A stretch of DNA of 64,000 nucleotides from NCBI GenBank assembly GCA_903899885.1, contig CAIULK010000152.1:1-64000 (forward strand). Direction: 5' to 3'. Below are positions 1 through 64,000 of this stretch, piece by piece; position 1 is the stretch's first letter, and each line of letters starts with the position of its first letter. A program made the position numbers and the translations under genes. The notes under the pieces are model-generated. The model was not told the origin of the DNA, did not search any database, and saw only the letters and a program-made list of their open reading frames with translations. Origin of the DNA: an uncultured Rhodospirillaceae bacterium (GTDB lineage Bacteria; Pseudomonadota; Alphaproteobacteria; Rhodospirillales; Magnetospirillaceae).

Positions 1-25
1 CCGATTCACCCGCTGCCATGTCCAT
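1..25 (-). CDS. possible start of a minus-strand gene, cut by the window edge
   Basis: A minus-strand frame begins with ATG at 25, after GGAG about 8 bases upstream, and stays open to the window edge (reading MDMAAGES). An AT-rich stretch at 55-78 upstream could hold its promoter. Only about eight codons are visible, so no function can be given and the frame may not be coding. Confidence 0.2.
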
Positions 26-126
26 TTTGACCCGCTCCAGCAACCGTCATCACATTGATTTATATAGCATAATAAGCGATGGACGTCACGAAATGGCTCG
101 GTCATCTGGGAAATCCGGGTTTAGAT

Positions 127-270
127 ATGCTGGCACGTCCGTCCATCGTCATTGATACCAACGTGTGGCTGAGTTCCATTCTTTGGCCCAATCCCACGCT
201 TGTCGGCGACCCTTGGAAAGCCAAAATTTCTCGCCCGAATGTCGCTGAGAGAGCGGCAGCTTGCCGTTGA
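127..270 (+). pseudogene. truncated PIN-domain (VapC-like) remnant
   Basis: The frame from ATG at 127 reads MLARPSIVIDTNVWLSSILW, which looks like the first beta strand of a PIN-domain ribonuclease with the first catalytic aspartate in the D-T-N motif. PIN toxins are about 130 residues. Here the similarity ends after some 20 residues and the frame stops at 47, with none of the later acidic residues visible. No antitoxin gene is recognisable upstream. It is most likely the leftover 5' end of a VapC-like toxin gene; a small unrelated ORF is the alternative. Confidence 0.4.
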
Positions 271-309
271 GATGACGGAAGCGCGCTGAATCGCGGAGCA
301 TTCCGGCCG

Positions 310-1989
310 TCAGGCGCCGCGCACGCCGTCCAGGAAGGTGCCGACAACGCCCTTCAGATCGGCGGCTTCGCGGGCCAGCGTCTTGGCCGAGGCCAGAACC
401 TGATCGGCGGCACTGCCGGTTTCGCCGGCGGCCTGGGTGACATCCCGGATATTTCCGGTGATCTGCTGGGTGCCCGCCGCCACCAATTGAATGTTGCGGG
501 CGATTTCGGCGGTTGCGGCCGATTGTTCCTCGACCGCCGTCGAAATGGCGGTGGCGATATGATTGATTTCCTCGATACGCTCGACGATGCCCGCGATGGC
601 GGCAACCGCCTCTTGGGTGGACGTCTGGACCGCGCCGATCTGCGCGCTGATTTCCTCGGTCGCCTTGGCGGTTTGGTTGGCCAGATTCTTCACCTCGCCC
701 GCAACCACCGCGAAGCCCTTGCCCGCCTCGCCGGCCCGCGCGGCTTCGATGGTGGCGTTCAGGGCCAGCAGATTGGTCTGCGACGCGATATCGTTGATCA
801 GGCTGACCACGGTGCCGATCTTGGCCGAGCTGTCCGCCAGACCCAAGACGGTGGCGCGCGTGTGGCTGGCGTCGTTGGAGGCGGTCTGCGAGATCCGGCT
901 CGACTGCTCGACCTGACGCGCGATTTCGAGGATGGAAGACGACAGTTCCTCGGCGGCGCTGGAAACGGTTTGCACGCTGACCGAGGCCTCTTGAGCGGCC
1001 GTGGCGACGGAACCCACTTGGCGCGTGGTCTCCTCGGCGTTGGCGGACATCGTTTGGGCGGTGTTTTGCAACTGGGCCGAGGCGTCGTTGACCGCGCCCA
1101 GAACCCCGGAGGCGTGCTGGTCGAAATCGCGCGTCAGCGCCTCGATGACGCGGCCGCGAGCCTCGCGGGCGGAACGCTCGGCGTTCTGAGCGGCGGCCAG
1201 TTGATTGGCGCGAAGCAGCCCATCCTTGAACACCACCATGGCGCGGGCCATGGCGCCGATCTCGTCGTTATGGGCGGCGGCCGGAATCGAGATATCCATA
1301 TTCCCGTCCGCCATGGCGCTCATCGCGCCGGTCATGTCGGCGATGGGGCGGCTGACGCTGGCGCCCAAACGCAGGGACAGCCAGACCATGGCGCCGATCG
1401 CGGCAACGATCACCCCGCCCAGGGTCAGAAGATGTTTCCTAAAGGCGGAATCGATGTCATCGACATAGACCCCCGTGCAGATCACCCAGTCCCAGGGCGC
1501 GAAGTATTGGCTGTACGAGATTTTCGGCAGCGTGCGTTCGCTGCCCGAACGCGCGGACAGATACGAGGTATAGCCGCCCCCGGCCATGGCCCGCTCGATC
1601 ATCTCGCGGCCGTAAAAGGTGCCGGCGGGGTCGTGATCGCCAAGGCGGTTAAGGCCTTCCCGCTTGGGGTCGCCACCATTGATCTGGATGAACCCCTTGC
1701 TGTCATAGGCAAACAGATAATTGCCGTTGCCATAGCGGAGCGCCCGGATCGCGATCTTGGCCTGCTCCTTGGCGTCGTCATCGGTGATGGCGCCGCTTTC
1801 GGCTCGTTTGTGGTGGAACTCGGCGATGCTGGTTGCCGCCTCGACCAGCTGGCGGACGACCACCTTGCGATCCTCGCCCATCGTGGCGCGCAGCTGATAC
1901 AGGCTGGAGGCGGCGACGACGATGGCCCCCGCGATCCCGACGATGATGAGAACACCCAACTTTCCAACGATGCCGAGTTTGTTCAGCAT
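310..1989 (-). CDS. methyl-accepting chemotaxis protein, Cache-HAMP-MCP
   Basis: This is a transmembrane chemoreceptor of 559 residues. Order: TM1 near residues 5-28, a periplasmic single-Cache domain (roughly 35-190, with the typical [12 protein letters not shown] stretch), TM2, a HAMP domain, then the MCP signalling domain. The signalling tip reads [20 protein letters not shown], the CheA/CheW contact region. The ATG at 1989 is preferred because AAGGA lies six bases upstream; an in-frame ATG at 2007 lacks one. No che genes are nearby. The Cache type suggests small carboxylates or similar ligands, but the ligand cannot be read from the sequence. Confidence 0.93.
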
Positions 1990-2124
1990 GGGGGATCCTT
2001 TAGGCAATTTCCCAAGCGTCTTATCACCTCGCCAAGGGAACGGATACCACTAATCCGATCACTTTCGGTCTTTCGTTATCGATGGTTGAGTCGGCCCCAC
2101 GGTGGAGGATGTGGCAAAGGGTGT

Positions 2125-3861
2125 CTATTCCCTGGGCTTTTTCGCCTTCCCCGCCCACGGCTTCTTCCCCGCCGGTTTGGCGCCGTGCGGCCGCTGTTCC
2201 GGGCGCGGGGGGGCCGGTTCGTGCATTTCGCCGTGGGCACCCTCGCCCAAGGGCTCGATGCGCGCGCCGCCGCGGTCCGCCCCGCCAATCGCCGCGATGA
2301 AGCGTTCGGCGGCGGCGGCGTCGATTTCAAAGCGGGTTTCGCGTTCGAAGATGCGGATCGACCCGATATCGGCCTTGGTCACCTTGCCTTGGCGGCAAAT
2401 CATCGGAATCAGCCAGCGCGGATCGGCGTTTTTCTGGCGCCCGACATTCATGCGGAACCATACCGCCTGACCCGGCAGGCTGCTGGGCCGGGGGCCGCGC
2501 TGCGGGCGGGGCTCGCGCATCTCGCGGTTGTCTTGCGGCGCCGGGCCGCTGCCGGGATCGAACACCTCCTCGGCGGCGGGCAGGTGCGAGCGGTACATCC
2601 GCACGAGGGCGGCGGCAATGTCCTCGGGGCGGCGCTCGGCCAGCAGGGCCTTGGCCATCGCCACGTCGTCCTCGCTCAGCTCCTCGGTCAGGAAGGGGCT
2701 TTGCAGCAGGCGTTCTTGATCCAGGGCGGCGATTTCCTCGGCCGAGGGGGCGCCGCTCCAAATCGCCTGGGTACCGGCGGTTTGCAGCAGTTGTTCGGCG
2801 CGGCGGCGGCGCGACAATTGCACCAGCAGCACGCTGATTCCCTTGCGGCCCGCGCGGCCGGTGCGGCCACTACGGTGTTGCAGGGTTTGGGCGTTCTGCG
2901 GCAATTCGGCATGAATCACCAGACCGATATTGGGCAGATCGATGCCGCGCGCCGCGACGTCGGTCGCCACGCATACCCGGGCGCGGCCGTCGCGCAAGGC
3001 TTGCAGCGCCGAATTGCGTTCGTTCTGGCCCAATTCGCCCGACAGCGAGACGGCGGAAAAACCGCGTTCCAGCAAAATCGCCTGAAGATGGCGCACTTGT
3101 TCGCGGGTGTTGCAAAACACCAAGGCGGCGGGCGATTCGATGAAGCGCAGAATGTTGACCACCGCATGCTCGACCTCGTTCGGCGCGATGCGGACGGCGC
3201 GGTATTCGATATCGGCGTGGCCCTGCTGCCCGGCCGACACCGCGATCCGCCAGGCGTTGCGCTGATAGCGCTGGGCCATGGTGACGATGGCCTTGGGCAG
3301 GGTCGCCGAGAACAACAGCGTGCGGCGTTCCTGCGGCGTGGCCTCGAGAATGAATTCCAGATCCTCGCGAAAGCCGAGATCCAGCATTTCGTCGGCCTCG
3401 TCCAGCACCACCGCCTTCAGTTTGGCGATCCGCAAGCCGCCGCGTTCCAAATGGTCGCGCAACCGGCCCGGCGTGCCGACCACGATATGGGCGCCTTGCG
3501 CCAGCATCCGCTGCTCGGCCCGGGGATCCATGCCGCCGACGCACGACACCACGCGTCCGCCCGCATGCTGATACAGCCAGGACAGTTCCCGGTGCACTTG
3601 CAGCGCCAGTTCGCGGGTGGGGGCGACGATCAGGGCCAGCGGCTCGCCCGCCGGTTCCAATCGCATCGCGTCGCCCAGCAAGGTATCGGCGATCGCCAGC
3701 CCATAGGCGACGGTCTTGCCCGACCCGGTTTGGGCCGAAACCAGCAGATCGCGGTTTTTGGCGGAGTCTTCGAGAACCGCCGTCTGAACGGCGGTCGGAT
3801 CGGTGTAGTCGCGCTCGATGAGCGCTTGGGCGAGCGGATGACCCGCAGGAAAAAAGACCAT
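2125..3861 (-). CDS. deaD: DEAD-box ATP-dependent RNA helicase
   Basis: All helicase motifs are visible in order: Q motif around DYTDPTAVQ, motif I AQTGSGKT, Ia PTRELALQ, Ib TPGR, motif II DEAD (in VVLDEADEMLDLGF), motif III SAT, and motif VI HRSGRTGRAG. After the two RecA-like domains (about 1-370) comes a linker and a DbpA-type RNA-binding domain near residues 445-525. The tail is rich in Pro, Arg and Lys. At 578 residues this fits DeaD/CsdA, which unwinds structured RNA in ribosome assembly and cold adaptation. It lies 70 bases downstream of the tetR gene on the same strand. Confidence 0.93.
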   Translation of the reverse strand: MVFFPAGHPLAQALIERDYTDPTAVQTAVLEDSAKNRDLLVSAQTGSGKTVAYGLAIADTLLGDAMRLEPAGEPLALIVAPTRELALQVHRELSWLYQHAGGRVVSCVGGMDPRAEQRMLAQGAHIVVGTPGRLRDHLERGGLRIAKLKAVVLDEADEMLDLGFREDLEFILEATPQERRTLLFSATLPKAIVTMAQRYQRNAWRIAVSAGQQGHADIEYRAVRIAPNEVEHAVVNILRFIESPAALVFCNTREQVRHLQAILLERGFSAVSLSGELGQNERNSALQALRDGRARVCVATDVAARGIDLPNIGLVIHAELPQNAQTLQHRSGRTGRAGRKGISVLLVQLSRRRRAEQLLQTAGTQAIWSGAPSAEEIAALDQERLLQSPFLTEELSEDDVAMAKALLAERRPEDIAAALVRMYRSHLPAAEEVFDPGSGPAPQDNREMREPRPQRGPRPSSLPGQAVWFRMNVGRQKNADPRWLIPMICRQGKVTKADIGSIRIFERETRFEIDAAAAERFIAAIGGADRGGARIEPLGEGAHGEMHEPAPPRPEQRPHGAKPAGKKPWAGKAKKPRE

Positions 3862-3889
3862 GTCGGCGGCGATGCTTTCGGTGCATGAA

Positions 3890-3904
3890 AGGGGAGCGGC
3901 CCCT
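3890..3904. terminator. weak hairpin between tetR and the helicase gene
   Basis: An AGGGG/CCCCT stem with a five-base loop lies in the 70-base gap between the tetR stop (3932) and the helicase start (3861). Read on the minus strand it is followed by only two T residues. It could be a weak terminator or a leader hairpin of the helicase mRNA. Confidence 0.25.
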
Positions 3905-3931
3905 GAGGTAGCACGAATCGGCCCGAAAAGC

Positions 3932-4585
3932 TCAGACTCCTTTGGCGCGGCAGCCGTGAAGAAACAGCGTCACGGTATCCTTCGCCCAAGCGTCCAAATC
4001 GGCCGCGGTCATCGGCGGCCCGAATCCCATCGCGCGGCGCGACGGCAGCGACACCACCATCGCCAGGAATTGCTCGGCGGCGAATTCGGGCTTGTCCAGC
4101 GTGATCCGTCCGGCTTGGCGTTCGCGCTCCAGCAGCGCGGCGATCCGCGCGACCGCCGCCGCCCGCGAGCCTTCGCCCATCGCGGCGGCGGCCAATTCGG
4201 GAAAACGCGGCGCTTCCGACAGAATCACCCGCTGCAAGGCGATCGCCAGCGGCGACAACACCGCCGTCAACGCCATTTGGGCGAAGCGCAGCAGAACCGC
4301 CTCAAGCTCCGCCCCATGGAACGGATCGCCACCGGACCGGGCGGGATAGATCCGGGCGATCACCTCGTGCACGACGGCGCCGAACAGCGCCGCCTTGTCG
4401 GGAAAGCGGTGATAGAAGGTTCGCTTTGAAATCCGCGCTTGCCGGGCGATGGCGTCGATGCTGGTGGCGCCATAGCCTTGGGTCAAAAACATCCCGGTCG
4501 CGACGTCCAAAATGGTCTGGCGCAGCCGTTCGGAATCTTCCCGCGACGGGCGCCCGCCCCGGCGCGCCGGTTCAACGGCCGCCAT
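3932..4585 (-). CDS. TetR/AcrR family transcriptional regulator
   Basis: A 217-residue TetR regulator. The N-terminal helix-turn-helix covers about residues 15-65, with TSIDAIARQARISKRTFYHR as the recognition part, followed by an alpha-helical ligand-binding domain. The frame is open far upstream, but similarity begins at MAAVEPARRGGRPSRED (ATG 4585), so that start is used. No Shine-Dalgarno precedes it. The start overlaps the last 14 bases of the upstream exported-protein gene, suggesting translational coupling. It probably represses its own operon and the divergent MFS exporter through the palindrome at 4967-4994. Confidence 0.88.
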   Translation of the reverse strand: MAAVEPARRGGRPSREDSERLRQTILDVATGMFLTQGYGATSIDAIARQARISKRTFYHRFPDKAALFGAVVHEVIARIYPARSGGDPFHGAELEAVLLRFAQMALTAVLSPLAIALQRVILSEAPRFPELAAAAMGEGSRAAAVARIAALLERERQAGRITLDKPEFAAEQFLAMVVSLPSRRAMGFGPPMTAADLDAWAKDTVTLFLHGCRAKGV

Positions 4586-4916
4586 AGCCGGGTGGGGGGG
4601 GTGGCGGATAATAGGCGGCGACCGGCGGCGCGTAATAGGCGGGCGGCGCATAGGCAGCCGGAGGCGCATAAGAGTAGGCCGGGGCGGTATAGATCGGCGC
4701 CGCGTAACCCGGGGCGGGCGGCGGAATCTCGGCCAAGGCGCGCACCGGGGCGGTGACGATCGTTGCGACGCCAACCACGGCGGCGGTTCCCAGCGCCGCC
4801 AAACCGAACAGCAACCCGCCGTCATGGTGATGGCCATGCGCCGAGGCGGGTGACAGGGGGGCAACGGCCATGGCAACCCCGGCAATCGCCGCGATCAAGG
4901 TGGAATTGTACCGCAT
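4572..4916 (-). CDS. small exported His- and Pro/Tyr-rich protein
   Basis: This 114-residue protein has a clear signal peptide (MRYNSTLIAAIAGVAMAVAP), probable cleavage after ASA, then a mature N-terminus HGHHHDGG. A hydrophobic Gly/Ala segment follows (about residues 33-55), then a C-terminal half made of Pro, Tyr and Ala with repeated YAPP units. The ATG at 4916 has GGAGGA seven bases upstream; longer in-frame starts are not supported. No family is recognised. It is the first gene of a two-gene unit with tetR. The His cluster could bind metal, but that is a guess. Confidence 0.75.
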   Translation of the reverse strand: MRYNSTLIAAIAGVAMAVAPLSPASAHGHHHDGGLLFGLAALGTAAVVGVATIVTAPVRALAEIPPPAPGYAAPIYTAPAYSYAPPAAYAPPAYYAPPVAAYYPPPPPPGYGGR

Positions 4917-4947
4917 GACGGCATCCTCCCGCATATCGAAGGCCTTC

Positions 4948-4976
4948 AGTATAGTCGAAACACTAACAGAACGCAA
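4948..4976 (-). promoter_or_regulatory. predicted sigma-70 promoter of the exported protein-tetR unit
   Basis: On the minus strand a -35 box TTGCGT (4976-4971) is followed after exactly 17 bases by a -10 box TATACT (4953-4948). The start codon lies about 30 bases further on. The -35 box falls inside the palindrome at 4967-4994, as expected for an autorepressed tetR operon. Confidence 0.6.
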
Positions 4977-4994
4977 CGGATGCGTACCGTTCTG
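4967..4994. promoter_or_regulatory. palindromic operator candidate for the TetR regulator
   Basis: A 28-base imperfect palindrome with outer half sites CAGAACG and CGTTCTG; 22 of 28 positions match their reverse complement. It sits in the divergent tetR-unit/MFS intergenic region and covers the -35 element of the minus-strand promoter. Location, length and symmetry fit a TetR-family operator. Binding is inferred. Confidence 0.6.
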
Positions 4995-5034
4995 GCGCTT
5001 GACGCCGGGCGCGGTTTGCCGTCGTCTAGCGGCC

Positions 5035-6294
5035 ATGACCCGCTCTTCGCCCAAGCTCGCCGCCACCTTGCGGGCGCTTCGTCACCGTAATTACCGCTTT
5101 TTCTTCGTCGGCCAGTTGGTGTCGTTGATCGGTACCTGGATGCAGACCGTGGCGCAATCCTGGCTGGTTTACCGGCTGACCGGTTCGGCCGAGCTGTTGG
5201 GCTTGATGGGATTCGCCTCGCAAGGGCCGGTGTTGATGCTGGCGGCGGTCGGCGGCGTGATCGCCGATCGCTTCGATCGCCATCGTATTTTGCTGCTCAC
5301 TCAAAGTGCCGCGATGGTGCTGGCCTTCGCGCTGGCGGCGCTGACCTTGGGCGGACATATCCGCATCTGGGAAATCTTCGGTCTGGCGACGCTGCTGGGA
5401 ACCACCAACGCCTTCGACATTCCGGCCCGTCAGGCCTTCGTCGTCGAAATGGTGGGGCCCGAGGATCTGTCGAACGCCATCGCATTGAATTCGTCGATGT
5501 TCAACGGCGCCCGGCTGGCCGGCCCGGCGATCGCCGCCGCCATGATCGCCGGAATGGGCGAGGGATGGTGCTTTTTCGTCAACGGCCTCAGCTTTTTGGC
5601 GGTGATCGCCGGGCTGCTGGCGATGCGCCGCGCGAAGGTGGCGAGCAAACCAATCGAGGACAGCATGATCACCCGGGTTCGCCAGGGCATGGTGTTCGCC
5701 GCCGGGCATCCGCCGATCCGCATCCTGATGCTGCTGGTCGGGGTGTCGAGCCTGATGGGGATGTCCTACACCGTGTTGATGCCGATCTTCGCCGACCGCA
5801 TCCTGGGCGGGGGGCCGATGATTCTGGGCACGTTGATGAGCGCGTCGGGCTTCGGCGCCTTGGCCGCCGCCCTGCTGTTGGCATCGCGCCCCCGGGGGCC
5901 GGGCCTTGCCGACTGGGTGGCGCGCGGCATGATCGGGTTCGGGACCGCCTTGGCGTTGTTCAGCCTGTCGCGCTGGCTTTGGCTGTCCTGCGTGCTGATG
6001 ACCGCGACGGGATTCGCCTTCATGGCGCAGATGGCGGCCAGCAACACGCTGATTCAGATGATGGTGCCCGATGAATACCGGGGCCGGACGATGGCGCTGT
6101 ATTCGATGATGTTCATGGGAATGGCGCCGCTGGGCGCCGCCATGGCCGGAATGCTGGCGGGACGGATCGGCGCGCCGTTCACCGTGACCTTGGGGGGTAC
6201 GATCTGCCTGTGCGCCGGATTGGTGTTTCTGCGCTACCGCCCGCTTCTAAGACGCGAGGAAGGCACGGTTTCCGCGATCGGCGTTCCCTCCTGA
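5035..6294 (+). CDS. MFS transporter (EntS/MFS_3-like exporter)
   Basis: A 419-residue integral membrane protein with about 12 hydrophobic segments. Its N-terminus ALRHRNYRFFFVGQLVSLIG is characteristic of the MFS_3 group, which includes the enterobactin exporter EntS and drug exporters. The loop between TM2 and TM3 carries the MFS-type GVIADRFDR motif. The frame is open upstream into the divergent gene; ATG 5035 is chosen because family similarity begins there. It is divergent from the tetR unit, so it is the likely regulated exporter. The substrate is unknown. Confidence 0.88.
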   Translation: MTRSSPKLAATLRALRHRNYRFFFVGQLVSLIGTWMQTVAQSWLVYRLTGSAELLGLMGFASQGPVLMLAAVGGVIADRFDRHRILLLTQSAAMVLAFALAALTLGGHIRIWEIFGLATLLGTTNAFDIPARQAFVVEMVGPEDLSNAIALNSSMFNGARLAGPAIAAAMIAGMGEGWCFFVNGLSFLAVIAGLLAMRRAKVASKPIEDSMITRVRQGMVFAAGHPPIRILMLLVGVSSLMGMSYTVLMPIFADRILGGGPMILGTLMSASGFGALAAALLLASRPRGPGLADWVARGMIGFGTALALFSLSRWLWLSCVLMTATGFAFMAQMAASNTLIQMMVPDEYRGRTMALYSMMFMGMAPLGAAMAGMLAGRIGAPFTVTLGGTICLCAGLVFLRYRPLLRREEGTVSAIGVPS

Positions 6295-6301
6295 CGTCAT
6301 A

Positions 6302-6447
6302 TCATTCGGCGCGGACTGGAATATCGGCCGTATCATAAAAGACCGCCACAATGGCAAGGCTCGGATCCCACCGATAACCAACCCAATATCGCCCGGCCTT
6401 CACCCACGCGCGCCCCGGCCGTGCAAGCCGGGGATAGGCGCGGGAAG
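6302..6447 (-). pseudogene. C-terminal remnant of a RelE/ParE-family toxin
   Basis: A minus-strand frame without a start codon reads PGRAWVKAGRYWVGYRWDP and ends IPVRAE before a TGA at 6304-6302. This looks like the C-terminal half of a RelE/ParE toxin (core GRY.V.YR, then a late beta strand). The N-terminal half is missing. The remnant overlaps the end of the antitoxin-like frame in another frame, as if a deletion joined the two genes. Confidence 0.5.
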
Positions 6448-6594
6448 TCCGGCGGTGGGATCGCTTTCGATCGCCGCCTGTATCTCGGCGAGTACCGTTT
6501 CTCCCGGTACCAGGATACCAGCGTCAACCTCCGCCTCGCTGATTTCGAGGTCGGCCAGCCAATCGGAAACGGTGCGGTTCGCCGGATCGCTCAT
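6400..6594 (-). CDS. antitoxin-like protein of a decayed TA module
   Basis: From ATG 6594 the frame encodes 64 residues beginning MSDPANRTVSDWLADLEISE. The stretch ISEAEVDAGILVPGETVLAE resembles the C-terminal half of short ParD/RelB-like antitoxins that precede RelE/ParE toxins. The last 18 residues (Pro/Gly-rich) look like read-through past a deletion point. The downstream toxin survives only as its C-terminus. No good Shine-Dalgarno is visible. It may no longer be expressed. Confidence 0.4.
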   Translation of the reverse strand: MSDPANRTVSDWLADLEISEAEVDAGILVPGETVLAEIQAAIESDPTAGLPAPIPGLHGRGARG

Positions 6595-6670
6595 GGGCCG
6601 GGTATAGGCGATCCGAAGCCGGTTTTCTGGGTCAAGGAATGGGGCCAAGAAACGAACCGGAAAACAAACC

Positions 6671-7366
6671 TTATTCCTTGCCGCCGATCTTGCGGTGAAG
6701 CGACACCGCCTGTCCGGCGATTTTTCCGGCCTCGAAGGCGCCCGCCGCAACCCGTTTGCCCGAGGCGCGGCCGCGCCGTAAGTTCAGGTCCAGCTTGGCG
6801 AATTCGGCATCGACGATGGCGTGGCGCACCACCACCAGATCGCGGCCGGTGGTGCGCCGCGTGGCCTCGTCGCGCTGGGATTTCATCGCGATCAGTTTGT
6901 CGGCGATCGACACCGCCATGCCGAACAGGAACGAGCCTTTTTCATCCTGGCCATACCGGATGAAGCGTTGGGTGCGGACGTAATGGTCCCACGCGGTGTG
7001 CATCGCGATCGATATAACGTCGTAAACATAATGGGCCATTTCGATGCCCGGACGCAGCCCGAAGAAAACATAACGGATGCGGCCATCGGGGTCCTTTTCC
7101 CGCCAGACCTTGCAGTCGCAATATTCGGCGATGGCGGGCACGCAGGCGGAAATCGGCTGGCGCTGTTTGCGGTGGGTTTCCAGGACCGATTGCTCGCACT
7201 GTTCCTCGCGGATCTCCAGATCGCTGAGCGACAGGTCGTGACGATCCAGCAGTTCGGCAACCTTGGCGGCGGCGGCCAGGGCCTCCTCCTCGGTGCAGCC
7301 GTTGTGGGTGGTTTTCGCTCGCAGCGCTTGCAGCCGGTTCTTCAGTTTGTCGAGATCGGTGGTCAT
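6671..7366 (-). CDS. DUF2786 domain-containing protein
   Basis: A 231-residue protein whose first 45 residues (LDKLKNRLQALRAKTTHNGC, then TEEEALAAAAKVAELLDRHDLS) match the DUF2786 signature, a short helical region found in phage and bacterial proteins. The remainder is the conserved region that usually accompanies it (around YCDCKVWREKD and RYVFFGLRPGIEMA). Its function is unknown. The ATG overlaps the TGA of the upstream DUF3572 gene (TGATG), so the two are translationally coupled. Confidence 0.8.
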   Translation of the reverse strand: MTTDLDKLKNRLQALRAKTTHNGCTEEEALAAAAKVAELLDRHDLSLSDLEIREEQCEQSVLETHRKQRQPISACVPAIAEYCDCKVWREKDPDGRIRYVFFGLRPGIEMAHYVYDVISIAMHTAWDHYVRTQRFIRYGQDEKGSFLFGMAVSIADKLIAMKSQRDEATRRTTGRDLVVVRHAIVDAEFAKLDLNLRRGRASGKRVAAGAFEAGKIAGQAVSLHRKIGGKE

Positions 7367-7665
7367 CAGGGCGTCCAGTCGATTTGCGCGCCGGGAAGTT
7401 TCATCCGGGCAAGCAGCACCCGGTCGGGGCCGATCCCAGCCGTTTCGGCCAGCTTATGCACAAGCGCATCCTCGTGCAGCACGAAGTCGAGGACCGCGCC
7501 CAGGAAATCGGGATCATGAACGCGCTGGCGCACATCCCGGGCGTCGCAGCCGGTCAGGCCAAGAAAGCGGACCAGCAAATCCTCGTCGGCGACGATCATC
7601 GCGACCGCGTGCAGGGCCAAAGCCTCGGCGGCTTCGGGTCCCAAAGGGGGGGCTTTCGGCGGCAT
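7366..7665 (-). CDS. DUF3572 family protein
   Basis: A 99-residue soluble protein, MPPKAPPLGPEAAEALALHA onward. It matches the alphaproteobacterial DUF3572 family (AVAMIVADEDLLVRFLGLTG; C-terminus with FVLHEDALVHKLAE). The ATG at 7665 has GAGGG six bases upstream. It is the first gene of a coupled pair with the DUF2786 gene. Function unknown. Confidence 0.75.
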   Translation of the reverse strand: MPPKAPPLGPEAAEALALHAVAMIVADEDLLVRFLGLTGCDARDVRQRVHDPDFLGAVLDFVLHEDALVHKLAETAGIGPDRVLLARMKLPGAQIDWTP

Positions 7666-7808
7666 GATGACCCTCGGACAACACCAAACACCGCCGATCT
7701 TCAACGCCCGCCGCCGTTCTGACAAGCCCGATGGCAAAGAAGTTGTCGCTTGCCTTTCCGGCCCGGCGGTGCCACTCCCGGCACGACAGGATTTCAAGGG
7801 GGACCGTC

Positions 7809-9455
7809 ATGACAATCGAAGGTGTGGCCCAGGCATTGCTGGTGCTGGCCGGAACCGCCGCCCTTGGCTTGTTGCTGGGCGAGGCGAAGCTGGCCGGGGT
7901 GAAGCTGGGGGTCGGCGGCGCCTTGTTCGCCGGGATTGCGCTGGGTCATTTCGGCGTCGCGATCGACCCGACCATGCTGGCCTTCGTGCGCGATTTCGGG
8001 TTGGTGTTGTTCGTCTATACGGTGGGCGTCAGCGCCGGACCCAGCTTTTTCGAATCCTTCCGGCGCGACGGCATTGTCATGAATGGCTTGGCGGCGGCGG
8101 TGGTTGTGTTGGGAACGCTGCTGGCGGTGGCGGTCAACCGCTTCGCCGGGGTGTCGCTGCCCGCGACCCTGGGGCTGTTGGCCGGGGCGACCACCAACAC
8201 CCCGTCGCTGGCCGCCGGACAGCAGGTGCTGCGCGAGCTGGGCGGCGCGGACGCGGCGGCGGTTCCGGGCCAAGCCTATGCGGTGGCCTATCCCTTCGGC
8301 ATTGTCGGGATCTTGCTGGCAATGCTGGCGATCCGCGCGCTGTTCCGCCTGAACACCAAGGCCGAGGCCAAGGATTTCGAGGCCAGCCAAGGCGGCCCGG
8401 TCTGCGCCATCGAGACCGTCAACATCGAGATCCGCAATCCGGCGGTGATCGGCGCCCGCTTGCGCGATCTGGACGAGTTGAAGGCGATGGGGGTGGTGCT
8501 GTCGCGCGTGCTGCACGACGGCAGCCAGCATGTGGTTCACGCCGACGACGTTTTGGCCGAGGGCGATGTCGTGCTGGCGGTCGGGCCGCACAAGAAGCTG
8601 GACCAGCTTCGCCGCTTGTTGGGACCGACGGCGAAGGTCGATCTGAAATCGATGCGGACCGCCGACGTGACGCTGGAGCGGATGGTGGTCACCAACGCCG
8701 CCGTTTTGGGTAAAACCTTGGGCGAATTGGATTTGCGCGCCTCGCACGAGGTGGTGGTGTCGCGGCTTGACCGCGCCGGTCACGAATTGGTGCCCGATTC
8801 GATTTTGCGTCTTCAATTCGGCGATCTGCTGACGGTGGTCGGCGAGGCCGAACGGCTGGCCGAGGTGGCGCGGCTGGTCGGCAACCGCTCGAAGGCATTG
8901 CAGGAAACCCAGATGGTGCCGGTGTTTCTGGGTATCGCATTGGGGGTGGTGCTGGGCAGCGTGCCCTTGGCGGTTCCGGGTTTGCCCGCGCCGGTCAAAC
9001 TGGGATTGGCGGGCGGGCCGCTGATCGCGGCGATTCTTTTGTCGCGGCTGGGGCATTTGGGGCCGCTGGTGTGGTTCATGCCGCCCGCCGCCAACCATGT
9101 CATCAAGGATTTCGGCATCGCCCTGTTTCTGGCGGCGGTTGGCCTGAAAGCGGGGGATTCCTTTGTCCACACGCTGGTCGGCGGTCCCGGTTTGGTCTGG
9201 ATGGGCTGGGGCGCGGTGATCACCTTGGCGCCGCTGCTGGTGGTCGGCGCCGTTGCGCGGGCGTGGCTGGGTCTGAATTACCTCAGCATATGCGGCCTTC
9301 TGGCGGGCAGCATGACCGACCCGCCCGCCTTGGCCTTCGCCCAAGGCCTGTCGAGCAGCCCGGCGACGGTTCTGGGCTATTCCAGCGTCTATCCGCTGGT
9401 CATGGTGTTGCGGGTGGTGGCGCCGCAGATCGTGGCGTTGCTGTTATGGGGCTAA
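7809..9455 (+). CDS. AspT/YidE-family antiporter with TrkA-C domains
   Basis: A 548-residue membrane transporter with the duplicated architecture of the aspartate:alanine exchanger family: an N-terminal membrane half (about 1-180) ending in the GATTNTPSLAAG motif, two cytosolic TrkA-C-like domains (about 200-370), and a second membrane half (about 380-548) with GLLAGSMTDPPAL in the equivalent place. The ATG at 7809 follows a GGGGGA Shine-Dalgarno. The family exchanges small dicarboxylates or amino acids. The substrate here is unknown. Confidence 0.88.
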   Translation: MTIEGVAQALLVLAGTAALGLLLGEAKLAGVKLGVGGALFAGIALGHFGVAIDPTMLAFVRDFGLVLFVYTVGVSAGPSFFESFRRDGIVMNGLAAAVVVLGTLLAVAVNRFAGVSLPATLGLLAGATTNTPSLAAGQQVLRELGGADAAAVPGQAYAVAYPFGIVGILLAMLAIRALFRLNTKAEAKDFEASQGGPVCAIETVNIEIRNPAVIGARLRDLDELKAMGVVLSRVLHDGSQHVVHADDVLAEGDVVLAVGPHKKLDQLRRLLGPTAKVDLKSMRTADVTLERMVVTNAAVLGKTLGELDLRASHEVVVSRLDRAGHELVPDSILRLQFGDLLTVVGEAERLAEVARLVGNRSKALQETQMVPVFLGIALGVVLGSVPLAVPGLPAPVKLGLAGGPLIAAILLSRLGHLGPLVWFMPPAANHVIKDFGIALFLAAVGLKAGDSFVHTLVGGPGLVWMGWGAVITLAPLLVVGAVARAWLGLNYLSICGLLAGSMTDPPALAFAQGLSSSPATVLGYSSVYPLVMVLRVVAPQIVALLLWG

Positions 9456-9470
9456 GCGGCCATTGCGGCC

Positions 9471-9503
9471 GCGGCCAAGGGCGCGGACGCGCCCGCCCGG
9501 CGA
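9471..9503 (+). repeat. dispersed GC-rich palindromic repeat, copy A
   Basis: Begins GCGGCCAAGGGCGCGGACGC and ends CCCGGCGAGGG. The core GGGCGCG-GA-CGCGCCC is a perfect hairpin. It lies between the convergent antiporter and lrgB genes. Two related copies are at 17881-17914 (minus orientation) and 18842-18875. Confidence 0.6.
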
Positions 9504-9511
9504 GGGCAAAA

Positions 9512-10231
9512 TTAACGGAAGAGCGAAACGACAAACGGCAGCAGAATCGCCGTCAGTACCCCGTTCAAGCCCATCGCCAGCCCGGCGAAGGCGCCCGATA
9601 CCGGCGACATCTGCATCGCCCGCGCGGTGCCGATCCCGTGTGAAGCCACCCCCATCGCCACGCCGCGCGCCGCCGGATCGCTGACCTTCAAGCGGTCGAG
9701 GATCCAAGGGCCGAAGGTGGCGCCGGTAATGCCGGTAACGATCACCAAAACGGCGGTCAAGGATGGCAGGCCGCCGATCTGGTCGGCGATGCCCATGGCG
9801 ATCGGCGAGGTTACCGATTTGGGGGCCAGCGACAGAATCAACGGCGTGGTGCCGCCGAACAAGGCCGCCAACCCGGCGCCCGAGGCGGCCGCCAGCGCCG
9901 ATCCCGAGACCAGCGACACCGCCAGCAAGAACAACGAGCGCCGCACCACCCGGATTTGGGCATACAGCGGAACGGCCAGCGCGACGGTGGCCGGACCCAG
10001 CAGAAAATGAACGAACTGGGCGCCGCTGAAATAGGTCTTATAATCGGTCCCGCTGATCCGCAGCAGCACCACCAGCCCGGCCACCGCGATCAGCACCGGA
10101 TTGCACAGGGGATTGTTGTTCGACAGCCGGAACAACCCGTTGCCGATCTGATAGGCGATCAAGGTCACCGTCAGCCACAACAGCGGCGTGGTTTGCAGAT
10201 AGACCCACAGCTGGCCGACCGAGGCGGTCAT
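9512..10231 (-). CDS. lrgB: LrgB/CidB-family membrane protein
   Basis: A 239-residue protein with about seven hydrophobic segments and the LrgB signatures LAPKSVTSPIAMGIAD and VASHGIGTARAMQMSPVSGA. LrgB partners the holin-like LrgA. Members modulate murein hydrolase export or transport small acids such as glycolate or pyruvate. ATG 10231 overlaps the lrgA stop by four bases (ATGA). It is the last gene of a minus-strand series that starts with a binding protein at 15661. Confidence 0.9.
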   Translation of the reverse strand: MTASVGQLWVYLQTTPLLWLTVTLIAYQIGNGLFRLSNNNPLCNPVLIAVAGLVVLLRISGTDYKTYFSGAQFVHFLLGPATVALAVPLYAQIRVVRRSLFLLAVSLVSGSALAAASGAGLAALFGGTTPLILSLAPKSVTSPIAMGIADQIGGLPSLTAVLVIVTGITGATFGPWILDRLKVSDPAARGVAMGVASHGIGTARAMQMSPVSGAFAGLAMGLNGVLTAILLPFVVSLFR

Positions 10232-10584
10232 GGTGCCGCCTCGTCCCGATTGCGGGCCAGCCGTTGCCAAATCCAGCCGGTCACCCCGATGCTGAGGATC
10301 GTTCCGGGAAGGACCGCCGCCGCGACCGGCAGCCACTGGTCGGTCAGCAGCCCCAAATAAGTGACGATGCCGACCCCGGCCGGAATGAAGGCCAGCGACA
10401 AATTGCGCAGCAACCCCCCGGCGGTATCCTCCATTCCCGGCAAATTGCCGCCGCGCGCCAGCAGCAACAGGAACAAGACCCCCATTCCCATCACCGGCCC
10501 GGGCACCGGCCAGCCGAACAAACGGACCAGGATCTCGCCCGCGAACTGGCAGACCAGCAAAATCGTGACCGCGCCAACCGTCAT
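10228..10584 (-). CDS. lrgA: LrgA/CidA-family holin-like protein
   Basis: A 118-residue membrane protein with four predicted segments and the family motif FGWPVPGPVMGMGVLFLLLL. It overlaps lrgB by four bases, so the two are translated together. The upstream chemoreceptor gene ends 13 bases away, making cotranscription likely. Confidence 0.9.
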   Translation of the reverse strand: MTVGAVTILLVCQFAGEILVRLFGWPVPGPVMGMGVLFLLLLARGGNLPGMEDTAGGLLRNLSLAFIPAGVGIVTYLGLLTDQWLPVAAAVLPGTILSIGVTGWIWQRLARNRDEAAP

Positions 10585-10597
10585 CCGTCTGCCTCCG

Positions 10598-12568
10598 TCA
10601 GCCCGCGCGGCGGGTCACCTTGCGGAACAAGGCGCGTGACCGCTCGCGGTCGGTGCGGAAGGCCACATGCAAACGGTCCGCGCCCGTCGAGCGGGTTTCG
10701 AACTCGATGGTGTCGCCCGCCACCGCGATCTGGCCGCGCGTTCCGGCGGGCGCCGGTTTCGTTCCGGCCAGTTGGGCGCCGCCTTCCGAGATGTCGGCGA
10801 TGCGTCCGGTCTGGGTGGTGCCGTTGACGGTGATTTCGCAGGTTTGATCGACCGCCACGCGTTCGAACATCCGGCGGTCGGTTTCCTGGGTGCTGGTCCG
10901 CACCAATTGCACCAGCACGCGGCGCAATTCCGAGATGCTGTCCGCCACTTGAGCGGCGATGCTTTGCACGGTCGCCGCCTGACCGCCGGTTTCGGCGGCA
11001 TCGCGCGACACGCCCGAGATCAGTTGCGCCACCTCGCGCGCCGCCGAGCTGGTCTCGACGACGTTGCGGCTGATTTCCTGGGTGGCGGCGCTTTGTTCCT
11101 CCATCGCCGCGGCGATCGACGAGGCGACCTCATCGACCCGTTGGATGGTTCCCCCGATCCCCGACACCGCGCTCACCGCCGCGTCGGTCAAGGCGGTGAT
11201 CTTGCCGATCTGCCGCGAGATGTCCTCGGTCGCCCGCGCGGTTTGGTTGGCCAGATTCTTGACCTCGCCCGCCACCACCGCGAAGCCCTTGCCCGCGTCG
11301 CCCGCGCGTGCCGCCTCGATCGTCGCGTTCAGGGCCAGCAGATTGGTTTGGCTAGCGATATCGTTGATCAGCTTGGCGATCTCGCCGATCCGGCCGACTT
11401 CGTCGGCCAGCGAGCGGATGGTGCCTTGGGCGCGCTCGCCCTCGCTGACCGCGTCGGCGGTGACGGTGCCCGCATAGGCCACCTGCGACGAGATTTCCCC
11501 GATCGACGAGGCCAATTCGTGGGTGGCCGAGGCCACCGCCTCGGCATTGACCAGCGCCTCTTCCGCCGCCGCCGCCACCCCTTGCGAATTGCCGCTGACC
11601 CGGCTGGCCGAATTGGCCATGCCTTCGGCGTCATGGGCCATCGCGCCGGTATGGGCCGCGACCCGTTCCACCGCCGAACCGGCTTCGCGTTCGACCTTTT
11701 CCGCCATTTCTTGCAACGCCCGGCGGCGATCGACTTGCGCCTTGCGCTCTTGCTCCAAACGTTCCTGGACACCATAGGCCAGCTTCGCCTTGGTGGCGCG
11801 CAGCAGATTGGTCACCCGGTGGAACTCGGGCGCCGCTTCCGCCTCGATTTCGTGGGTGAAGTCGTTGCGGGCGATGGCGTCGAAATGCCGTTCGAAACGA
11901 ATCAGCGGGTCCCTCACCGCGTGCAGCGTGCGGTTGGCGGCCAAGGCGGTGGCGCCGATGCCCAGAACCACCAGGCCCGCCACCGCCGTTCCACCGGCCC
12001 CGGCCACGCCCATCGCGCCGACCGCCGCCAGCAGCGCCGACGACAGACCGAACAGGGTAACCAAGCGGCCCTTGATGCTGGTCATCGCCACCACCAGCCG
12101 GTGACCCAGCCCGGTCGGCACCGCCGCGCCGTCCTCGATCTTGACGCCCTTGGCTTGGCCCGAACGAACCTGGGCGTACAGCGCGTCGGCGGCGTCGGCT
12201 TGTGTTTTCGAGGGCCGGAAGCGGATCGAAATATAGCCGGTAACCTGTCCGTTTTCGGTGACCGGGGTGACGTTGGCGCGCACCCAGTAATGATCGCCGC
12301 TCTTTGCGCGGTTCTTGACCAGCCCCTCCCAGGGCCGGCCGGCCTGAATGGTTGTCCACAGATCGCCGAATGCCTCGGGCGGCATGTGGGGGTGGCGGAT
12401 CAGATTATGGGGGGCACCCATCAATTCGGATTCGGAATAACCGCTGACCTTGGTGAAGGCGGCATTGACGAAGGTAATCCGCCCGGCGGTGTCGGTCCGC
12501 GAGACCAACAGCTCGTTCTCGGGGTAGTCGGCGACCTCCCGGTTGGTAATCGGTTCATTCACGCGCAT
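10598..12568 (-). CDS. Aer-like chemoreceptor: PAS-MCP-PilZ
   Basis: A 656-residue receptor without a periplasmic domain. An N-terminal Aer-type PAS domain (about 15-125, with [19 protein letters not shown]) normally binds FAD or another cofactor and senses redox or energy state. Two hydrophobic segments near residues 185-215 anchor it. A HAMP-like region follows, then the MCP signalling domain with tip [20 protein letters not shown]. The last 85 residues form a PilZ-like domain ([27 protein letters not shown]), a c-di-GMP-binding fold. The ATG is one base after the stop of the upstream histidine kinase gene. Confidence 0.92.
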
Positions 12569-12569
12569 G

Positions 12570-14432
12570 TCAGTCCGCCCCCGGTGAAGTGTCGCAAGAT
12601 GCTTTCAAGGTCAGGAAAAAGGTCGATCCACGGCCCACCGCCGATTCGATCCAGATCCGGCCACCGTGTCTTTCGACGATTTTCTTGCAAACGGCAAGGC
12701 CGATGCCGGTGCCCTCGAATTCCTGGCGGGTGTGGAGGCGCTGGAAAATTCCGAACACCCGCTCGAAGAATTGCGGCTCGATGCCGATGCCGGTGTCATC
12801 GACGCGCAGTTCCCACAGATCGCCCTGCCGCGCCGCGCCGACATGGACCGCGCAAGGCCGGATGGGGTCGCGGTATTTCACCGCGTTGCCGATCAGATTT
12901 TGGAACAACTGGGTGATCTGAACGCTGTCGCCGACGATCACGGCGCCGGTCACCGCCTCGTCGACGGTCACGACGGCGCCCGCTTCCTCGATGCTGATCC
13001 CCAAATTGGCGACCGCTTGCTCGACTGCGGGGCCGAGGGGCATCGTGACCATGGGGGCGCCCTTGCGGTCGATCCGGGAAAAAGCCAGCAGATCAAGAAT
13101 CAGGCGGTCCATGCGCTGGGCGCCGTCGCGGGCGAAGCCCAGGAATTCGTGCCCCTCGGCATCAAGACGATCGCCGTACCGCCGCTCCAGCAAGGCCATG
13201 TAGCTGCTGACCATTCGAAGGGGTTCGCGCAAATCGTGGCTGGCGACATAGGCGAATTGTTCCAGCTCGGCATTGGACTCGGACAGCTGGCGGGTGCGCT
13301 GCTCGACCCGGCGCTCCAGCTCGGCGTGGCTGTCGTTCTGGATGGCGGTCATCGTGTTGAACGCCTCGGCCAGCTGTTCGGCCTCGCGCCAGCCGGACAC
13401 CGTGATTTTGGCGGGGGTTTCCCCGTTGGCGATGGTCCGGCTGATCGCCGTCAGCCGATGGATGGGCGCGATGATCGAACGCCCGAACCGCCACGCGGCC
13501 AAGCTGACCGCCGTCAGCAACAAAAGAAAGGCCGATCCCCCCGCCAGCCGCAAGGTCCGGGCTTGCCGGAAGGCTTCCCTACGGTCCATCTTGACGACCA
13601 TGCCCCAGCGCGGATCGGGCAAATAGCGCCATGCGGCGACCACCGTTTGCCCGGCGTAATCTTGGGTGATCCCCTGGCCGCGCCCGCCCGCCAAGGCTTG
13701 GCGCATCGGCGCCGCCGCCGTGTCCAACGCGATCTTGTAACGGAAAGCGTGCCCAGACACGCGGGGCAAATCGACGGCATAAAGAACCTCGCCGCCGACC
13801 CGTTGGGCCAAGATGGTTTCCCCGCTGGCGCCCAGCCCGGTGTTGTCGGTGGCCACCCGCATCATCGAACCCAGGTCCAGTTGCAGCGCCAAGGTTCCCA
13901 GCAAACGGCCCTGGCGCAGAACCGGCGTGACGACATAGACCGCTAGCCGGTCGTCGTCCTTGGAAAAGGGGCGGACATCGGTGATTTGGGTGTCGAGCAG
14001 CGCTATCGCCGCTTGGTGTCCCCGCATCAATTCGCTGGCGCCGCCGCCCGGTGCCGCGTCCACGGTTTCCGGATGGGTCGCCGAAAAGACAATCCGGCCG
14101 CCGACACTGGTTAAAACGATGTCGCGGTAATCCCCGCGCGCCCCGAAGGCCCGCAAACTCCGCGCGGCGTCGGCCGCGCCGGGACCGGACGCAAACAGTG
14201 TTTCGACCTGCGGCAACAGGATCAGGCTTTGAGCGTTCTCGGCATGTTCGTGCAGATAGACCGCGATCTGGTCGGCCTTCTTGTCGGCGATGATCGCCAG
14301 GGTCGAAAGGGTCGATGCCTCAAGCGCCGTTTGAAACTGGCCGAGGAACAGCGCGGTCAGCCCCGCCATCGGCACCAGCGACAGCAGAATGAACACGGCC
14401 AGCAGCCGGGTGGTGATGCCGTGCCCCCTCAT
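12570..14432 (-). CDS. sensor histidine kinase, Cache-HAMP-HisKA-HATPase
   Basis: A 620-residue kinase. TM1 is near residues 8-28, a periplasmic double-Cache-like sensor covers about 35-280, then TM2, HAMP and a coiled coil. The HisKA box reads [20 protein letters not shown] with the phosphoacceptor His. The HATPase shows N, G1 (DDTGIGI) and G2 ([18 protein letters not shown]) boxes. It has no receiver domain and no response regulator is adjacent. ATG 14432 overlaps the stop of the binding-protein gene by four bases (ATGA), and the next gene is a chemoreceptor. Confidence 0.92.
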
Positions 14433-15661
14433 GGCGCGGTCCCGCTGGTCAGGGCGGCGGTGATCGCGTTCCAATCCTCGCGGTCGCGATAGAACGGAAA
14501 GGGCGCCGGACGCACCGGATCGTCGGTGGCGGCGACCTGCTGGAACTGTCCGTCGGGGCGAACCTTGCCGATTCGCACCATTTTCCAAAGATGACGGGTC
14601 GCCGGGTCGATGGTAACGATGCCGGACGGGGCGTTCATGCTTTGGCGCAGGATGGTCCGGTTGACCCGGCCCGGATCATCGGAGCCCGCCTCGCGCACCG
14701 CTTGCGCCCATAGGCGCACCGCCACGTAAATCGCCTCGACCGGGTCGCTGGTCACCGCTTGGGCGCCGAAGCGCGCCTGGAACGCCGCCACGAAGCGTTT
14801 GTTTTCGGGGTTGTCCAGACTTTGGAAATAGGTCCAGGTGGCGTAGTGCCGGGTCAGCGCCGCGCCGCCGAAGCTGCGCATTTCGTTTTCCGCGACGCTG
14901 AACGACATCACCGGCACATCGCCCAGGCCCGCCTTGCGCAAGCCCTCGAAGAACGGGCGGTTGCTGTCGCCGTTGATGGTGTTCAAAACCACGTCGGGGT
15001 GCAGACGGCGGATGTCGTCGATGACGGCGCCGACATCATCGCTGCCCAGCGGAACGTAACGTTCTCCCAAAATCCGCCCGTCGGCGATGGCGGCCACGTC
15101 GTGGATGATGCGGTTGGCGGTGCGCGGAAAAATATAATCCGATCCCACCAGATAGATTCGCCGCCCGAAATGGTCCAAGGTCCAGCGCGTGCCGGGGATG
15201 ATCTGCTGATTGGGGGCGGCGCCGGTATGGACGATGGCGTCCGACTCCTCCAATCCCTCGTACTGAACCGCATAAAACATCAGATGATGCAAGCCTTCGA
15301 CCACCGGTTTGACCGCCTTGCGGCAGGCCGATGTCCAGCAGGCGAAAACGGCGCTGACATGCTGGTCCTTGATCAGCCGCGCGGCTTCGGCGGCGAAGAC
15401 CGGCCAGTCGGACTGGCCGTCGGCCACCACCATCTCGACCCGCCGGCCCAAAAGGCCGCCGTCCGCGTTGATTTCCTCAACCCCCAGACGGACGGCATCG
15501 AGCAACGGGCGTTCGCTGTCGGCCATTGTTCCGGTTAGCGAATAAACCACCCCGATCCGGATCGGCGGCGCGGATTGGCGCAGCGCGCCCAGCAGCGCAC
15601 CCGAAAAAAGAAGGACGGCGAAACCACCTATCAGGGAAAGGGCAACCTGTTTGCGCATCAC
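14429..15661 (-). CDS. periplasmic urea/amide-type binding protein
   Basis: A 410-residue type I periplasmic binding protein related to UrtA/FmdD/AmiC ([60 protein letters not shown]). The N-terminal 28 residues form a hydrophobic segment without an obvious cleavage site or lipobox, so it may stay membrane-anchored. No ABC permease or ATPase genes are near. It is coupled to a histidine kinase and a chemoreceptor, so its role is probably ligand presentation to a sensor rather than uptake. An ATG at 15658 is an equally good start. Confidence 0.85.
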
Positions 15662-15802
15662 TTCGTCCGGTTCCGAAGCGATCAGACTACCCCATTGTTC
15701 AAGAGGGCCAAAGCGCGCGATTGGATAATAATCACAGCTTTATTTTACCTGTTTGTGTGGGGTAAAGTCCGCCCCCAGGGACAGGCGGGCGGGACCAAAC
15801 CC

Positions 15803-17833
15803 ATGCGGATCACCTTGAAGGCACGAATGATGGCGACGCTGGTTGTCGTCATGGCGGTATTGTCGCTGTTGGGTGGACGCATCCTGATCGACACGTGGCA
15901 GGCGCGCGACAGCGCCGTCCGGTTGGAGGGGATGATCCGGCTGTCGGTCGCGGCGGCCGAGGTGGCGCACGAGCTGCAAAAGGAACGTGGCGGCAGCGCG
16001 ATCTATCTGAACAGCCACGGCCAGAAATTCGGGCCCGAGGTGGCGGCGCAACTGGGACGCTCGGACCAAGCCGCCGCCGGGTTCCAAACGACCCTGGCGT
16101 CGGACTCGCTGGCGGACGCGGTGCAAGAACAGGCGGCGCGGACCGTCGCCGCGCTGGGCGAACTTGCCAGTCTTCGAACCCGCGTGCGCGGTCTGAATAT
16201 CGAGAGCGCCGCCTCGTTCGCCGCCTATACGGACGTGATCACCGGCCTGTTGCGGATGGCCGAATTGTCGCAGGCCCAAGCGGGCGACGGCGCCATCGCG
16301 CGCAAGGCGATGGGGTATGTCAGCCTGTTACAGGCCAAGGAACGGGCCGGGCGGGAGCGCGGCATCGGCGCCGCCGGATTCACGGCGGGCAAGTTCGACA
16401 GCGCGTTGTACAGCCGTTTTTCCGCGCTGGCCGGGGCCGAGGACGCCTTCCTGGCCGGTCTTCGCGCCGCCGGTTCGCCCGACGCCGTGGCCCAGGTGAA
16501 GGCGATGGAGGACGGCCCGGGGGCGGCGGTCGGGCGCTTGCGGCAGGTGGCGATGGACAGCGTGACCGGCGCCGGGGTTGGCGACATCACCGGTCCGGTT
16601 TGGTTCGAGGCGGCCAGTGCCCGCATCGATGTTCTCAAGGGGATCGAGGACCGCTTGGCCGCCGAGCTGTTGGCCGATGTGCAAGCGGTCCGCGCGCGCG
16701 CGGAAATGCGTCTTGCCGTCAGCCTTGCCGAGGTGGTGATCGCCACCGTGCTGGTCGCCCTGCTGGTGGTGACCACGGTCCGCCGCGTGGTTGGGGGAAC
16801 CCAAGGGCTGCGCGGCGCGATAACCGGGCTGATGACCACGGGCGATCTGTCGATCCGCGCCGATATCGGCGGTCATGATGAATTGTCGCAGGCGGCGGAC
16901 GCCTTGAACGGGTTGTTGGGCGATTTGAGCGATGTGATCGGTGCCATCAATGCGGCGATGGAGCGGGTGGCGGCCAACGACCTGTCGGCCCGCGTCGAGA
17001 TCGCGGCCAAGGGCGATGCCGATCATTTGAAAAACAACATCAATCACTCGTTGACCACGCTGGCCGGGGCGTTCGGGGGCATTGCGACGAGTATCCGGCA
17101 GGTCGCGGTTGCCGCCAATCAGGCCTCGACGGCGGTCGGCCAAATCGCCAACGGCGCGGCGGACCAAATGGGTGCGCTGAACGGCATTTTCAACGCGCTG
17201 GAACAGGCGTCGCGGTCGGTCGATCTCGTTTCGGAAAGTGCCCGGACCTCGAGTGCCCACGCACGCGAGGCGGCGATGCTGGTCGAAAAGGGCGGTCAGC
17301 AGATCGACCACATGGTCGAAACGGTCAATGCCATCGCGGTGTCGAGCGCGCAAATCGCCAAAATCACCGACGTGATTTCCGGGATCGCCCGGCAAACCAA
17401 CATGCTGTCGCTGAACGCCTCGATCGAGGCGGCGCGCGCGGGCGAGGCGGGCAAGGGCTTTGCCGTGGTCGCCGAGGAGGTCGGGCGTTTGGCCGATCAT
17501 TCCGGCAAATCGGTCGGCGAAATCATCGGGCTGACCGCGACGGCGGCGGACGAAACCCGCCGCGGCGTCGAAATGGGCCGGCAAGTGCGCGCCGCGATCG
17601 GCCAGATCGCCGCCGGGGTCGCCCAAAACGACCGGATGGCGGGCGGCATCGCCAGTGCCTTGGAAGAGCAACAGACGGCGGTGGGCAATATCCGCCAGGC
17701 GGTCGATCATCTGAAGGCGATCGGTGAAGGCAACGCCGCCGCCGCCGAGGAAATCTCGGCCACGATGGTCGAGATGGCCCGCCTCGCCGATGGCACAAGG
17801 CAAGACCTGGCGCGGTTTAAACTTGTTTCTTAA
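15803..17833 (+). CDS. NIT-domain methyl-accepting chemotaxis protein
   Basis: A 676-residue chemoreceptor. TM1 is about residues 9-25. A large periplasmic all-helical NIT-type domain follows (about 35-300, with the family's [13 protein letters not shown] and [13 protein letters not shown] stretches), then TM2 near 305-330, HAMP (plus a second HAMP-like repeat) and the MCP signalling domain. The tip reads [20 protein letters not shown] near residue 525. NIT domains are associated with nitrate/nitrite sensing; the ligand here is inferred. The gene is divergent from the binding-protein gene. The ATG at 15803 is set by the TM1 start. Confidence 0.9.
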
Positions 17834-17866
17834 AGCATGATGCAAACAGATTGCATCATGCTTTAA
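17830..17866. repeat. perfect 16-bp inverted repeat at the chemoreceptor stop
   Basis: TTAAAGCATGATGCAA (17830-17845) and its exact complement TTGCATCATGCTTTAA (17851-17866) are separated by ACAGA. The left arm contains the TAA stop of the chemoreceptor. No T tract follows, so a standard Rho-independent terminator is unlikely. It resembles the palindromic intergenic elements common in alphaproteobacteria. Confidence 0.75.
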
Positions 17867-17880
17867 GCCTTCTGTATCCC

Positions 17881-17914
17881 CTCGCCGGGCGCGCGCCTCC
17901 GCGCGCTTGGCCGC
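17881..17914 (-). repeat. dispersed GC-rich palindromic repeat, copy B
   Basis: On the minus strand this reads GCGGCCAAGCGCGCGGAGGC and ends GCGCCCGGCGAG, closely matching copy A at 9471 and copy C at 18842. It lies between the chemoreceptor and ubiE. Confidence 0.6.
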
Positions 17915-17916
17915 TG

Positions 17917-17950
17917 GAGCGAAGTGATTCAATCTGAAATCCCTTCGCTC
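17917..17950. repeat. imperfect hairpin upstream of ubiE
   Basis: GAGCGAAG (17917-17924) pairs with CTTCGCTC (17943-17950), and an inner GATT/AATC pair extends the stem. It forms a composite intergenic block with the perfect inverted repeat and repeat copy B just upstream. Confidence 0.5.
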
Positions 17951-17999
17951 TAAGAAAGCGGTCGCCCCGAGGGTGGGGCTTGGTTTATTGTGCGGCCCC

Positions 18000-18743
18000 A
18001 TGACAAGCGATCGCCAAACCCACTTCGGCTTCCGGTCCGTTCCCGAGGACGAGAAAACCCATCTCGTCCGCGAGGTGTTCGATTCGGTGGCCTCGAAATA
18101 CGACCTGATGAACGACCTGATGAGCGCCGGGATTCACCGGCTGTGGAAATCGGCGTTCCTGGATTGGCTGCGTCCCCGCCCCGGCATGAGCTTGCTGGAC
18201 GTCGGCGGCGGCACCGGCGACATCGCCTTCGGGTTCAAGAAACGCGGCGGCGGGCCGGTGGTGGTGTGCGACATCAACCGCGAAATGCTGGCGGTCGGCC
18301 GCGACCGCGCCTTCGACCGCAATATCTTGGGTGGTATCGGCTGGGTGACCGGCGATGCCGAACATTTGCCGGTCAAGGACCGCTCGGTCGATGCCTATAC
18401 CATCGCGTTCTGCCTGCGCAATGTCACCCATATCGAACAGGCCATCGCCGACGCCTACCGGGTGTTGAAACCCGGCGGGCGGTTCATGTGCCTGGAATTC
18501 AGCCATGTGGTGATCCCCGGTTTGGCCCAGGCCTATGACGCCTATTCCTTCAACGTGCTGCCCTTGATCGGCGGCATGGTGACCGGCAACCGCGAGGCCT
18601 ATCAGTATTTGGTCGAAAGTATCCGCCGTTTCCCGCCGCAGGCCGAATTGGCCGCGATGATCGAAAAAGCCGGGTTCGAAAAGGTCGAGGTCCGCAATCT
18701 GTCGGGCGGCATCGCCGCGATTCATTCCGGCTGGCGCCTGTGA
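18000..18743 (+). CDS. ubiE: demethylmenaquinone/2-octaprenyl-methoxybenzoquinol methyltransferase UbiE
   Basis: A 247-residue class I SAM-dependent C-methyltransferase in ubiquinone (and, where present, menaquinone) synthesis. Visible are VFDSVASKYDLMNDLMSAGI, SAM motif I LLDVGGGTGDIAFGF, the post-motif TIAFCLRNV, and the conserved C-terminus GIAAIHSGWRL. ATG 18000 starts at the usual point (MTSDRQTHFGF). ubiB follows on the same strand after a hairpin-rich gap. Confidence 0.97.
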   Translation: MTSDRQTHFGFRSVPEDEKTHLVREVFDSVASKYDLMNDLMSAGIHRLWKSAFLDWLRPRPGMSLLDVGGGTGDIAFGFKKRGGGPVVVCDINREMLAVGRDRAFDRNILGGIGWVTGDAEHLPVKDRSVDAYTIAFCLRNVTHIEQAIADAYRVLKPGGRFMCLEFSHVVIPGLAQAYDAYSFNVLPLIGGMVTGNREAYQYLVESIRRFPPQAELAAMIEKAGFEKVEVRNLSGGIAAIHSGWRL

Positions 18744-18745
18744 TT

Positions 18746-18875
18746 CCGACGAACACGACGTGTTCGTTGGACCGCCGCGACCGCGGCGGCGCGCCCGTCG
18801 GCTTCGCCGACAGTCGTATGACTGCACGCGTGCGGGGCACGGGAGCCAAGCGCGCGGACGCGTGCGCCCGGCGAT
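18746..18875. repeat. hairpin-dense ubiE-ubiB intergenic region
   Basis: At least five separate inverted repeats lie in tandem: ACGAACACG/CGTGTTCGT (18749-18767), CCGCCGCG/CGCGGCGG (18772-18789), GTCGGC/GCCGAC (18797-18811), CAGTC/GACTG (18811-18824), and CGTGC/GCACG (18829-18841). Repeat copy C completes the block. None has a T tract. Confidence 0.65.
18842..18875 (+). repeat. dispersed GC-rich palindromic repeat, copy C
   Basis: Reads GGAGCCAAGCGCGCGGACGC and ends GTGCGCCCGGCGAT, related to copies at 9471 and 17881. Its right edge adjoins the ubiB leader. Both copies A and C are followed within 20 bases by AATTAAC. Confidence 0.55.
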
Positions 18876-18891
18876 TGAGGGGCCAATTAAC

Positions 18892-20421
18892 ATGATCCGT
18901 GCGATTAGGAACCTAAGCCGGGCGCTTCAAATCGGCCGCGTCTTGGCGCGGCACGATGCCCCGCTGCCGTTCGATGTGCCGCTGGCCGCCTTTGGCTTGG
19001 CGGTGCTGCGCCGCGGCCGCCATCGCCCCGGCCGCCCCGGCGAGCGTTTGGCCGAGGCCCTCACCGAATTGGGGCCGACCTTCATCAAATTGGGCCAAGC
19101 ACTGTCGATTCGCTCCGATCTGGTCGGCGAACAAATGGCCGCCGATCTGTCCAAGCTGCAAGACCGGTTGGCGCCGTTCCCGGCCGATGAGGCGCGGCGC
19201 ATCATCGAGGAGGATCTGGGCCGTCCGATCGAGCAACTGTACCGGTCGTTCGACGACCGGCCGGTCGCCGCCGCCTCGATCGCCCAGGTGCATTTCGCTG
19301 TGACCCACGATGGGCGCGAGGTCGCGGTCAAGGTGCTGCGCCCCAACATCGAAGCGGCGTTTCAACGCGACATCAATCTGCTGGAATGGCTGGCGGAACG
19401 GGCCGAGGCGGCCCGCCCGGGCCTGCGCCGTCTTCGCCTGCCGGAAACCGTGGAAACCTTCGCCGCCTCGGTGAAGATGGAAATGGATCTGCGGTTCGAG
19501 GCCGCCGCCGCCGCCGAGATGAGCGAGAATTTCGCGGGCGACCCCACCTTCCGGATTCCGGCGATCGACTGGACCCGCACCGCGCGGCGCGTGCTGACCC
19601 TGGAACGGGTGATCGGCCTGCCCGTGGACGAGCGCCGCAATATGATCGCCGCTGGGCACGACGCCGACGAGGTGCTGCGCAAAACCGCGGAAGCCTTCTT
19701 CCAAATGGTGTTCCGCGACGGCTTTTTTCATGCCGACATGCATCCGGGCAACCTGTTCATCGACGCCACGGGCAATCTGGTCGCGGTGGATTTCGGCATC
19801 ATGGGGCGCATCGACCGCCGTACCCAGCGCTTCCTGGGCCAGATGCTGATCGGTTTTCTTAACGGTGATTACCGCAAGGTTGCCGAGGTTCATTTCGAGG
19901 CGGGCTTCGTGCCGGTCGGTCAATCGGTCGATGCCTTCACCCAGGCCTGTCGTTCCATCGCCGAACCGATTCTGGGCTGCCCCCTGCACGAGATCTCGAT
20001 CGCCAAACTGCTGGGGCAGTTGTTCGCGATCACCGAGACCTTTTCGATGCAAACCCAACCACAATTGTTGTTGCTGCAAAAAAGCATGCTGGTTACCGAA
20101 GGGATTGGGCGTCGCCTGAACCCCAACGTCAATATGTGGGAATTGGCCCGGCCCTTGATCGAAAGCTGGATGATCCGCCACATGGGTCCGGCCGCCCGGC
20201 TGAAGGACATGGCGGTCGATGTGTGGACCGCGCTGGAAAAGCTGCCGACCCTGGTCCGCGCGATGGAGCATCTCACCGCCTCGGCGGTCGAGGGCGGAAT
20301 CAAGCTGCATCCCGACACCGTGCGCGATTTCACCGCCCGGCGTTCGGGTGGCGGCGGGTTTCCCTGGCTGGCGTGGGGAACCGCCGTGGTTTTGGCCCTA
20401 GTCCTGGTTTTCCGGCCGTAG
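18892..20421 (+). CDS. ubiB: ubiquinone biosynthesis kinase-like protein UbiB
   Basis: A 509-residue ABC1/ADCK-family protein needed for ubiquinone synthesis, probably an atypical ATPase that supports the Ubi enzymes. Visible are the KxGQ motif (FIKLGQALSIRSDL), the Ala-rich loop (VAAASIAQVHF), the catalytic-loop ADMHPGNLF and DFG in VDFGIMGRI. A C-terminal membrane anchor covers about residues 490-507. ATG 18892 is used. The last 24 bases overlap the convergent recX. Confidence 0.95.
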   Translation: MIRAIRNLSRALQIGRVLARHDAPLPFDVPLAAFGLAVLRRGRHRPGRPGERLAEALTELGPTFIKLGQALSIRSDLVGEQMAADLSKLQDRLAPFPADEARRIIEEDLGRPIEQLYRSFDDRPVAAASIAQVHFAVTHDGREVAVKVLRPNIEAAFQRDINLLEWLAERAEAARPGLRRLRLPETVETFAASVKMEMDLRFEAAAAAEMSENFAGDPTFRIPAIDWTRTARRVLTLERVIGLPVDERRNMIAAGHDADEVLRKTAEAFFQMVFRDGFFHADMHPGNLFIDATGNLVAVDFGIMGRIDRRTQRFLGQMLIGFLNGDYRKVAEVHFEAGFVPVGQSVDAFTQACRSIAEPILGCPLHEISIAKLLGQLFAITETFSMQTQPQLLLLQKSMLVTEGIGRRLNPNVNMWELARPLIESWMIRHMGPAARLKDMAVDVWTALEKLPTLVRAMEHLTASAVEGGIKLHPDTVRDFTARRSGGGGFPWLAWGTAVVLALVLVFRP

Positions 20422-20907
20422 CAGCGCGTCGATCACCCGGCGCGCCGTGTCGTAATCAAAGCCGGCGCGGCCCAAGACCGCCAAATCCCGCATCCGCCGC
20501 TCGGCGCTGAGGCCCAATTTGCGCCGCCGCGCCAGTTCGCGGGCGGCTTGCAAATCCTCCTCGGGTCCGCCGATCAGCGGATCGACCAATTCGGCGGCGA
20601 TCCCCTTGGCCGCCAAGGTGCCGCGAATCACCCGGGTCGAGCGGCCCTGACGGCGCAACCCGGCCGCCTTGCGTTCGGCGTATCCGGCGTCATCGATCCA
20701 ACCCTGGGCGATGCAACGTTCGATCAGCGCATCGACCAAGGGAACCACCTCGTCCCGCTCGCCGCCCCAATGGGCCAGCGAGCGATCCACCTTGCGCATC
20801 AGCACCCGGCGCAGATTGGCGGCCGAGCTGTCGAAGCGTTCCAGATAATGCAACGCGGCATTTTCCAGATAGGTCGCGGTGATCTTGGGCGGCACTTTCG
20901 GGGTCAT
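20398..20907 (-). CDS. recX: RecX-family regulatory protein
   Basis: A 169-residue helical protein with RecX features: ATYLENAALHYLERFDSSAA, then LRRVLMRKVDRSLAHWG, then three-helix repeats with YAERKAAGLRRQGRSTRVIR. RecX inhibits RecA filament growth. recA is not in the window. ATG 20907 gives the usual length. The gene is convergent with ubiB (overlap 24 bases) and divergent from the glutamate-cysteine ligase gene. Confidence 0.88.
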   Translation of the reverse strand: MTPKVPPKITATYLENAALHYLERFDSSAANLRRVLMRKVDRSLAHWGGERDEVVPLVDALIERCIAQGWIDDAGYAERKAAGLRRQGRSTRVIRGTLAAKGIAAELVDPLIGGPEEDLQAARELARRRKLGLSAERRMRDLAVLGRAGFDYDTARRVIDALLRPENQD

Positions 20908-20970
20908 TTGGCCAGTATACCCGTAACGCCGGTCTTGACGCGGGGGGAAAGTGGGGCCACGGTGCCGGCC

Positions 20971-22332
20971 ATGTCCGCTCCCGCGCAAGCCGGTGGCGAA
21001 CCGATCGTGGCGAAACGTCAGTTGGTCGAATTCCTCGAAGCCGGGTGCAAACCGCGCGAGGCATGGCGAATTGGCACCGAGCACGAAAAGTTCGCCTTTC
21101 GCCTGTCCGATTTGTCGCCGCTCGCCTACGACGCCGGTATCAAAAACCTGCTGGAGGGATTGACCGCGTTCGGCTGGACGCCGGTTTTGGAAAACGGCGC
21201 GGTGATCGCGCTGTCCGAACCGGGCGGGGCGGCGATCACCTTGGAACCGGGCGGGCAGTTGGAACTGTCGGGCGCGCCGTTGGAAACCCTGCACCAAACC
21301 TGTTGCGAGGCCTATCGCCATCTGGAGCAGGTCAAGCGGTTGGGCGACAGGATGGGGGTCGGCTTTCTCGGGGTCGGCTTTCACCCCAAGGCGCGGCGCG
21401 AGGATTTCGCCTGGATGCCCAAGGACCGCTACCGCATCATGCGGGCCTATATGCCCGTCAAGGGTGGGCAGGGTCTGGACATGATGCTGCGCACCTGCAC
21501 CGTCCAAGCCAATCTGGATTACGCCTCGGAATCCGACATGGTGCGCAAGCTGCGCGCCTCGCTGGCCTTGCAGCCGGTGGTGACGGCGCTGTTCGCCAGC
21601 TCGCCCTTCGTCGAGGGGAAGCCCACCGGTTTGCTGTCGAACCGCGCCCAGGCCTGGACCGACACCGATTCCGACCGCACCGGCTTGTTGCCCTTCGCCT
21701 TCGAGCCGGGCATGGGGTTCGAGCGCTATGTCGATTGGATGCTCGACGTGCCGATGTATTTCGTGTTCCGGGACGGACGCTACATCGACGCGGCGGGACA
21801 GAGTTTCAAGGATTTCATGGCGGGCAAGCTGGCCGCCCTGCCGGGCGAACGTCCGACCATCAATGACTGGGCCGACCATCTGACCACCGCCTTCCCCGAG
21901 GTGCGGCTGAAGCGGTTCTTGGAAATGCGCGGCGCCGACGGCGGTCCGTGGAACCGGGTGTGCGCCTTGCCCGCGTTATGGACCGGGTTGTTGTATGACG
22001 ACGCCTCGCTCGACGCCGCGCTCGACCTTGGCAAGGGCTGGACACCCAGCCAGCGCGAACGCTTGCGCCAGGACGTCATCCGCCTGGGGCTGAAAGCCGA
22101 AATCGGCGGGCGAACCGTGCAGGATCTGGCCAAAACCCTGTTGGGTTTGGCGGACGCGGGCCTTGCGCGCCGCAATCGGTTGAACGACGCGGGCGAGGAT
22201 GAAACGTTCCACCTCGACTCCTTGCGCCGAATCGCGGATTCTGGCCGCACCCCCGCCGAGGAAATGCTGGACGCATTCCATGGCCGCTGGCAGGGCAGCG
22301 TCGATCCGTTGTTCGCCGAGTATTGCTATTAG
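20971..22332 (+). CDS. gshA: glutamate-cysteine ligase (GCS2, plant/alphaproteobacterial type)
   Basis: A 453-residue enzyme making gamma-glutamylcysteine, the first step of glutathione synthesis. Family marks: WRIGTEHEKFAFRL near the N-terminus, SEPGGAAITLEPGGQLELSG, and the TCTVQANLDYASESDMVRK stretch. ATG 20971 is used; the frame is open upstream over recX in antisense. The chorismate mutase gene follows 12 bases after its stop. Confidence 0.92.
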   Translation: MSAPAQAGGEPIVAKRQLVEFLEAGCKPREAWRIGTEHEKFAFRLSDLSPLAYDAGIKNLLEGLTAFGWTPVLENGAVIALSEPGGAAITLEPGGQLELSGAPLETLHQTCCEAYRHLEQVKRLGDRMGVGFLGVGFHPKARREDFAWMPKDRYRIMRAYMPVKGGQGLDMMLRTCTVQANLDYASESDMVRKLRASLALQPVVTALFASSPFVEGKPTGLLSNRAQAWTDTDSDRTGLLPFAFEPGMGFERYVDWMLDVPMYFVFRDGRYIDAAGQSFKDFMAGKLAALPGERPTINDWADHLTTAFPEVRLKRFLEMRGADGGPWNRVCALPALWTGLLYDDASLDAALDLGKGWTPSQRERLRQDVIRLGLKAEIGGRTVQDLAKTLLGLADAGLARRNRLNDAGEDETFHLDSLRRIADSGRTPAEEMLDAFHGRWQGSVDPLFAEYCY

Positions 22333-22344
22333 AGGAGGTTGTCC

Positions 22345-22641
22345 GTGGCCGATTGCTCGACCCTCGCCGACGTGCGTGTCCAGATCGATCGTCTGGACCG
22401 GCGGATCGTGTCCCTGATCGCCGAACGCGCGGGTTACGTCGAGCAGGCCGCCCGCCTTAAAAAGGAAAAGGCGCAGGTGATCGATCTTGGCCGGATTGAG
22501 GAAATCATCGGCAAGGTCCGCCACCTCGCCAACGAAAACGGCACTTCGCCCGAGCTGGTCGAGAATATCTACCGCGCGATGATCGACGCCTTCATCATGC
22601 ACGAAAGCCACGAATGGACGCGGCTGCATTCGGAGCCGTGA
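22345..22641 (+). CDS. AroQ-type chorismate mutase
   Basis: A 98-residue all-helical protein with the AroQ pattern: VQIDRLDRRIVSLIAERAGY in helix 1 and AARLKKEKAQVIDLGR with the active-site lysine. It converts chorismate to prephenate. The start is GTG 22345, six bases after AGGAGG at 22333-22338; the earlier TTG at 22339 is too close to that site. A PchB-like isochorismate-pyruvate lyase is the close alternative, but no siderophore genes are here. Confidence 0.85.
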   Translation: MADCSTLADVRVQIDRLDRRIVSLIAERAGYVEQAARLKKEKAQVIDLGRIEEIIGKVRHLANENGTSPELVENIYRAMIDAFIMHESHEWTRLHSEP

Positions 22642-22675
22642 AAAACCCGGCGGTACGAGACCGCCGGTTTTAAAT
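22641..22675. terminator. bidirectional terminator between chorismate mutase and leuB
   Basis: CCGGCGGT (22647-22654) pairs with ACCGCCGG (22660-22667) across ACGAG. The stem is flanked by AAAA on the left and TTTT on the right, so it can end both convergent transcripts. Confidence 0.75.
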
Positions 22676-22677
22676 CC

Positions 22678-23787
22678 CTACGCCTGAACCTTATCCATCT
22701 CGCGCACGATCGCCTCGCCCATCACGGTGGTCGAGACCTTCGCCTTGCCCGGCTGCATGATGTCGGCGGTACGCAGCCCGCCCTTCAGCACGCCGCGCAC
22801 GGCGGCTTCGATCTGGTCGGCTTCGCTGACCATATCAAAGGAATAGCGCAGGCACATCGCGAAGCTGAGAATGGTCGCCAGCGGATTGGCGATGTCCTTG
22901 CCCGCGATGTCGGGGGCCGAGCCGTGGATCGGTTCATACAGCGCGCGGACCTTGCCCGTGGCGTCCGGCGCGCCCAGCGAGGCGGACGGCAGCATGCCCA
23001 GCGAGCCGGTCAGCATCGAGGCACAGTCGGACAGAATATCGCCGAAGGTGTTTTCGGTGACCATCACGTCGAACTGCTTGGGGTTGCGCACCAGCTGCAT
23101 GGCGGCGTTATCGACGTACATGTGGGTCAGCTCGACATCGGGATAGTCGGACTGTTGCAGCTTGATCATCTCCTCGCGCCACAGCACCGTGCATTCCAGC
23201 ACGTTGGCCTTGTCGACCGAGCAGACCCGGCGGTTGCGCTTGCGGGCCAGATCAAAGGCCACCCGGCCGATGCGGCGGATTTCCTCGGTGGTGTAGACCA
23301 GGGTGTTGACACCCCGGCGGCTGCCGTCGGGCAGGGTTTCGATGCCGCGCGGCTCGCCGAAATACAGCCCGCCGGTCAATTCGCGGACGATCATGATGTC
23401 GAGGCCCGACACGATCTCGGCCTTCAAGGTCGAGGCATCGACCAGCGCGTCGAACACCACGGCGGGGCGAAGATTGGCGAACAGGCCCATTTCCTTGCGG
23501 ATGCCGAGCAGGCCGCGTTCCGGCTTCTTGTCGAAGGGCAGGTCGTCCCACTTCGGACCGCCGACCGCGCCCAGCAGCACGGCGTCGGCGGCCATCGCGT
23601 CGATCAGGGTCTGTTCGGGCAGCGGCGTGCCGCAGGCGTCATAGGCGCATCCGCCGATCAGGCCCTCCGAAATATCGAATTCGATTCCGCGCTTCTTGGA
23701 CAGCCAGTCGATGATGCGGCGAACCTGAACCATCGCCTCGGCACCAATACCGTCACCGGGCAGAATAAGGAGTTTCTTGGCAGCCAT
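22678..23787 (-). CDS. leuB: 3-isopropylmalate dehydrogenase
   Basis: A 369-residue NAD-dependent enzyme of leucine synthesis. Visible are [29 protein letters not shown], the metal/substrate site [13 protein letters not shown], and [23 protein letters not shown] 23787 has GAGG seven bases upstream; the ATG at 23793 lies only one base past that site, so the downstream start is preferred. leuD is 105 bases upstream on the same strand. leuC is not in the window. Confidence 0.96.
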
Positions 23788-23814
23788 CGACATACCTCAT
23801 CAATTTAAGTGCAT

Positions 23815-23840
23815 ACTGGGGTACCCACTGGGGTGCCCCA
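23815..23840. repeat. short tandem/palindromic motif in the leuD-leuB gap
   Basis: ACTGGGGTACCC and ACTGGGGTGCCCC lie back to back, and the second forms a TGGGG/CCCCA hairpin. It is 30-50 bases upstream of the leuB start and could be an mRNA processing or regulatory structure. Confidence 0.4.
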
Positions 23841-23891
23841 AAAACCGTCGTCCGTCAATCCTTCTCGCCCCGGTAGAGGGGCGTGACATCG

Positions 23892-24497
23892 CTACATCCA
23901 GGGCTGAGCGGCGGCGCGGGTGGTTTCGAACGCGGCGATCCTATCCTGTTTTTGCAGGGTCAGGCCGATATCATCCAATCCATTCAGCAGACAATGCTTG
24001 CGGAAGGGGTCGATCTCGAAGCGGATGCAGCCGCCATCGGGACCCCGGATTTCCTGCGCTTCCAGATCGATGGTAACGGTGGCGTTGGCGCCGCGCGAGG
24101 CGTCGTCCATCAGCTTATCGACCTGCTCTTGCGGCAGTTTGATCGGCAGGATACCGTTCTTGAAACAGTTATTATAGAAGATGTCGGCGAAGCTGGTGGC
24201 GATGACGCAGCGGATGCCGAAATCGGCGATCGCCCACGGCGCATGCTCGCGCGACGAGCCGCAGCCGAAATTCGCCCCGGCAACCAGGATCTTGGCTTGC
24301 CGCCACGCCGCCTTGTTCAGCACGAAATCGGGGATTTCCTTGCCGTCCGGGGTATAGCGCATCTCGTCGAACAGATTGCGGCCAAGACCGGTCCTCTTGA
24401 TGGTCTTCAGGAACTGCTTGGGGATGATCATGTCGGTATCGACGTTGATCATGGGCAGCGGCGCCGCGACGCCGACCAATACCGTGAACTTTTCCAT
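23892..24497 (-). CDS. leuD: 3-isopropylmalate dehydratase small subunit
   Basis: A 201-residue LeuD with the swivelling-domain signature [17 protein letters not shown] and an N-terminal [20 protein letters not shown]. It works with LeuC to isomerise isopropylmalate. leuB follows on the same strand. The upstream neighbour is the divergent flagellar fliK, so leuC must be elsewhere. Confidence 0.95.
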
Positions 24498-24664
24498 GGT
24501 CTATCCCGAAGCTGGATCGAAAGCGGGTTTGCTAGCCGATTTCGCGCCTCGCTGCAACCAACGATTCCCACCCGGCAGAATCTTCCGCTGTCCGGCGGCA
24601 TAAACTGCCGGGCGATCCACCGCGATTTCCGTCGAAAGCACCGTTTTCCGCCGTTTTTCGGATC

Positions 24665-24680
24665 TGGCACGGCGAATGCA
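24665..24680 (+). promoter_or_regulatory. sigma-54 promoter of the fliK-flgD-flgE unit
   Basis: TGGCACGGCGAATGCA matches the sigma-54 consensus TGGCACG-N4-TTGCW at 15 of the defined positions' core: GG at -24 and GC at -12 have the required 10-base separation. Transcription would begin near 24692, about 35 bases before the fliK ATG. The sigma-54 activator flbD is encoded in the same flagellar block (33607). Confidence 0.75.
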
Positions 24681-24726
24681 AAAGAATTGGCGTCCCAAGG
24701 CCTCTCCCCTGTCGAGGAAGCGAATC

Positions 24727-26358
24727 ATGACGATCACCGCGCTCAACAATCCGACGCTCGACCCGTCGAACGCCCCGGCCCCCGCCCAACAAAAGGCGAA
24801 TCCGGCGATTTCGGCCGAGCAGGAGTTTCTTCAGACGCTGCAGTCGTCCTTGAACTTCTCCACCACGGGGATGACGCCCGCGATCACCACCGCGCTGGCC
24901 GGAACCCTTAATCGGCCGACCCCGTTGCCGAGCGATCATTCGCGATCGACGAACAACAACGCGTCCGGTCAGCCGACGCAGTCGACGGCGCAGAATAATG
25001 CTCCCGCGCCGGTCGATGCGCCCGCGCCGACCCAGCAGGCCGCCGCGCCCAGCCAGGCGCCGCAGTCCAGCGACACACACACGACCACCTCCTCCTCGAA
25101 GGACGACACGGCAACGTCGAACGCTCCGGCCGCGACGACCACCGACACCAGCGCCGCGACCGATGCCGCCGCTCAGGTCCAGGGCCAAGTGCTGGCCGCC
25201 GCCTTCCAGACCCAGGCGCAGACGGTGCAGACCTCGGGCGGGCCGGTTCAGCAGACCGTCGCCGACACCAACACCAATGCCGATCAGAATCCGTTTGATT
25301 GGTTGGACAAGATGCACGGCGCCAGCATCGCCCAGCTGACCCAGCAGATCACCTCCGATACGTCCAGTGGTCCGGTGGTTCAAAACGCCGGTCCGGCGGT
25401 CGATACAACCGAAACCAGCGGCAACGGCAAAAGCTTCGGCATCGCCGCCGGGCTGCAAAACCAAGGTCCCGTCGATCCGGTGCAGGCCCAGGCCGATACC
25501 CTGGCGCAGAGCCTGAACGGCACGGGCGCGGCGATCAGCGTTTCGGTCAAGGTGACCGGTCCCGCCATCACCCAGGTTGCCACCGACGACACCGCCGCCC
25601 AAGCCGCGCAGGCCGTTCCGCAGCAGCCGGTGGATACCGCCCCGGTTTCGTTGGCCGCCACGCCGGCCGTCAGTTCCCAGGCGCAAGGCGCCCAGGACGA
25701 TGCCGCCGCCGCCCAGGCCGCCGAAAACGCCCAGGTGCAGGCCCAAGTGGTCGAGCAGACCACCGCCGCCGTCACCACCGCCGCCGTGACCCATGCGGCC
25801 GCCGCCGAGGCCCCCGCCGCCGAGCCCACCCCGATCACCGGGGTCGGTGCCACGCAGTCGGCCGATGCCGCGCAAAAGACCTCGGCCCCGGCCGCCGCGC
25901 GTGCGCCGCAGCCGTCCAGCCAATTGGAACAAAAGGAAATCCTCGATCAGATTTCCGTGCAGATCAACAAGGCCGCCGCCAACGGCAACGACACCATCAA
26001 GGTGAATTTGAAGCCGGTCGAATTGGGCCGCATCGAAATCAAGCTTGAGATGGGAAACAACGGTCAGGTGACCGCGACCGTCACGGCGGATAATCCCAAC
26101 ACCTTGGCGATGCTGCAAAAGAACTCGGCCGATCTCAGCAAGTCGCTGTCGGACGCCGGGTTGCAGGCCAATGCCGGGTCGCTGAACTTCAATCTGCGTG
26201 GCGATCAGCAGCAGCAACAAACCACCAATGATGACGGATCGCGCGCGCAGCGCCGCCGGGCCTTGGCGTCGATGGACACGGGCGATCTGCCCGCGATCGG
26301 CGCGCTGGCCCAGTCGCGGGCCGCCGGGATCATGTCGGGCGTCAATATTCAGGTTTAA
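24727..26358 (+). CDS. fliK: flagellar hook-length control protein FliK
   Basis: A 543-residue protein, Ala/Gln/Thr/Pro-rich over residues 1-400 as expected for a secreted molecular ruler. The C-terminal Flg_hook domain (about 400-510: KVNLKPVELGRIEIKLEMGN) flips the export gate from hook to filament substrates. ATG 24727 has GAGGAAG upstream and lies behind the sigma-54 promoter. flgD follows 11 bases after the stop. Confidence 0.9.
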   Translation: MTITALNNPTLDPSNAPAPAQQKANPAISAEQEFLQTLQSSLNFSTTGMTPAITTALAGTLNRPTPLPSDHSRSTNNNASGQPTQSTAQNNAPAPVDAPAPTQQAAAPSQAPQSSDTHTTTSSSKDDTATSNAPAATTTDTSAATDAAAQVQGQVLAAAFQTQAQTVQTSGGPVQQTVADTNTNADQNPFDWLDKMHGASIAQLTQQITSDTSSGPVVQNAGPAVDTTETSGNGKSFGIAAGLQNQGPVDPVQAQADTLAQSLNGTGAAISVSVKVTGPAITQVATDDTAAQAAQAVPQQPVDTAPVSLAATPAVSSQAQGAQDDAAAAQAAENAQVQAQVVEQTTAAVTTAAVTHAAAAEAPAAEPTPITGVGATQSADAAQKTSAPAAARAPQPSSQLEQKEILDQISVQINKAAANGNDTIKVNLKPVELGRIEIKLEMGNNGQVTATVTADNPNTLAMLQKNSADLSKSLSDAGLQANAGSLNFNLRGDQQQQQTTNDDGSRAQRRRALASMDTGDLPAIGALAQSRAAGIMSGVNIQV

Positions 26359-26369
26359 GGAATCGTGCC

Positions 26370-27224
26370 ATGACCACAACGGCCGCCAACGTCTCGGGCA
26401 GTAACGCCAGCGTTATCGCCAACATCAACAAAGCCAATGCGTCATCGCAGGCGACGTTGGCGGGCAACACCGGCACGTCGAAAGCGGCGACCGCGCAGCA
26501 GCAGTTGACCGGCGACCTGAACACGTTCTTGAACATGCTGACGGTTCAGATGAAGAATCAGGACCCGCTGAACCCGACCGACAGTACCCAGTTCACCAAC
26601 CAGCTGGTGCAGTTCTCGGGCGTCGAGCAGCAGATCAACATCAACTCGAACCTCGAATCGCTGATTGCGTTGCAAAAGACCAGCCAGCAGTCGAGCGCCA
26701 TCGGCTATATCGGCCAGACGGTCGAAACCTCGGGTTCGACCCTGCCGCTGGAAAGCAGCACGGCGGTGTTCAGCTACACCTTGCCGTCGAACGCCGCCAA
26801 CGTGGCGGTGACCATCTCCGATTCGTCGGGCAACGTGGTCGCCACCATGCCCAGCCTGAAAGGCACCACGGCGGGCAAGCATATCCTAAGCTGGAACGGC
26901 GCCGAAGCGAACGGTTCGACCGCGCCCGACGGCACCTACAGCTTCAGCATCGCCGCCAGCGACACCAACGGCAACGCTATGACCCCGACCACCACGACCT
27001 ATGGCTCGGTGACCGGCGTGACCTCGGATTCGAGTGGCAATTGCGAACTGTCCCTGGGGACGACCGCCGTGCCTCTGAGCAGCGTGATCAGCATTATCGA
27101 TCCCAATTCGTTTTCGAGCAGCAGCAGCAGCAGTTCGAGCAGTTCGAGCAGCAGTAGCACAAGCAGCAGCTCCAGCAGCACTAGCAGTAGCAGCACGAGC
27201 AGCAGCAGTTCGACCAAAAGCTAA
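26370..27224 (+). CDS. flgD: flagellar hook-capping protein FlgD with poly-serine tail
   Basis: A 284-residue hook scaffold cap. The N-terminal export/assembly region contains FLNMLTVQMKNQDPLNPTDS, the FlgD signature. Then come the FlgD Tudor/Ig-like parts (about 110-235, LSWNGAEANGSTAPDGTYSF). Residues from about 248 to the end are almost only Ser with a few Thr, encoded by AGC/TCG/AGT repeats at 27114-27222. Such a tail is not part of the standard protein (about 220-240 residues). AAGGA precedes the ATG. Confidence 0.92.
   Translation: MTTTAANVSGSNASVIANINKANASSQATLAGNTGTSKAATAQQQLTGDLNTFLNMLTVQMKNQDPLNPTDSTQFTNQLVQFSGVEQQININSNLESLIALQKTSQQSSAIGYIGQTVETSGSTLPLESSTAVFSYTLPSNAANVAVTISDSSGNVVATMPSLKGTTAGKHILSWNGAEANGSTAPDGTYSFSIAASDTNGNAMTPTTTTYGSVTGVTSDSSGNCELSLGTTAVPLSSVISIIDPNSFSSSSSSSSSSSSSSSTSSSSSSTSSSSTSSSSSTKS
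27114..27222 (+). repeat. AGC/TCG trinucleotide low-complexity tract in flgD
   Basis: About 36 consecutive codons of AGC, AGT, TCG and ACG type encode the poly-Ser/Thr tail. Mixed serine codons mean it is not a pure microsatellite, which argues for some selection on the protein. In-frame expansion or contraction would still be easy here. Confidence 0.85.
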
Positions 27225-27266
27225 CCACCCGTGACCGGGACGAGAACGATTTATTAGGAGGATGCC

Positions 27267-29681
27267 ATGAGCTTATACGGCGCGTTGTTCTCCGGGATAT
27301 CCGGCATGGCGGCGGAATCGTCCGCGATGGGGGCTATTTCCGACAATATCACCAACGTCAACACGATCGGTTACAAGCAGACCGACGTTAATTTCCAGAC
27401 GCTGGTCACCAAGCAGGTGTCGGTCAGCGCGTATTCGCCGGGCGGCGTGCAGTCCAAACCGCGTGCGGGCATCAACGTTCAGGGTCTGTTGCAGTCGACA
27501 TCGTCCTCGACCGACGTGGCGATCTCGGGCCAGGGTTTCTTCGTCGTCAACTCGGTCGCCAATCCGGCGACCACCAACACCGGCCAGTTCGGCTATAGCC
27601 GGGCCGGGTCGTTCTCGGTCGATAAGAACGGCTATCTGTGCAACACCGCCGGGTACTATCTTCAGGGCTGGCCGCTCGCCAACTGGGACGGCACCGCCAC
27701 CGCCGCCCATCAGGTGATCAACGGCGAAACCATGATGTCGGCCTACAAGAATTCCAGCGGCCAGTACGTCTATATCAATCAGGGCGTGGTCAATCCGACC
27801 AACTTGCAGTCGTTCAATCTGAACGACATCGCGGGCACCGCGTCGGCCACCTCGTCGGTGCGGATGGGCGCCAATCTGCCCTCCGCCGACGAGGTCGGTC
27901 AGGACGAGCAGACCAACATCCAGATCTACGACACGCTGGGCAACAGCCACAACGTCTTGGCCACATGGCAAAAGACCGGGCAGAACCAGTGGGATATCGA
28001 ATCCCAGCCGCCCGAAGGGGCCAAGAACCTGACGCTGTATGACAGCAGCGGCAACGTCTATTCGACGATGGGCCGCTTGGATTTCTCGTCGGTCCCGTCG
28101 GCGGGCGCGATGACAATGACGATTGGCGGCACCACCTATACCTTCGATGCCTCGGCGGGCACCAGCGGCTCGACCGGCAATACCTTGAATATCGACCCTT
28201 CGGCGGCCAATGGATCGTCGGGGACCTATGCCGCCAACATGGCCGCGGCGATGCAGCAGGCCTATGAGATGCAGTATTGCTCTGTGTCCAAGGTGGCCGA
28301 TGCCTCGTCGGGCACCGCGACGACCGCGTTGGCCGCCGCCAGCAACCTGTCGATCACGGTGGCCGGAACCACCTACAAGGTCAGCCTGGCCGGTATCGAT
28401 CCGACGACCGGCGGCGGGGCGGGCGGCGGGTTGGCGACCGCGATCAACACCGCGCTGGTCGCGGCGGGCGTTCCGGGCACCGTCACGGCATCGTTTAACA
28501 CCAGCACCAACCTCCTGTCGCTGAACAACGGTACCGGGGCGGCCATCACGGTGTCCGGCTCGGGCGATCTTGTCGATATACAAGGCAGTATCGCCAACGG
28601 TGCCGCCGCCTCGACCTCGGCGGGCGACCTGGACGTCTATGCCGCCAGTACGCTGACCCTGGGCGCCAAGGTCCTGACCATGACCGGCCTGACCCGGGCC
28701 GCCGCGCTGAATCTGATCAACAATAATGCCAGCACCACCAAGGTCTCGGCGATGCTGAACGGCGGCAATTTCGTGCTGTACACCGGCACCGCCGGGAGCA
28801 CCTCGATCTCGGCGACCGGTGATTTCGCCGGTGCCGTCGGCGGCACCGCCGCCGCCGCCAACACCACCTTCAACGGCACCACCCTGACCGGCACCGGCAC
28901 CACCTATGCCGATCAGATTTCGGGCACCAGCTCGATCGAGTTCCGCAATTTCGACACCAGCACCACCACCGGCACGTTGACGGTGGGAGGCCTGACCTCG
29001 CTGACCAATTCGAGCGGCGCGTTTAGCCTGGAGCAGGCGCTGGCCCCCACTTCGCCGTCCGGCTTTACCTTGCCCTATGTCGGGTTGAACCCGTCCACCA
29101 CCAACGCCATCACCTTCAACGGCGACGGCACGCCATCGGCGATCAATGTCGCGTCGATGTCGATCGAGTGGGCGAACGGCTCCGAGGACATGACCACCTC
29201 GAACGCGGTCGGCGTTTCACCGCAGATCAGCCTGTTCATGGGCGATCTGAACGTGTCGGACGGCATGACCCAGTTGTCGGGAAATTACCAGCTGTCCTAC
29301 ATGACGCAGAACGGCGCGAAGTTCGGCAATTTCTCGGGCGTCTCGGTCGGTTCGGACGGTATCGTCACCGCCTTGTTCGACAACGGCGTGACCCGCCCGG
29401 TGTTCCAGGTCCCGATCGCCACCTTCGTCAATCCCGACGGGATGGAAAGCCTGACCGGCAACGTCTACGAATCAACCGACGTTTCGGGCGATCCGACCTT
29501 GCGCGTCGCGGGCACCGCCGGGGCGGGCACCACCACCGCCTCGTCGTTGGAAGCCTCGACCGTCGATATCGGTGCCCAGTTCACGACGATGATCGTCACC
29601 CAGCGGGCCTATACCGCCGCCTCGAAGATCATCACCACTGCCAACCAGATGCTGGACGATCTGGTGCAGATCATCCGGTAA
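27267..29681 (+). CDS. flgE: flagellar hook protein FlgE (long form)
   Basis: The N-terminus MSLYGALFSGISGMAAESSA then ISDNITNVNTIGYKQ is the flagellar rod/hook signature. The C-terminus (EASTVDIGAQFTTMIVTQRA, YTAASKIITTANQMLDDLVQ) completes the coiled-coil D0 domain. At 804 residues it is about twice the enteric FlgE; the extra length is Thr/Ser/Gly/Ala-rich central sequence (about 275-600), probably surface domains of the hook. AGGAGG lies before the ATG. A strong terminator follows. Confidence 0.93.
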   Translation: MSLYGALFSGISGMAAESSAMGAISDNITNVNTIGYKQTDVNFQTLVTKQVSVSAYSPGGVQSKPRAGINVQGLLQSTSSSTDVAISGQGFFVVNSVANPATTNTGQFGYSRAGSFSVDKNGYLCNTAGYYLQGWPLANWDGTATAAHQVINGETMMSAYKNSSGQYVYINQGVVNPTNLQSFNLNDIAGTASATSSVRMGANLPSADEVGQDEQTNIQIYDTLGNSHNVLATWQKTGQNQWDIESQPPEGAKNLTLYDSSGNVYSTMGRLDFSSVPSAGAMTMTIGGTTYTFDASAGTSGSTGNTLNIDPSAANGSSGTYAANMAAAMQQAYEMQYCSVSKVADASSGTATTALAAASNLSITVAGTTYKVSLAGIDPTTGGGAGGGLATAINTALVAAGVPGTVTASFNTSTNLLSLNNGTGAAITVSGSGDLVDIQGSIANGAAASTSAGDLDVYAASTLTLGAKVLTMTGLTRAAALNLINNNASTTKVSAMLNGGNFVLYTGTAGSTSISATGDFAGAVGGTAAAANTTFNGTTLTGTGTTYADQISGTSSIEFRNFDTSTTTGTLTVGGLTSLTNSSGAFSLEQALAPTSPSGFTLPYVGLNPSTTNAITFNGDGTPSAINVASMSIEWANGSEDMTTSNAVGVSPQISLFMGDLNVSDGMTQLSGNYQLSYMTQNGAKFGNFSGVSVGSDGIVTALFDNGVTRPVFQVPIATFVNPDGMESLTGNVYESTDVSGDPTLRVAGTAGAGTTTASSLEASTVDIGAQFTTMIVTQRAYTAASKIITTANQMLDDLVQIIR

Positions 29682-29703
29682 ACAATCGGTTGATTTTCTT
29701 CCG

Positions 29704-29741
29704 GGGCCGGTGCGCAGAATGCCACCGGCCCTTTTTCTTTT
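29704..29741 (+). terminator. Rho-independent terminator after flgE
   Basis: GGGCCGGTG (29704-29712) pairs with CACCGGCCC (29723-29731), followed by TTTTTCTTTT. It closes the fliK-flgD-flgE transcript and separates it from the fliF operon. Confidence 0.85.
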
Positions 29742-29744
29742 CGG

Positions 29745-29765
29745 CCCCGGCAAAATTTGCCGGGG
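29745..29765. promoter_or_regulatory. perfect palindrome upstream of fliF
   Basis: CCCCGGCAAA-A-TTTGCCGGGG, with 10-base arms and one central base, lies just after the flgE terminator and 67 bases before fliF. It could be an operator for the fliF operon (FlbD or another regulator) or a second hairpin. Confidence 0.5.
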
Positions 29766-29831
29766 ATTAACCACCTTTAAAGTGGCATCGGCGTAAGGTT
29801 CGGCGTCGAGCTGGTCTTTCGAGGACGACGC

Positions 29832-31493
29832 GTGAACGCTTTCCTTCAGATGCTGAGGGGCCTTGGGCCCATGCGGCTGGCGGCGATGGCCGGCGTCGGC
29901 GTATCGATCCTGGGCTTTTTCATCTATTTGATGAGCCGGGTGGCGGCGCCGCAGATGGAGTTGCTTTATGGCGATCTCGCCATGGAAGACTCCAAGGTCA
30001 TGATCGAAAAGCTGCAAACCGAGAAAATTCCGTTCGAGATCCGCAAGGACGGCGCGGAAATCTGGGTGCCCAAGGACCGTAAGAACGAAATGCGGGTCAA
30101 GCTGGCCGAGGACGCCATGCCCTCGGGCGGCGGCCGCGCGGTCGGCTACGAGCTGTTCGACAAGCAAGATGCGCTGGGAACCACCAGCTTTCAGCAAAAC
30201 ATCAATTACGTCCGCGCGCTGGAAGGCGAGCTGTCGCGCACCATCCGGGCGATCGACAAGATCAAGGTGGCCCGCGTCCATCTGGTGCTGCCGCAGCGCG
30301 AGGCTTTTTCGCGCGACACCGCCGAGCCCTCGGCCTCGGTGATCTTGAAGATGGCGGGCAATCAGCGCCTGGAACGCGGCCAAGTGCTGGCGATTCAGCA
30401 TCTGATCGCGGCGGCCGTTCCCAAAATGAAGCCGACCCGGATTTCCGTGGTCGATGACAAGGGAACCCTGCTGGCCAAGGGGTTCGACAACGACCAGCAA
30501 GTCGCCTCGGAAACCGCCGACGAGGTGCGTTTGAACACCGAGCAGCGCCTTGCCAAGGTGATCGAGGATCTGTTGGAGCGGTCCTTGGGGCCGGGCCGGG
30601 TGCGGGCCGAGGTGGCGGTCGAAATGGACCTGTCACGCGCCGTCACCACCGAGGAAACCTACGACCCCGACAGCAAGGTGGTGCGCAGCGAAGTCACCAC
30701 CAACGAAAACGAAGCCAGCTCGGAAGGCGAGACGCCCGGCGTCAGCGTCACCCAGAATCTTCCCGATCCCGGGGCGGCCCAGGCGACCTTGGGCCGCGCC
30801 TCGTCGAAATCGGGCAAGACCCAGGATACCGTCAATTACGAGATCAGCAAAAAGACCAAGAACACGGTCAAGGAACTGGGCGAGATCAAGAAGGTCTCGG
30901 CCGCCGTGCTGGTTGACGGCATTTACGAAACCGGCGCCGACGGCAAGAAAATATACCGCGAGCGGTCGGCCAAGGATTTGACCCAGATCGAGGCGCTGGT
31001 CAAATCGGCGATCGGATTCAACAAGGAACGCGAGGATCAGGTCACCGTTCAGCAGATGCAGTTCGCCGGCGGCGAGGAGCAGTACAACGCCGAGGAACCC
31101 GGCGAGTACATCTTCGGCATGCGCCGCGACTTCGTCGAAAAGGTCGCGTCGAACCTCGGTCTGTCGGTGGTGGCGATCTTGTTCCTGCTGCTGGTCCTGC
31201 GCCCGCTGATCAGCCGCGTGATCGAGGGCATGCAGGCGGGTCCCGTCGGTCCCGATGGGCGCCGTCTGCTGACCGCCGATGGCCAACTAGTGCCGGCCTT
31301 GGCCGGACCTGCTCCGATGCCCGCTCCCGCCTTGGGCGGCGAAGAGGAAATCATCGCCGACGAACTGATCGACATCGACAAGGTCGAGGGCCGCGTGAAA
31401 GCGTCGTCGATCAAGAAGATCGGCGAAATCGTCGAAAAGCACCCCGAAGAAGCTCTCTCGATCGTGAGGACCTGGCTGTACCAGGAAGTCTAA
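29832..31493 (+). CDS. fliF: flagellar MS-ring protein FliF
   Basis: A 553-residue inner-membrane ring protein. TM1 is about residues 15-36 (MAGVGVSILGFFIYLM), the periplasmic ring-building domains lie between (GYELFDKQDALGTTSFQQNI, ARVHLVLPQREAFSR), TM2 is near 437-457, and the C-terminal tail (EGRVKASSIKKIGEIVEKHP) is the FliG-binding part. The start is GTG 29832 with GAGGA upstream. It heads a tight operon reaching at least to 40588. Confidence 0.96.
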   Translation: MNAFLQMLRGLGPMRLAAMAGVGVSILGFFIYLMSRVAAPQMELLYGDLAMEDSKVMIEKLQTEKIPFEIRKDGAEIWVPKDRKNEMRVKLAEDAMPSGGGRAVGYELFDKQDALGTTSFQQNINYVRALEGELSRTIRAIDKIKVARVHLVLPQREAFSRDTAEPSASVILKMAGNQRLERGQVLAIQHLIAAAVPKMKPTRISVVDDKGTLLAKGFDNDQQVASETADEVRLNTEQRLAKVIEDLLERSLGPGRVRAEVAVEMDLSRAVTTEETYDPDSKVVRSEVTTNENEASSEGETPGVSVTQNLPDPGAAQATLGRASSKSGKTQDTVNYEISKKTKNTVKELGEIKKVSAAVLVDGIYETGADGKKIYRERSAKDLTQIEALVKSAIGFNKEREDQVTVQQMQFAGGEEQYNAEEPGEYIFGMRRDFVEKVASNLGLSVVAILFLLLVLRPLISRVIEGMQAGPVGPDGRRLLTADGQLVPALAGPAPMPAPALGGEEEIIADELIDIDKVEGRVKASSIKKIGEIVEKHPEEALSIVRTWLYQEV

Positions 31494-31496
31494 ATC

Positions 31497-32516
31497 ATGG
31501 CACGCATCAAAGAAGATTACCGCACACTGACCGGGCCGCAAAAAGCGGCGATGCTGATGCTGTCCTTGGGCGAAGAGCACTCGTCCAAGCTGTTCGGCAT
31601 GATGGACGACGAGGAGATCAAGGAACTTTCGCAGATCATGGCCAATCTCGGCACGGTGTCGGCCAATCTGGTCGAGCGCCTGTTCGTCGAATTCGCCGAT
31701 CAGATCTCATCGACCGGCTCGCTGGTCGGGTCCTACGAAAGCACCGAACGCCTGCTGATGAAATCGCTCGGCAAGGAGCGCGTTTCGACCATCATGGAAG
31801 AAATCCGCGGCCCGGCGGGCCGTACCATGTGGGACAAGCTGGGCAATGTGAACGAGCAGGTGCTCGCCAATTACCTGAAGAACGAATACCCCCAGACCGT
31901 CGCCGTCGTGCTGGCCAAGATCAAGGCGGATCACTCGGCGCGCGTGCTCTCCTTGTTGCCGGAAAACTTCGCGATGGAAGTCATCATGCGCATGCTGCGC
32001 ATGGAGGCGGTGCAGAAGGAGGTTTTGGACGGCGTGGAAAAGACCCTGCGAACCGAATTCATGAGCAACTTGGCGCGTACCCAGCGCCGCGACGCCCACG
32101 AATTGATGGCCGATATCTTCAACAACCTCGACCGCAACGCGGAAAACCGCTTCATGTCGGCCCTGGAGGAACGCAACCGCGAATCGGCGGAACGCATTAA
32201 ACAGCTGATGTTCACCTTCGAGGATCTGGTGCGCATCGACGCGTCGGGCATCCAGACCCTGCTGCGCAACTGCGAAAAGGACAAGCTGGGCTTGGCGCTC
32301 AAGGGCGGTTCGGACGCGGTCAAGGAACTGTTCTTCAAGAACATGTCCGAACGCGCGGGCAAGATGCTGCGCGAGGACATGGACGCGATGGGTCCCGTGC
32401 GCCTGCGCGACGTCGATCAGGCGCAGTCGTTGATCGTCATGATGGCCAAGGAACTGGCGGCATCGGGTCAGATCGTCATTTCCGAAGGCCGCGAAGAGGA
32501 CGAACTGGTCTACTGA
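31497..32516 (+). CDS. fliG: flagellar motor switch protein FliG
   Basis: A 339-residue switch protein. Visible are [20 protein letters not shown] (FliF-binding N-domain), [20 protein letters not shown] (EHPQ-like middle-domain motif, here EYPQ), and the C-terminal torque helix [20 protein letters not shown]. It starts three bases after fliF and ends one base before fliH. Confidence 0.96.
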
Positions 32517-32517
32517 C

Positions 32518-33231
32518 ATGGAAGCCAAGCCGCGCAAATTCATGTTCGACAACGACTTCACCCCGGTGCCCCGGTGGCAGAGGGAAGAAGCGGAGCGTCT
32601 TGCCCGTCAGGCCGCGCATGCGCAACAGGCGCATGTGGCACCCGAGGAGGTTGCCCAACCGGCCCCGACGTTCACCGAGGACGATATCAACCTCGCCCGT
32701 GAGGCCGCCTACGAGGAAGGCCGCCGCCAGGGTTTCGAGGAAGCCGCCGTCACCACCGAACGCCGGGTGCAGGAGGTGTTGGCCAACTTGGCCACCCACC
32801 TCGACCAATTGGACGCCGCCCAAGGCAACGCCAATACCGAGGCGCTGGAAAGCGCGGTGCGCATCGGGTTGGCGGTGATCCGCAAGATACTGCCCGCCAC
32901 CGCCGAAGCGAACGCCTTCACCGAGGTGGTCCGGGTGATCGAGGATGTCGTCGATCAAATTCTCGACGAGCCCAGAATCATCGTCCGTGTCTCCGAACCG
33001 TTGGTCGAGGCGGTGCGCGCGCGCTTGGAAGCCGTGGTCGATTCCCACGGATTCGAGGGACGGGTGGTTGTCCAAGCCGATGGACGGCTGGCCTTGGGCG
33101 ATTGCCGCGTCGAATGGACCGATGGTGGCGCCGAACGCGATCAAGCCCATATTCAAAACGAGATCGACGCGATGATCGAACGAGCACTGGCGCCGCCCGA
33201 ACGGCGCTCCGATACGGCCGAGCCGGCCTAA
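32518..33231 (+). CDS. fliH: flagellar export-apparatus protein FliH
   Basis: A 237-residue protein in the fliH position. The N-terminal region is charged (FDNDFTPVPRWQREEAERLA), with a long helix (EEGRRQGFEEAAVTTERRVQ) typical of FliH glycine-repeat/coiled-coil segments. The C-terminal half (LAVIRKILPATAEANAFTEV, VVQADGRLALGDCRVEW) matches the FliH/HrpE/YscL fold, which regulates the FliI ATPase. fliI is not adjacent. The ATG is one base after the fliG stop. Confidence 0.85.
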   Translation: MEAKPRKFMFDNDFTPVPRWQREEAERLARQAAHAQQAHVAPEEVAQPAPTFTEDDINLAREAAYEEGRRQGFEEAAVTTERRVQEVLANLATHLDQLDAAQGNANTEALESAVRIGLAVIRKILPATAEANAFTEVVRVIEDVVDQILDEPRIIVRVSEPLVEAVRARLEAVVDSHGFEGRVVVQADGRLALGDCRVEWTDGGAERDQAHIQNEIDAMIERALAPPERRSDTAEPA

Positions 33232-33243
33232 GGAGACCGTAAA

Positions 33244-33582
33244 ATGGTGGGAGATTTGGAACTCAACGACTTCCGGAGCGACGACGACGGAATGGGTGGC
33301 GGCGCTGGCGCCAACATTCCCGATACGCCGCGCACGGCCCGCGATCTGGAAGCGGTCTACGACATTCCCGTCCGGGTGTCGGCGGTGTTGGGCAAAACGA
33401 CCATGCAGGTCAACCAGTTGCTGAAGCTGGGGCGCGGCGCGGTGGTCGAACTGGACCGCAAGGTCGGCGAGGCGATCGACATCTACGTCAACAACCGCTT
33501 GGTGGCGCGCGGCGAAGTCGTCGTCGTCGAGGACCGGTTGGGTGTGACGATGACGGAAATCATCAAAACCGAACGCTCGTGA
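33244..33582 (+). CDS. fliN: flagellar motor switch protein FliN
   Basis: A 112-residue protein. After a 35-residue acidic leader comes the SpoA domain: YDIPVRVSAVLGKTTMQVNQ, LLKLGRGAVVELDRKVGEAI, DIYVNNRLVARGEVVVVEDR. It forms the C-ring base with FliM, which is not in this window. AGGAGA precedes the ATG. Confidence 0.95.
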   Translation: MVGDLELNDFRSDDDGMGGGAGANIPDTPRTARDLEAVYDIPVRVSAVLGKTTMQVNQLLKLGRGAVVELDRKVGEAIDIYVNNRLVARGEVVVVEDRLGVTMTEIIKTERS

Positions 33583-33606
33583 TCGATTAGCTAAGGAAAG
33601 CCGGGA

Positions 33607-35019
33607 ATGCGACTTCTGATCATTGGAACGCTCGACGGGCAGATCGGCGCCGCCAGCCAGATCGTGATGGCGCGCGGGGCCAAGATCACCATGGCCGAGG
33701 ACATCGCGCACGGGTTGGACATCTTGCGCGAACGCGGTTCCGACCTTGTGATGATCGACGTGCGGCGCGACATCAAGGCGCTGGTCGATGCCTTGGCCTC
33801 GGAACGCATCCATATTCCGGTGGTTGCCTGCGGGGTGGCCTCGGATGCCGCCGCCGCCGTCCGCGCCATCAAGGCGGGCGCCAAGGAATATATCCCGCTG
33901 CCGCCCGATGCCGAACTGATCGCCGCCGTTCTGGAAGCGGTTACCGCCGAGTCCCGCGCGCTGGTCTTCAAGGACCCCCGGATGGCGCAAACCCTGCGGA
34001 TGGCCGAACAGGTCGCGGGGTCCGACGCCTCGGTGCTGATCGCGGGTGAATCGGGCACCGGCAAGGAACTGATGGCCCGCTTCGTCCATCAAAAAAGCAA
34101 ACGGGCCGACGGGCGTTTCATCGCCATCAATTGCGCGGCGATCCCCGAGGCGCTGCTGGAATCCGAACTGTTCGGGCATGAGAAGGGCGCCTTTACCGGC
34201 GCCGTCGCCCGCCGCCTGGGCAAGTTCGAGGAAGCCAACGGCGGCACCTTGCTGCTCGATGAAATCTCGGAAATGGATATCCGGCTGCAAGCCAAGCTGC
34301 TGCGGGTGCTGCAAGAACGGGTGGTCGATCGGGTCGGCGGCAACAAGCCGGTCAAGGTCGATGTGCGGATTTTGGCGACCTCGAACCGCAATCTCGAGGA
34401 CGAGGTCCGCCAAGGGCGTTTCCGCGAGGATCTGTTCTACCGCTTGAACGTGGTGACGCTGGCGCTGCCGGCCTTGCGCGAACGCCCGCTCGATATCCCC
34501 TTGCTGGCCGACCATTTCATCCGCAAATATTCCGAGGCCAACGGCGTGCCGCCCAAGGCCTTGACCGCCGACGCGCGCACGATGTTGCTGCGTCACGGCT
34601 GGCGCGGCAATGTCCGCGAGCTGGAAAACACCATGCACCGCGCCGTTTTGCTGGCGTCGGGCGCCGAGATCGGCACCGAGGCGATCTTGTTGACCGGCGG
34701 CAGTGTCGGCAGCAATCCCGATCCGCTGGTCGCCCAAGCCGCCAACGCCGCCGCGGCCGCGTTGACCGCCGCGCAAATGAACGCCGAGGCGGGGAGCGGC
34801 GAGCCGGGGCGCGGCGATCTGGTCGGCAAAACCGTGGCCGAGGTCGAACGCGATTTGATCTTGGACACCTTGCACCATTACCTGGGCAACCGCACCCATG
34901 CGGCGACCATTCTGGGGATTTCGATCCGCACGCTGCGCAACAAGTTGAAACAGTACGCCGACGAAGGCATGCCCATTCCGCCCCCGGCGGGAGGGGAATG
35001 TGAACGGGCCACCCCGTGA
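33607..35019 (+). CDS. flbD: sigma-54-dependent flagellar regulator FlbD
   Basis: A 470-residue enhancer-binding protein. A receiver-like domain (about 1-120) keeps an aspartate in DLVMIDVRRD. The AAA+ domain (about 128-365) has Walker A GESGTGKE, the sigma-54-contacting GAFTGA loop, and Walker B GGTLLLDEI. A C-terminal Fis-type helix-turn-helix follows (THAATILGISIRTLRNKLKQ). In alphaproteobacteria FlbD activates middle/late flagellar promoters with RpoN. It is the likely activator of the sigma-54 promoters at 24665 and 40590. Confidence 0.92.
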   Translation: MRLLIIGTLDGQIGAASQIVMARGAKITMAEDIAHGLDILRERGSDLVMIDVRRDIKALVDALASERIHIPVVACGVASDAAAAVRAIKAGAKEYIPLPPDAELIAAVLEAVTAESRALVFKDPRMAQTLRMAEQVAGSDASVLIAGESGTGKELMARFVHQKSKRADGRFIAINCAAIPEALLESELFGHEKGAFTGAVARRLGKFEEANGGTLLLDEISEMDIRLQAKLLRVLQERVVDRVGGNKPVKVDVRILATSNRNLEDEVRQGRFREDLFYRLNVVTLALPALRERPLDIPLLADHFIRKYSEANGVPPKALTADARTMLLRHGWRGNVRELENTMHRAVLLASGAEIGTEAILLTGGSVGSNPDPLVAQAANAAAAALTAAQMNAEAGSGEPGRGDLVGKTVAEVERDLILDTLHHYLGNRTHAATILGISIRTLRNKLKQYADEGMPIPPPAGGECERATP

Positions 35020-35034
35020 GGATGATGCCTAGCG

Positions 35035-37146
35035 ATGGCTGATCCGGCCGCCACGTCGATGGGAACGGCCCAGGCCGCCTGGGGGCGTTTTGCCCAGGCG
35101 ATGCAGCGCGGCGACGTCGCGCTGGCGCTGGCGATCATCATGATCTTGCTGGTCTTGATCCTGCCGCTGCCGCCGTGGGCGCTGGATTTTGGCCTGTCGA
35201 TCTCGATCACCTTCGCCGTTCTGGTTCTGATGGTGTCGATCTTCATCGAAAAACCGCTTCAGTTCAGTTCGTTCCCCACGGTTTTGCTGATCTCGACCCT
35301 GATTCGCCTGGCGCTGAACATGGCATCGACCCGGCTGATCCTGGGGCATGGCAACGAGGGGGTCACCGGCGCGGGCCAGGTCATCGCCGCCTTCTCCAGT
35401 TTTATCATGAGCGGCAATTTCGTCATCGGAATCATCGTCTTCGCGATTCTGGTGATCGTTAATTTCGTCGTCATCACCAAGGGTTCGACCCGTATCGCCG
35501 AAGTCGCGGCGCGCTTTACCCTCGACGGTTTGCCCGGCAAGCAGATGGCGATCGACGCCGATTTGTCGGCGGGGTTGATCGACGAGGCGGCGGCCAAGAA
35601 ACGCCGCGCCGATCTGGAAGGCGAAAGCCAGTTCTTCGGCGCGATGGACGGCGCCTCGAAATTCGTGCGTGGCGACGCGATGGCCGGGTTGATGATCGTT
35701 TTCATCAACGTCATCGCCGGCATGATCATCGGCATGGCCCAAGGCGGGATGAGCTTTACCCAGGCCGCCGACATCTATACCAAGCTGACGGTCGGCGACG
35801 GTCTGGTTACTCAGGTTCCGGCCCTGCTGATTTCGGTGGCGGCCGGTTTGCTGGTCACCAAGGCGGGCGTGCAAGGCGCGGTCGATAAGGCGCTATTCAG
35901 CCAGCTCGGCGGTTATCCGCGCGCCATCGGCACGGCCGGGGCCTTGATGACGCTGATGGCGGTGGTGCCCGGCATGCCGTTCCTGCCCTTCTTCGTGCTG
36001 GGCGGCGGCATGGCGGCGGCGGCGTTCTTGCTGGACCGCTCGCAAGTCGATAAGGCCGAAGCCGAGGCGGCGATCGAGACGCAAGAGGCGTTGCAAGCCC
36101 CCTCCATCCCGGAGGAGCCGATCTCGACCGCGCTGCGCATCGACTTCGTGCGGTTGGAATTGGGCTATGGGCTGTTGCAGATGATCAACAACCCCAAGGG
36201 CATCAAACTGACCGACCAGATCAAGGCGCTGCGCCGCGCGATCGCCGGCGAAATGGGCTTCGTCATGCCCAGCGTGCGCATTCAAGACAATATGCAGCTT
36301 CCGGCCAACACCTATGTCGTGTTCATCAAGGAGGTCGAATCCGGGCGTGGCGAGTTGCGCCCCGGCATGTTGCTGGTGATGGACCCGCGCGGCGAGGATC
36401 TGACCCTTCCCGGCGAGAAAACCCGCGAGCCGACCTTTGGGCTGCCCGCCTTGTGGGTGGATTCCACCGCGCGCGAGGAAGCCTTGTTCCGCGGCTATAC
36501 CGTGGTCGATCCGCCGACCGTGGTCACCACCCATTTGACCGAGCTGGTCAAGGACAACATGTCCGATCTGCTCTCGCACGCCGAAACCCAAAAGCTGCTC
36601 GACGAGCTGGACAAGGAACACCAAAAGCTGGTGGCCGAATTGATCCCCGGCAACATGACGGTGGGCGGCCTGCAACGGGTGCTGCAAAACCTGCTGTCCG
36701 AGCGGGTGTCGATCCGCGATCTGCCGACCATTCTGGAAGGGGTGTCCGAGGCCTGCGGCCATACCCGCAACGTGATGATGATCACCGAGCATGTCCGCGC
36801 CCGCCTGTCCCGCCAGATTTCCGATTCCAACACCGGGCCGAACGGATTCGTGCCGCTCTTGCCGCTGTCGCCGGAATGGGAACGCGCCTTCGCCGAATCC
36901 TTGACCGGTCCGGGCGAGGAAAAGCATCTGTCGATGGCGCCGTCGCAGCTTCAGGACTTTATCGGCAAGGTCCGCCAGACCTTCGAGCGTTTCGCGATGC
37001 AGGGCGAAACGCCGATCCTTTTGACCAGTCCGCTGATCCGGCCCTATGTGCGGTCGATCATCGAGCGGTTCCGGCCCGTCACCGTGGTGATGAGCCAGTC
37101 CGAAATTCACCCGAAGGCCAAGATCAAGACGTTGGGGCAGATCTAA
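35035..37146 (+). CDS. flhA: flagellar export-gate protein FlhA
   Basis: A 703-residue export-gate component. Eight hydrophobic segments lie in residues 20-330. The FHIPEP-type region reads TVLLISTLIRLALNMASTRL and NFVVITKGSTRIAEVAARFT, followed by LDGLPGKQMAIDADL. The C-terminal cytosolic domain (about 350-703) docks chaperone-substrate complexes. It starts 15 bases after flbD and ends directly before flhF. Confidence 0.96.
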   Translation: MADPAATSMGTAQAAWGRFAQAMQRGDVALALAIIMILLVLILPLPPWALDFGLSISITFAVLVLMVSIFIEKPLQFSSFPTVLLISTLIRLALNMASTRLILGHGNEGVTGAGQVIAAFSSFIMSGNFVIGIIVFAILVIVNFVVITKGSTRIAEVAARFTLDGLPGKQMAIDADLSAGLIDEAAAKKRRADLEGESQFFGAMDGASKFVRGDAMAGLMIVFINVIAGMIIGMAQGGMSFTQAADIYTKLTVGDGLVTQVPALLISVAAGLLVTKAGVQGAVDKALFSQLGGYPRAIGTAGALMTLMAVVPGMPFLPFFVLGGGMAAAAFLLDRSQVDKAEAEAAIETQEALQAPSIPEEPISTALRIDFVRLELGYGLLQMINNPKGIKLTDQIKALRRAIAGEMGFVMPSVRIQDNMQLPANTYVVFIKEVESGRGELRPGMLLVMDPRGEDLTLPGEKTREPTFGLPALWVDSTAREEALFRGYTVVDPPTVVTTHLTELVKDNMSDLLSHAETQKLLDELDKEHQKLVAELIPGNMTVGGLQRVLQNLLSERVSIRDLPTILEGVSEACGHTRNVMMITEHVRARLSRQISDSNTGPNGFVPLLPLSPEWERAFAESLTGPGEEKHLSMAPSQLQDFIGKVRQTFERFAMQGETPILLTSPLIRPYVRSIIERFRPVTVVMSQSEIHPKAKIKTLGQI

Positions 37147-38181
37147 ATGCGGCTAAAATCCTTTACCGCCCCGACAATGGCCGAAGCGATGGAGCTGGTG
37201 CGCCAGGAATTGGGCGACGACGCGATCATCGTGTCCACCCAGCGCGCCGCCGGAACCAAGGGGGTCCGGATCACCGCCGCCCTGGAACCGGAAGACGCCG
37301 ATTCGGTGATCGCCGAGATCTTGTCGGAAGGCAGCCGTTCGGATGCCGCCGAGGCGGTGCGCGAGGCGTTCGAGAAACACGGGCTGCCGCAACGCCTGAT
37401 CGAACGGCTGGTCAACGCCGCCCGCACCTCGGCCTTGGCCGACCCGGTTTTGGCGGGCGCCGCGGCGTTGGAGGCGGGCTATGCCTTCGCTCATCTGCCG
37501 GAACATTCCGCGCCGCGCCCGTTTTTGATGGTCGGGCCGCCGGGATCGGGAAAAAGCATGGCGGTCGCCAAGGTCGCGGCGCGCGGCGTGCTGAAACAGC
37601 GCCAGATCGGCGTCATCAGTTGCGATAATATCCGGGCGGGCGCGATGGAGCAGCTGGCCGCCTTTACCCGCATCCTCGGCATCGACCTGATCAAGGCGCG
37701 CGGGCCCGAGGCGCTGCGCCGCGCCGTCGAGGGGGCGGCGGGGATGTATGATCTGGTGACGATCGATTCGCCCGGTCTCAACCCCTTCAAGCCCAGCGAC
37801 ATGGATTACTTGCAAGCCTTGGTCGAGGCCGCCGATGTCGAACCCATTCTGGTGATGTCGGCGGGTGGCGATCCGGCGGAAGCCGCCGAGATGGCCGAGG
37901 CCTTTGCCGCCGTCGGCGTTGGCCGGCTGTTCGCGACGCGGCTGGATACCACGCGGCGGTTGGGCGGCATTCTGGTCGCCGCCGATGCCGGGCAGATGGC
38001 CTTTTGCGATGTTTCGGCCAGCCCGCATGTGGCGGGCGGCATCTCGCCGATTTCAGCCCTTCTGCTGGCCAAATTGATGATCCCGGAAAGTCCGCCGCTT
38101 CGCCGCCGCGAAGCGGACGAGGCCGAGACCGCAGAACCCACCGACGACGCCCCCCGCACCGACGAGGCCCAGGCTCCATGA
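37147..38181 (+). CDS. flhF: FlhF-like SRP-type GTPase for flagellar placement
   Basis: A 344-residue protein. The N-terminus (RLKSFTAPTMAEAMELVRQE, LGDDAIIVSTQ) is the FlhF B domain, and the NG domain follows. The P-loop is GPPGSGKS, G2 is CDNIRAGAMEQLAAF, and G3 reads TIDSPGLNPF where SRP-type GTPases normally have DTAGR. FlhF recruits FliF to the pole. The start is ATG immediately after the flhA stop. The unusual G3 raises the question whether GTP hydrolysis is retained. Confidence 0.88.
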   Translation: MRLKSFTAPTMAEAMELVRQELGDDAIIVSTQRAAGTKGVRITAALEPEDADSVIAEILSEGSRSDAAEAVREAFEKHGLPQRLIERLVNAARTSALADPVLAGAAALEAGYAFAHLPEHSAPRPFLMVGPPGSGKSMAVAKVAARGVLKQRQIGVISCDNIRAGAMEQLAAFTRILGIDLIKARGPEALRRAVEGAAGMYDLVTIDSPGLNPFKPSDMDYLQALVEAADVEPILVMSAGGDPAEAAEMAEAFAAVGVGRLFATRLDTTRRLGGILVAADAGQMAFCDVSASPHVAGGISPISALLLAKLMIPESPPLRRREADEAETAEPTDDAPRTDEAQAP

Positions 38182-38975
38182 CCAATCCTCCCGAAACTCC
38201 CTCGCTGGCGCCGCCACCGGCCCAGCGCGTGAAAAGCCGCAATCTCATCGCCGTCGCCTCGGGCAAGGGCGGCGTCGGCAAGACGTGGTTCGCCATCACC
38301 TTGACCCATGCGATCGCCCGCCAGGGCCGCCGCGCGCTGTTGTTCGACGGCGATCTCGGTTTGGCCAACGTCGATATTCAATTGGGCCTGATGCCCAAGA
38401 CCGATCTGGGCAGCGTGGTGGCCGGGCGGGTCACCCTGAACCAAGCGCTGGTCCCGTTTCCGGCGGGGGGATTCGACATCATCGCCGGGCGGTCCGGCTC
38501 GGGGACCTTGGCCAACATTCCCTTGTCGCGGCTGCAAATGCTGGGCGACGATCTGGCGCTGCTGGCCGGGGCCTACGACCGGGTGGTGGTCGATCTCGGG
38601 GCCGGGGTGGAAAAAACCGTCCGCTTGCTGGCGCAAAATGCCGGGGTCGTTCTGGTCGTCACCACCGACGAGCCGACCGCGCTGACCGACGCCTATGCCT
38701 TCATCAAGGTCACCCATCTGGAACGGCCGGGCACCGATATGCGGGTGGTGGTCAACATGGCCAACTCGATCCGCGAGGGCGAACGGGTCTATGCCACGCT
38801 GCTGAAGGCCTGCGAGGGGTTCTTGAAGATCTCGCCGCCGCTGGCCGGGGTAATCCGCCGTGATCTTAAGGTCCGCGATGCCATCCGCAACCAGACGCCG
38901 ATCCTGACCCGGTCGCCGAACGCCGAGGCGGCCGCCGATGTCGAGGCGCTGGTGGAACGCTTGTTGAACCCATGA
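38178..38975 (+). CDS. flhG: MinD-like flagellar-number ATPase FlhG
   Basis: A 265-residue MinD/ParA ATPase. The deviant Walker A is SGKGGVGKTW, with FDGDLGLANVDIQLGLMP (switch/A-prime region) and VVVDLGAGVEKTV (Walker B). It limits flagellar number with FlhF. The N-terminal DQAxxLR-type helix that stimulates FlhF is not visible; the protein begins with a Pro-rich leader. The ATG overlaps the flhF stop (ATGA), and the next ATG overlaps its own stop. Confidence 0.88.
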   Translation: MTNPPETPSLAPPPAQRVKSRNLIAVASGKGGVGKTWFAITLTHAIARQGRRALLFDGDLGLANVDIQLGLMPKTDLGSVVAGRVTLNQALVPFPAGGFDIIAGRSGSGTLANIPLSRLQMLGDDLALLAGAYDRVVVDLGAGVEKTVRLLAQNAGVVLVVTTDEPTALTDAYAFIKVTHLERPGTDMRVVVNMANSIREGERVYATLLKACEGFLKISPPLAGVIRRDLKVRDAIRNQTPILTRSPNAEAAADVEALVERLLNP

Positions 38976-40588
38976 CCATCGGCCCGCCGCCGATCCTGCC
39001 TCAAGCGGTGTCCGCCAACGGACCGGCGGCGGCGATTCTCTCCTTGGCCGTCGATAGCCCGGTCTCGCAGGCGGTGGCGGCCTTGCCGCCCGGCGTGGTC
39101 ATGGACGCGGTGGTTCCGCCGCAAGCCGGATTGGCCAAGGGCATGATCGAGGTTCTCACCGACGTCGGCCCCCTGCTGCTAAAGGCGCGCGGCGACATGC
39201 CGGTCTTGACGCCGGGCACCAAGGTCGGATTGCAGGTCGTGCAGTTCGAGGGCCAGGTTCTGGTCAAGATGATGGCGGTGGGGTCCCGTGCCGCCGCCGG
39301 TTCCGGTCCGCTTGGACTGTCCGCGCCGGGGATGAACGCGTCGTCGCCGCAAACCGCGGCGGCCTCGAATTCCGCCTTTATCGCGACGTCCGCCACCGGC
39401 AACGCGCCCGCCGGGTTGATCGCCACGGTTCTGCGGTCCGCGCAACCGGCCCCGGCCGCCGCGACAACCCCTGGGGCGCCAATGGCGGGCGCAAATGCCG
39501 CCTCGCCCGGAGTTCCCACCGATTTGGCCGCCGGAACCCGTCTGGTCGTGCGCATTGCCCAGGTCGTTCCGCCGTCCGCCGGGGGCGAGACGACGCCGGT
39601 CGCCGTTCCGGAAAGTGGCGCGTCGACGGCTCCCCCCTCGTCGCCGTCACCTCAAGGTTCCGCAGGCCCGGCGCAGTCCGTCGCTCCTCCGCCCTCCACG
39701 GGATCCGGTCCGCCCCCCCTGGCGACCTTGGCCGCGACGGTGACCGATCACGGTCCCGGCGGCCAGGCGATCGTCAAAACGCCCGCCGGGCTGTTGACGC
39801 TGCCCGCCGCCGACGAACTGCCGGTCGGTGCCCAGGCCACGCTGGAAGTGGTCGAGCCGCCGTTGCCGCCGTTGTCGCCGCCATCAACCAATGCGCCGCC
39901 GCCGCCGGGCTTGGGCAAGGACGGATGGCCCGCGATGCAGGAGGCGCTGCAAACCCTGGCCGAAAGCGGCGACGCGAGCGCCCTTGACCAAGTATTGCGG
40001 CAAATCCCGCAAGTGGGGCCGCGCATGGCGGCTACCTTGTCGCTGATGGCCACCGCCGTGGTCGCCAACGAAGGCGGGGGATTGGTCGGCGAGGGCGGAA
40101 CGAAGGCCTTGGACAAATCGGGCAAATCGGGTCTGGCCGCGCGGATCAAGGCCGATCTGGCCGGAGCGTCGCAAGCGGCGGCGCGCCCCTTGGGCGACGG
40201 GGAATGGCGGGGGATGACCCTGCCGATGTGGTCGGGCCAACGGATCGAGCCGATCGAGCTGTATCTGCGCCGTCACCAGACCGAAGAGGTCGATGCCGAC
40301 GAAAAGAAAGGCCGGGGCGGTGACGAACATCGTTTTGTGTTCGACCTTTCGCTTAGCCGCTTGGGCCGGATGCAGTTCGATGGTCTGGTCAAGCGCGACG
40401 TCAAACGCTTCGATCTGATTATCCGCACCGAAAAACCCTTTCCCGAGCGGATGCGCCAGGATATCGCGATGCTGTTCACCCTGACCGGCGACGCGGTGGG
40501 GACCAAGGGATCGGTGATGTTCCGAAGCAACGGCCGTTTCATCGATTTTCCGCCCCCCGTGGCGGGAACCGCGCGAATCATGGTATAA
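38972..40588 (+). CDS. FliK-like hypothetical protein at the end of the flagellar operon
   Basis: A 538-residue protein. Residues 1-300 are low-complexity Ala/Pro/Gly/Ser with some folded pieces (LLKARGDMPVLTPGTKVGLQ). The last 110 residues have a defined pattern, FVFDLSLSRLGRMQFDGLVK then FDLIIRTEKPFPERMRQD, resembling the alternating strands of the FliK Flg_hook domain. It overlaps flhG by four bases. A second ruler-like or hook-length protein is a reasonable inference, but fliK proper is at 24727. The role is unproven. Confidence 0.65.
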   Translation: MTIGPPPILPQAVSANGPAAAILSLAVDSPVSQAVAALPPGVVMDAVVPPQAGLAKGMIEVLTDVGPLLLKARGDMPVLTPGTKVGLQVVQFEGQVLVKMMAVGSRAAAGSGPLGLSAPGMNASSPQTAAASNSAFIATSATGNAPAGLIATVLRSAQPAPAAATTPGAPMAGANAASPGVPTDLAAGTRLVVRIAQVVPPSAGGETTPVAVPESGASTAPPSSPSPQGSAGPAQSVAPPPSTGSGPPPLATLAATVTDHGPGGQAIVKTPAGLLTLPAADELPVGAQATLEVVEPPLPPLSPPSTNAPPPPGLGKDGWPAMQEALQTLAESGDASALDQVLRQIPQVGPRMAATLSLMATAVVANEGGGLVGEGGTKALDKSGKSGLAARIKADLAGASQAAARPLGDGEWRGMTLPMWSGQRIEPIELYLRRHQTEEVDADEKKGRGGDEHRFVFDLSLSRLGRMQFDGLVKRDVKRFDLIIRTEKPFPERMRQDIAMLFTLTGDAVGTKGSVMFRSNGRFIDFPPPVAGTARIMV

Positions 40589-40589
40589 C

Positions 40590-40605
40590 CGGCACGGTGA
40601 TTGCT
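40590..40605 (+). promoter_or_regulatory. sigma-54 promoter upstream of the J-domain/SH3 gene
   Basis: CGGCACGGTGATTGCT matches TGGCACG-N4-TTGCW except for the first base, with GG and GC exactly 10 bases apart. Predicted transcription starts near 40617, about 23 bases before the ATG at 40640. Confidence 0.7.
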
Positions 40606-40639
40606 TAGCTTCCGGCGGACTGAAGGGATTCGGATCGTC

Positions 40640-42127
40640 ATGCTAACCGATGTGCAAGACCCCGCCGGGCTATACGCGGTTCTGGGACTAACCCCCGGAG
40701 CCAGCGCCACCGCCATCAAACGCGCCTTCCGGGCGCGCGCCAAGGCCGTCCATCCCGATCGCCATCCGGGACAGGCGGCCTCGGGCGAGTTTCAACGCCT
40801 TGTCACGGCATACAAAGTTTTACGCGATGCGGTCGCCCGCACCGAATACGACACCACCGGCCATGTCGCGATCGGCGAGATCGACGACGAACCGCCCAGC
40901 GCCGCCTTTGCCTGTTCGGTCTGCGGCGTGGTCACCGCCCAGCCGCGTTACGTCGTGCTGCACGAGGTGCGAAGCTACGTGCTGTGGGCAAGAACCGTCC
41001 CGGTGGAGGGAATTTTCTGCCGGGACTGCGCCGACCACGCGGGCGTGCGCGCCGCCGCCGCCAGTTGGGTCGAGGGATGGTGGTCGCCGCCCGGCCTTCT
41101 GGTGACCCCGGTGGTGCTGCTCCACAATTTGTTGGGCGGCACGCAACCGCGTGAAGCCAATGCCCGGGTGTCGATCCGCCAAGCCCAGGCGTTTCTGGCC
41201 CGGGGCGACAAGGGGCTGGCCTCGGCCGCCGCCGCCCAGGCCGAGCGCTTCGCGCGCACGCGGGCGCAAACCAAGGCGATTGCCCAGATCCAAACGGCGG
41301 CCGGGGCGCATGTCCGTCTGCGCGACCGTTGGGGTTTCCGTTTAAGCCGGGCCTTCCTGACCCAGTTGGCGCCGTTGCTGGCGTTGCCGCTGACCGCGTT
41401 CGTGCTGTTGATGGGGCTGACCAAGACATGGGACCCGCCGCCCTCGACCAAACGGGCCGGGATCACCGTCGCGCAACCCTCGGCCGGGGATATCCGCTTC
41501 GTTGCCGTCGATGGCTTGAAGATCCGCCAGGATCCCGGCGACAGCGCGCCGGTCATTACCCTGCTCGACCGTTTCACCGCGCTCACCGTTTTGGCCCCGG
41601 CGGGCGACGGGTCTTGGGTGCAGGTCAAGACCCCGTCCGGCATCACCGGATTCGTGCCGGCTCTAACCTTGTACGGCGGGTCGGGGGAACTACTGCGCCG
41701 CACATGGTGCGAGGAACACCGGGGTGGCACCCCGGCGGCGGGCGAGGTTCTGCTCCGCCACGCCGACGGCGATCATCGCTTGCTGATTCACAACGGCGAA
41801 CGCATGGACGCGGTGGTCAAGCTGAAAACCGCCCAGGGCACCACAATCGTGTCGGTGTTCGTGCCCGCGACCTATCACCTCAGCCTGGCCGGTCTCCCCG
41901 AGGGCAGTTACGGCATCGAGTTCGCGACCGGGACCCACTATTCGCGCGGCTGCGCCGGATTCGTCGAGCCGTTGAAAACCGCGCGCCTGCCCTATACGGT
42001 GACCTTCCATCATGTCCCGGCGGCGCTGATGGCCAGCATGGCCGGGGCGATCCCGGAAGTGGCGCTGGACGACGACGCCAAGCCCGCCGTGGCGATCCCT
42101 GCGGATGTTTTCGCGGCGGATGATTGA
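40640..42127 (+). CDS. J-domain, zinc-ribbon and SH3-like membrane protein
   Basis: A 495-residue protein with an unusual order. An N-terminal J domain (about 8-70) has the HPD tripeptide in AVHPDRHPG. A four-cysteine zinc-ribbon-like part (CSVC near residue 92, CRDC near 128) follows. A TM segment lies about 240-260 (LTQLAPLLALPLTAFVLLMG), then a bacterial SH3-like domain (about 285-345: DGLKIRQDPGDSAPVITLLD). A final 140-residue beta-rich region is unrecognised. It would put a DnaK-recruiting head in the cytosol and an SH3/beta part in the periplasm. A sigma-54 promoter precedes it. Confidence 0.75.
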   Translation: MLTDVQDPAGLYAVLGLTPGASATAIKRAFRARAKAVHPDRHPGQAASGEFQRLVTAYKVLRDAVARTEYDTTGHVAIGEIDDEPPSAAFACSVCGVVTAQPRYVVLHEVRSYVLWARTVPVEGIFCRDCADHAGVRAAAASWVEGWWSPPGLLVTPVVLLHNLLGGTQPREANARVSIRQAQAFLARGDKGLASAAAAQAERFARTRAQTKAIAQIQTAAGAHVRLRDRWGFRLSRAFLTQLAPLLALPLTAFVLLMGLTKTWDPPPSTKRAGITVAQPSAGDIRFVAVDGLKIRQDPGDSAPVITLLDRFTALTVLAPAGDGSWVQVKTPSGITGFVPALTLYGGSGELLRRTWCEEHRGGTPAAGEVLLRHADGDHRLLIHNGERMDAVVKLKTAQGTTIVSVFVPATYHLSLAGLPEGSYGIEFATGTHYSRGCAGFVEPLKTARLPYTVTFHHVPAALMASMAGAIPEVALDDDAKPAVAIPADVFAADD

Positions 42128-42140
42128 AGGAAGGTGAGGA

Positions 42141-42198
42141 CCCACGGGACAAGCCCGTGGGTGACGGTAAGGCCGAGGCTGTGGCCAAGATGCCACAG
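42141..42198. repeat. two hairpins upstream of the porin
   Basis: CCCACGGG/CCCGTGGG (42141-42161) and CTGTGGC/GCCACAG (42179-42198) lie in the 208-base gap before the porin gene. Neither has a T tract. The rest of the gap contains TTGACG (42235-42240), a possible -35 box without a convincing -10. Confidence 0.5.
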
Positions 42199-42335
42199 TG
42201 CGCGACTTTCGACACAGCACCCCCCGCCCCTTGCTTGACGATGACCGGCTGGATGTGGCCTTCTGGTGTCCGTCATAAAGACTAGGGGGACGGGGTGTCA
42301 GCCTTGGGTCCCGCGACATTCAAATAGGAGTTCAC

Positions 42336-43586
42336 ATGAAAAAGATTCTGTTCGCCAGCACGGCGCTGGTTGCCGCGGGCATGCTGACCACCGGCACCGC
42401 CTCGGCGTCCGACAAGATCAACCTGTCCATCGGCGGCTTCTCCAAGTGGTGGGTTGTCGGCGCGTGGCAGTCGTCCGACTACCAGCAGGGCAATCAGGTC
42501 GGTTCGAACGCCCGTTCGTACAACAACGTTGACGTCAAGGGCGACAACGAGATTTGGTTCTCGGGCGACACGAAGCTCGACAACGGCATGAAGGTTGGCG
42601 TCAGCGTCCATCTGGAAGCCGGCGGCCACACCGACGGCACCACCGACACCATCGACCAGTCCTATGTCTACGTCGAAGGCGGTTTCGGTAAGGTTCTGGC
42701 CGGTACCATTAAGAACGGCACCTACCTGATGCACGTTCAGGCTCCCGACGCCGCTGGCAACTGGGGCGCCGCTGGTCTGATGACCATGAACTACGTCATT
42801 GCCAAGCCGAAGTCGGTCAACGCGATGGCCGGTGGTAACACCACCCAGATCAACAGCAACAACAACGCCGAGACGATCACCTACGTCGCCCCGACGTTCT
42901 ACGGCTTGACCGTTGGCGCCAGCTACCTGCCGAACGGCGTCGAAGACAGCCGCGGCGTGACCGATCTGAACAACGAAGCCGCTTCGTACGTTCAGGAAGG
43001 CTACGGCGCTGCCGCCATGTACGCCGAAACCTTCGGCGCCGTTGGCGTGAAGTTGTCGGCCGGCGTGTTCCAGGCCAAGGTCAACTCGTCCACGATTTCG
43101 ACCACCGGTGTTGGCGGCTGGCTGGAATCGTCCTACGGCGCGAACCTGACCTACGCTGGCTTCACCCTGGGCGGTTCGTACCGTCACCAGGACAGCAACT
43201 GCACCAAGGACCTGGGCAACAGCAACGGTTGTAACGGCGCGGCGGCTGGTGAAGCCACCACCACCGGCAACGGTTCGTATGGCAAGGGCAATGCCTACGA
43301 CGTCGGTCTGTCGTATGCCTCTGGCCCGTACGCGGTCAGCTTCGCGTACTTCCACTCGGGCGTGCAGCACGACAACGCGACCGGCACCACCCTGGGTGGC
43401 GACGACACCATCGAGTTCTACCAGGCTTCGGGCAAGTACAACCTGGGCGCTGGCGTGGACATCCTGACGTCGGTCGGTTACGCCAAGTACAACAGCCAGA
43501 TCCCGTCGACGGCTAACGGCACCACCGGCGACAACAACCACAACTCTGGTTGGATGATCATGAGCGGTCTGTCGCTGACGTTCTAA
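42336..43586 (+). CDS. outer-membrane porin (general porin family)
   Basis: A 416-residue protein with a signal peptide (MKKILFASTALVAAGMLTTG, cleavage near ASA) and alternating amphipathic strands ending in the aromatic C-terminus LSLTF needed for Bam-dependent insertion. The region DNEIWFSGDTKLDNGMKVGV and FGKVLAGTIKNGTYL resembles porins of Magnetospirillum-like bacteria. AGGAG lies upstream of the ATG. Its codon use (GGC, AAC, ACC; many AAG) suggests high expression. A strong terminator follows. Confidence 0.9.
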   Translation: MKKILFASTALVAAGMLTTGTASASDKINLSIGGFSKWWVVGAWQSSDYQQGNQVGSNARSYNNVDVKGDNEIWFSGDTKLDNGMKVGVSVHLEAGGHTDGTTDTIDQSYVYVEGGFGKVLAGTIKNGTYLMHVQAPDAAGNWGAAGLMTMNYVIAKPKSVNAMAGGNTTQINSNNNAETITYVAPTFYGLTVGASYLPNGVEDSRGVTDLNNEAASYVQEGYGAAAMYAETFGAVGVKLSAGVFQAKVNSSTISTTGVGGWLESSYGANLTYAGFTLGGSYRHQDSNCTKDLGNSNGCNGAAAGEATTTGNGSYGKGNAYDVGLSYASGPYAVSFAYFHSGVQHDNATGTTLGGDDTIEFYQASGKYNLGAGVDILTSVGYAKYNSQIPSTANGTTGDNNHNSGWMIMSGLSLTF

Positions 43587-43613
43587 TCGAACCCAGCGGT
43601 TTACCACGAGGGG

Positions 43614-43642
43614 AAGGGCGGCTTCGGCCGCCCTTTCTTTTT
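43614..43642 (+). terminator. Rho-independent terminator of the porin gene
   Basis: GGGCGGC (43616-43622), TTCG tetraloop, GCCGCCC (43627-43633), then TTTCTTTTT. This is a canonical strong terminator. Confidence 0.93.
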
Positions 43643-43657
43643 GTGTCCCATGTGTGC

Positions 43658-43722
43658 CCCTCTCTCGCCTTGCGGGAGAGGGAGGGGCCCGTCGCCGCAG
43701 GCGATGGGAGGGTGAGGGAGCC
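43658..43722 (+). repeat. left 65-bp inverted-repeat arm flanking the DUF559 gene
   Basis: Contains TGCGGGAGAGGGAGGGGCCC and GCGATGGGAGGGTGAGGGAG. It is about 90% identical to the reverse complement of 44106-44171 (roughly 59 of 66 aligned positions, one single-base gap). Each arm also has its own internal hairpins (CTCTC/GAGAG and an ATCGC-type stem in the right arm). Confidence 0.85.
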
Positions 43723-43748
43723 GCGCGCACGTCGGCTCCCATTACGCG

Positions 43749-44099
43749 ATGCTCTTGCCGATGGCCGACACGACGCCCCGCCAACTTCGCACCACCTCGA
43801 CCGAGGCCGAGCGACGCCTCTGGTCGGTTCTGCGCGGTCGCCGATTGGGTGGGTTCAAGTTCCGCCGTCAGCATCCGTTCGACCGCTATATTCTGGATTT
43901 TGCTTGCGTCGAAGGCCTGTTGGCGGTGGAAGCCGATGGCAGCCAGCATTGCGGCAGCGCAGGCGACGAAACGCGCACCAATATCCTGGGGCGTCATGGC
44001 TGGCGCGTATTGCGCTTTTGGAATTCCGACATTCTCACGAATACCGTCGGCGTGAGCGAGGAGATTCTGAGGGTTCTGAGGGAACGGGTGCATGACTGA
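43749..44099 (+). CDS. DUF559 (Vsr-like PD-(D/E)XK fold) nuclease-like protein
   Basis: A 116-residue protein of the DUF559 family, related to very-short-patch-repair endonucleases. The core reads TEAERRLWSVLRGRRLGGFK, FRRQHPFDRYILDFACVEGL, then LAVEADGSQH; the D and E-x-D of this pattern are the expected catalytic carboxylates. The C-terminus (GWRVLRFWNSDILTN) is also typical. No Shine-Dalgarno is clear; ATG 43761 is an alternative start. It sits precisely between two long inverted repeats. No methylase or mismatch-repair gene is adjacent. Confidence 0.88.
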   Translation: MLLPMADTTPRQLRTTSTEAERRLWSVLRGRRLGGFKFRRQHPFDRYILDFACVEGLLAVEADGSQHCGSAGDETRTNILGRHGWRVLRFWNSDILTNTVGVSEEILRVLRERVHD

Positions 44100-44105
44100 G
44101 CCGGT

Positions 44106-44171
44106 GGCTCCCTCACCCTCCCATCGCCTGTAAGCGATGGGCCCCTCCCTCTCCCGCGACGCGGGAGAGGG
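44106..44171 (-). repeat. right 66-bp inverted-repeat arm flanking the DUF559 gene
   Basis: The reverse complement carries CGCGGGAGAGGGAGGGGCCC and GCGATGGGAGGGTGAGGGAG, matching the left arm at 43658-43722. It begins seven bases after the DUF559 stop codon and ends about 75 bases before the TPR/OGT gene. Confidence 0.85.
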
Positions 44172-44247
44172 ATTCAAATTCGTTTTTGTGCGGACAACGG
44201 ATTCGGGATAGGGCATTAAAAGGAACCCGATTTCCAACGAGGCCGAC

Positions 44248-46608
44248 ATGAACCGCCAACAGCGCCGGTCCCAGCAAAAGCGCGACGGGGCACCGGCTCC
44301 GCAAGGGCGGATGGCAGCGGTGCCGCCGCTTTTCGCCGAGGCTTTCGGACACCATCAAGCCGGGCGGCTGGACGAAGCCAAGCGGATCTACCAACGGATT
44401 TTGGCGATGGATCCCCGTCATGCGGACAGCCTGCATATGATGGGCCTGATCGCTTGGCGAACCGGTGCCTTCGACGCCGCCATCGATCTGATCGGCAAGG
44501 CCATCGCCCAGAACGGCACCGTGGCGTGGTATCACTCCAATCTCAGCCTGGCACTTCAAGAGCAGGGCCGATGGGACGAGGTGTTGGCGGCGTGCCGCAA
44601 GGCCCTCGCCCTTAAACCGGATCTGGCGGAAGCGCATTCCAATCTGGGTAACGCGCTGCGGGAACTGGGGCGTCCCGAGCAAGCGGAAGCGTCGTGCCGC
44701 GAGGCCCTCGCCCTCAACCCCGGTTTGGTCGAGGCGCATTCCAATCTTGGCGATGCCCTGATGGAGCAGGGGCGCCTGGATGAGGCGATCGCTTGTTACC
44801 ATGCGGCCCTGGCATTACGGCCGAATGCCGCCAAGGTTTATTCCAATCTCGGGAACACGCTGAAGGAAAAGGGGGTTTTGGACGAGGCGGTCGCCGCCTA
44901 TCACAAAGCCATCGCGCTGAATCCGGGCTATGCCATTGCCTATTCCAATCTTAGCGTCGCGCTCAGGGAACTGGGGCGGATGGCCGATGCCGCCGCCGCC
45001 GCCCAGCAGGCCATTCAACACCGGCCCGATTTCGCGGACGGCTATTCCAATATGGGCCTTGCGCTGGTTGAACTGGGCCGGTTGGAGGATGGCGTCGCGG
45101 CGTATCGCCAAGCCCTGCGGCTTCGTCCCGGCGTGGCCGAAACCCATGCCAATTTGGCCTTTGCCCTCATGGAATTGGGCCGGTTGGACGAGGCGGTGGG
45201 ATTCTACCACAAGGCCCTCGACCTTAAGCCGGATTACGCGGCGGCGTTGGGTTGTCTGGTGCAGCAGCGGCGCATTCTGTGCGATTGGGCTGATATCGGC
45301 GAGGATGTCGAACGGGTTTTGGAGATGGTCCGTCGCGGGCGGCCGGGTCCGTCGCCGTTTTGGCTGTTGTCCTTGCCCTCGACCGCCGCCGAGCAATTGG
45401 CCTGCGCCCGGCTGTGGGGTGAACGATACCGGACCGGCGGTCTGGCCCTGACCGGGCCCGCTTGTATCCGCCCGAGGCAGCGGATTCGCGTGGGTTATCT
45501 GTCGGCCGATTTCCGTCAGCACGCGGTGGCCTATCTGCTCGCCGAACTGATCGAGCGCCACGACCGCGATCGCTTCGAGGTTGTCGGCTATTCGATCGGG
45601 GCCGATGACGGTGGCCCGATGCGCCAGCGCCTGATCGCGGGTTTCGACCGCTTCGTCGATCTTTGCCCGCTGTCGCACAGGGCGGCGGCCGAACGGATCG
45701 CGGGCGACGAGATCGACATTCTGGTCGATCTTCAGGGCTATACCAAGCTGACGCGGACCCCGATCCTGGCCTATCGCCCGGCTCCGGTTCAGGTGAATTA
45801 CCTGGGCTATCCCGGCACGATGGGTGTTGATTTCATCGATTACATCATCGCCGATCCGGTCTGCATTCCCGCCGGGCACGAGGCGTTCTATAGCGAAAAG
45901 GTCGTCCGGCTGCCGGGCTGTTATCAACCCAACGATACCAAGCGCGCCATCGCCGAGGCAGTGCCCTCGCGGGCGGAGCATGGTCTTCCCGACGATGGGT
46001 TCGTGTTTTGCTGTTTCAACGCCAGCCATAAATTCACGCCGGAGTTCCACGGCATCTGGATGCGATTGCTGACCCGGGTGCCGGGCAGTGTGTTGTGGCT
46101 GCTGTCGCCCTCGGATTTGGTGGCCAAGAATCTCCGGCGTGAGGCCAGCGCATGTGGGATCGATCCGGCGCGGCTGATTTTCGCGCCGCGCCGTTCCTTG
46201 GGCGAGCATTTGGCGCGGCACCGACTGGCCGATCTGTTCCTCGATACCTTGCCCTATAACGCGCACACCACCGCCAGCGACGCCCTGTGGGCCGGGCTTC
46301 CGGTTTTGACCGCGATCGGAGAAACCTTCGCCGGCCGGGTGGCGGCCAGCCTGTTGACGGCGATCGGATTGCCGGAATTGATCGCGCCAAGCGTTGCCGA
46401 TTACGAGGAGATGGCCTTTACCCTGGCGACCGACCGGGCAAGGTTGGCGGAACTGCGGGCGAAACTTGGGCACAATCGCCTGACGACGCCGCTCTTCGAT
46501 ATTGCCGGTTACACGCGCCACATCGAAGCCGCGTATCGCCGGATGTGGGACATCGCCTGCGCGGGCGGGGGTGTGGCGGCCTTCGACATTTCTGACCGGG
46601 AATCTTGA
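44248..46608 (+). CDS. TPR and SPINDLY-type O-GlcNAc transferase
   Basis: A 786-residue protein. About nine TPR units fill residues 20-345 (repeated NAAKVYSNLGNTLKEKG-type helices). A linker leads to a Glyco_transf_41 catalytic region (about 395-775): RIRVGYLSADFRQHAVAYLL, DILVDLQGYTKLTRTPIL, NYLGYPGTMGVDFIDYIIAD, FNASHKFTPEFHGIWMRLL, LDTLPYNAHTTASDALWAGL. This family adds GlcNAc or fucose to Ser/Thr. In flagellated bacteria such enzymes may modify flagellin, but flagellin is not in the window. The weak SD CGAGG precedes the ATG. Confidence 0.92.
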   Translation: MNRQQRRSQQKRDGAPAPQGRMAAVPPLFAEAFGHHQAGRLDEAKRIYQRILAMDPRHADSLHMMGLIAWRTGAFDAAIDLIGKAIAQNGTVAWYHSNLSLALQEQGRWDEVLAACRKALALKPDLAEAHSNLGNALRELGRPEQAEASCREALALNPGLVEAHSNLGDALMEQGRLDEAIACYHAALALRPNAAKVYSNLGNTLKEKGVLDEAVAAYHKAIALNPGYAIAYSNLSVALRELGRMADAAAAAQQAIQHRPDFADGYSNMGLALVELGRLEDGVAAYRQALRLRPGVAETHANLAFALMELGRLDEAVGFYHKALDLKPDYAAALGCLVQQRRILCDWADIGEDVERVLEMVRRGRPGPSPFWLLSLPSTAAEQLACARLWGERYRTGGLALTGPACIRPRQRIRVGYLSADFRQHAVAYLLAELIERHDRDRFEVVGYSIGADDGGPMRQRLIAGFDRFVDLCPLSHRAAAERIAGDEIDILVDLQGYTKLTRTPILAYRPAPVQVNYLGYPGTMGVDFIDYIIADPVCIPAGHEAFYSEKVVRLPGCYQPNDTKRAIAEAVPSRAEHGLPDDGFVFCCFNASHKFTPEFHGIWMRLLTRVPGSVLWLLSPSDLVAKNLRREASACGIDPARLIFAPRRSLGEHLARHRLADLFLDTLPYNAHTTASDALWAGLPVLTAIGETFAGRVAASLLTAIGLPELIAPSVADYEEMAFTLATDRARLAELRAKLGHNRLTTPLFDIAGYTRHIEAAYRRMWDIACAGGGVAAFDISDRES

Positions 46609-46640
46609 CGGCGGTTTGGCCGCTGCCCAATACTGCCGCC

Positions 46641-47321
46641 ATGCGCTTGCTGCTGGTTGAAGACAATCACTCCCTGGCCGACGTGCTTCAGCCGACGTTG
46701 GGGCGGGGAGGATTCGTCGTCGATTGGGTGGCTGACTTGGCCGACGCGCGCGCGGCGCTGGCGCTGGCGGCGTATGACGCGGTTATTCTGGATCTGTCCT
46801 TGCCGGACGGTGACGGGTTGGAGCTGTTGCGTGACATCCGCGCCGAAAACCGGCCGACGCCGGTGCTGATTCTTAGCGCGCGCGACCGTATCGAGGATCG
46901 CATCCGGGGGCTCAATTTCGGCGCCGACGATTATCTTCCCAAACCGTTCGATGTCGGCGAATTGCAAGCGCGCCTGCATGCGCTGCTACGGCGGCCCCCG
47001 GTGGTGGTGGCCTCGACCCGCGGCATTGGCAATCTGGTGGTCGATGAGGTCACGCAAGAGGCCGAGGTCGATGGCAAGCGGCTTGACCTGACGCGCCGGG
47101 AGCGGACGCTGTTGTGCTTGTTGGCACGCCGCGCGGGCAAGGCGGTGGCGCGGGCCGCCATCGATTCGGCGCTGTTCGGCTTTGACGCCGAGGTCGGCCC
47201 CAACGCGCTGGAGGTCTGCGTTCACCGGCTGCGGCGGCGGTTGAAGGAGGCCGGGGCCACGGTGTCGATTCAGACCGAACGCAATATCGGCTATGTTCTA
47301 TCCGCCGACGAAGCCCCGTGA
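46641..47321 (+). CDS. OmpR/QseB-type response regulator
   Basis: A 226-residue regulator. The receiver domain has phosphoacceptor Asp in DAVILDLSLPDGDG and the conserved Lys in YLPKPFDVGE. A winged-helix DNA-binding domain follows (about 130-222, ALEVCVHRLRRRLKEAG, NIGYVL). ATG 46641 is used; an upstream TTG at 46605 overlaps the previous stop but adds no family sequence. Its stop overlaps the kinase start. Probably controls the RND efflux genes downstream. Confidence 0.93.
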   Translation: MRLLLVEDNHSLADVLQPTLGRGGFVVDWVADLADARAALALAAYDAVILDLSLPDGDGLELLRDIRAENRPTPVLILSARDRIEDRIRGLNFGADDYLPKPFDVGELQARLHALLRRPPVVVASTRGIGNLVVDEVTQEAEVDGKRLDLTRRERTLLCLLARRAGKAVARAAIDSALFGFDAEVGPNALEVCVHRLRRRLKEAGATVSIQTERNIGYVLSADEAP

Positions 47322-48688
47322 TGGCCGCGCGGCGCTCGCTGGTCCGGGAGTTGGCGGTCGATCTGGTGATGGCCCATCTGATCGGCTTGTTGGGGGTGAT
47401 CGTGCTGGTCGCCGTTTGGCTGCACACGACGGTCGAAATGCTGGAAGCGCGCGACATGCGCGAAGTCGCGGGCGACATCGCCGCTCACTTGAATCTGGGT
47501 GGCCAACCGGCGCTGATTCTGCCGCCCGCGCTGGCGGCGCGGTTTTCATCGTCCTACGGCCGCTATTCCTTCGCCGTGCTTGATGGAGACGGGCATCCCT
47601 TGATGTCGTCGGAACCCGATTTGGCGGCGTTGGCCGAAGTCGTTCCGGCAACGGTGCATCAGCCGACCCGCTTTGAAACCCGCCGCGGCGATGCCTTGTT
47701 GTGGGGAATTACCGAAAGTTTCGTGGTCGGCGGCCAGCCGGTGCTGATCCAGGTGGCCGAGAACATGAACCACCAAGACGTCTTGATGGACGAGCTGGTC
47801 GAGGGCTTCGCCTCGCAGGCGGCGTGGTATTTGATTCCGCTGTTCGCGGCGCTGGCTTGGGTGACCATCCGGCGCATGCGCCATCGCTTGAGGCCGTTGC
47901 TGCATGCATCGGCTCAGGCGGGCGATATCGGTCCGAACTCGGCCCATATCCGGCTGCCCACCGAAAATCTTCCAGCCGAGGTGTTGCCGCTGGTGGTGGC
48001 GATCAATCTGGGGCTGGCGCGCCTGGATGAGGCCCTGGCCGGTCAAAAGGAATTCTTGGCCAATGCCGCCCATGAGCTGCGCACGCCGTTGACCGTGTTG
48101 CGCACCCGGCTGTCGGCGCTGCCCGAAGGAGATTTGCGCACCGCGCTTGATAACGATATCGTCCTCTTGGCCCGATTGGTCACGCAATTATTGCGCGCCG
48201 CCGAATTGGAGGGGCTGGAGATCGACACCGCCGAGGTGGTGGATTTGACCCAATTGTGCCGGACGATCGCGGCGTATCTTGAACCGGCCGCCCGGTCGCG
48301 CGACAAGGCGATCGTGGTCCGCGCCAGGGACCCAGTATTGATCCAGGGCAATATCGAGGCCTTGGGGCAAGCGGTCACCAATCTGATCGAGAACGGGTTG
48401 GCCCACACGGCGCCCGCCACCGATGTCGAGATCACCGTCGGCGGTCAGCCGCAACCGTTTATCGAGGTCCGCGATTTCGGACCGGGGGTGGCGCTCGAAG
48501 ACCGGGAAAAAATATTTCAACGTTTCTGGCGGCGGGATCGCCGCAAGGGGACCGGCGCCGGCTTGGGTCTGTCGATCGTCGCCCGCGCCGTCGAAGCCCA
48601 TCATGGCCAAGTCGCGGTTCTCGATGCGGCCGGCGGCGGGGCGCTGTTTCGCCTGACGTTCCCGGCACACGATAAAAAAAGCCACTGA
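47318..48688 (+). CDS. sensor histidine kinase (TctE/QseC type)
   Basis: A 456-residue kinase with TM1 about 18-38, a 2CSK-type periplasmic sensor (about 45-160, FAVLDGDGHPLMSSEPDLAA), TM2 about 165-185, and a HAMP-like linker. The HisKA box is FLANAAHELRTPLTVLRTRL with the phosphorylated His. The HATPase N box is NLIENGLAHT and the G2 box is GTGAGLGLSIVARAVEAHHG. GTG 47318 overlaps the regulator's stop; ATG 47321 is an alternative. Confidence 0.93.
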   Translation: MMAARRSLVRELAVDLVMAHLIGLLGVIVLVAVWLHTTVEMLEARDMREVAGDIAAHLNLGGQPALILPPALAARFSSSYGRYSFAVLDGDGHPLMSSEPDLAALAEVVPATVHQPTRFETRRGDALLWGITESFVVGGQPVLIQVAENMNHQDVLMDELVEGFASQAAWYLIPLFAALAWVTIRRMRHRLRPLLHASAQAGDIGPNSAHIRLPTENLPAEVLPLVVAINLGLARLDEALAGQKEFLANAAHELRTPLTVLRTRLSALPEGDLRTALDNDIVLLARLVTQLLRAAELEGLEIDTAEVVDLTQLCRTIAAYLEPAARSRDKAIVVRARDPVLIQGNIEALGQAVTNLIENGLAHTAPATDVEITVGGQPQPFIEVRDFGPGVALEDREKIFQRFWRRDRRKGTGAGLGLSIVARAVEAHHGQVAVLDAAGGGALFRLTFPAHDKKSH

Positions 48689-48769
48689 AATGTCGGCGTA
48701 AGCATAATCCATTACGGTATAGGCAATAGGGAGCCGCTGGCTTGTTTGTGTAACTGGGGGTTGGAAACA

Positions 48770-50062
48770 GTGAATACGATGCCGCCCGAGGCGCGAATTC
48801 AATCGCCGACGAAGCCGCGTGCGCCGGGTGCTCTCCGCCTCTCATGGGGGGGGCAGATTTTCGTCGTCCTGGTTGGCGCGGCGGTGACCGCCGCCGCCTT
48901 CATGTTCGCCCCCACCTTGGCGGGAAAGGCGTCCGCACCGCCGCAAATCGTCGAACCGGCCCCGCCGCCGGGGACCTTCCAGGCGACCGATGCGCAATGG
49001 GCGGGTCTGAAACTGGCCCCCGTGGCCGAGATGACGTTCCGCACCGAACAAGACACCGACGGCAAAATCGCCACCAACGATGACACCTCCACGCCGGTTT
49101 TCTCGCCCTATTCCGGGCGGGTGACCAAGGTGTTCGCCAAGGCCGGTGACGTGGTCGCCCAGGGGGCGCCGCTGTTCGCCGTGCAGGCGTCCGAATTCGT
49201 GCAGGGTCAGAACGATCTGATCGCCGCCCAAGCGGCATTGTCCACCGCCCAGGCGCAACTGAAACTGGCGGCCACCGCCGAGAAACGCCAGCGCGATCTG
49301 TACGAGGCGAAGGGCGGCTCGTTGAAGGATTGGCAACAGGCGCAAGTCGATCTGGCGAATGCTCAAGGCAGCTTGCGGACCGCCGAGATCGCGGCGGCGG
49401 CGGTGCGCAACCGCTTGCGGATCCTGGGCAAGAGCGGCGACGAAATTTCCGCGATCGAGGCGGGGCCGACACAAACCATGTCGGCCGAAGCCGTGGTTCC
49501 CGCGCCGATCGAGGGCACCGTCATCGCGCGTCAGATCGGGATCGGGCAATATATCAATAACGCGGCCGGCGGCGGCAATTCGGTGTTCCTGATCGGAAAC
49601 CTCGACAGCGTGTGGTTCGTCGCCAATGTCCGCGAGGACGACGCGCCCTTGATGCATGTCGGCCAGCCGGTCGAGGTGCGGGTGATGGCCTATCCCGACA
49701 CGGTGTTCAACGCCACCATCACCTATGTCGCGCCCGGTATCGACCCCAATACCCGCCGCCTCACGGTGCGGGCCGAGGTTCCAAATCCCGACGGTGCGTT
49801 GAAACCCGAAATGTTCGCCCGTTTCAGCATCATCACCAGCGAGGCGGTGTCGTCCCCGGCCGTCCCGGAGGCGGCGATCGTGCGGGAAGGCGACAGCGCC
49901 CGCGTGTGGGTCGGCCATCCCGATAAAACCGTGACCTTGCGCGAAATCCGCACCGGCCGGGCCAAGGACGGTCACGTCGAGGTGGTGTCGGGGTTGCGGC
50001 CGGGTGAATTGGTGGTGACCAGCGGGGCGCTGTTCATCGATCGCGCCGACAAGGGGCGGTGA
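48770..50062 (+). CDS. RND efflux periplasmic adaptor (MFP) protein
   Basis: A 430-residue adaptor with an N-terminal membrane anchor (about 28-48, FVVLVGAAVTAAAFMFAP). The lipoyl halves are TPVFSPYSGRVTKVFAKAGD and AVVPAPIEGTVIARQIGIGQ, separated by a helical hairpin; the beta-barrel reads DSVWFVANVREDDAPLMHVG. It links the inner-membrane pump to the outer-membrane channel. GTG 48770 has GGAA just upstream; ATG 48779 is an alternative. The pump gene follows 7 bases after the stop. Confidence 0.88.
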   Translation: MNTMPPEARIQSPTKPRAPGALRLSWGGQIFVVLVGAAVTAAAFMFAPTLAGKASAPPQIVEPAPPPGTFQATDAQWAGLKLAPVAEMTFRTEQDTDGKIATNDDTSTPVFSPYSGRVTKVFAKAGDVVAQGAPLFAVQASEFVQGQNDLIAAQAALSTAQAQLKLAATAEKRQRDLYEAKGGSLKDWQQAQVDLANAQGSLRTAEIAAAAVRNRLRILGKSGDEISAIEAGPTQTMSAEAVVPAPIEGTVIARQIGIGQYINNAAGGGNSVFLIGNLDSVWFVANVREDDAPLMHVGQPVEVRVMAYPDTVFNATITYVAPGIDPNTRRLTVRAEVPNPDGALKPEMFARFSIITSEAVSSPAVPEAAIVREGDSARVWVGHPDKTVTLREIRTGRAKDGHVEVVSGLRPGELVVTSGALFIDRADKGR

Positions 50063-50069
50063 GCGGATC

Positions 50070-53000
50070 ATGAACGGGGTCGTCGTTTTCGCGCTGAAAC
50101 AGCGTATCTTGACCGTCGCGTTGCTGGCCTTGCTGCTGACGGCGGGCGCGGTCGCCTTCCTTCATCTCAATATCGAGGCCTATCCCGATCCGGTGCCGCC
50201 GCTGGTCGAGGTGATCACCCAAAGCGCGGGTCAGTCGGCCGAGGAAATCGAACGCTACGTGACGATTCCCATCGAAGTGCAGATGGCGGGGATTCCCAAC
50301 GTCAAATCGGTGCGCACGATTTCGCTGTTCGGTCTGTCCGACGTGAAAATCCAGTTCAGCTACGACTTCACCTATGACCAGGCCGAGCAGTGGGTGATCA
50401 ACCGCTTGACCCAGTTACCGGCCATGCCGAACGGGGCGCAGCCGACCCTGTCGCCCAGCAGCCCGATCGGCGAAATCATGCGCTACCGGGTGATCGGACC
50501 GGCGGGCTATTCGGTGACCGACCTGAAAACCATCGAGGATTGGATCGTCGAACGCCGGATGAAGGCGGTTCCTGGCGTCATCGACGTCACCGGCTGGGGC
50601 GGCAAGACCAAGACCTACGACATCACCATCGATCAAAGCAAATTGCTGTCCTTCGGATTGACCATCCCGCAGACCTTGGCGGCGCTGAACAACAATAACA
50701 TTAACGTCGGCGGGCAGACCGTCAATATCGGGGCGCAGTCGGCGGTGGTGCGCGGTGTCGGCCAGATCCATTCGGTCGAGGAGATCCGCAACACCCTGAT
50801 CGCCACCAACGGCGGCTTGCCGGTGCTGCTGAAGGATATCGCCACCGTCACCATCGGCAACCAGCCGCGGTTGGGCATCGCCGGGCAGGGTGACGAGGAC
50901 GATATCGTGCAGGGCATCGTGTTGATGCGGCGCGGTGCTCAAAGCATGCCGACCATCAAGGCGGTCGAGGCCGAGATCGCCAAGATCAACGGCGAAGGTC
51001 TGTTGCCGCCCGGCGTAAGGCTGGAACGCATCTATGACCGCAGCGACCTGATCCATGTCACCACCCACACCGTGCTGCACAACATGCTGGCCGGGATCGT
51101 GCTGATTTTCCTGGTGCAGTGGGTGTTCCTGGGCAATCTGCGCAGCGCGTTGATCGTCGCGATTACCATTCCCTTCGCGCTCAGCGCCGCCATCCTGATC
51201 ATGACGCTTCGGGGTGAATCGGCCAATCTGCTGTCGGTGGGCGCCATCGATTTCGGGCTGATCGTCGATGCGACGGTGATCATGGTCGAAAACATTTTCC
51301 GCCATCTGGTCGAGGCCGCCGCCTTTCCCGGAGGCGGAACGGTGTCGCTGCGGTACAGCAAGATTCCCGGCGGTTTGCGCACGGTCTTCAACCCCATCGT
51401 CAATGCCGCGACCGAGGTCAACAAGTCGATCTTCTTTTCGGCGGCGATCATCATCGCCGGGTTCGTGCCGCTGTTCACACTGTCGGGGGTCGAAGGGCAT
51501 ATTTTTGGCCCGATGGCGAAAACCTATGCCTATGCCTTGGCCGGCGGCCTGATCGCCACCTTCACGGTGTCGCCCGCCCTTAGCGGCTTGCTGTTGTCCC
51601 AGCGGGTCGAGGAAACCGAGACCCTGATCGTGCGCGGTCTGCGCCGCGCCTACGAACCGGCGCTGGAATTCGCCTTGACCAACCGGGTGATGACTCTTGG
51701 CTGTGGCGCCTTGTTGCTTTTGGTGGCGGGGTTTTGCGTCAAGGGGCTTGGCATGGAATTCCTGCCCAAGCTGGAGGAAGGCAATCTGTGGATCCGGGCG
51801 ACGATGCCGCCCTCGATCTCGCTGGAGGAAGGCAACGGCACCGTCAACCGCTTGCGCAAAATCATCGGCGGCTATCCCGAGGTCGATATGATCATCTCGC
51901 AACACGGCCGCCCCGACGACGGCACCGACGCCACCGGCTTTTTCAACGCCGAATTCTTCGTTCCGTTAAAGCCGTTCGATACGTGGCCCGAGGGGATGGA
52001 CAAGGAAACCCTGACCGACCAGATGACCAAGCGGCTGCAAGACGAATTTCCCGGCATCGAGTTCAACTTCTCGCAATATATTCAAGACAATGTCGAGGAG
52101 GCGGCGTCCGGCGTCAAAGGCGAGAATTCAATCAAGATCTTCGGCAACGATCTGGAAACCCTGGAGGCGACCGCCGCCAGAATCATGGAGGTGATGAAAA
52201 CCGTCCCCGGCATCACCGATCTGGCCATCTTCAACGCGCTGGGTCAGCCGACCATCAGGATCGACATCGACCGGGAAAAGGCGTCGCGCTACGGGTTGGC
52301 GGTCGGCGACATCAACGCGACGATCCAAGCCGCGATCGGCGGCCAAGCGGCGGGCAATCTGTACGAGGAAGGCAGCGACCGCAATTTCCCGATGGTCGTC
52401 CGGCTGGCCCCCGAATATCGCCGCAGTCTGGATGCCATCGCCCATATCACGATCGGCGCCCCGGCGCCGAACGGCAACGGGATCGTTCAGATCCCGCTGT
52501 CCGATCTTGCCGAAATCCGGCTGGTGTCGGGGGCGTCGTTCATCTACCGCGAGCAGCAGCAGCGCTATATTCCGCTGAAATTCAGCGTTCGTGACCGCGA
52601 TTTGGGCAGCGCCGTCCTGGAGGCGCAAAAGAAGGTGGCGGACGAGGTCATCCTGCCGGCCGGGTGCCGCTTGGAATGGGTGGGCGAGTTCGGCAATCTG
52701 CAAGACGCGGTTCAGCGCCTGTCGCTGGTGGTTCCGTTGGCGATCGTCTTGATCGGCATTCTGCTGTATCTGAATTTCTCGTCGCTGACCGATGCGTTGC
52801 TGGCCGCCAGCGTCATTCCGATGACCCTGATCGGCGGCATTTTCGCGTTGTTCGTCACCCACACGCCGTTCAGCGTGTCGGCGGCGATCGGTTTCGTCGC
52901 CTTGTTCGGCATCGCCGCGATGGACGGCATCATCGTGCTATCGACCTTCAACCGGATGATCGACGACGGGTTGGGCCGGGCGGACGCCATCCGCCAAGCC

Positions 53001-53264
53001 TGCCGCACCCAGATGCGCCCGGTGATGATGACCTGTCTGGCCGCCTGTGTTGGCTTGTTGCCGGCGGCGTTCGCCACGGGGATCGGCTCGCAGGTGCAAC
53101 GGCCCCTGGCGCTGGTGGTGGTCGGCGGCATCTTGCTGGCGCCGCCGCTGATTCTGCTGTTGCTGCCGGTTTTGATCGAAAAATTGTCGCGGCGGGAATG
53201 CGGTGAACCGGCGATGGCCGATGGCCCGGAGCCCAGCCTATCCGGCCAACCAGCGGGGGAGTAA
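50070..53264 (+). CDS. CusA/CzcA-type heavy-metal RND efflux pump
   Basis: A 1064-residue pump with 12 TM segments and two large periplasmic loops. The N-terminus (LNIEAYPDPVPPLVEVITQS, EEIERYVTIPIE) is HME-RND-like. TM4 keeps the proton-relay carboxylates in AIDFGLIVDATVIMVENIFR, and LEEGNLWIRATMPPSISLEE is a standard CusA/CzcA stretch. The metal-specific Met triad of CusA is not obvious, so the ion (Co/Zn/Cd/Ni rather than Cu/Ag) is uncertain and an organic substrate cannot be excluded. Confidence 0.9.
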   Translation: MNGVVVFALKQRILTVALLALLLTAGAVAFLHLNIEAYPDPVPPLVEVITQSAGQSAEEIERYVTIPIEVQMAGIPNVKSVRTISLFGLSDVKIQFSYDFTYDQAEQWVINRLTQLPAMPNGAQPTLSPSSPIGEIMRYRVIGPAGYSVTDLKTIEDWIVERRMKAVPGVIDVTGWGGKTKTYDITIDQSKLLSFGLTIPQTLAALNNNNINVGGQTVNIGAQSAVVRGVGQIHSVEEIRNTLIATNGGLPVLLKDIATVTIGNQPRLGIAGQGDEDDIVQGIVLMRRGAQSMPTIKAVEAEIAKINGEGLLPPGVRLERIYDRSDLIHVTTHTVLHNMLAGIVLIFLVQWVFLGNLRSALIVAITIPFALSAAILIMTLRGESANLLSVGAIDFGLIVDATVIMVENIFRHLVEAAAFPGGGTVSLRYSKIPGGLRTVFNPIVNAATEVNKSIFFSAAIIIAGFVPLFTLSGVEGHIFGPMAKTYAYALAGGLIATFTVSPALSGLLLSQRVEETETLIVRGLRRAYEPALEFALTNRVMTLGCGALLLLVAGFCVKGLGMEFLPKLEEGNLWIRATMPPSISLEEGNGTVNRLRKIIGGYPEVDMIISQHGRPDDGTDATGFFNAEFFVPLKPFDTWPEGMDKETLTDQMTKRLQDEFPGIEFNFSQYIQDNVEEAASGVKGENSIKIFGNDLETLEATAARIMEVMKTVPGITDLAIFNALGQPTIRIDIDREKASRYGLAVGDINATIQAAIGGQAAGNLYEEGSDRNFPMVVRLAPEYRRSLDAIAHITIGAPAPNGNGIVQIPLSDLAEIRLVSGASFIYREQQQRYIPLKFSVRDRDLGSAVLEAQKKVADEVILPAGCRLEWVGEFGNLQDAVQRLSLVVPLAIVLIGILLYLNFSSLTDALLAASVIPMTLIGGIFALFVTHTPFSVSAAIGFVALFGIAAMDGIIVLSTFNRMIDDGLGRADAIRQACRTQMRPVMMTCLAACVGLLPAAFATGIGSQVQRPLALVVVGGILLAPPLILLLLPVLIEKLSRRECGEPAMADGPEPSLSGQPAGE

Positions 53265-53266
53265 CC

Positions 53267-54751
53267 TTGACGCCGAAAAGAACTTTCCGTGCCGCGCTGC
53301 TGGTGGCGACCGCCTTGGCGGCCGGCTGTGTCGGTCCCGATTACGAACGTCCGGCGGCGCCGGCCGTCACCGCCTATTCGCCCGAGGCGCAGCCCGCCGA
53401 CACCGCCGCCACCGACGTGCCGGGCGGCGAGGCGCAGCATTTCGAAACCGGCCGCGACATTCCCGCCGAATGGTGGGCGTTGTTCGGCTCAGAACCCCTG
53501 ACCGCCCTGGTCAAACAGGCGCTGACCGCCAATCCCAATGTGGTGGCCGCTCAAAAGGCGATGAAGGTCGCCGAGGAAAATGTTGCCGCCCAGCAGGGCT
53601 ATTTTGCCCCGACGATTACCGGCAGCGAAAATTCGGTGCGGAGCAAGGCTTCTCTCACCACGCCGCAAAGTGCCGATTCGTCCTCGTCCTCGCTGGTCTC
53701 GAACCTGCATACCGCCCAATTGTCGATGTCGTACACCCCCGATGTTTGGGGCGCCAACTGGCGGCAGGTCGAAAATCTGGAAGCCCAGACCGAGGCGCAG
53801 AAGTTCCAGCTGGAAGCGGCCTATCTCACGCTGGCCGCGAACGTGGTGGTCGCGGCGGTCAACGAGGCGTCGTTGCGCGGCCAGATCAAGGCGACCGCCG
53901 AGATCATCGCCGTCGAGCGGCAATTGCTGGATATCTTGCGCCGTCAAAACGGCCTGGGACAGATCGCCGCCGCCGACGTGGTGGCCCAGGAAGCCGCCGT
54001 GGCGCAAGCCGAACAAACCTTGCCGCCCCTGCAAAAGCAGCTGGAGCAGCAACGCGACGCGCTGACCGCGCTGTTGGGCCGCTTGCCCAGCGAGGTGACG
54101 GCGGAAACCTTCGATTTGGCGGCCTTACATTTGCCGCAAGACCTGCCGGTCAGCCTGCCCTCGAAACTGGTCGAGCAACGCCCCGACATCCGTCAGGCGG
54201 AAGCCAATCTGCATGCCGCCAGCGCGTTGGTCGGCGTGGCCGTCGCGGCGCGGCTGCCGCTGATCAATCTGACCGCCGACATGGGAAGTGCCGCCAGTTA
54301 CGGCACCGGCAAGGGCGGTCTGTTCACCCCCGGCATGGGATTTTGGACGCTGGCGGGCAGTTTGACCCAGCCGTTGTTCGACGGCGGCACCTTAATGCAC
54401 AAGGAACGGGCGGCACGGGCCGCGCTGGAGCAGGCCGACGCGCAATACCGCGCGGCGGTGATCACCGCCTTCCAGAACGTCGCCGATTCGCTTTCCGCCT
54501 TGCGCCAAGACGCCGAGGCATTGCGCGCGGCGGCGACCACCGAGCAGAAGGCATCGGAAAGTCTGAAGATCACCCAGCGGCAACTGGAATTGGGGGCCAT
54601 CAGCTATCCGATGTTGCTCAACGCGCAGCAGACCGAATTGCAGGCTCGCGTCGCCTTGGTTCAGGCCCAGGCCAACCGCCTTTCGGATACCGCGGCGTTG
54701 TTCCAGGCGTTGGGCGGGGGCTGGTGGAACCGGGCGGCGTCCGCCGAGTAG
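53267..54751 (+). CDS. NodT-type outer-membrane efflux lipoprotein
   Basis: A 494-residue outer-membrane factor. The lipobox LAAGC near residue 23 gives a lipidated Cys, followed by GPDYERP, the usual NodT start. Two OEP repeats form the TolC-like barrel and tunnel (LSMSYTPDVWGANWRQVENL; VEQRPDIRQAEANLHAASAL; LTQPLFDGGTL). The start is TTG 53267 with GGGGGAG about six bases upstream. It completes the RND tripartite system; only two bases separate it from the pump gene stop. Confidence 0.92.
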   Translation: MTPKRTFRAALLVATALAAGCVGPDYERPAAPAVTAYSPEAQPADTAATDVPGGEAQHFETGRDIPAEWWALFGSEPLTALVKQALTANPNVVAAQKAMKVAEENVAAQQGYFAPTITGSENSVRSKASLTTPQSADSSSSSLVSNLHTAQLSMSYTPDVWGANWRQVENLEAQTEAQKFQLEAAYLTLAANVVVAAVNEASLRGQIKATAEIIAVERQLLDILRRQNGLGQIAAADVVAQEAAVAQAEQTLPPLQKQLEQQRDALTALLGRLPSEVTAETFDLAALHLPQDLPVSLPSKLVEQRPDIRQAEANLHAASALVGVAVAARLPLINLTADMGSAASYGTGKGGLFTPGMGFWTLAGSLTQPLFDGGTLMHKERAARAALEQADAQYRAAVITAFQNVADSLSALRQDAEALRAAATTEQKASESLKITQRQLELGAISYPMLLNAQQTELQARVALVQAQANRLSDTAALFQALGGGWWNRAASAE

Positions 54752-54839
54752 GAGGGCAACCGTCGGCTTGCCGATTTATCGGGCGCTCAAAAATGCATCA
54801 TATAAAAACGGCATGAACGTTTCATAAGCATTCCCCCCC

Positions 54840-54868
54840 TTTACAACTTATGAGTCGATCGTCATAAT
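54840..54868 (+). promoter_or_regulatory. predicted promoter of the beta-barrel porin
   Basis: TTTACA (54840-54845) and CATAAT (54863-54868) are exactly 17 bases apart. The implied 5' leader is about 135 bases. It contains a palindrome ATGCGA-A-TCGCAT (54899-54911) and a CCGGC/GCCGG hairpin (54924-54938), possible regulatory structures. Confidence 0.5.
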
Positions 54869-55010
54869 CCCCCGAATTCAGCCGTCGGGGCGATTGGCAT
54901 GCGAATCGCATTGTCCAATTCAACCGGCTCCGTGCCGGACCTTGATGAACCGATTGACCGGGTGCAGCGCGAAAAAGCTGCCGCCGCAGAGCAGACAGGG
55001 GAGTTTTGAT

Positions 55011-56343
55011 ATGAATAGGGACAATCGTACTCAGCCGGCCAGCCGGAAGGGGTTTTTGGCGATGACCGTGGCGGCCGCCGCTTTGTGCGCGCTGGCTGGT
55101 GCCGCGCCCGCGCTGGCCGACGATGCGGCTCCCGCCGCCGACGCTCCCCCGCCGGGCCTTAAGATCTCCGGCATGATCGAGGCCGGTATTTACGGCAACA
55201 CCGCCCAAACGGACAGCGGCGTTAACGGCGGTCAATTGTTCACCGACAAGCACGATCAAGTGGTCCTGAACCAAGCCATGATGACGGCGCAAAAGGACCT
55301 CGATCCCAAGGCCGAAGGCTTCGACTGGGGCTTCAAGCTGCAAGGGTTCTACGGCGCCGACGCCCGTTACACCCACTTCATCGGCCTGTTCGACCACAGC
55401 ACCACGGATCGCAACCAATTCGACATCACCGAGGCCAATCTTCTGGGCCACTTGCCGGTGCTGACCGAGGGCGGTATCGATGTGAAGGTCGGCGGCTATT
55501 CGACCCCGCTGGGCTATGAAGTTATCCAGGCCAGCAGCAATCCGCTGTACTCGCACTCGTACATCTTCAACTACGCCCCTGCCGCTCAAGCACACCGGCG
55601 CGTTGACCACCACCCACGTCAATTCGCTGCTCGACGTGTATATCGGCGCCGATACGGGGATCAACGACACCTTCTCGCAGCGCGGCAATCCCAGCGGCGG
55701 GACCTCGGCGCTGCTCGGCTTCGGGCTGAACAACATGATGGACGGCAAGCTGACCATCCTGGCGCTGAGCCATGTCGGCCCGGCCGACGCGGAATTGCGG
55801 ACCACGCAGCCGAACGGCAGCGCGCTGGGCGCCTCGCACCACGGCAAGTACATCAACGACGTGACCGCCACCTACAAGCCCGACGATGTCTGGACCTGGG
55901 TCACCGAGGTGAACTACACCCGTGACGACCTGCTCAACAATAAGGCCTTCGGCATTGCCCAGTACGGCACCTACGCCGTCAATTCGTGGCTGTCGGTGAC
56001 CGGCCGCGGCGAAATCTTCGCCGATCCGAACAATGCCTATGTCACCAATTTCCGTGGCAACGGCGACTTTGTTGACTCGGAACGTGGCACGACCCAGCAG
56101 TACTCGACTCTGAGCCCGAACACCACGGGCAAGGGCGCCAACTACGTCGCCTTGACCCTCGGCGCCAGCATCAAACTGCCGGACGCGCCCGCTTTGATCG
56201 ATGGCGCGATGCTGCGCCCCGAAATCCGTTGGGACCACACGATGAATGGCGCCAACGCGTTCAACTATGACAACACGGGCGTGGCTCGCGATGCCGGCCA
56301 GCTCAGCATCGGCATGGACATGATCGTGCCGCTGAACTTCTAG
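55011..56343 (+). pseudogene. beta-barrel porin (Bbp2/OmpL-like) with a one-base frameshift
   Basis: From ATG 55011 (GGGGAG upstream) a signal peptide (VAAAALCALAGAAPALA) leads into a Bbp2-type outer-membrane porin (LKISGMIEAGIYGNTAQTDS; GYSTPLGYEVIQASSNPLYS). At the C run 55576-55579 the frame shifts: the first frame continues as NYAPAAQ, while the rest of the protein (LPLKHTGALTTTHV to the C-terminal IVPLNF) is in the next frame. One extra C would restore about 443 residues. It may be a real lesion or a homopolymer sequencing error. The downstream part shows no decay and the terminator is intact. Confidence 0.8.
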
Positions 56344-56362
56344 GACGATCGTTCACGATCAG

Positions 56363-56391
56363 GGCCGGGATCTTCGGATCCCGGCCTTTTT
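56363..56391 (+). terminator. Rho-independent terminator of the beta-barrel porin
   Basis: GGCCGGGATC (56363-56372), TTCG tetraloop, GATCCCGGCC (56377-56386), TTTTT. The last T is also the stop-codon base of the convergent ThiE-like gene. Confidence 0.93.
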
Positions 56392-56996
56392 CATGTCAAA
56401 GCGCCGCCGATCGCGGCCACCCCGGCGGCGCCGCTGGAACGCAGCCGGGCGAGCGTTCGTTGCGTCACGCCGCCCAAGGCGTAAACCGAGCATGTCGCCC
56501 GGCGGGCAAGGATCGCGAAGCGCAGCGGCCCCATCGCCGGTTGGCCGGGATGGCTGGCGGTCGGAAAGACCGGCGAGATCACCGCGCCGTCTAGGTTCAG
56601 CCGATTGGCCACGGCCACCGCCGCCATGGTGTGGCAGGCCGCCGTCAGCCGCCAGCCGCGGGTGCGCGCCCATCCCAGCAGCGGGGCCAAACGGCCCGAG
56701 CGGAGCATTGCCTCGGGCAGATGAACGCCGTTGGCGCGAACCAGGGCGGCCAGGCGGCCGTCGCCCGCCACCAGCAGCAAAAGCCGCCGTTGCCGGGTCA
56801 ATTGCGCGGCCGTGATCGCCAGCCGGCGGCGCTCGGGATGGTGATAGTCACGCAACACCACCGCGCAACCGGCGGGCAGGGTGCGGGCAAGCTGGTCGGC
56901 TTCGACGCCGCGCGTCCCATCGCTCATCGCCAGCAGCGGCGGTGTGCCGGGCCGACGGGCCGGATTGAGGCGCCGCGCGCGGTCTGCTAGGGTCAT
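56391..56996 (-). CDS. ThiE/TenI-like thiamine phosphate synthase family protein
   Basis: A 201-residue TIM-barrel protein of the thiamine-phosphate synthase/TenI superfamily: LLLLVAGDGRLAALVRANGVHLPE, then AACHTMAAVAVANRLNLDGA, then SPVFPTASHPGQPAMGPLRF, and the terminal GGVTQRTLARLRSSGAAGVAAIGG. The pyrophosphate-binding details differ from true ThiE (SPVFPTASHPG replaces GP.FPT.TK), so it may be TenI-like. No other thi genes are near. It is divergent from yggS. Confidence 0.75.
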   Translation of the reverse strand: MTLADRARRLNPARRPGTPPLLAMSDGTRGVEADQLARTLPAGCAVVLRDYHHPERRRLAITAAQLTRQRRLLLLVAGDGRLAALVRANGVHLPEAMLRSGRLAPLLGWARTRGWRLTAACHTMAAVAVANRLNLDGAVISPVFPTASHPGQPAMGPLRFAILARRATCSVYALGGVTQRTLARLRSSGAAGVAAIGGALT

Positions 56997-57026
56997 TCGC
57001 ACGAATCCAAAGGGAGTTACCGTTTC

Positions 57027-57689
57027 TTGTCCGATATCGCCGCGTCCTTGTCCACGATCAAGGCCCGTATTGCCGCCGCCGCCGCCGCCTCGGGCCGCTC
57101 GCCCGACGCGGTGGCGCTGGTCGCGGTCGGAAAGACCCACGGGGCCGACGCGATGCGCGCCGCGTTGCTGGCCGGGCAACGGGTGTTCGGCGAGAACCGG
57201 GTGCAGGAGGCCAAGGCCAAATGGCCGGATTTGCGGGCCGAATTCCCGGATCTGCGCCTGCATCTGATCGGGCCGTTGCAGACCAACAAGGTGCGCGAGG
57301 CGCTGGCGCTGTTCGACGTCATCGAAACCGTCGATCGTCCGAAATTGGCCCGCGTTCTCGCGGGCGAAATGGCCCGCGCCGATATCTGGCCGGACTGTCT
57401 GATCGAGGTCAATATCGGCGCCGAGCCGCAAAAGGCCGGGGTGCTGCCCGACCAGGCCGATCGCCTGATCACCTTTTGCCGCGATGAATTGGGGCTGCGA
57501 ATCAAGGGGGTGATGGCGATACCCCCGGCGGACCGGGACCCCCAGCCCTATTTCCGCCAACTGGCCGAGATCGCCGCCCGCAACGGTTTGTCCGTGGTCA
57601 GCATGGGAATGAGCGGTGATTTCGAGACCGCCATCGCCTGCGGCGCCACCCAGGTCCGGGTCGGCAGCGCGATTTTCGGAAGTCGCTAG
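57027..57689 (+). CDS. YggS-family PLP homeostasis protein
   Basis: A 220-residue fold-type III PLP-binding protein. The PLP lysine lies in LVAVGKTHGADAMRAALLAG. Other marks are FGENRVQEAKAKWPDL, LHLIGPLQTNKVREAL, SMGMSGDFETAIACGATQVR and VGSAIFG. The start is TTG 57027 with AGGGAG about 10 bases upstream. It controls pyridoxal phosphate balance. Its stop overlaps the convergent wecB stop by four bases. Confidence 0.92.
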   Translation: MSDIAASLSTIKARIAAAAAASGRSPDAVALVAVGKTHGADAMRAALLAGQRVFGENRVQEAKAKWPDLRAEFPDLRLHLIGPLQTNKVREALALFDVIETVDRPKLARVLAGEMARADIWPDCLIEVNIGAEPQKAGVLPDQADRLITFCRDELGLRIKGVMAIPPADRDPQPYFRQLAEIAARNGLSVVSMGMSGDFETAIACGATQVRVGSAIFGSR

Positions 57690-58765
57690 AGTTTTTCCGC
57701 CAACACCGCCGCGATGCGTTCGCCCGCCGATCCATCCCAGAATTCCGGGATGCGGCCACGTTTGCCGCCGGTGGCCAGAATCTCGTCGAAGGCCGCGCGG
57801 ATCAAGGCCGGGTCGGTGCCGACCAGGGTGTTGGTCCCCTCGGTGATGGTGATCGGGCGTTCGGTATTGTCGCGCACGGTCAGGCAGGGGACGCCCAGCG
57901 CGGTGGTTTCCTCCTGCAACCCGCCGGAATCGGTGACCACCAGCCGCGCGCCCCGCATCAACCCCAGCATTTCCAGATAGCCGACCGGGGCCAGGGTGAC
58001 GAAACGCTCCAGCCCCAGGCCCGCCGCCTCAATGCGCGCCCGCGTGCGCGGATGCAAGGGCAGCACCACGGGAACCCGTTCGGCGATCTCGGTCAAACAG
58101 CCCAGCAGGCGGGCGAGAACCGCCGGATCATCGACGTTCGAGGGGCGATGCAAGGTGACCAAGCAGTACCCCTCGGCCAATCCCGACGCCGCCAGGGTTC
58201 GCGCCGCCGGAACCGCGCGCGCGGCATTGGCCAAAAGGGTGTCGATCATCACGTTGCCGACGAAGAACACGCGGGCCGGATCGATGCCCTCGGCGGCCAG
58301 ATTGGCCGCCGCCGCCCGCTCGGTGGTGAAGAGGTAATCCGACAATTGGTCGGTCAGAATCCGGTTGATTTCCTCGGGCATCGAACGGTCGCGGCTGCGC
58401 AGCCCCGCCTCGACATGGATGACCGGAATGCCCATTTTCGCCGCGACCAGGGCGCAGGCGATGGTCGAATTGACGTCGCCGACCACCAGCACGCCCTCGG
58501 GCCGCCGGTCCAGCAGCACCGGTTCGAAGCGCAGCATGATGTCGGCGGTCTGGCGGGCGTGGCTGCCCGATCCGACCTCGAGATTTATATCGGGGTGGGG
58601 CAGGCCTAGATCCTCGAAGAAGCGGTCGTTCATCGCCGCGTCGTAATGCTGACCGGTATGGACCAGCGGCGCCGCAAGGCCATGCCGCTTGAGCCCGGCG
58701 ATCACCGGGCCGATCTTCATGAAATTGGGTCGCGCGCCGACCACGCACAGTACGCTCTTGCTCAT
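57686..58765 (-). CDS. wecB: UDP-N-acetylglucosamine 2-epimerase (non-hydrolysing)
   Basis: A 359-residue GT-B-fold epimerase making UDP-ManNAc for surface polysaccharide. Signatures: VVGARPNFMKIGPVIAGLKR, PLVHTGQHYDAAMNDRFFED, IPVIHVEAGLRSRDRSMPEE, VVTDSGGLQEETTALGVPCL. It stands alone; no other polysaccharide genes are adjacent. It is divergent from rsmB. Confidence 0.95.
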   Translation of the reverse strand: MSKSVLCVVGARPNFMKIGPVIAGLKRHGLAAPLVHTGQHYDAAMNDRFFEDLGLPHPDINLEVGSGSHARQTADIMLRFEPVLLDRRPEGVLVVGDVNSTIACALVAAKMGIPVIHVEAGLRSRDRSMPEEINRILTDQLSDYLFTTERAAAANLAAEGIDPARVFFVGNVMIDTLLANAARAVPAARTLAASGLAEGYCLVTLHRPSNVDDPAVLARLLGCLTEIAERVPVVLPLHPRTRARIEAAGLGLERFVTLAPVGYLEMLGLMRGARLVVTDSGGLQEETTALGVPCLTVRDNTERPITITEGTNTLVGTDPALIRAAFDEILATGGKRGRIPEFWDGSAGERIAAVLAEKL

Positions 58766-58824
58766 GGATTGTTGTTACCAGAAGCCAAGTCCTTTCGAAA
58801 CGGCGAAAAATCGGCTATGGCTCC

Positions 58825-60129
58825 GTGATGAAAAAACAAGCCGATGCTCGCGAAATCGCGCTGGACCGCCTGGATTCTGTCCTCGGCCAACGCCGTTCCC
58901 TCGACGACGAGTCGTGGAGCCCCTTGGAAGGGCGCGACCGCGCCTTCGCCCGCCAATTGGTGGCCACCACGCTGCGCCGGTTGGGCCAGATCGACGCCTG
59001 CATTGCCGCCTGCGTTCAGCAAACACCGAAAACCCTGCGGGTCCGCAACGCGTTGCGGCTGGGGGCCTGCCAATTGTTGTTCCTGGGCACGCCGCCGCAT
59101 GCCGCGATTTCCACCAGTGTGGCCCTGCTGAAGGGTGGGCCGTTGACGGGCTTCACCGGCCTTGTCAACGCCGTGCTGCGCCGCTTGGACCGCGAGGGTG
59201 CCGATTTGCTGGCCGCGCAAGACGCCGCCGTTCTGAACACCCCGGAATGGATGTGGGAGTCGTGGGTCGCCGCTTGGGGCGAGGACGGGGCGCGCGCCAT
59301 CGCCGCCGCCCACCTGATCGAACCGCCCACCGATTTCTCGGTCAAGGGCGATCCGGCGGCGTGGACCCAGCCGCTGGAGGCCGAATTGCTGCCGACGGGT
59401 TCGCTGCGGCGGCACGGCGCGGCCGACATCGCCGCGCTGCCCGGTTATGCCGAGGGCGCATGGTGGGTTCAAGACGCCGCGGCGGCCCTGCCGGTGTTGT
59501 TGATGGGGGATGTGCGGGGGCAACGGGTCGCCGATTTATGCGCCGCGCCCGGCGGCAAAACCCTGCAACTGGCGGCCGCCGGGGCCCTGGTGACCGCCGT
59601 TGACCGTTCCGATAAACGGCTGGACCGATTGCGCCAGAATCTCGACCGGATGGCCTTGGCCGCCACGGTGATTGCCGCCGATCTTCGCGTTTGGCGGCCG
59701 GAAACACCATTCGATGCCGTTTTGCTGGATGCGCCCTGTTCGGCGACCGGAACCTTGCGCCGCCATCCCGATGGCTTGCATCTGAAAAAGCCGGGCGATG
59801 TGGTGTCGCTGTCGGAAGCCCAAGGCGCTTTGTTGAACGCGGCGGCGGCGATGGTGCGGCCGGGCGGGCTGTTGCTTTATTCCGTCTGTTCGCTGGAGAC
59901 CGTGGAAGGCGAGGACCAAGTTGCCGCCTTTCTGACCCAAGACGGCTCGTTCGTGCGCGAAGCGGTGCGCGCCGAGGAAATCGGCGGCCTCGCCCAGGCG
60001 ATCACGCCCGGGGGCGATCTGCGCACTCTGCCCTGTCATTGGGCCGATCGCGGCGGCCTCGACGGTTTTTTCGCGGCGCGTTTAAGAAAAATCGGCGAAC
60101 CGGTTGCGAGCGCCGCCGGTTTCGGTTAA
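58825..60129 (+). CDS. rsmB: 16S rRNA m5C967 methyltransferase RsmB
   Basis: A 434-residue RNA methyltransferase. A NusB-like N-domain (about 5-135: LEGRDRAFARQLVATTLRRL, GACQLLFLGTPPHAAISTSV) precedes the SAM domain. Motif I is DLCAAPGGKTLQLA. Motif IV DAPCSATGTLRRHPD and motif VI LLYSVCSLETVEGE carry the two conserved cysteines. GTG 58825 or ATG 58828 are both possible starts. tRNA-Ser lies downstream on the same strand. Confidence 0.93.
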   Translation: MMKKQADAREIALDRLDSVLGQRRSLDDESWSPLEGRDRAFARQLVATTLRRLGQIDACIAACVQQTPKTLRVRNALRLGACQLLFLGTPPHAAISTSVALLKGGPLTGFTGLVNAVLRRLDREGADLLAAQDAAVLNTPEWMWESWVAAWGEDGARAIAAAHLIEPPTDFSVKGDPAAWTQPLEAELLPTGSLRRHGAADIAALPGYAEGAWWVQDAAAALPVLLMGDVRGQRVADLCAAPGGKTLQLAAAGALVTAVDRSDKRLDRLRQNLDRMALAATVIAADLRVWRPETPFDAVLLDAPCSATGTLRRHPDGLHLKKPGDVVSLSEAQGALLNAAAAMVRPGGLLLYSVCSLETVEGEDQVAAFLTQDGSFVREAVRAEEIGGLAQAITPGGDLRTLPCHWADRGGLDGFFAARLRKIGEPVASAAGFG

Positions 60130-60172
60130 GTTCCCGCCCTCACCGCAGCCCCAAGGGGCAAAACGCGCCCAA

Positions 60173-60590
<418 letters not shown>

Positions 60591-61292
60591 ATGGCTCAGG
60601 GGCGGGTGATTGTTGTCGAGGACGAGGCGGATTTGCGCGACAGCATTTGCGCCTTTCTGACCTCGTCGGGGTTTGATGCCCACGGTGTGCCCGGGGGGGC
60701 GGATCTGGATGCGTTGTGGCGCCAAGAACCGGCTGATATCCTGGTTCTTGATATCGGATTGCCGGGTGAGGACGGTCTGTCCATCGCCCGGCGGATGCGG
60801 GCGATTTCGAATGTCGGGATCATTATCCTGACGGCGCGCGTCCAAGCCGAGGACCGGGTGTCGGGCATCGAATGCGGGGCCGACAACTATTTGGTCAAGC
60901 CGGTGGTCTTGCGGGAATTGGCGCTAACCGCCGAGCGGTTGATCGAGCGGCTGCGGCGAAACACCGCCGGGCCGGAATTGGAGTGGGTCTTCGATAGCAT
61001 CCGGTGGCGCCTCGTCGCGCCCAACGGAGCCGAGGTGGCCTTGACCTCGGCGGAGTTCCGGTTGCTCAACGCCTTGGCGTTGTCGCCAGGGGCCGCGGTC
61101 GGGTGCGAGGTGATCATGGGGGTTGCCGATAAATCCGCGATGGAAAGCCATCGCCGCAGCCTGGATTCGGTTTTGTCGCGCCTGCGCCGCAAGGTCGAGA
61201 CCGAGTCGGGGCATTCCCTGCCGATCAAATCCGTCCGGTCGGTCGGTTACGCCTTCACGGCGCCGTTGTCACGCGTCGAAGCCGCGGCATGA
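60591..61292 (+). CDS. OmpR-like winged-helix response regulator (unpaired)
   Basis: A 233-residue regulator. The receiver has phosphoacceptor Asp in DILVLDIGLPGEDGLS, the Thr in IIILTARVQAED, and the conserved Lys in NYLVKPVVLRE. The C-terminal winged helix is about residues 130-220 (SAEFRLLNALALSPGAAVGC, HRRSLDSVLSRLRRKVET, VRSVGYAF). No histidine kinase gene is adjacent, so its partner is elsewhere. Confidence 0.9.
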   Translation: MAQGRVIVVEDEADLRDSICAFLTSSGFDAHGVPGGADLDALWRQEPADILVLDIGLPGEDGLSIARRMRAISNVGIIILTARVQAEDRVSGIECGADNYLVKPVVLRELALTAERLIERLRRNTAGPELEWVFDSIRWRLVAPNGAEVALTSAEFRLLNALALSPGAAVGCEVIMGVADKSAMESHRRSLDSVLSRLRRKVETESGHSLPIKSVRSVGYAFTAPLSRVEAAA

Positions 61293-61403
61293 AAACCGGC
61301 CGCGCAAGATTTCGTCAGAAAACGACGGAATTCGTGCGTGGCATAATAATTGAGCCGTCGGTATCGTCGGAACGGCCACACAATTTCTTGGTTCTGGGAA
61401 AAA

Positions 61404-61583
61404 ATGCGACTGTTGGTAGCGTTTTTTAATTGGCTAGCATCGTTTCGAAGCCGGTTTCGGCCGGTCGAGCCGGGCTTTGATTTCGCTGAAACCGCGCGGT
61501 TTGTCGATCGTGTGAAAAAACAGGGCGCGAAGGCGGGTTCCGACCGGAATTCTCAAACCGGGATGCCTTTTTTAACCATCTGA
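61404..61583 (+). CDS. possible small protein
   Basis: A 59-residue frame beginning MRLLVAFFNWLASF, with GGGA five bases upstream of the ATG. It has a hydrophobic N-terminus and a charged remainder. It overlaps the 3' end of the convergent EAL-like gene by 31 bases. No family is recognised and it may be chance. Confidence 0.2.
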   Translation: MRLLVAFFNWLASFRSRFRPVEPGFDFAETARFVDRVKKQGAKAGSDRNSQTGMPFLTI

Positions 61584-62719
61584 TCGACCAGCTTGCCCTG
61601 GACCAAGGCAATCCCCAGCGCACCGGCCAAATTGAAGGCGGCGGTGTCGTCGCAATGCGCCATCACCCAACGGACCTTGGGCGTCGATCCGATGCGGTCG
61701 GCCAAGGCTTTCTTGGTGGCTTCGCTGGCGTGGGCGGCGGTGTCGTCCCAATACAGCTTGGCATAGCCCAGTCCCAGTCCGTTGAGATCCAGATGCGGCA
61801 GGGTTACCGCGTCCAGGGCGTCGAGGCAGAACACGTAGCCGCGCTCGCCCAGGCCTTTGGCGAGGCGTTTATACTCGCCCATATTGCCGATCAGGTCGGC
61901 CTTGTTGATTTCCAGAATAACCCGATTGCGAAGGTCTCCCACCACGGCGTCGAACGCCTCGAACTCGGGCGTCGAGAGGCCGGACAGATTAATGTTCAGG
62001 CTGATCGGGCGCTTGCGCCAAGGTTGGGTCTTCGCCAGCGACCGTAGGACGGCGTAATCCAATTTCTCGGTCAGTTCGTTGAACAGCCCCTTGCGGGCGG
62101 TGACGTTGACGCCGGGGCAGAAGGTTTTCTCCAGGGTCTGGATCGAAATGTAGAATTCGAAGAACGCCACGGCTGGCGGTTTTCCCCGTTCGAGCCGGAA
62201 AACCGGCTGATTGAACAGCAGCGACGAGAGGTCGGCTTCCTGCAAGGCGTTTTCCAAGCGGGCCAGCAGGGCGGCATCGACATGCTGGGCGATCGCGCTC
62301 TGGGGTGTGGCCGCCGCCGGTTTCAACCCGGCCTGGGCTTCCCCGAAGGTCAGGAGGCGCCCGCCCTCGCTTTCCATGTTAAGCAGGGTGATGGGGTTGG
62401 TCCCGCCATAGGCGTTCGGGCCGGTCAGCGCGCATGCGCCCATGGCGCTTTCGGCCGTGCGCAAGACCATGTCGGAGACCGCCTTGCCCGGCTCGCGGAA
62501 CAAGAACACGATGTCGAAGCAGCGCAACAAAAAGACTTCCCCGGGGGGGTGAATCTTGTGGTTGATCTCGTTGAAAGCGCCGATAATCCGGGTCAGCGTC
62601 TCGCGCGTTTTCAAAGGTGTTGGGAATTGTGCCGCGTGAACATGGACCGCCCGGAAACCGGATGGATCATGGGCGATCTGGCGCAGGCGGCCGAAGAAGC
62701 GGTCATTCGGGTCGAGCAT
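61553..62719 (-). CDS. degenerate EAL-domain protein
   Basis: A 388-residue soluble protein. The N-terminal half (about 1-150) is unassigned. The C-terminal part (about 160-385) follows an EAL phosphodiesterase fold: SLNINLSGLSTPEFEAF, RVILEINKADLIGNMGEYKR, then AHCDDTAAFNLAGALGIALV before QGKLV. The catalytic EAL tripeptide is absent (FFEFYIS at that place), and the DDFGTG loop is replaced by CLDALDA. It is therefore probably not an active c-di-GMP hydrolase and may be a binding or scaffold protein. Confidence 0.7.
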   Translation of the reverse strand: MLDPNDRFFGRLRQIAHDPSGFRAVHVHAAQFPTPLKTRETLTRIIGAFNEINHKIHPPGEVFLLRCFDIVFLFREPGKAVSDMVLRTAESAMGACALTGPNAYGGTNPITLLNMESEGGRLLTFGEAQAGLKPAAATPQSAIAQHVDAALLARLENALQEADLSSLLFNQPVFRLERGKPPAVAFFEFYISIQTLEKTFCPGVNVTARKGLFNELTEKLDYAVLRSLAKTQPWRKRPISLNINLSGLSTPEFEAFDAVVGDLRNRVILEINKADLIGNMGEYKRLAKGLGERGYVFCLDALDAVTLPHLDLNGLGLGYAKLYWDDTAAHASEATKKALADRIGSTPKVRWVMAHCDDTAAFNLAGALGIALVQGKLVDQMVKKGIPV

Positions 62720-62820
62720 GGCCAGAATCTGGCATGTCGTACGTCCTTGAACAAGAGGTTGCCGATATATTACGCAGTCACGAAACAGGGTTTTTGGTTA
62801 AGGGTGTTTCAGGAAAAGCG

Positions 62821-63246
62821 ATGACGCGGATTAGGGTACAATATGCGGCCTTGCCGTTCCGGCTTGTCGATGGACAGCCCGAGGTTCTGCTGGTCACCTC
62901 GCGCGAGACCAAACGCTGGATCATCCCCAAGGGAAAACCGGAAAAGGGCTTGTCCGCCTGCGAGGCCGCCGCTCAGGAGGCCTATGAGGAAGCGGGGGTC
63001 ACCGGTTTCGTTTCGACCAAGGCGGTCGCCAGCTTCCCTTCGGTCAAGCGGCTGCGTTCGGGGATTGAGGTGCCCGCCGTCGTGCGGGTGTTCCTGCTGG
63101 ACGTTCAAGCGATTCTGGATGACTGGCCGGAAAGGACCCAGCGCGAGCGCGGCTGGATGTCGCCCGGCGAGGCCGCGATGCGGGTGACCGAATCGGGATT
63201 GGTCCAGTTGATGCTGGATTTCGGGGCTTTGTGGAACGCGGCATGA
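62821..63246 (+). CDS. NUDIX hydrolase with a non-canonical box
   Basis: A 141-residue NUDIX protein. The box GKPEKGLSACEAAAQEAYEE then AGV keeps the Gly, the EE and the final G, but has Leu where the first Glu is expected and Gln in place of the Arg. This form resembles diphosphoinositol/Ap4A-type hydrolases. The ATG at 62821 has AGGA upstream. It precedes the DUF47-pit genes on the same strand, suggesting a link to phosphate metabolism. Confidence 0.85.
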   Translation: MTRIRVQYAALPFRLVDGQPEVLLVTSRETKRWIIPKGKPEKGLSACEAAAQEAYEEAGVTGFVSTKAVASFPSVKRLRSGIEVPAVVRVFLLDVQAILDDWPERTQRERGWMSPGEAAMRVTESGLVQLMLDFGALWNAA

Positions 63247-63300
63247 CTTTTATGGTATGACGGTTTTGTTGCAACGCCCTCCCCCTGAAATGGCCCCCCC

Positions 63301-63945
63301 ATGCTTCCCAAGTTGATCCGTGCCTTGTTGCCGCGCGAAGAGCCCTTCGTGCGGCACTTCATTGATCATGCCAATTGCCTGATCGCCGCCGCCCGCGCCC
63401 TGACGGCGATGATGGAGGCCGACGAGGCCGAACGTCCCGCGCGGTTCCGCGAGGTTTGCGTCATCGAAGGCCAGGCCGACGCGATCGCGAAGGAAACCAT
63501 GGTCCGGTTGCACCGCGCCTTCATGACGCCGTTCGACCGTTCCTGCATTCACGGGCTGATCACCGCCCAGGATGACGCGGTGGATTTGGTCGAGGACGTC
63601 GCCCAACGCGCGATGCTTTACCGGATCACCAACTATTGCCCCTTGATGCGCGAAATGGCGGCGCTCATCGAAACCAGCGCGGCCCTCTTGGCCGAGGCGA
63701 TCCCGCTGTTGACCGACATCAGCCGCAACGCCGAACGGATCAACGGCCTGTGCCAGCGGATCGGCCGGATCGAAAGCGATGCGGACGCCACCTTGCGCCG
63801 CGCGCTCAACGATCTGTTCGAAAACCCGCCCGATGCGATCACGCTGCTGGCGCGCAAGGAAATCTTCGAATTGCTGGAAACCGTTACCGATCGCTGCGAC
63901 GACGTCGCCGATCTGATCGACGGACTTGTCTTGGACAACGTTTAG
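63301..63945 (+). CDS. DUF47 (PhoU-like, Pit accessory) protein
   Basis: A 214-residue helical protein of the DUF47/PhoU-like family: MLPKLIRALLPREEPFVRHF, then EGQADAIAKETMVRLHRAFM, then TPFDRSCIHGLITAQDDAVD, a metal-binding pattern shared with PhoU. Such proteins regulate Pit-type phosphate transporters, and a pit start codon lies 12 bases downstream. Confidence 0.9.
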   Translation: MLPKLIRALLPREEPFVRHFIDHANCLIAAARALTAMMEADEAERPARFREVCVIEGQADAIAKETMVRLHRAFMTPFDRSCIHGLITAQDDAVDLVEDVAQRAMLYRITNYCPLMREMAALIETSAALLAEAIPLLTDISRNAERINGLCQRIGRIESDADATLRRALNDLFENPPDAITLLARKEIFELLETVTDRCDDVADLIDGLVLDNV

Positions 63946-63957
63946 GCCGCTTGAACC

Positions 63958-64000
63958 ATGGATGCCGCCGCCCTTGGGCTGTTGCCGGTTATCGCCATCA
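63958..64000 (+). CDS. pit: start of an inorganic phosphate transporter (Pit family), partial
   Basis: The frame from ATG 63958 reads MDAAALGLLPVIAI and continues past the window edge. Its hydrophobic start and position directly after a DUF47 gene fit a Pit transporter. Only 14 residues are visible, so the call rests mainly on context. Confidence 0.55.
   Translation, partial: MDAAALGLLPVIAI

Follow-up and report, generated by a model that had tools for sequence, protein, structure and literature searches.

The window analyzed here, a 64,000-nucleotide stretch of contig CAIULK010000152.1 from an uncultured Rhodospirillaceae bacterium, raises the question of what a small nuclease gene is doing between two long inverted repeats, and whether gene and repeats make up a single element. 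The repeats, hereafter called arms, lie at 43658-43722 and 44106-44171 and are 89% reverse-complementary over 66 nt, close to the roughly 90% estimated in an earlier, sequence-only reading of this DNA. When the two flanks of the gene were compared with each other by blastn, an 89-nt inverted repeat was obtained (E = 3e-18). Outward from the gene, both arms have the same layout, consisting of a head (CCCTCACCC), a variable inner hairpin (H1), and an outer hairpin (H2) of the form CCCTCTCCCGC-loop-GCGGGAGAGGG. The features of the locus are as follows:

43658..43722, minus strand, left arm: putative PIT/TM-type REP-like repeat, head towards the gene; 89% reverse-complementary to the right arm
43658..43682, minus strand, left outer hairpin H2 (CCCTCTCCCGC / GCGAGAGAGGG): one stem mismatch
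43688..43708, minus strand, left inner variable hairpin H1: H1-type inserts elsewhere are variable palindromes
43710..43718, minus strand, left head CCCTCACCC: identical head beside most DUF559 genes
43749..44099 (stop codon included), plus strand, DUF559 gene, 116 aa: predicted Vsr/EDxHD-type PD-(D/E)XK nuclease; Pfam PF04480, with matching AlphaFold model
44106..44171, plus strand, right arm: putative PIT/TM-type REP-like repeat, head towards the gene; fold z -5.9
44110..44118, plus strand, right head CCCTCACCC
44120..44141, plus strand, right inner variable hairpin H1
44147..44171, plus strand, right outer hairpin H2

Folded as single-stranded DNA and scored against shuffled sequences, the right arm reached z = -5.9 and the left arm, which carries stem mismatches, z = -2.8. 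A porin terminator hairpin (approximately 43610-43640) is located immediately outside the left arm. The arms matched no family in an Rfam search.

As the earlier reading had it, the arms enclose one intact gene. Translation could alternatively begin at an internal ATG (43764). The encoded protein matched the Pfam HMM for DUF559 (PF04480) over residues 9-110 with an E-value of 3e-35 and 120.7 bits, compared to a cut-off of 20.6. It carries the PD-(D/E)XK-type residues expected of a DUF559 member, with E21, D50, E61, D63, H67, D73, and R76 all present and invariant or nearly so in an alignment of 46 proteins. Its AlphaFold model (mean pLDDT 82) was matched to NGO0050 of Neisseria gonorrhoeae, a solved DUF559 structure (PDB 3hrl; Z 16.9, 53% identical), to the catalytic domain of the homing endonuclease I-Bth0305I (PDB 3r3p; Z 13.2), and to Escherichia coli Vsr (PDB 1cw0 and 1vsr; Z 10.4). 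Based on the modeled likeness to I-Bth0305I, the window protein is predicted to have the Vsr-like EDxHD catalytic fold. The likeness to I-Bth0305I and Vsr is one of modeled fold, at 20-25% sequence identity. The window gene differs from those of EDxHD homing endonucleases and Vsr in being free-standing between hairpin repeats, neither located in an intron nor adjacent to a cytosine methyltransferase in the neighborhood of the window that was read. A DUF559 protein of Caulobacter, VsrA, has been reported to be Vsr-like, SOS-induced, and tied to cytosine methylation (PMC12907096); repeats are not discussed alongside VsrA in the passages considered here.

Flanking repeats are found around DUF559 genes well beyond the window. 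In the window's family, sampled with 55 genomes that include Paramagnetospirillum as judged from matching contigs, most short DUF559 genes are tightly bounded by inverted repeats. A scan of 84,980 species genomes resulted in 80 loci, most of them in Alpha-, Beta-, and Gammaproteobacteria; Planctomycetes and Chloroflexi contributed one bin each. A gene was counted as flanked if the 250 bp on each side contained an inverted repeat at an E-value of 1e-3 or lower, thresholds that miss diverged arms. Inverted repeats flanked 58 of 76 DUF559 genes, compared to 25 of 2065 same-size windows elsewhere in the same loci. Because this first collection may be biased by similarity to the window, a second sample was drawn by profile search from 144 alphaproteobacterial genomes, mostly one per family. 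Of its 60 small DUF559 genes, 40 were flanked (1 of 349 controls), with the heads pointing mostly towards the gene. Approximately one quarter to one third of DUF559 genes have no flanking inverted repeat at this threshold. The two arms of a gene are more alike than the arms of different genes (median scores 29 versus 14), and arm similarity tracks protein similarity when the distal flanks are controlled for (partial r 0.27, versus at most 0.17 in 300 permutations). The sequence inserted at H1 is left free by the search pattern; in 43 of 65 cases it contains a perfect stem of at least 5 (4.8 when shuffled), and 26 different stem sequences are represented, which points to conservation of pairing rather than of sequence. 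Phages and plasmids carrying DUF559 genes amount to 2 phages and 20 plasmid records, the latter chiefly of very large replicons, and spread by phages or plasmids was rejected on account of this rarity.

The arm motif itself also travels with the gene. Written as CCCTCACCC N2-32 CCCTCTCCC, the pattern is present in 38 of the 144 alphaproteobacterial genomes; read backwards, it has one occurrence in total in the same genomes. Motif and gene are both present in 30 genomes, the motif only in 8, the gene only in 8, and neither in 98 (Fisher 1.6e-16). The gene was found in 21 of 22 genomes with at least five motif copies and in 17 of the 122 others or, when only genomes of at least 3 Mb were considered, in 18 of 19 versus 13 of 48; all of these co-occurrence counts may be partly confounded by shared ancestry and G+C content. 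Another 155 genomes from the phylum gave 28 with both, 10 with the motif only, 8 with the gene only, and 109 with neither (1.4e-15), and outside Alphaproteobacteria the numbers are 13, 10, 3, and 95 (5e-9); this phylum sample covers families less evenly than the alphaproteobacterial one, and its p-values are therefore optimistic. No association with the motif was seen for Y1/RAYT-type transposases (6 of 22 versus 30 of 122, p = 0.79), and the Y1_Tnp profile had no match in the window's own genome (G000). The correspondence has exceptions on both sides, as some DUF559 carriers lack the exact motif pattern, and G088, five genomes of the phylum sample, and also G007 are rich in the motif without a small DUF559 gene. 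G007, G088, G210, and G237, with many motif copies and no small DUF559 gene found, are candidates for gene loss after amplification.

Orthologous sites in sister species indicate that arms and gene form a unit. The gap between yejB and yejE is 0-10 nt in most sister species; in two genomes (G047 and G048), an arm-gene-arm cassette lies exactly between the two genes, and a third (G040) has a lone hairpin there. Between metF and metH, a cassette is present in G021, G029, G033, G040, G044, and G048, as well as in G009, where it runs to the contig end, and is absent from approximately 20 relatives, several of which have unrelated repeats or a short spacer at the site. Homologous cassettes are thus wholly present or wholly absent, which bears out the earlier view of the unit as a cassette. 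Most empty sites at both loci carry neither arm, so the arms were gained or lost along with the gene. The seven metF-metH carriers belong to three genera and their proteins form one clade (95/91), such that one old insertion followed by losses is the simplest account there, and the distribution could reflect one gain and many losses. Inspection by eye revealed no target-site duplication at either of these two sites, although their flanks have diverged, and no movement was observed. The porin-OGT interval of the window itself had no usable relative, the best family match of the OGT protein being 53% identical over part of the protein. The E. coli ycjD locus was rejected as an empty-site test because the alternative allele carries the published eefRABCD operon (PMC12817139). 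Other long inverted repeats, such as ACCACGAAGGCGCGAAGGCACG and CCACAGAGACACAGAGACACAGAG, were seen at metF-metH or yejB-yejE in sister species (L165, L166, L176, L182, L191, L259, L264, and L268), and these gene boundaries therefore tolerate several kinds of repeat.

The sequence-only reading had also expected arms without the gene to exist elsewhere as non-autonomous copies, and had named arms unique in the genome as an outcome that would speak against the proposal. Gene-less copies do occur in many other genomes, whereas in the window's own genome (3.44 Mb in 269 contigs) no full arms were found besides the window's two, so that the arms are indeed unique there; two further matches, on contigs C86 and C109, are plain hairpins without a head. 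Pairs of the motif without a gene are common, in either relative orientation. Such gene-less neighbors within 130 nt face each other head-to-head, the arrangement seen around the gene, in G066 (5 of 5), G094 (9 of 9), G191, and G131, and mostly tail-to-tail in G083, G102, and G117. In G337, at least eight head-to-head pairs share a constant spacing of approximately 100 nt and common ends (GCGCGGGATCCCC / GGGGATCCCGCGC), and these pairs sit inside other repeated DNA. Truncated or interrupted DUF559 genes were likewise found between two motif copies, for example at G066:C1:1222202-1222366 and G275:C4:353065-353371. In G029 (L046, L145-L158), approximately 15 near-identical copies of a ~300-bp element with ends CACGGCTGTCCGGTTTAA and its own terminal repeats contain the motif. 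This element is a second vehicle amplifying the motif, and G029 was accordingly rejected as a source of recent element copies. A palindromic repeat unlike the arms, TCGCCGGGCGCGCGCCTCCGCGCGCTTGGC, is located in the window at 9474-9503 (minus strand), 17882-17911 (plus strand), and 18845-18874 (minus strand); with at least ~40 copies in the window's own genome and no evident link to DUF559, it looks like the main REP family of that genome.

A known repeat resembles the arms. TM_ECO, also called PIT, is an intrastrand-triplex motif of E. coli with 23 copies in MG1655 that has been reported from over 260 genomes (Holder et al. 2015, PMC4666352). Its motif, in E. coli CCCTCACCCTAACCCTCTCCC plus a hairpin (Table 1 of that paper), is matched by the window arms, and it too is intergenic, present in many genomes, and sometimes found as inverted pairs of two subtypes. 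The window arms differ by the extra hairpin H1 between head and outer hairpin: both contain the CCCTCTCCC hairpin and a one-sided GGGTGAGGG-type third strand, with H1 interposed. By motif, the arms can thus be assigned to the PIT/TM intrastrand-triplex type. The authors of that study stated that no mobility-providing activities had ever been found near TM_ECO/PIT, and YcjD and DUF559 go unmentioned. Copy 9 of TM_ECO (MG1655 1,351,204-1,351,239; L064 7205-7240) falls in the interval that separates fabI from the DUF559 gene of E. coli, ycjD (1,351,407-1,351,760). It is 168 bp downstream of ycjD, and its head points away from that gene. In Kluyvera, a head-in motif copy directly follows the DUF559 gene. 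The N. gonorrhoeae gene for the NGO0050 protein type (locus L315, approximately 1501-1830) has a ~57-nt TM-like repeat on both sides, the two copies being direct and those of the window inverted. No report of a DUF559-repeat link was found in the literature searched, the coverage of which left subscription journals and bioRxiv largely outside.

The organization of the cassette recalls that of REPIN/RAYT systems, in which RAYT is a REP-associated tyrosine transposase (PMC3116915, PMC3733652). Both have short, tagged hairpin repeats, often in inverted pairs, with gene-less copies elsewhere and a low-copy chromosomal nuclease gene that has repeats on its flanks. Like RAYT genes, the DUF559 gene is mostly chromosomal, of low copy number, and subject to long vertical inheritance. 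Many relatives have tagged hairpins in inverted pairs in many copies per genome, and the window's own genome has only the two arms flanking the gene. The earlier description of the arms as REP-like is supported by these comparisons. The two systems differ in that the tag is CCCTCACCC here and GTAG there, and in that the enclosed gene encodes a PD-(D/E)XK nuclease (DUF559) rather than the HUH Y1 enzyme that is RAYT, Y1 genes showing no co-occurrence with the motif. Lacking both the GTAG tag and a linked RAYT gene, the cassette was not categorized as REPIN/RAYT; by analogy, it would work in a similar manner with a nuclease of a different family.

We therefore favor, with a probability of roughly 0.6, a reading of the cassette as the gene-bearing form of a REP-like element, resembling REPIN/RAYT with the DUF559 nuclease in place of the RAYT transposase. 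In such an element, two PIT/TM-type repeats with heads inward would bound a gene for a nuclease of the Vsr/EDxHD fold. The nuclease may recognize the structured arms, that is, head plus hairpin in extruded or single-stranded form, and nick or cut at them, after which host repair or replication would copy the arm-bounded unit into new intergenic sites; gene-less derivatives would be copied likewise in trans. The association, the architecture of the unit, and its presence or absence at orthologous sites are observed; recognition, cutting, and copying by the nuclease are inferred.

The main rival supposes that the repeat pairs existed beforehand and were spread by other means, and that the DUF559 nuclease homes, cutting empty pairs and copying itself into them by recombination through the arms. 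The gene is always inside the repeat pair, gene-less head-to-head pairs are common, and, DUF559 aside, the closest modeled fold is that of the I-Bth0305I homing endonuclease domain, all of which fit homing. We nonetheless consider it unlikely, as most empty sites at yejB-yejE and metF-metH hold no repeat pair, or indeed any arm, and the two arms of each gene are closer to each other than to those of other genes. More doubtful again is a domesticated, housekeeping role, in which a Vsr-like or structure-specific repair nuclease counters hairpin or triplex repeats or deaminated cytosines and is kept beside repeats without moving them. Such a role would explain neither why both arms hug the gene nor the clean presence or absence of the whole unit within the yejB-yejE operon, even though the reported properties of VsrA, the retention of the metF-metH gene as one clade across three genera, and the rarity of these genes on plasmids and phages agree with it; the residue numbering of VsrA suggests a longer protein.

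Two further explanations were considered. If another transposase, either a RAYT or that of an IS, moved the repeats, the nuclease gene would merely have been caught between two copies, and the amplification of the motif in G029 within a ~300-bp element with its own terminal repeats provides a precedent. That the same gene family should have been caught in many lineages, by arms of differing sequence, makes this highly improbable, and its RAYT-driven version was rejected because Y1 transposases have no association with the motif. The arms might also be no more than ordinary terminators acting in both directions, or hairpins arisen by chance in G+C-rich intergenic DNA, given that their hairpins are intergenic and rich in G+C and that the porin terminator precedes the left arm. 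Against this stand the rarity of such pairs in control windows of the same loci (25/2065 and 1/349), the near absence of the backwards pattern, found once, and the head CCCTCACCC and its orientation, which are not features of terminators; a terminator-only reading is refuted as a full explanation, and we regard this possibility as negligible.

The recurrence of the arrangement across many bacteria that also carry scattered copies of the repeats points to a dedicated enzyme for an "orphan" repeat that is widespread in bacteria. PIT/TM repeats, including those of E. coli, had been described without an associated mobility function, and DUF559 is a large family without an assigned role; brought together, each provides the other with a partner that can be tested. 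The broader proposal, that PIT/TM repeats are REP-like mobile elements propagated by their own DUF559 nuclease, by a route that needs no HUH transposase and is widespread in Pseudomonadota, appears to us about evenly balanced. If the nuclease only processes the repeats, a Vsr-like enzyme would be connected with DNA that forms triplexes and with the instability that has been reported near these motifs. If it spreads them, REP-like systems would have evolved around two or more unrelated nucleases.
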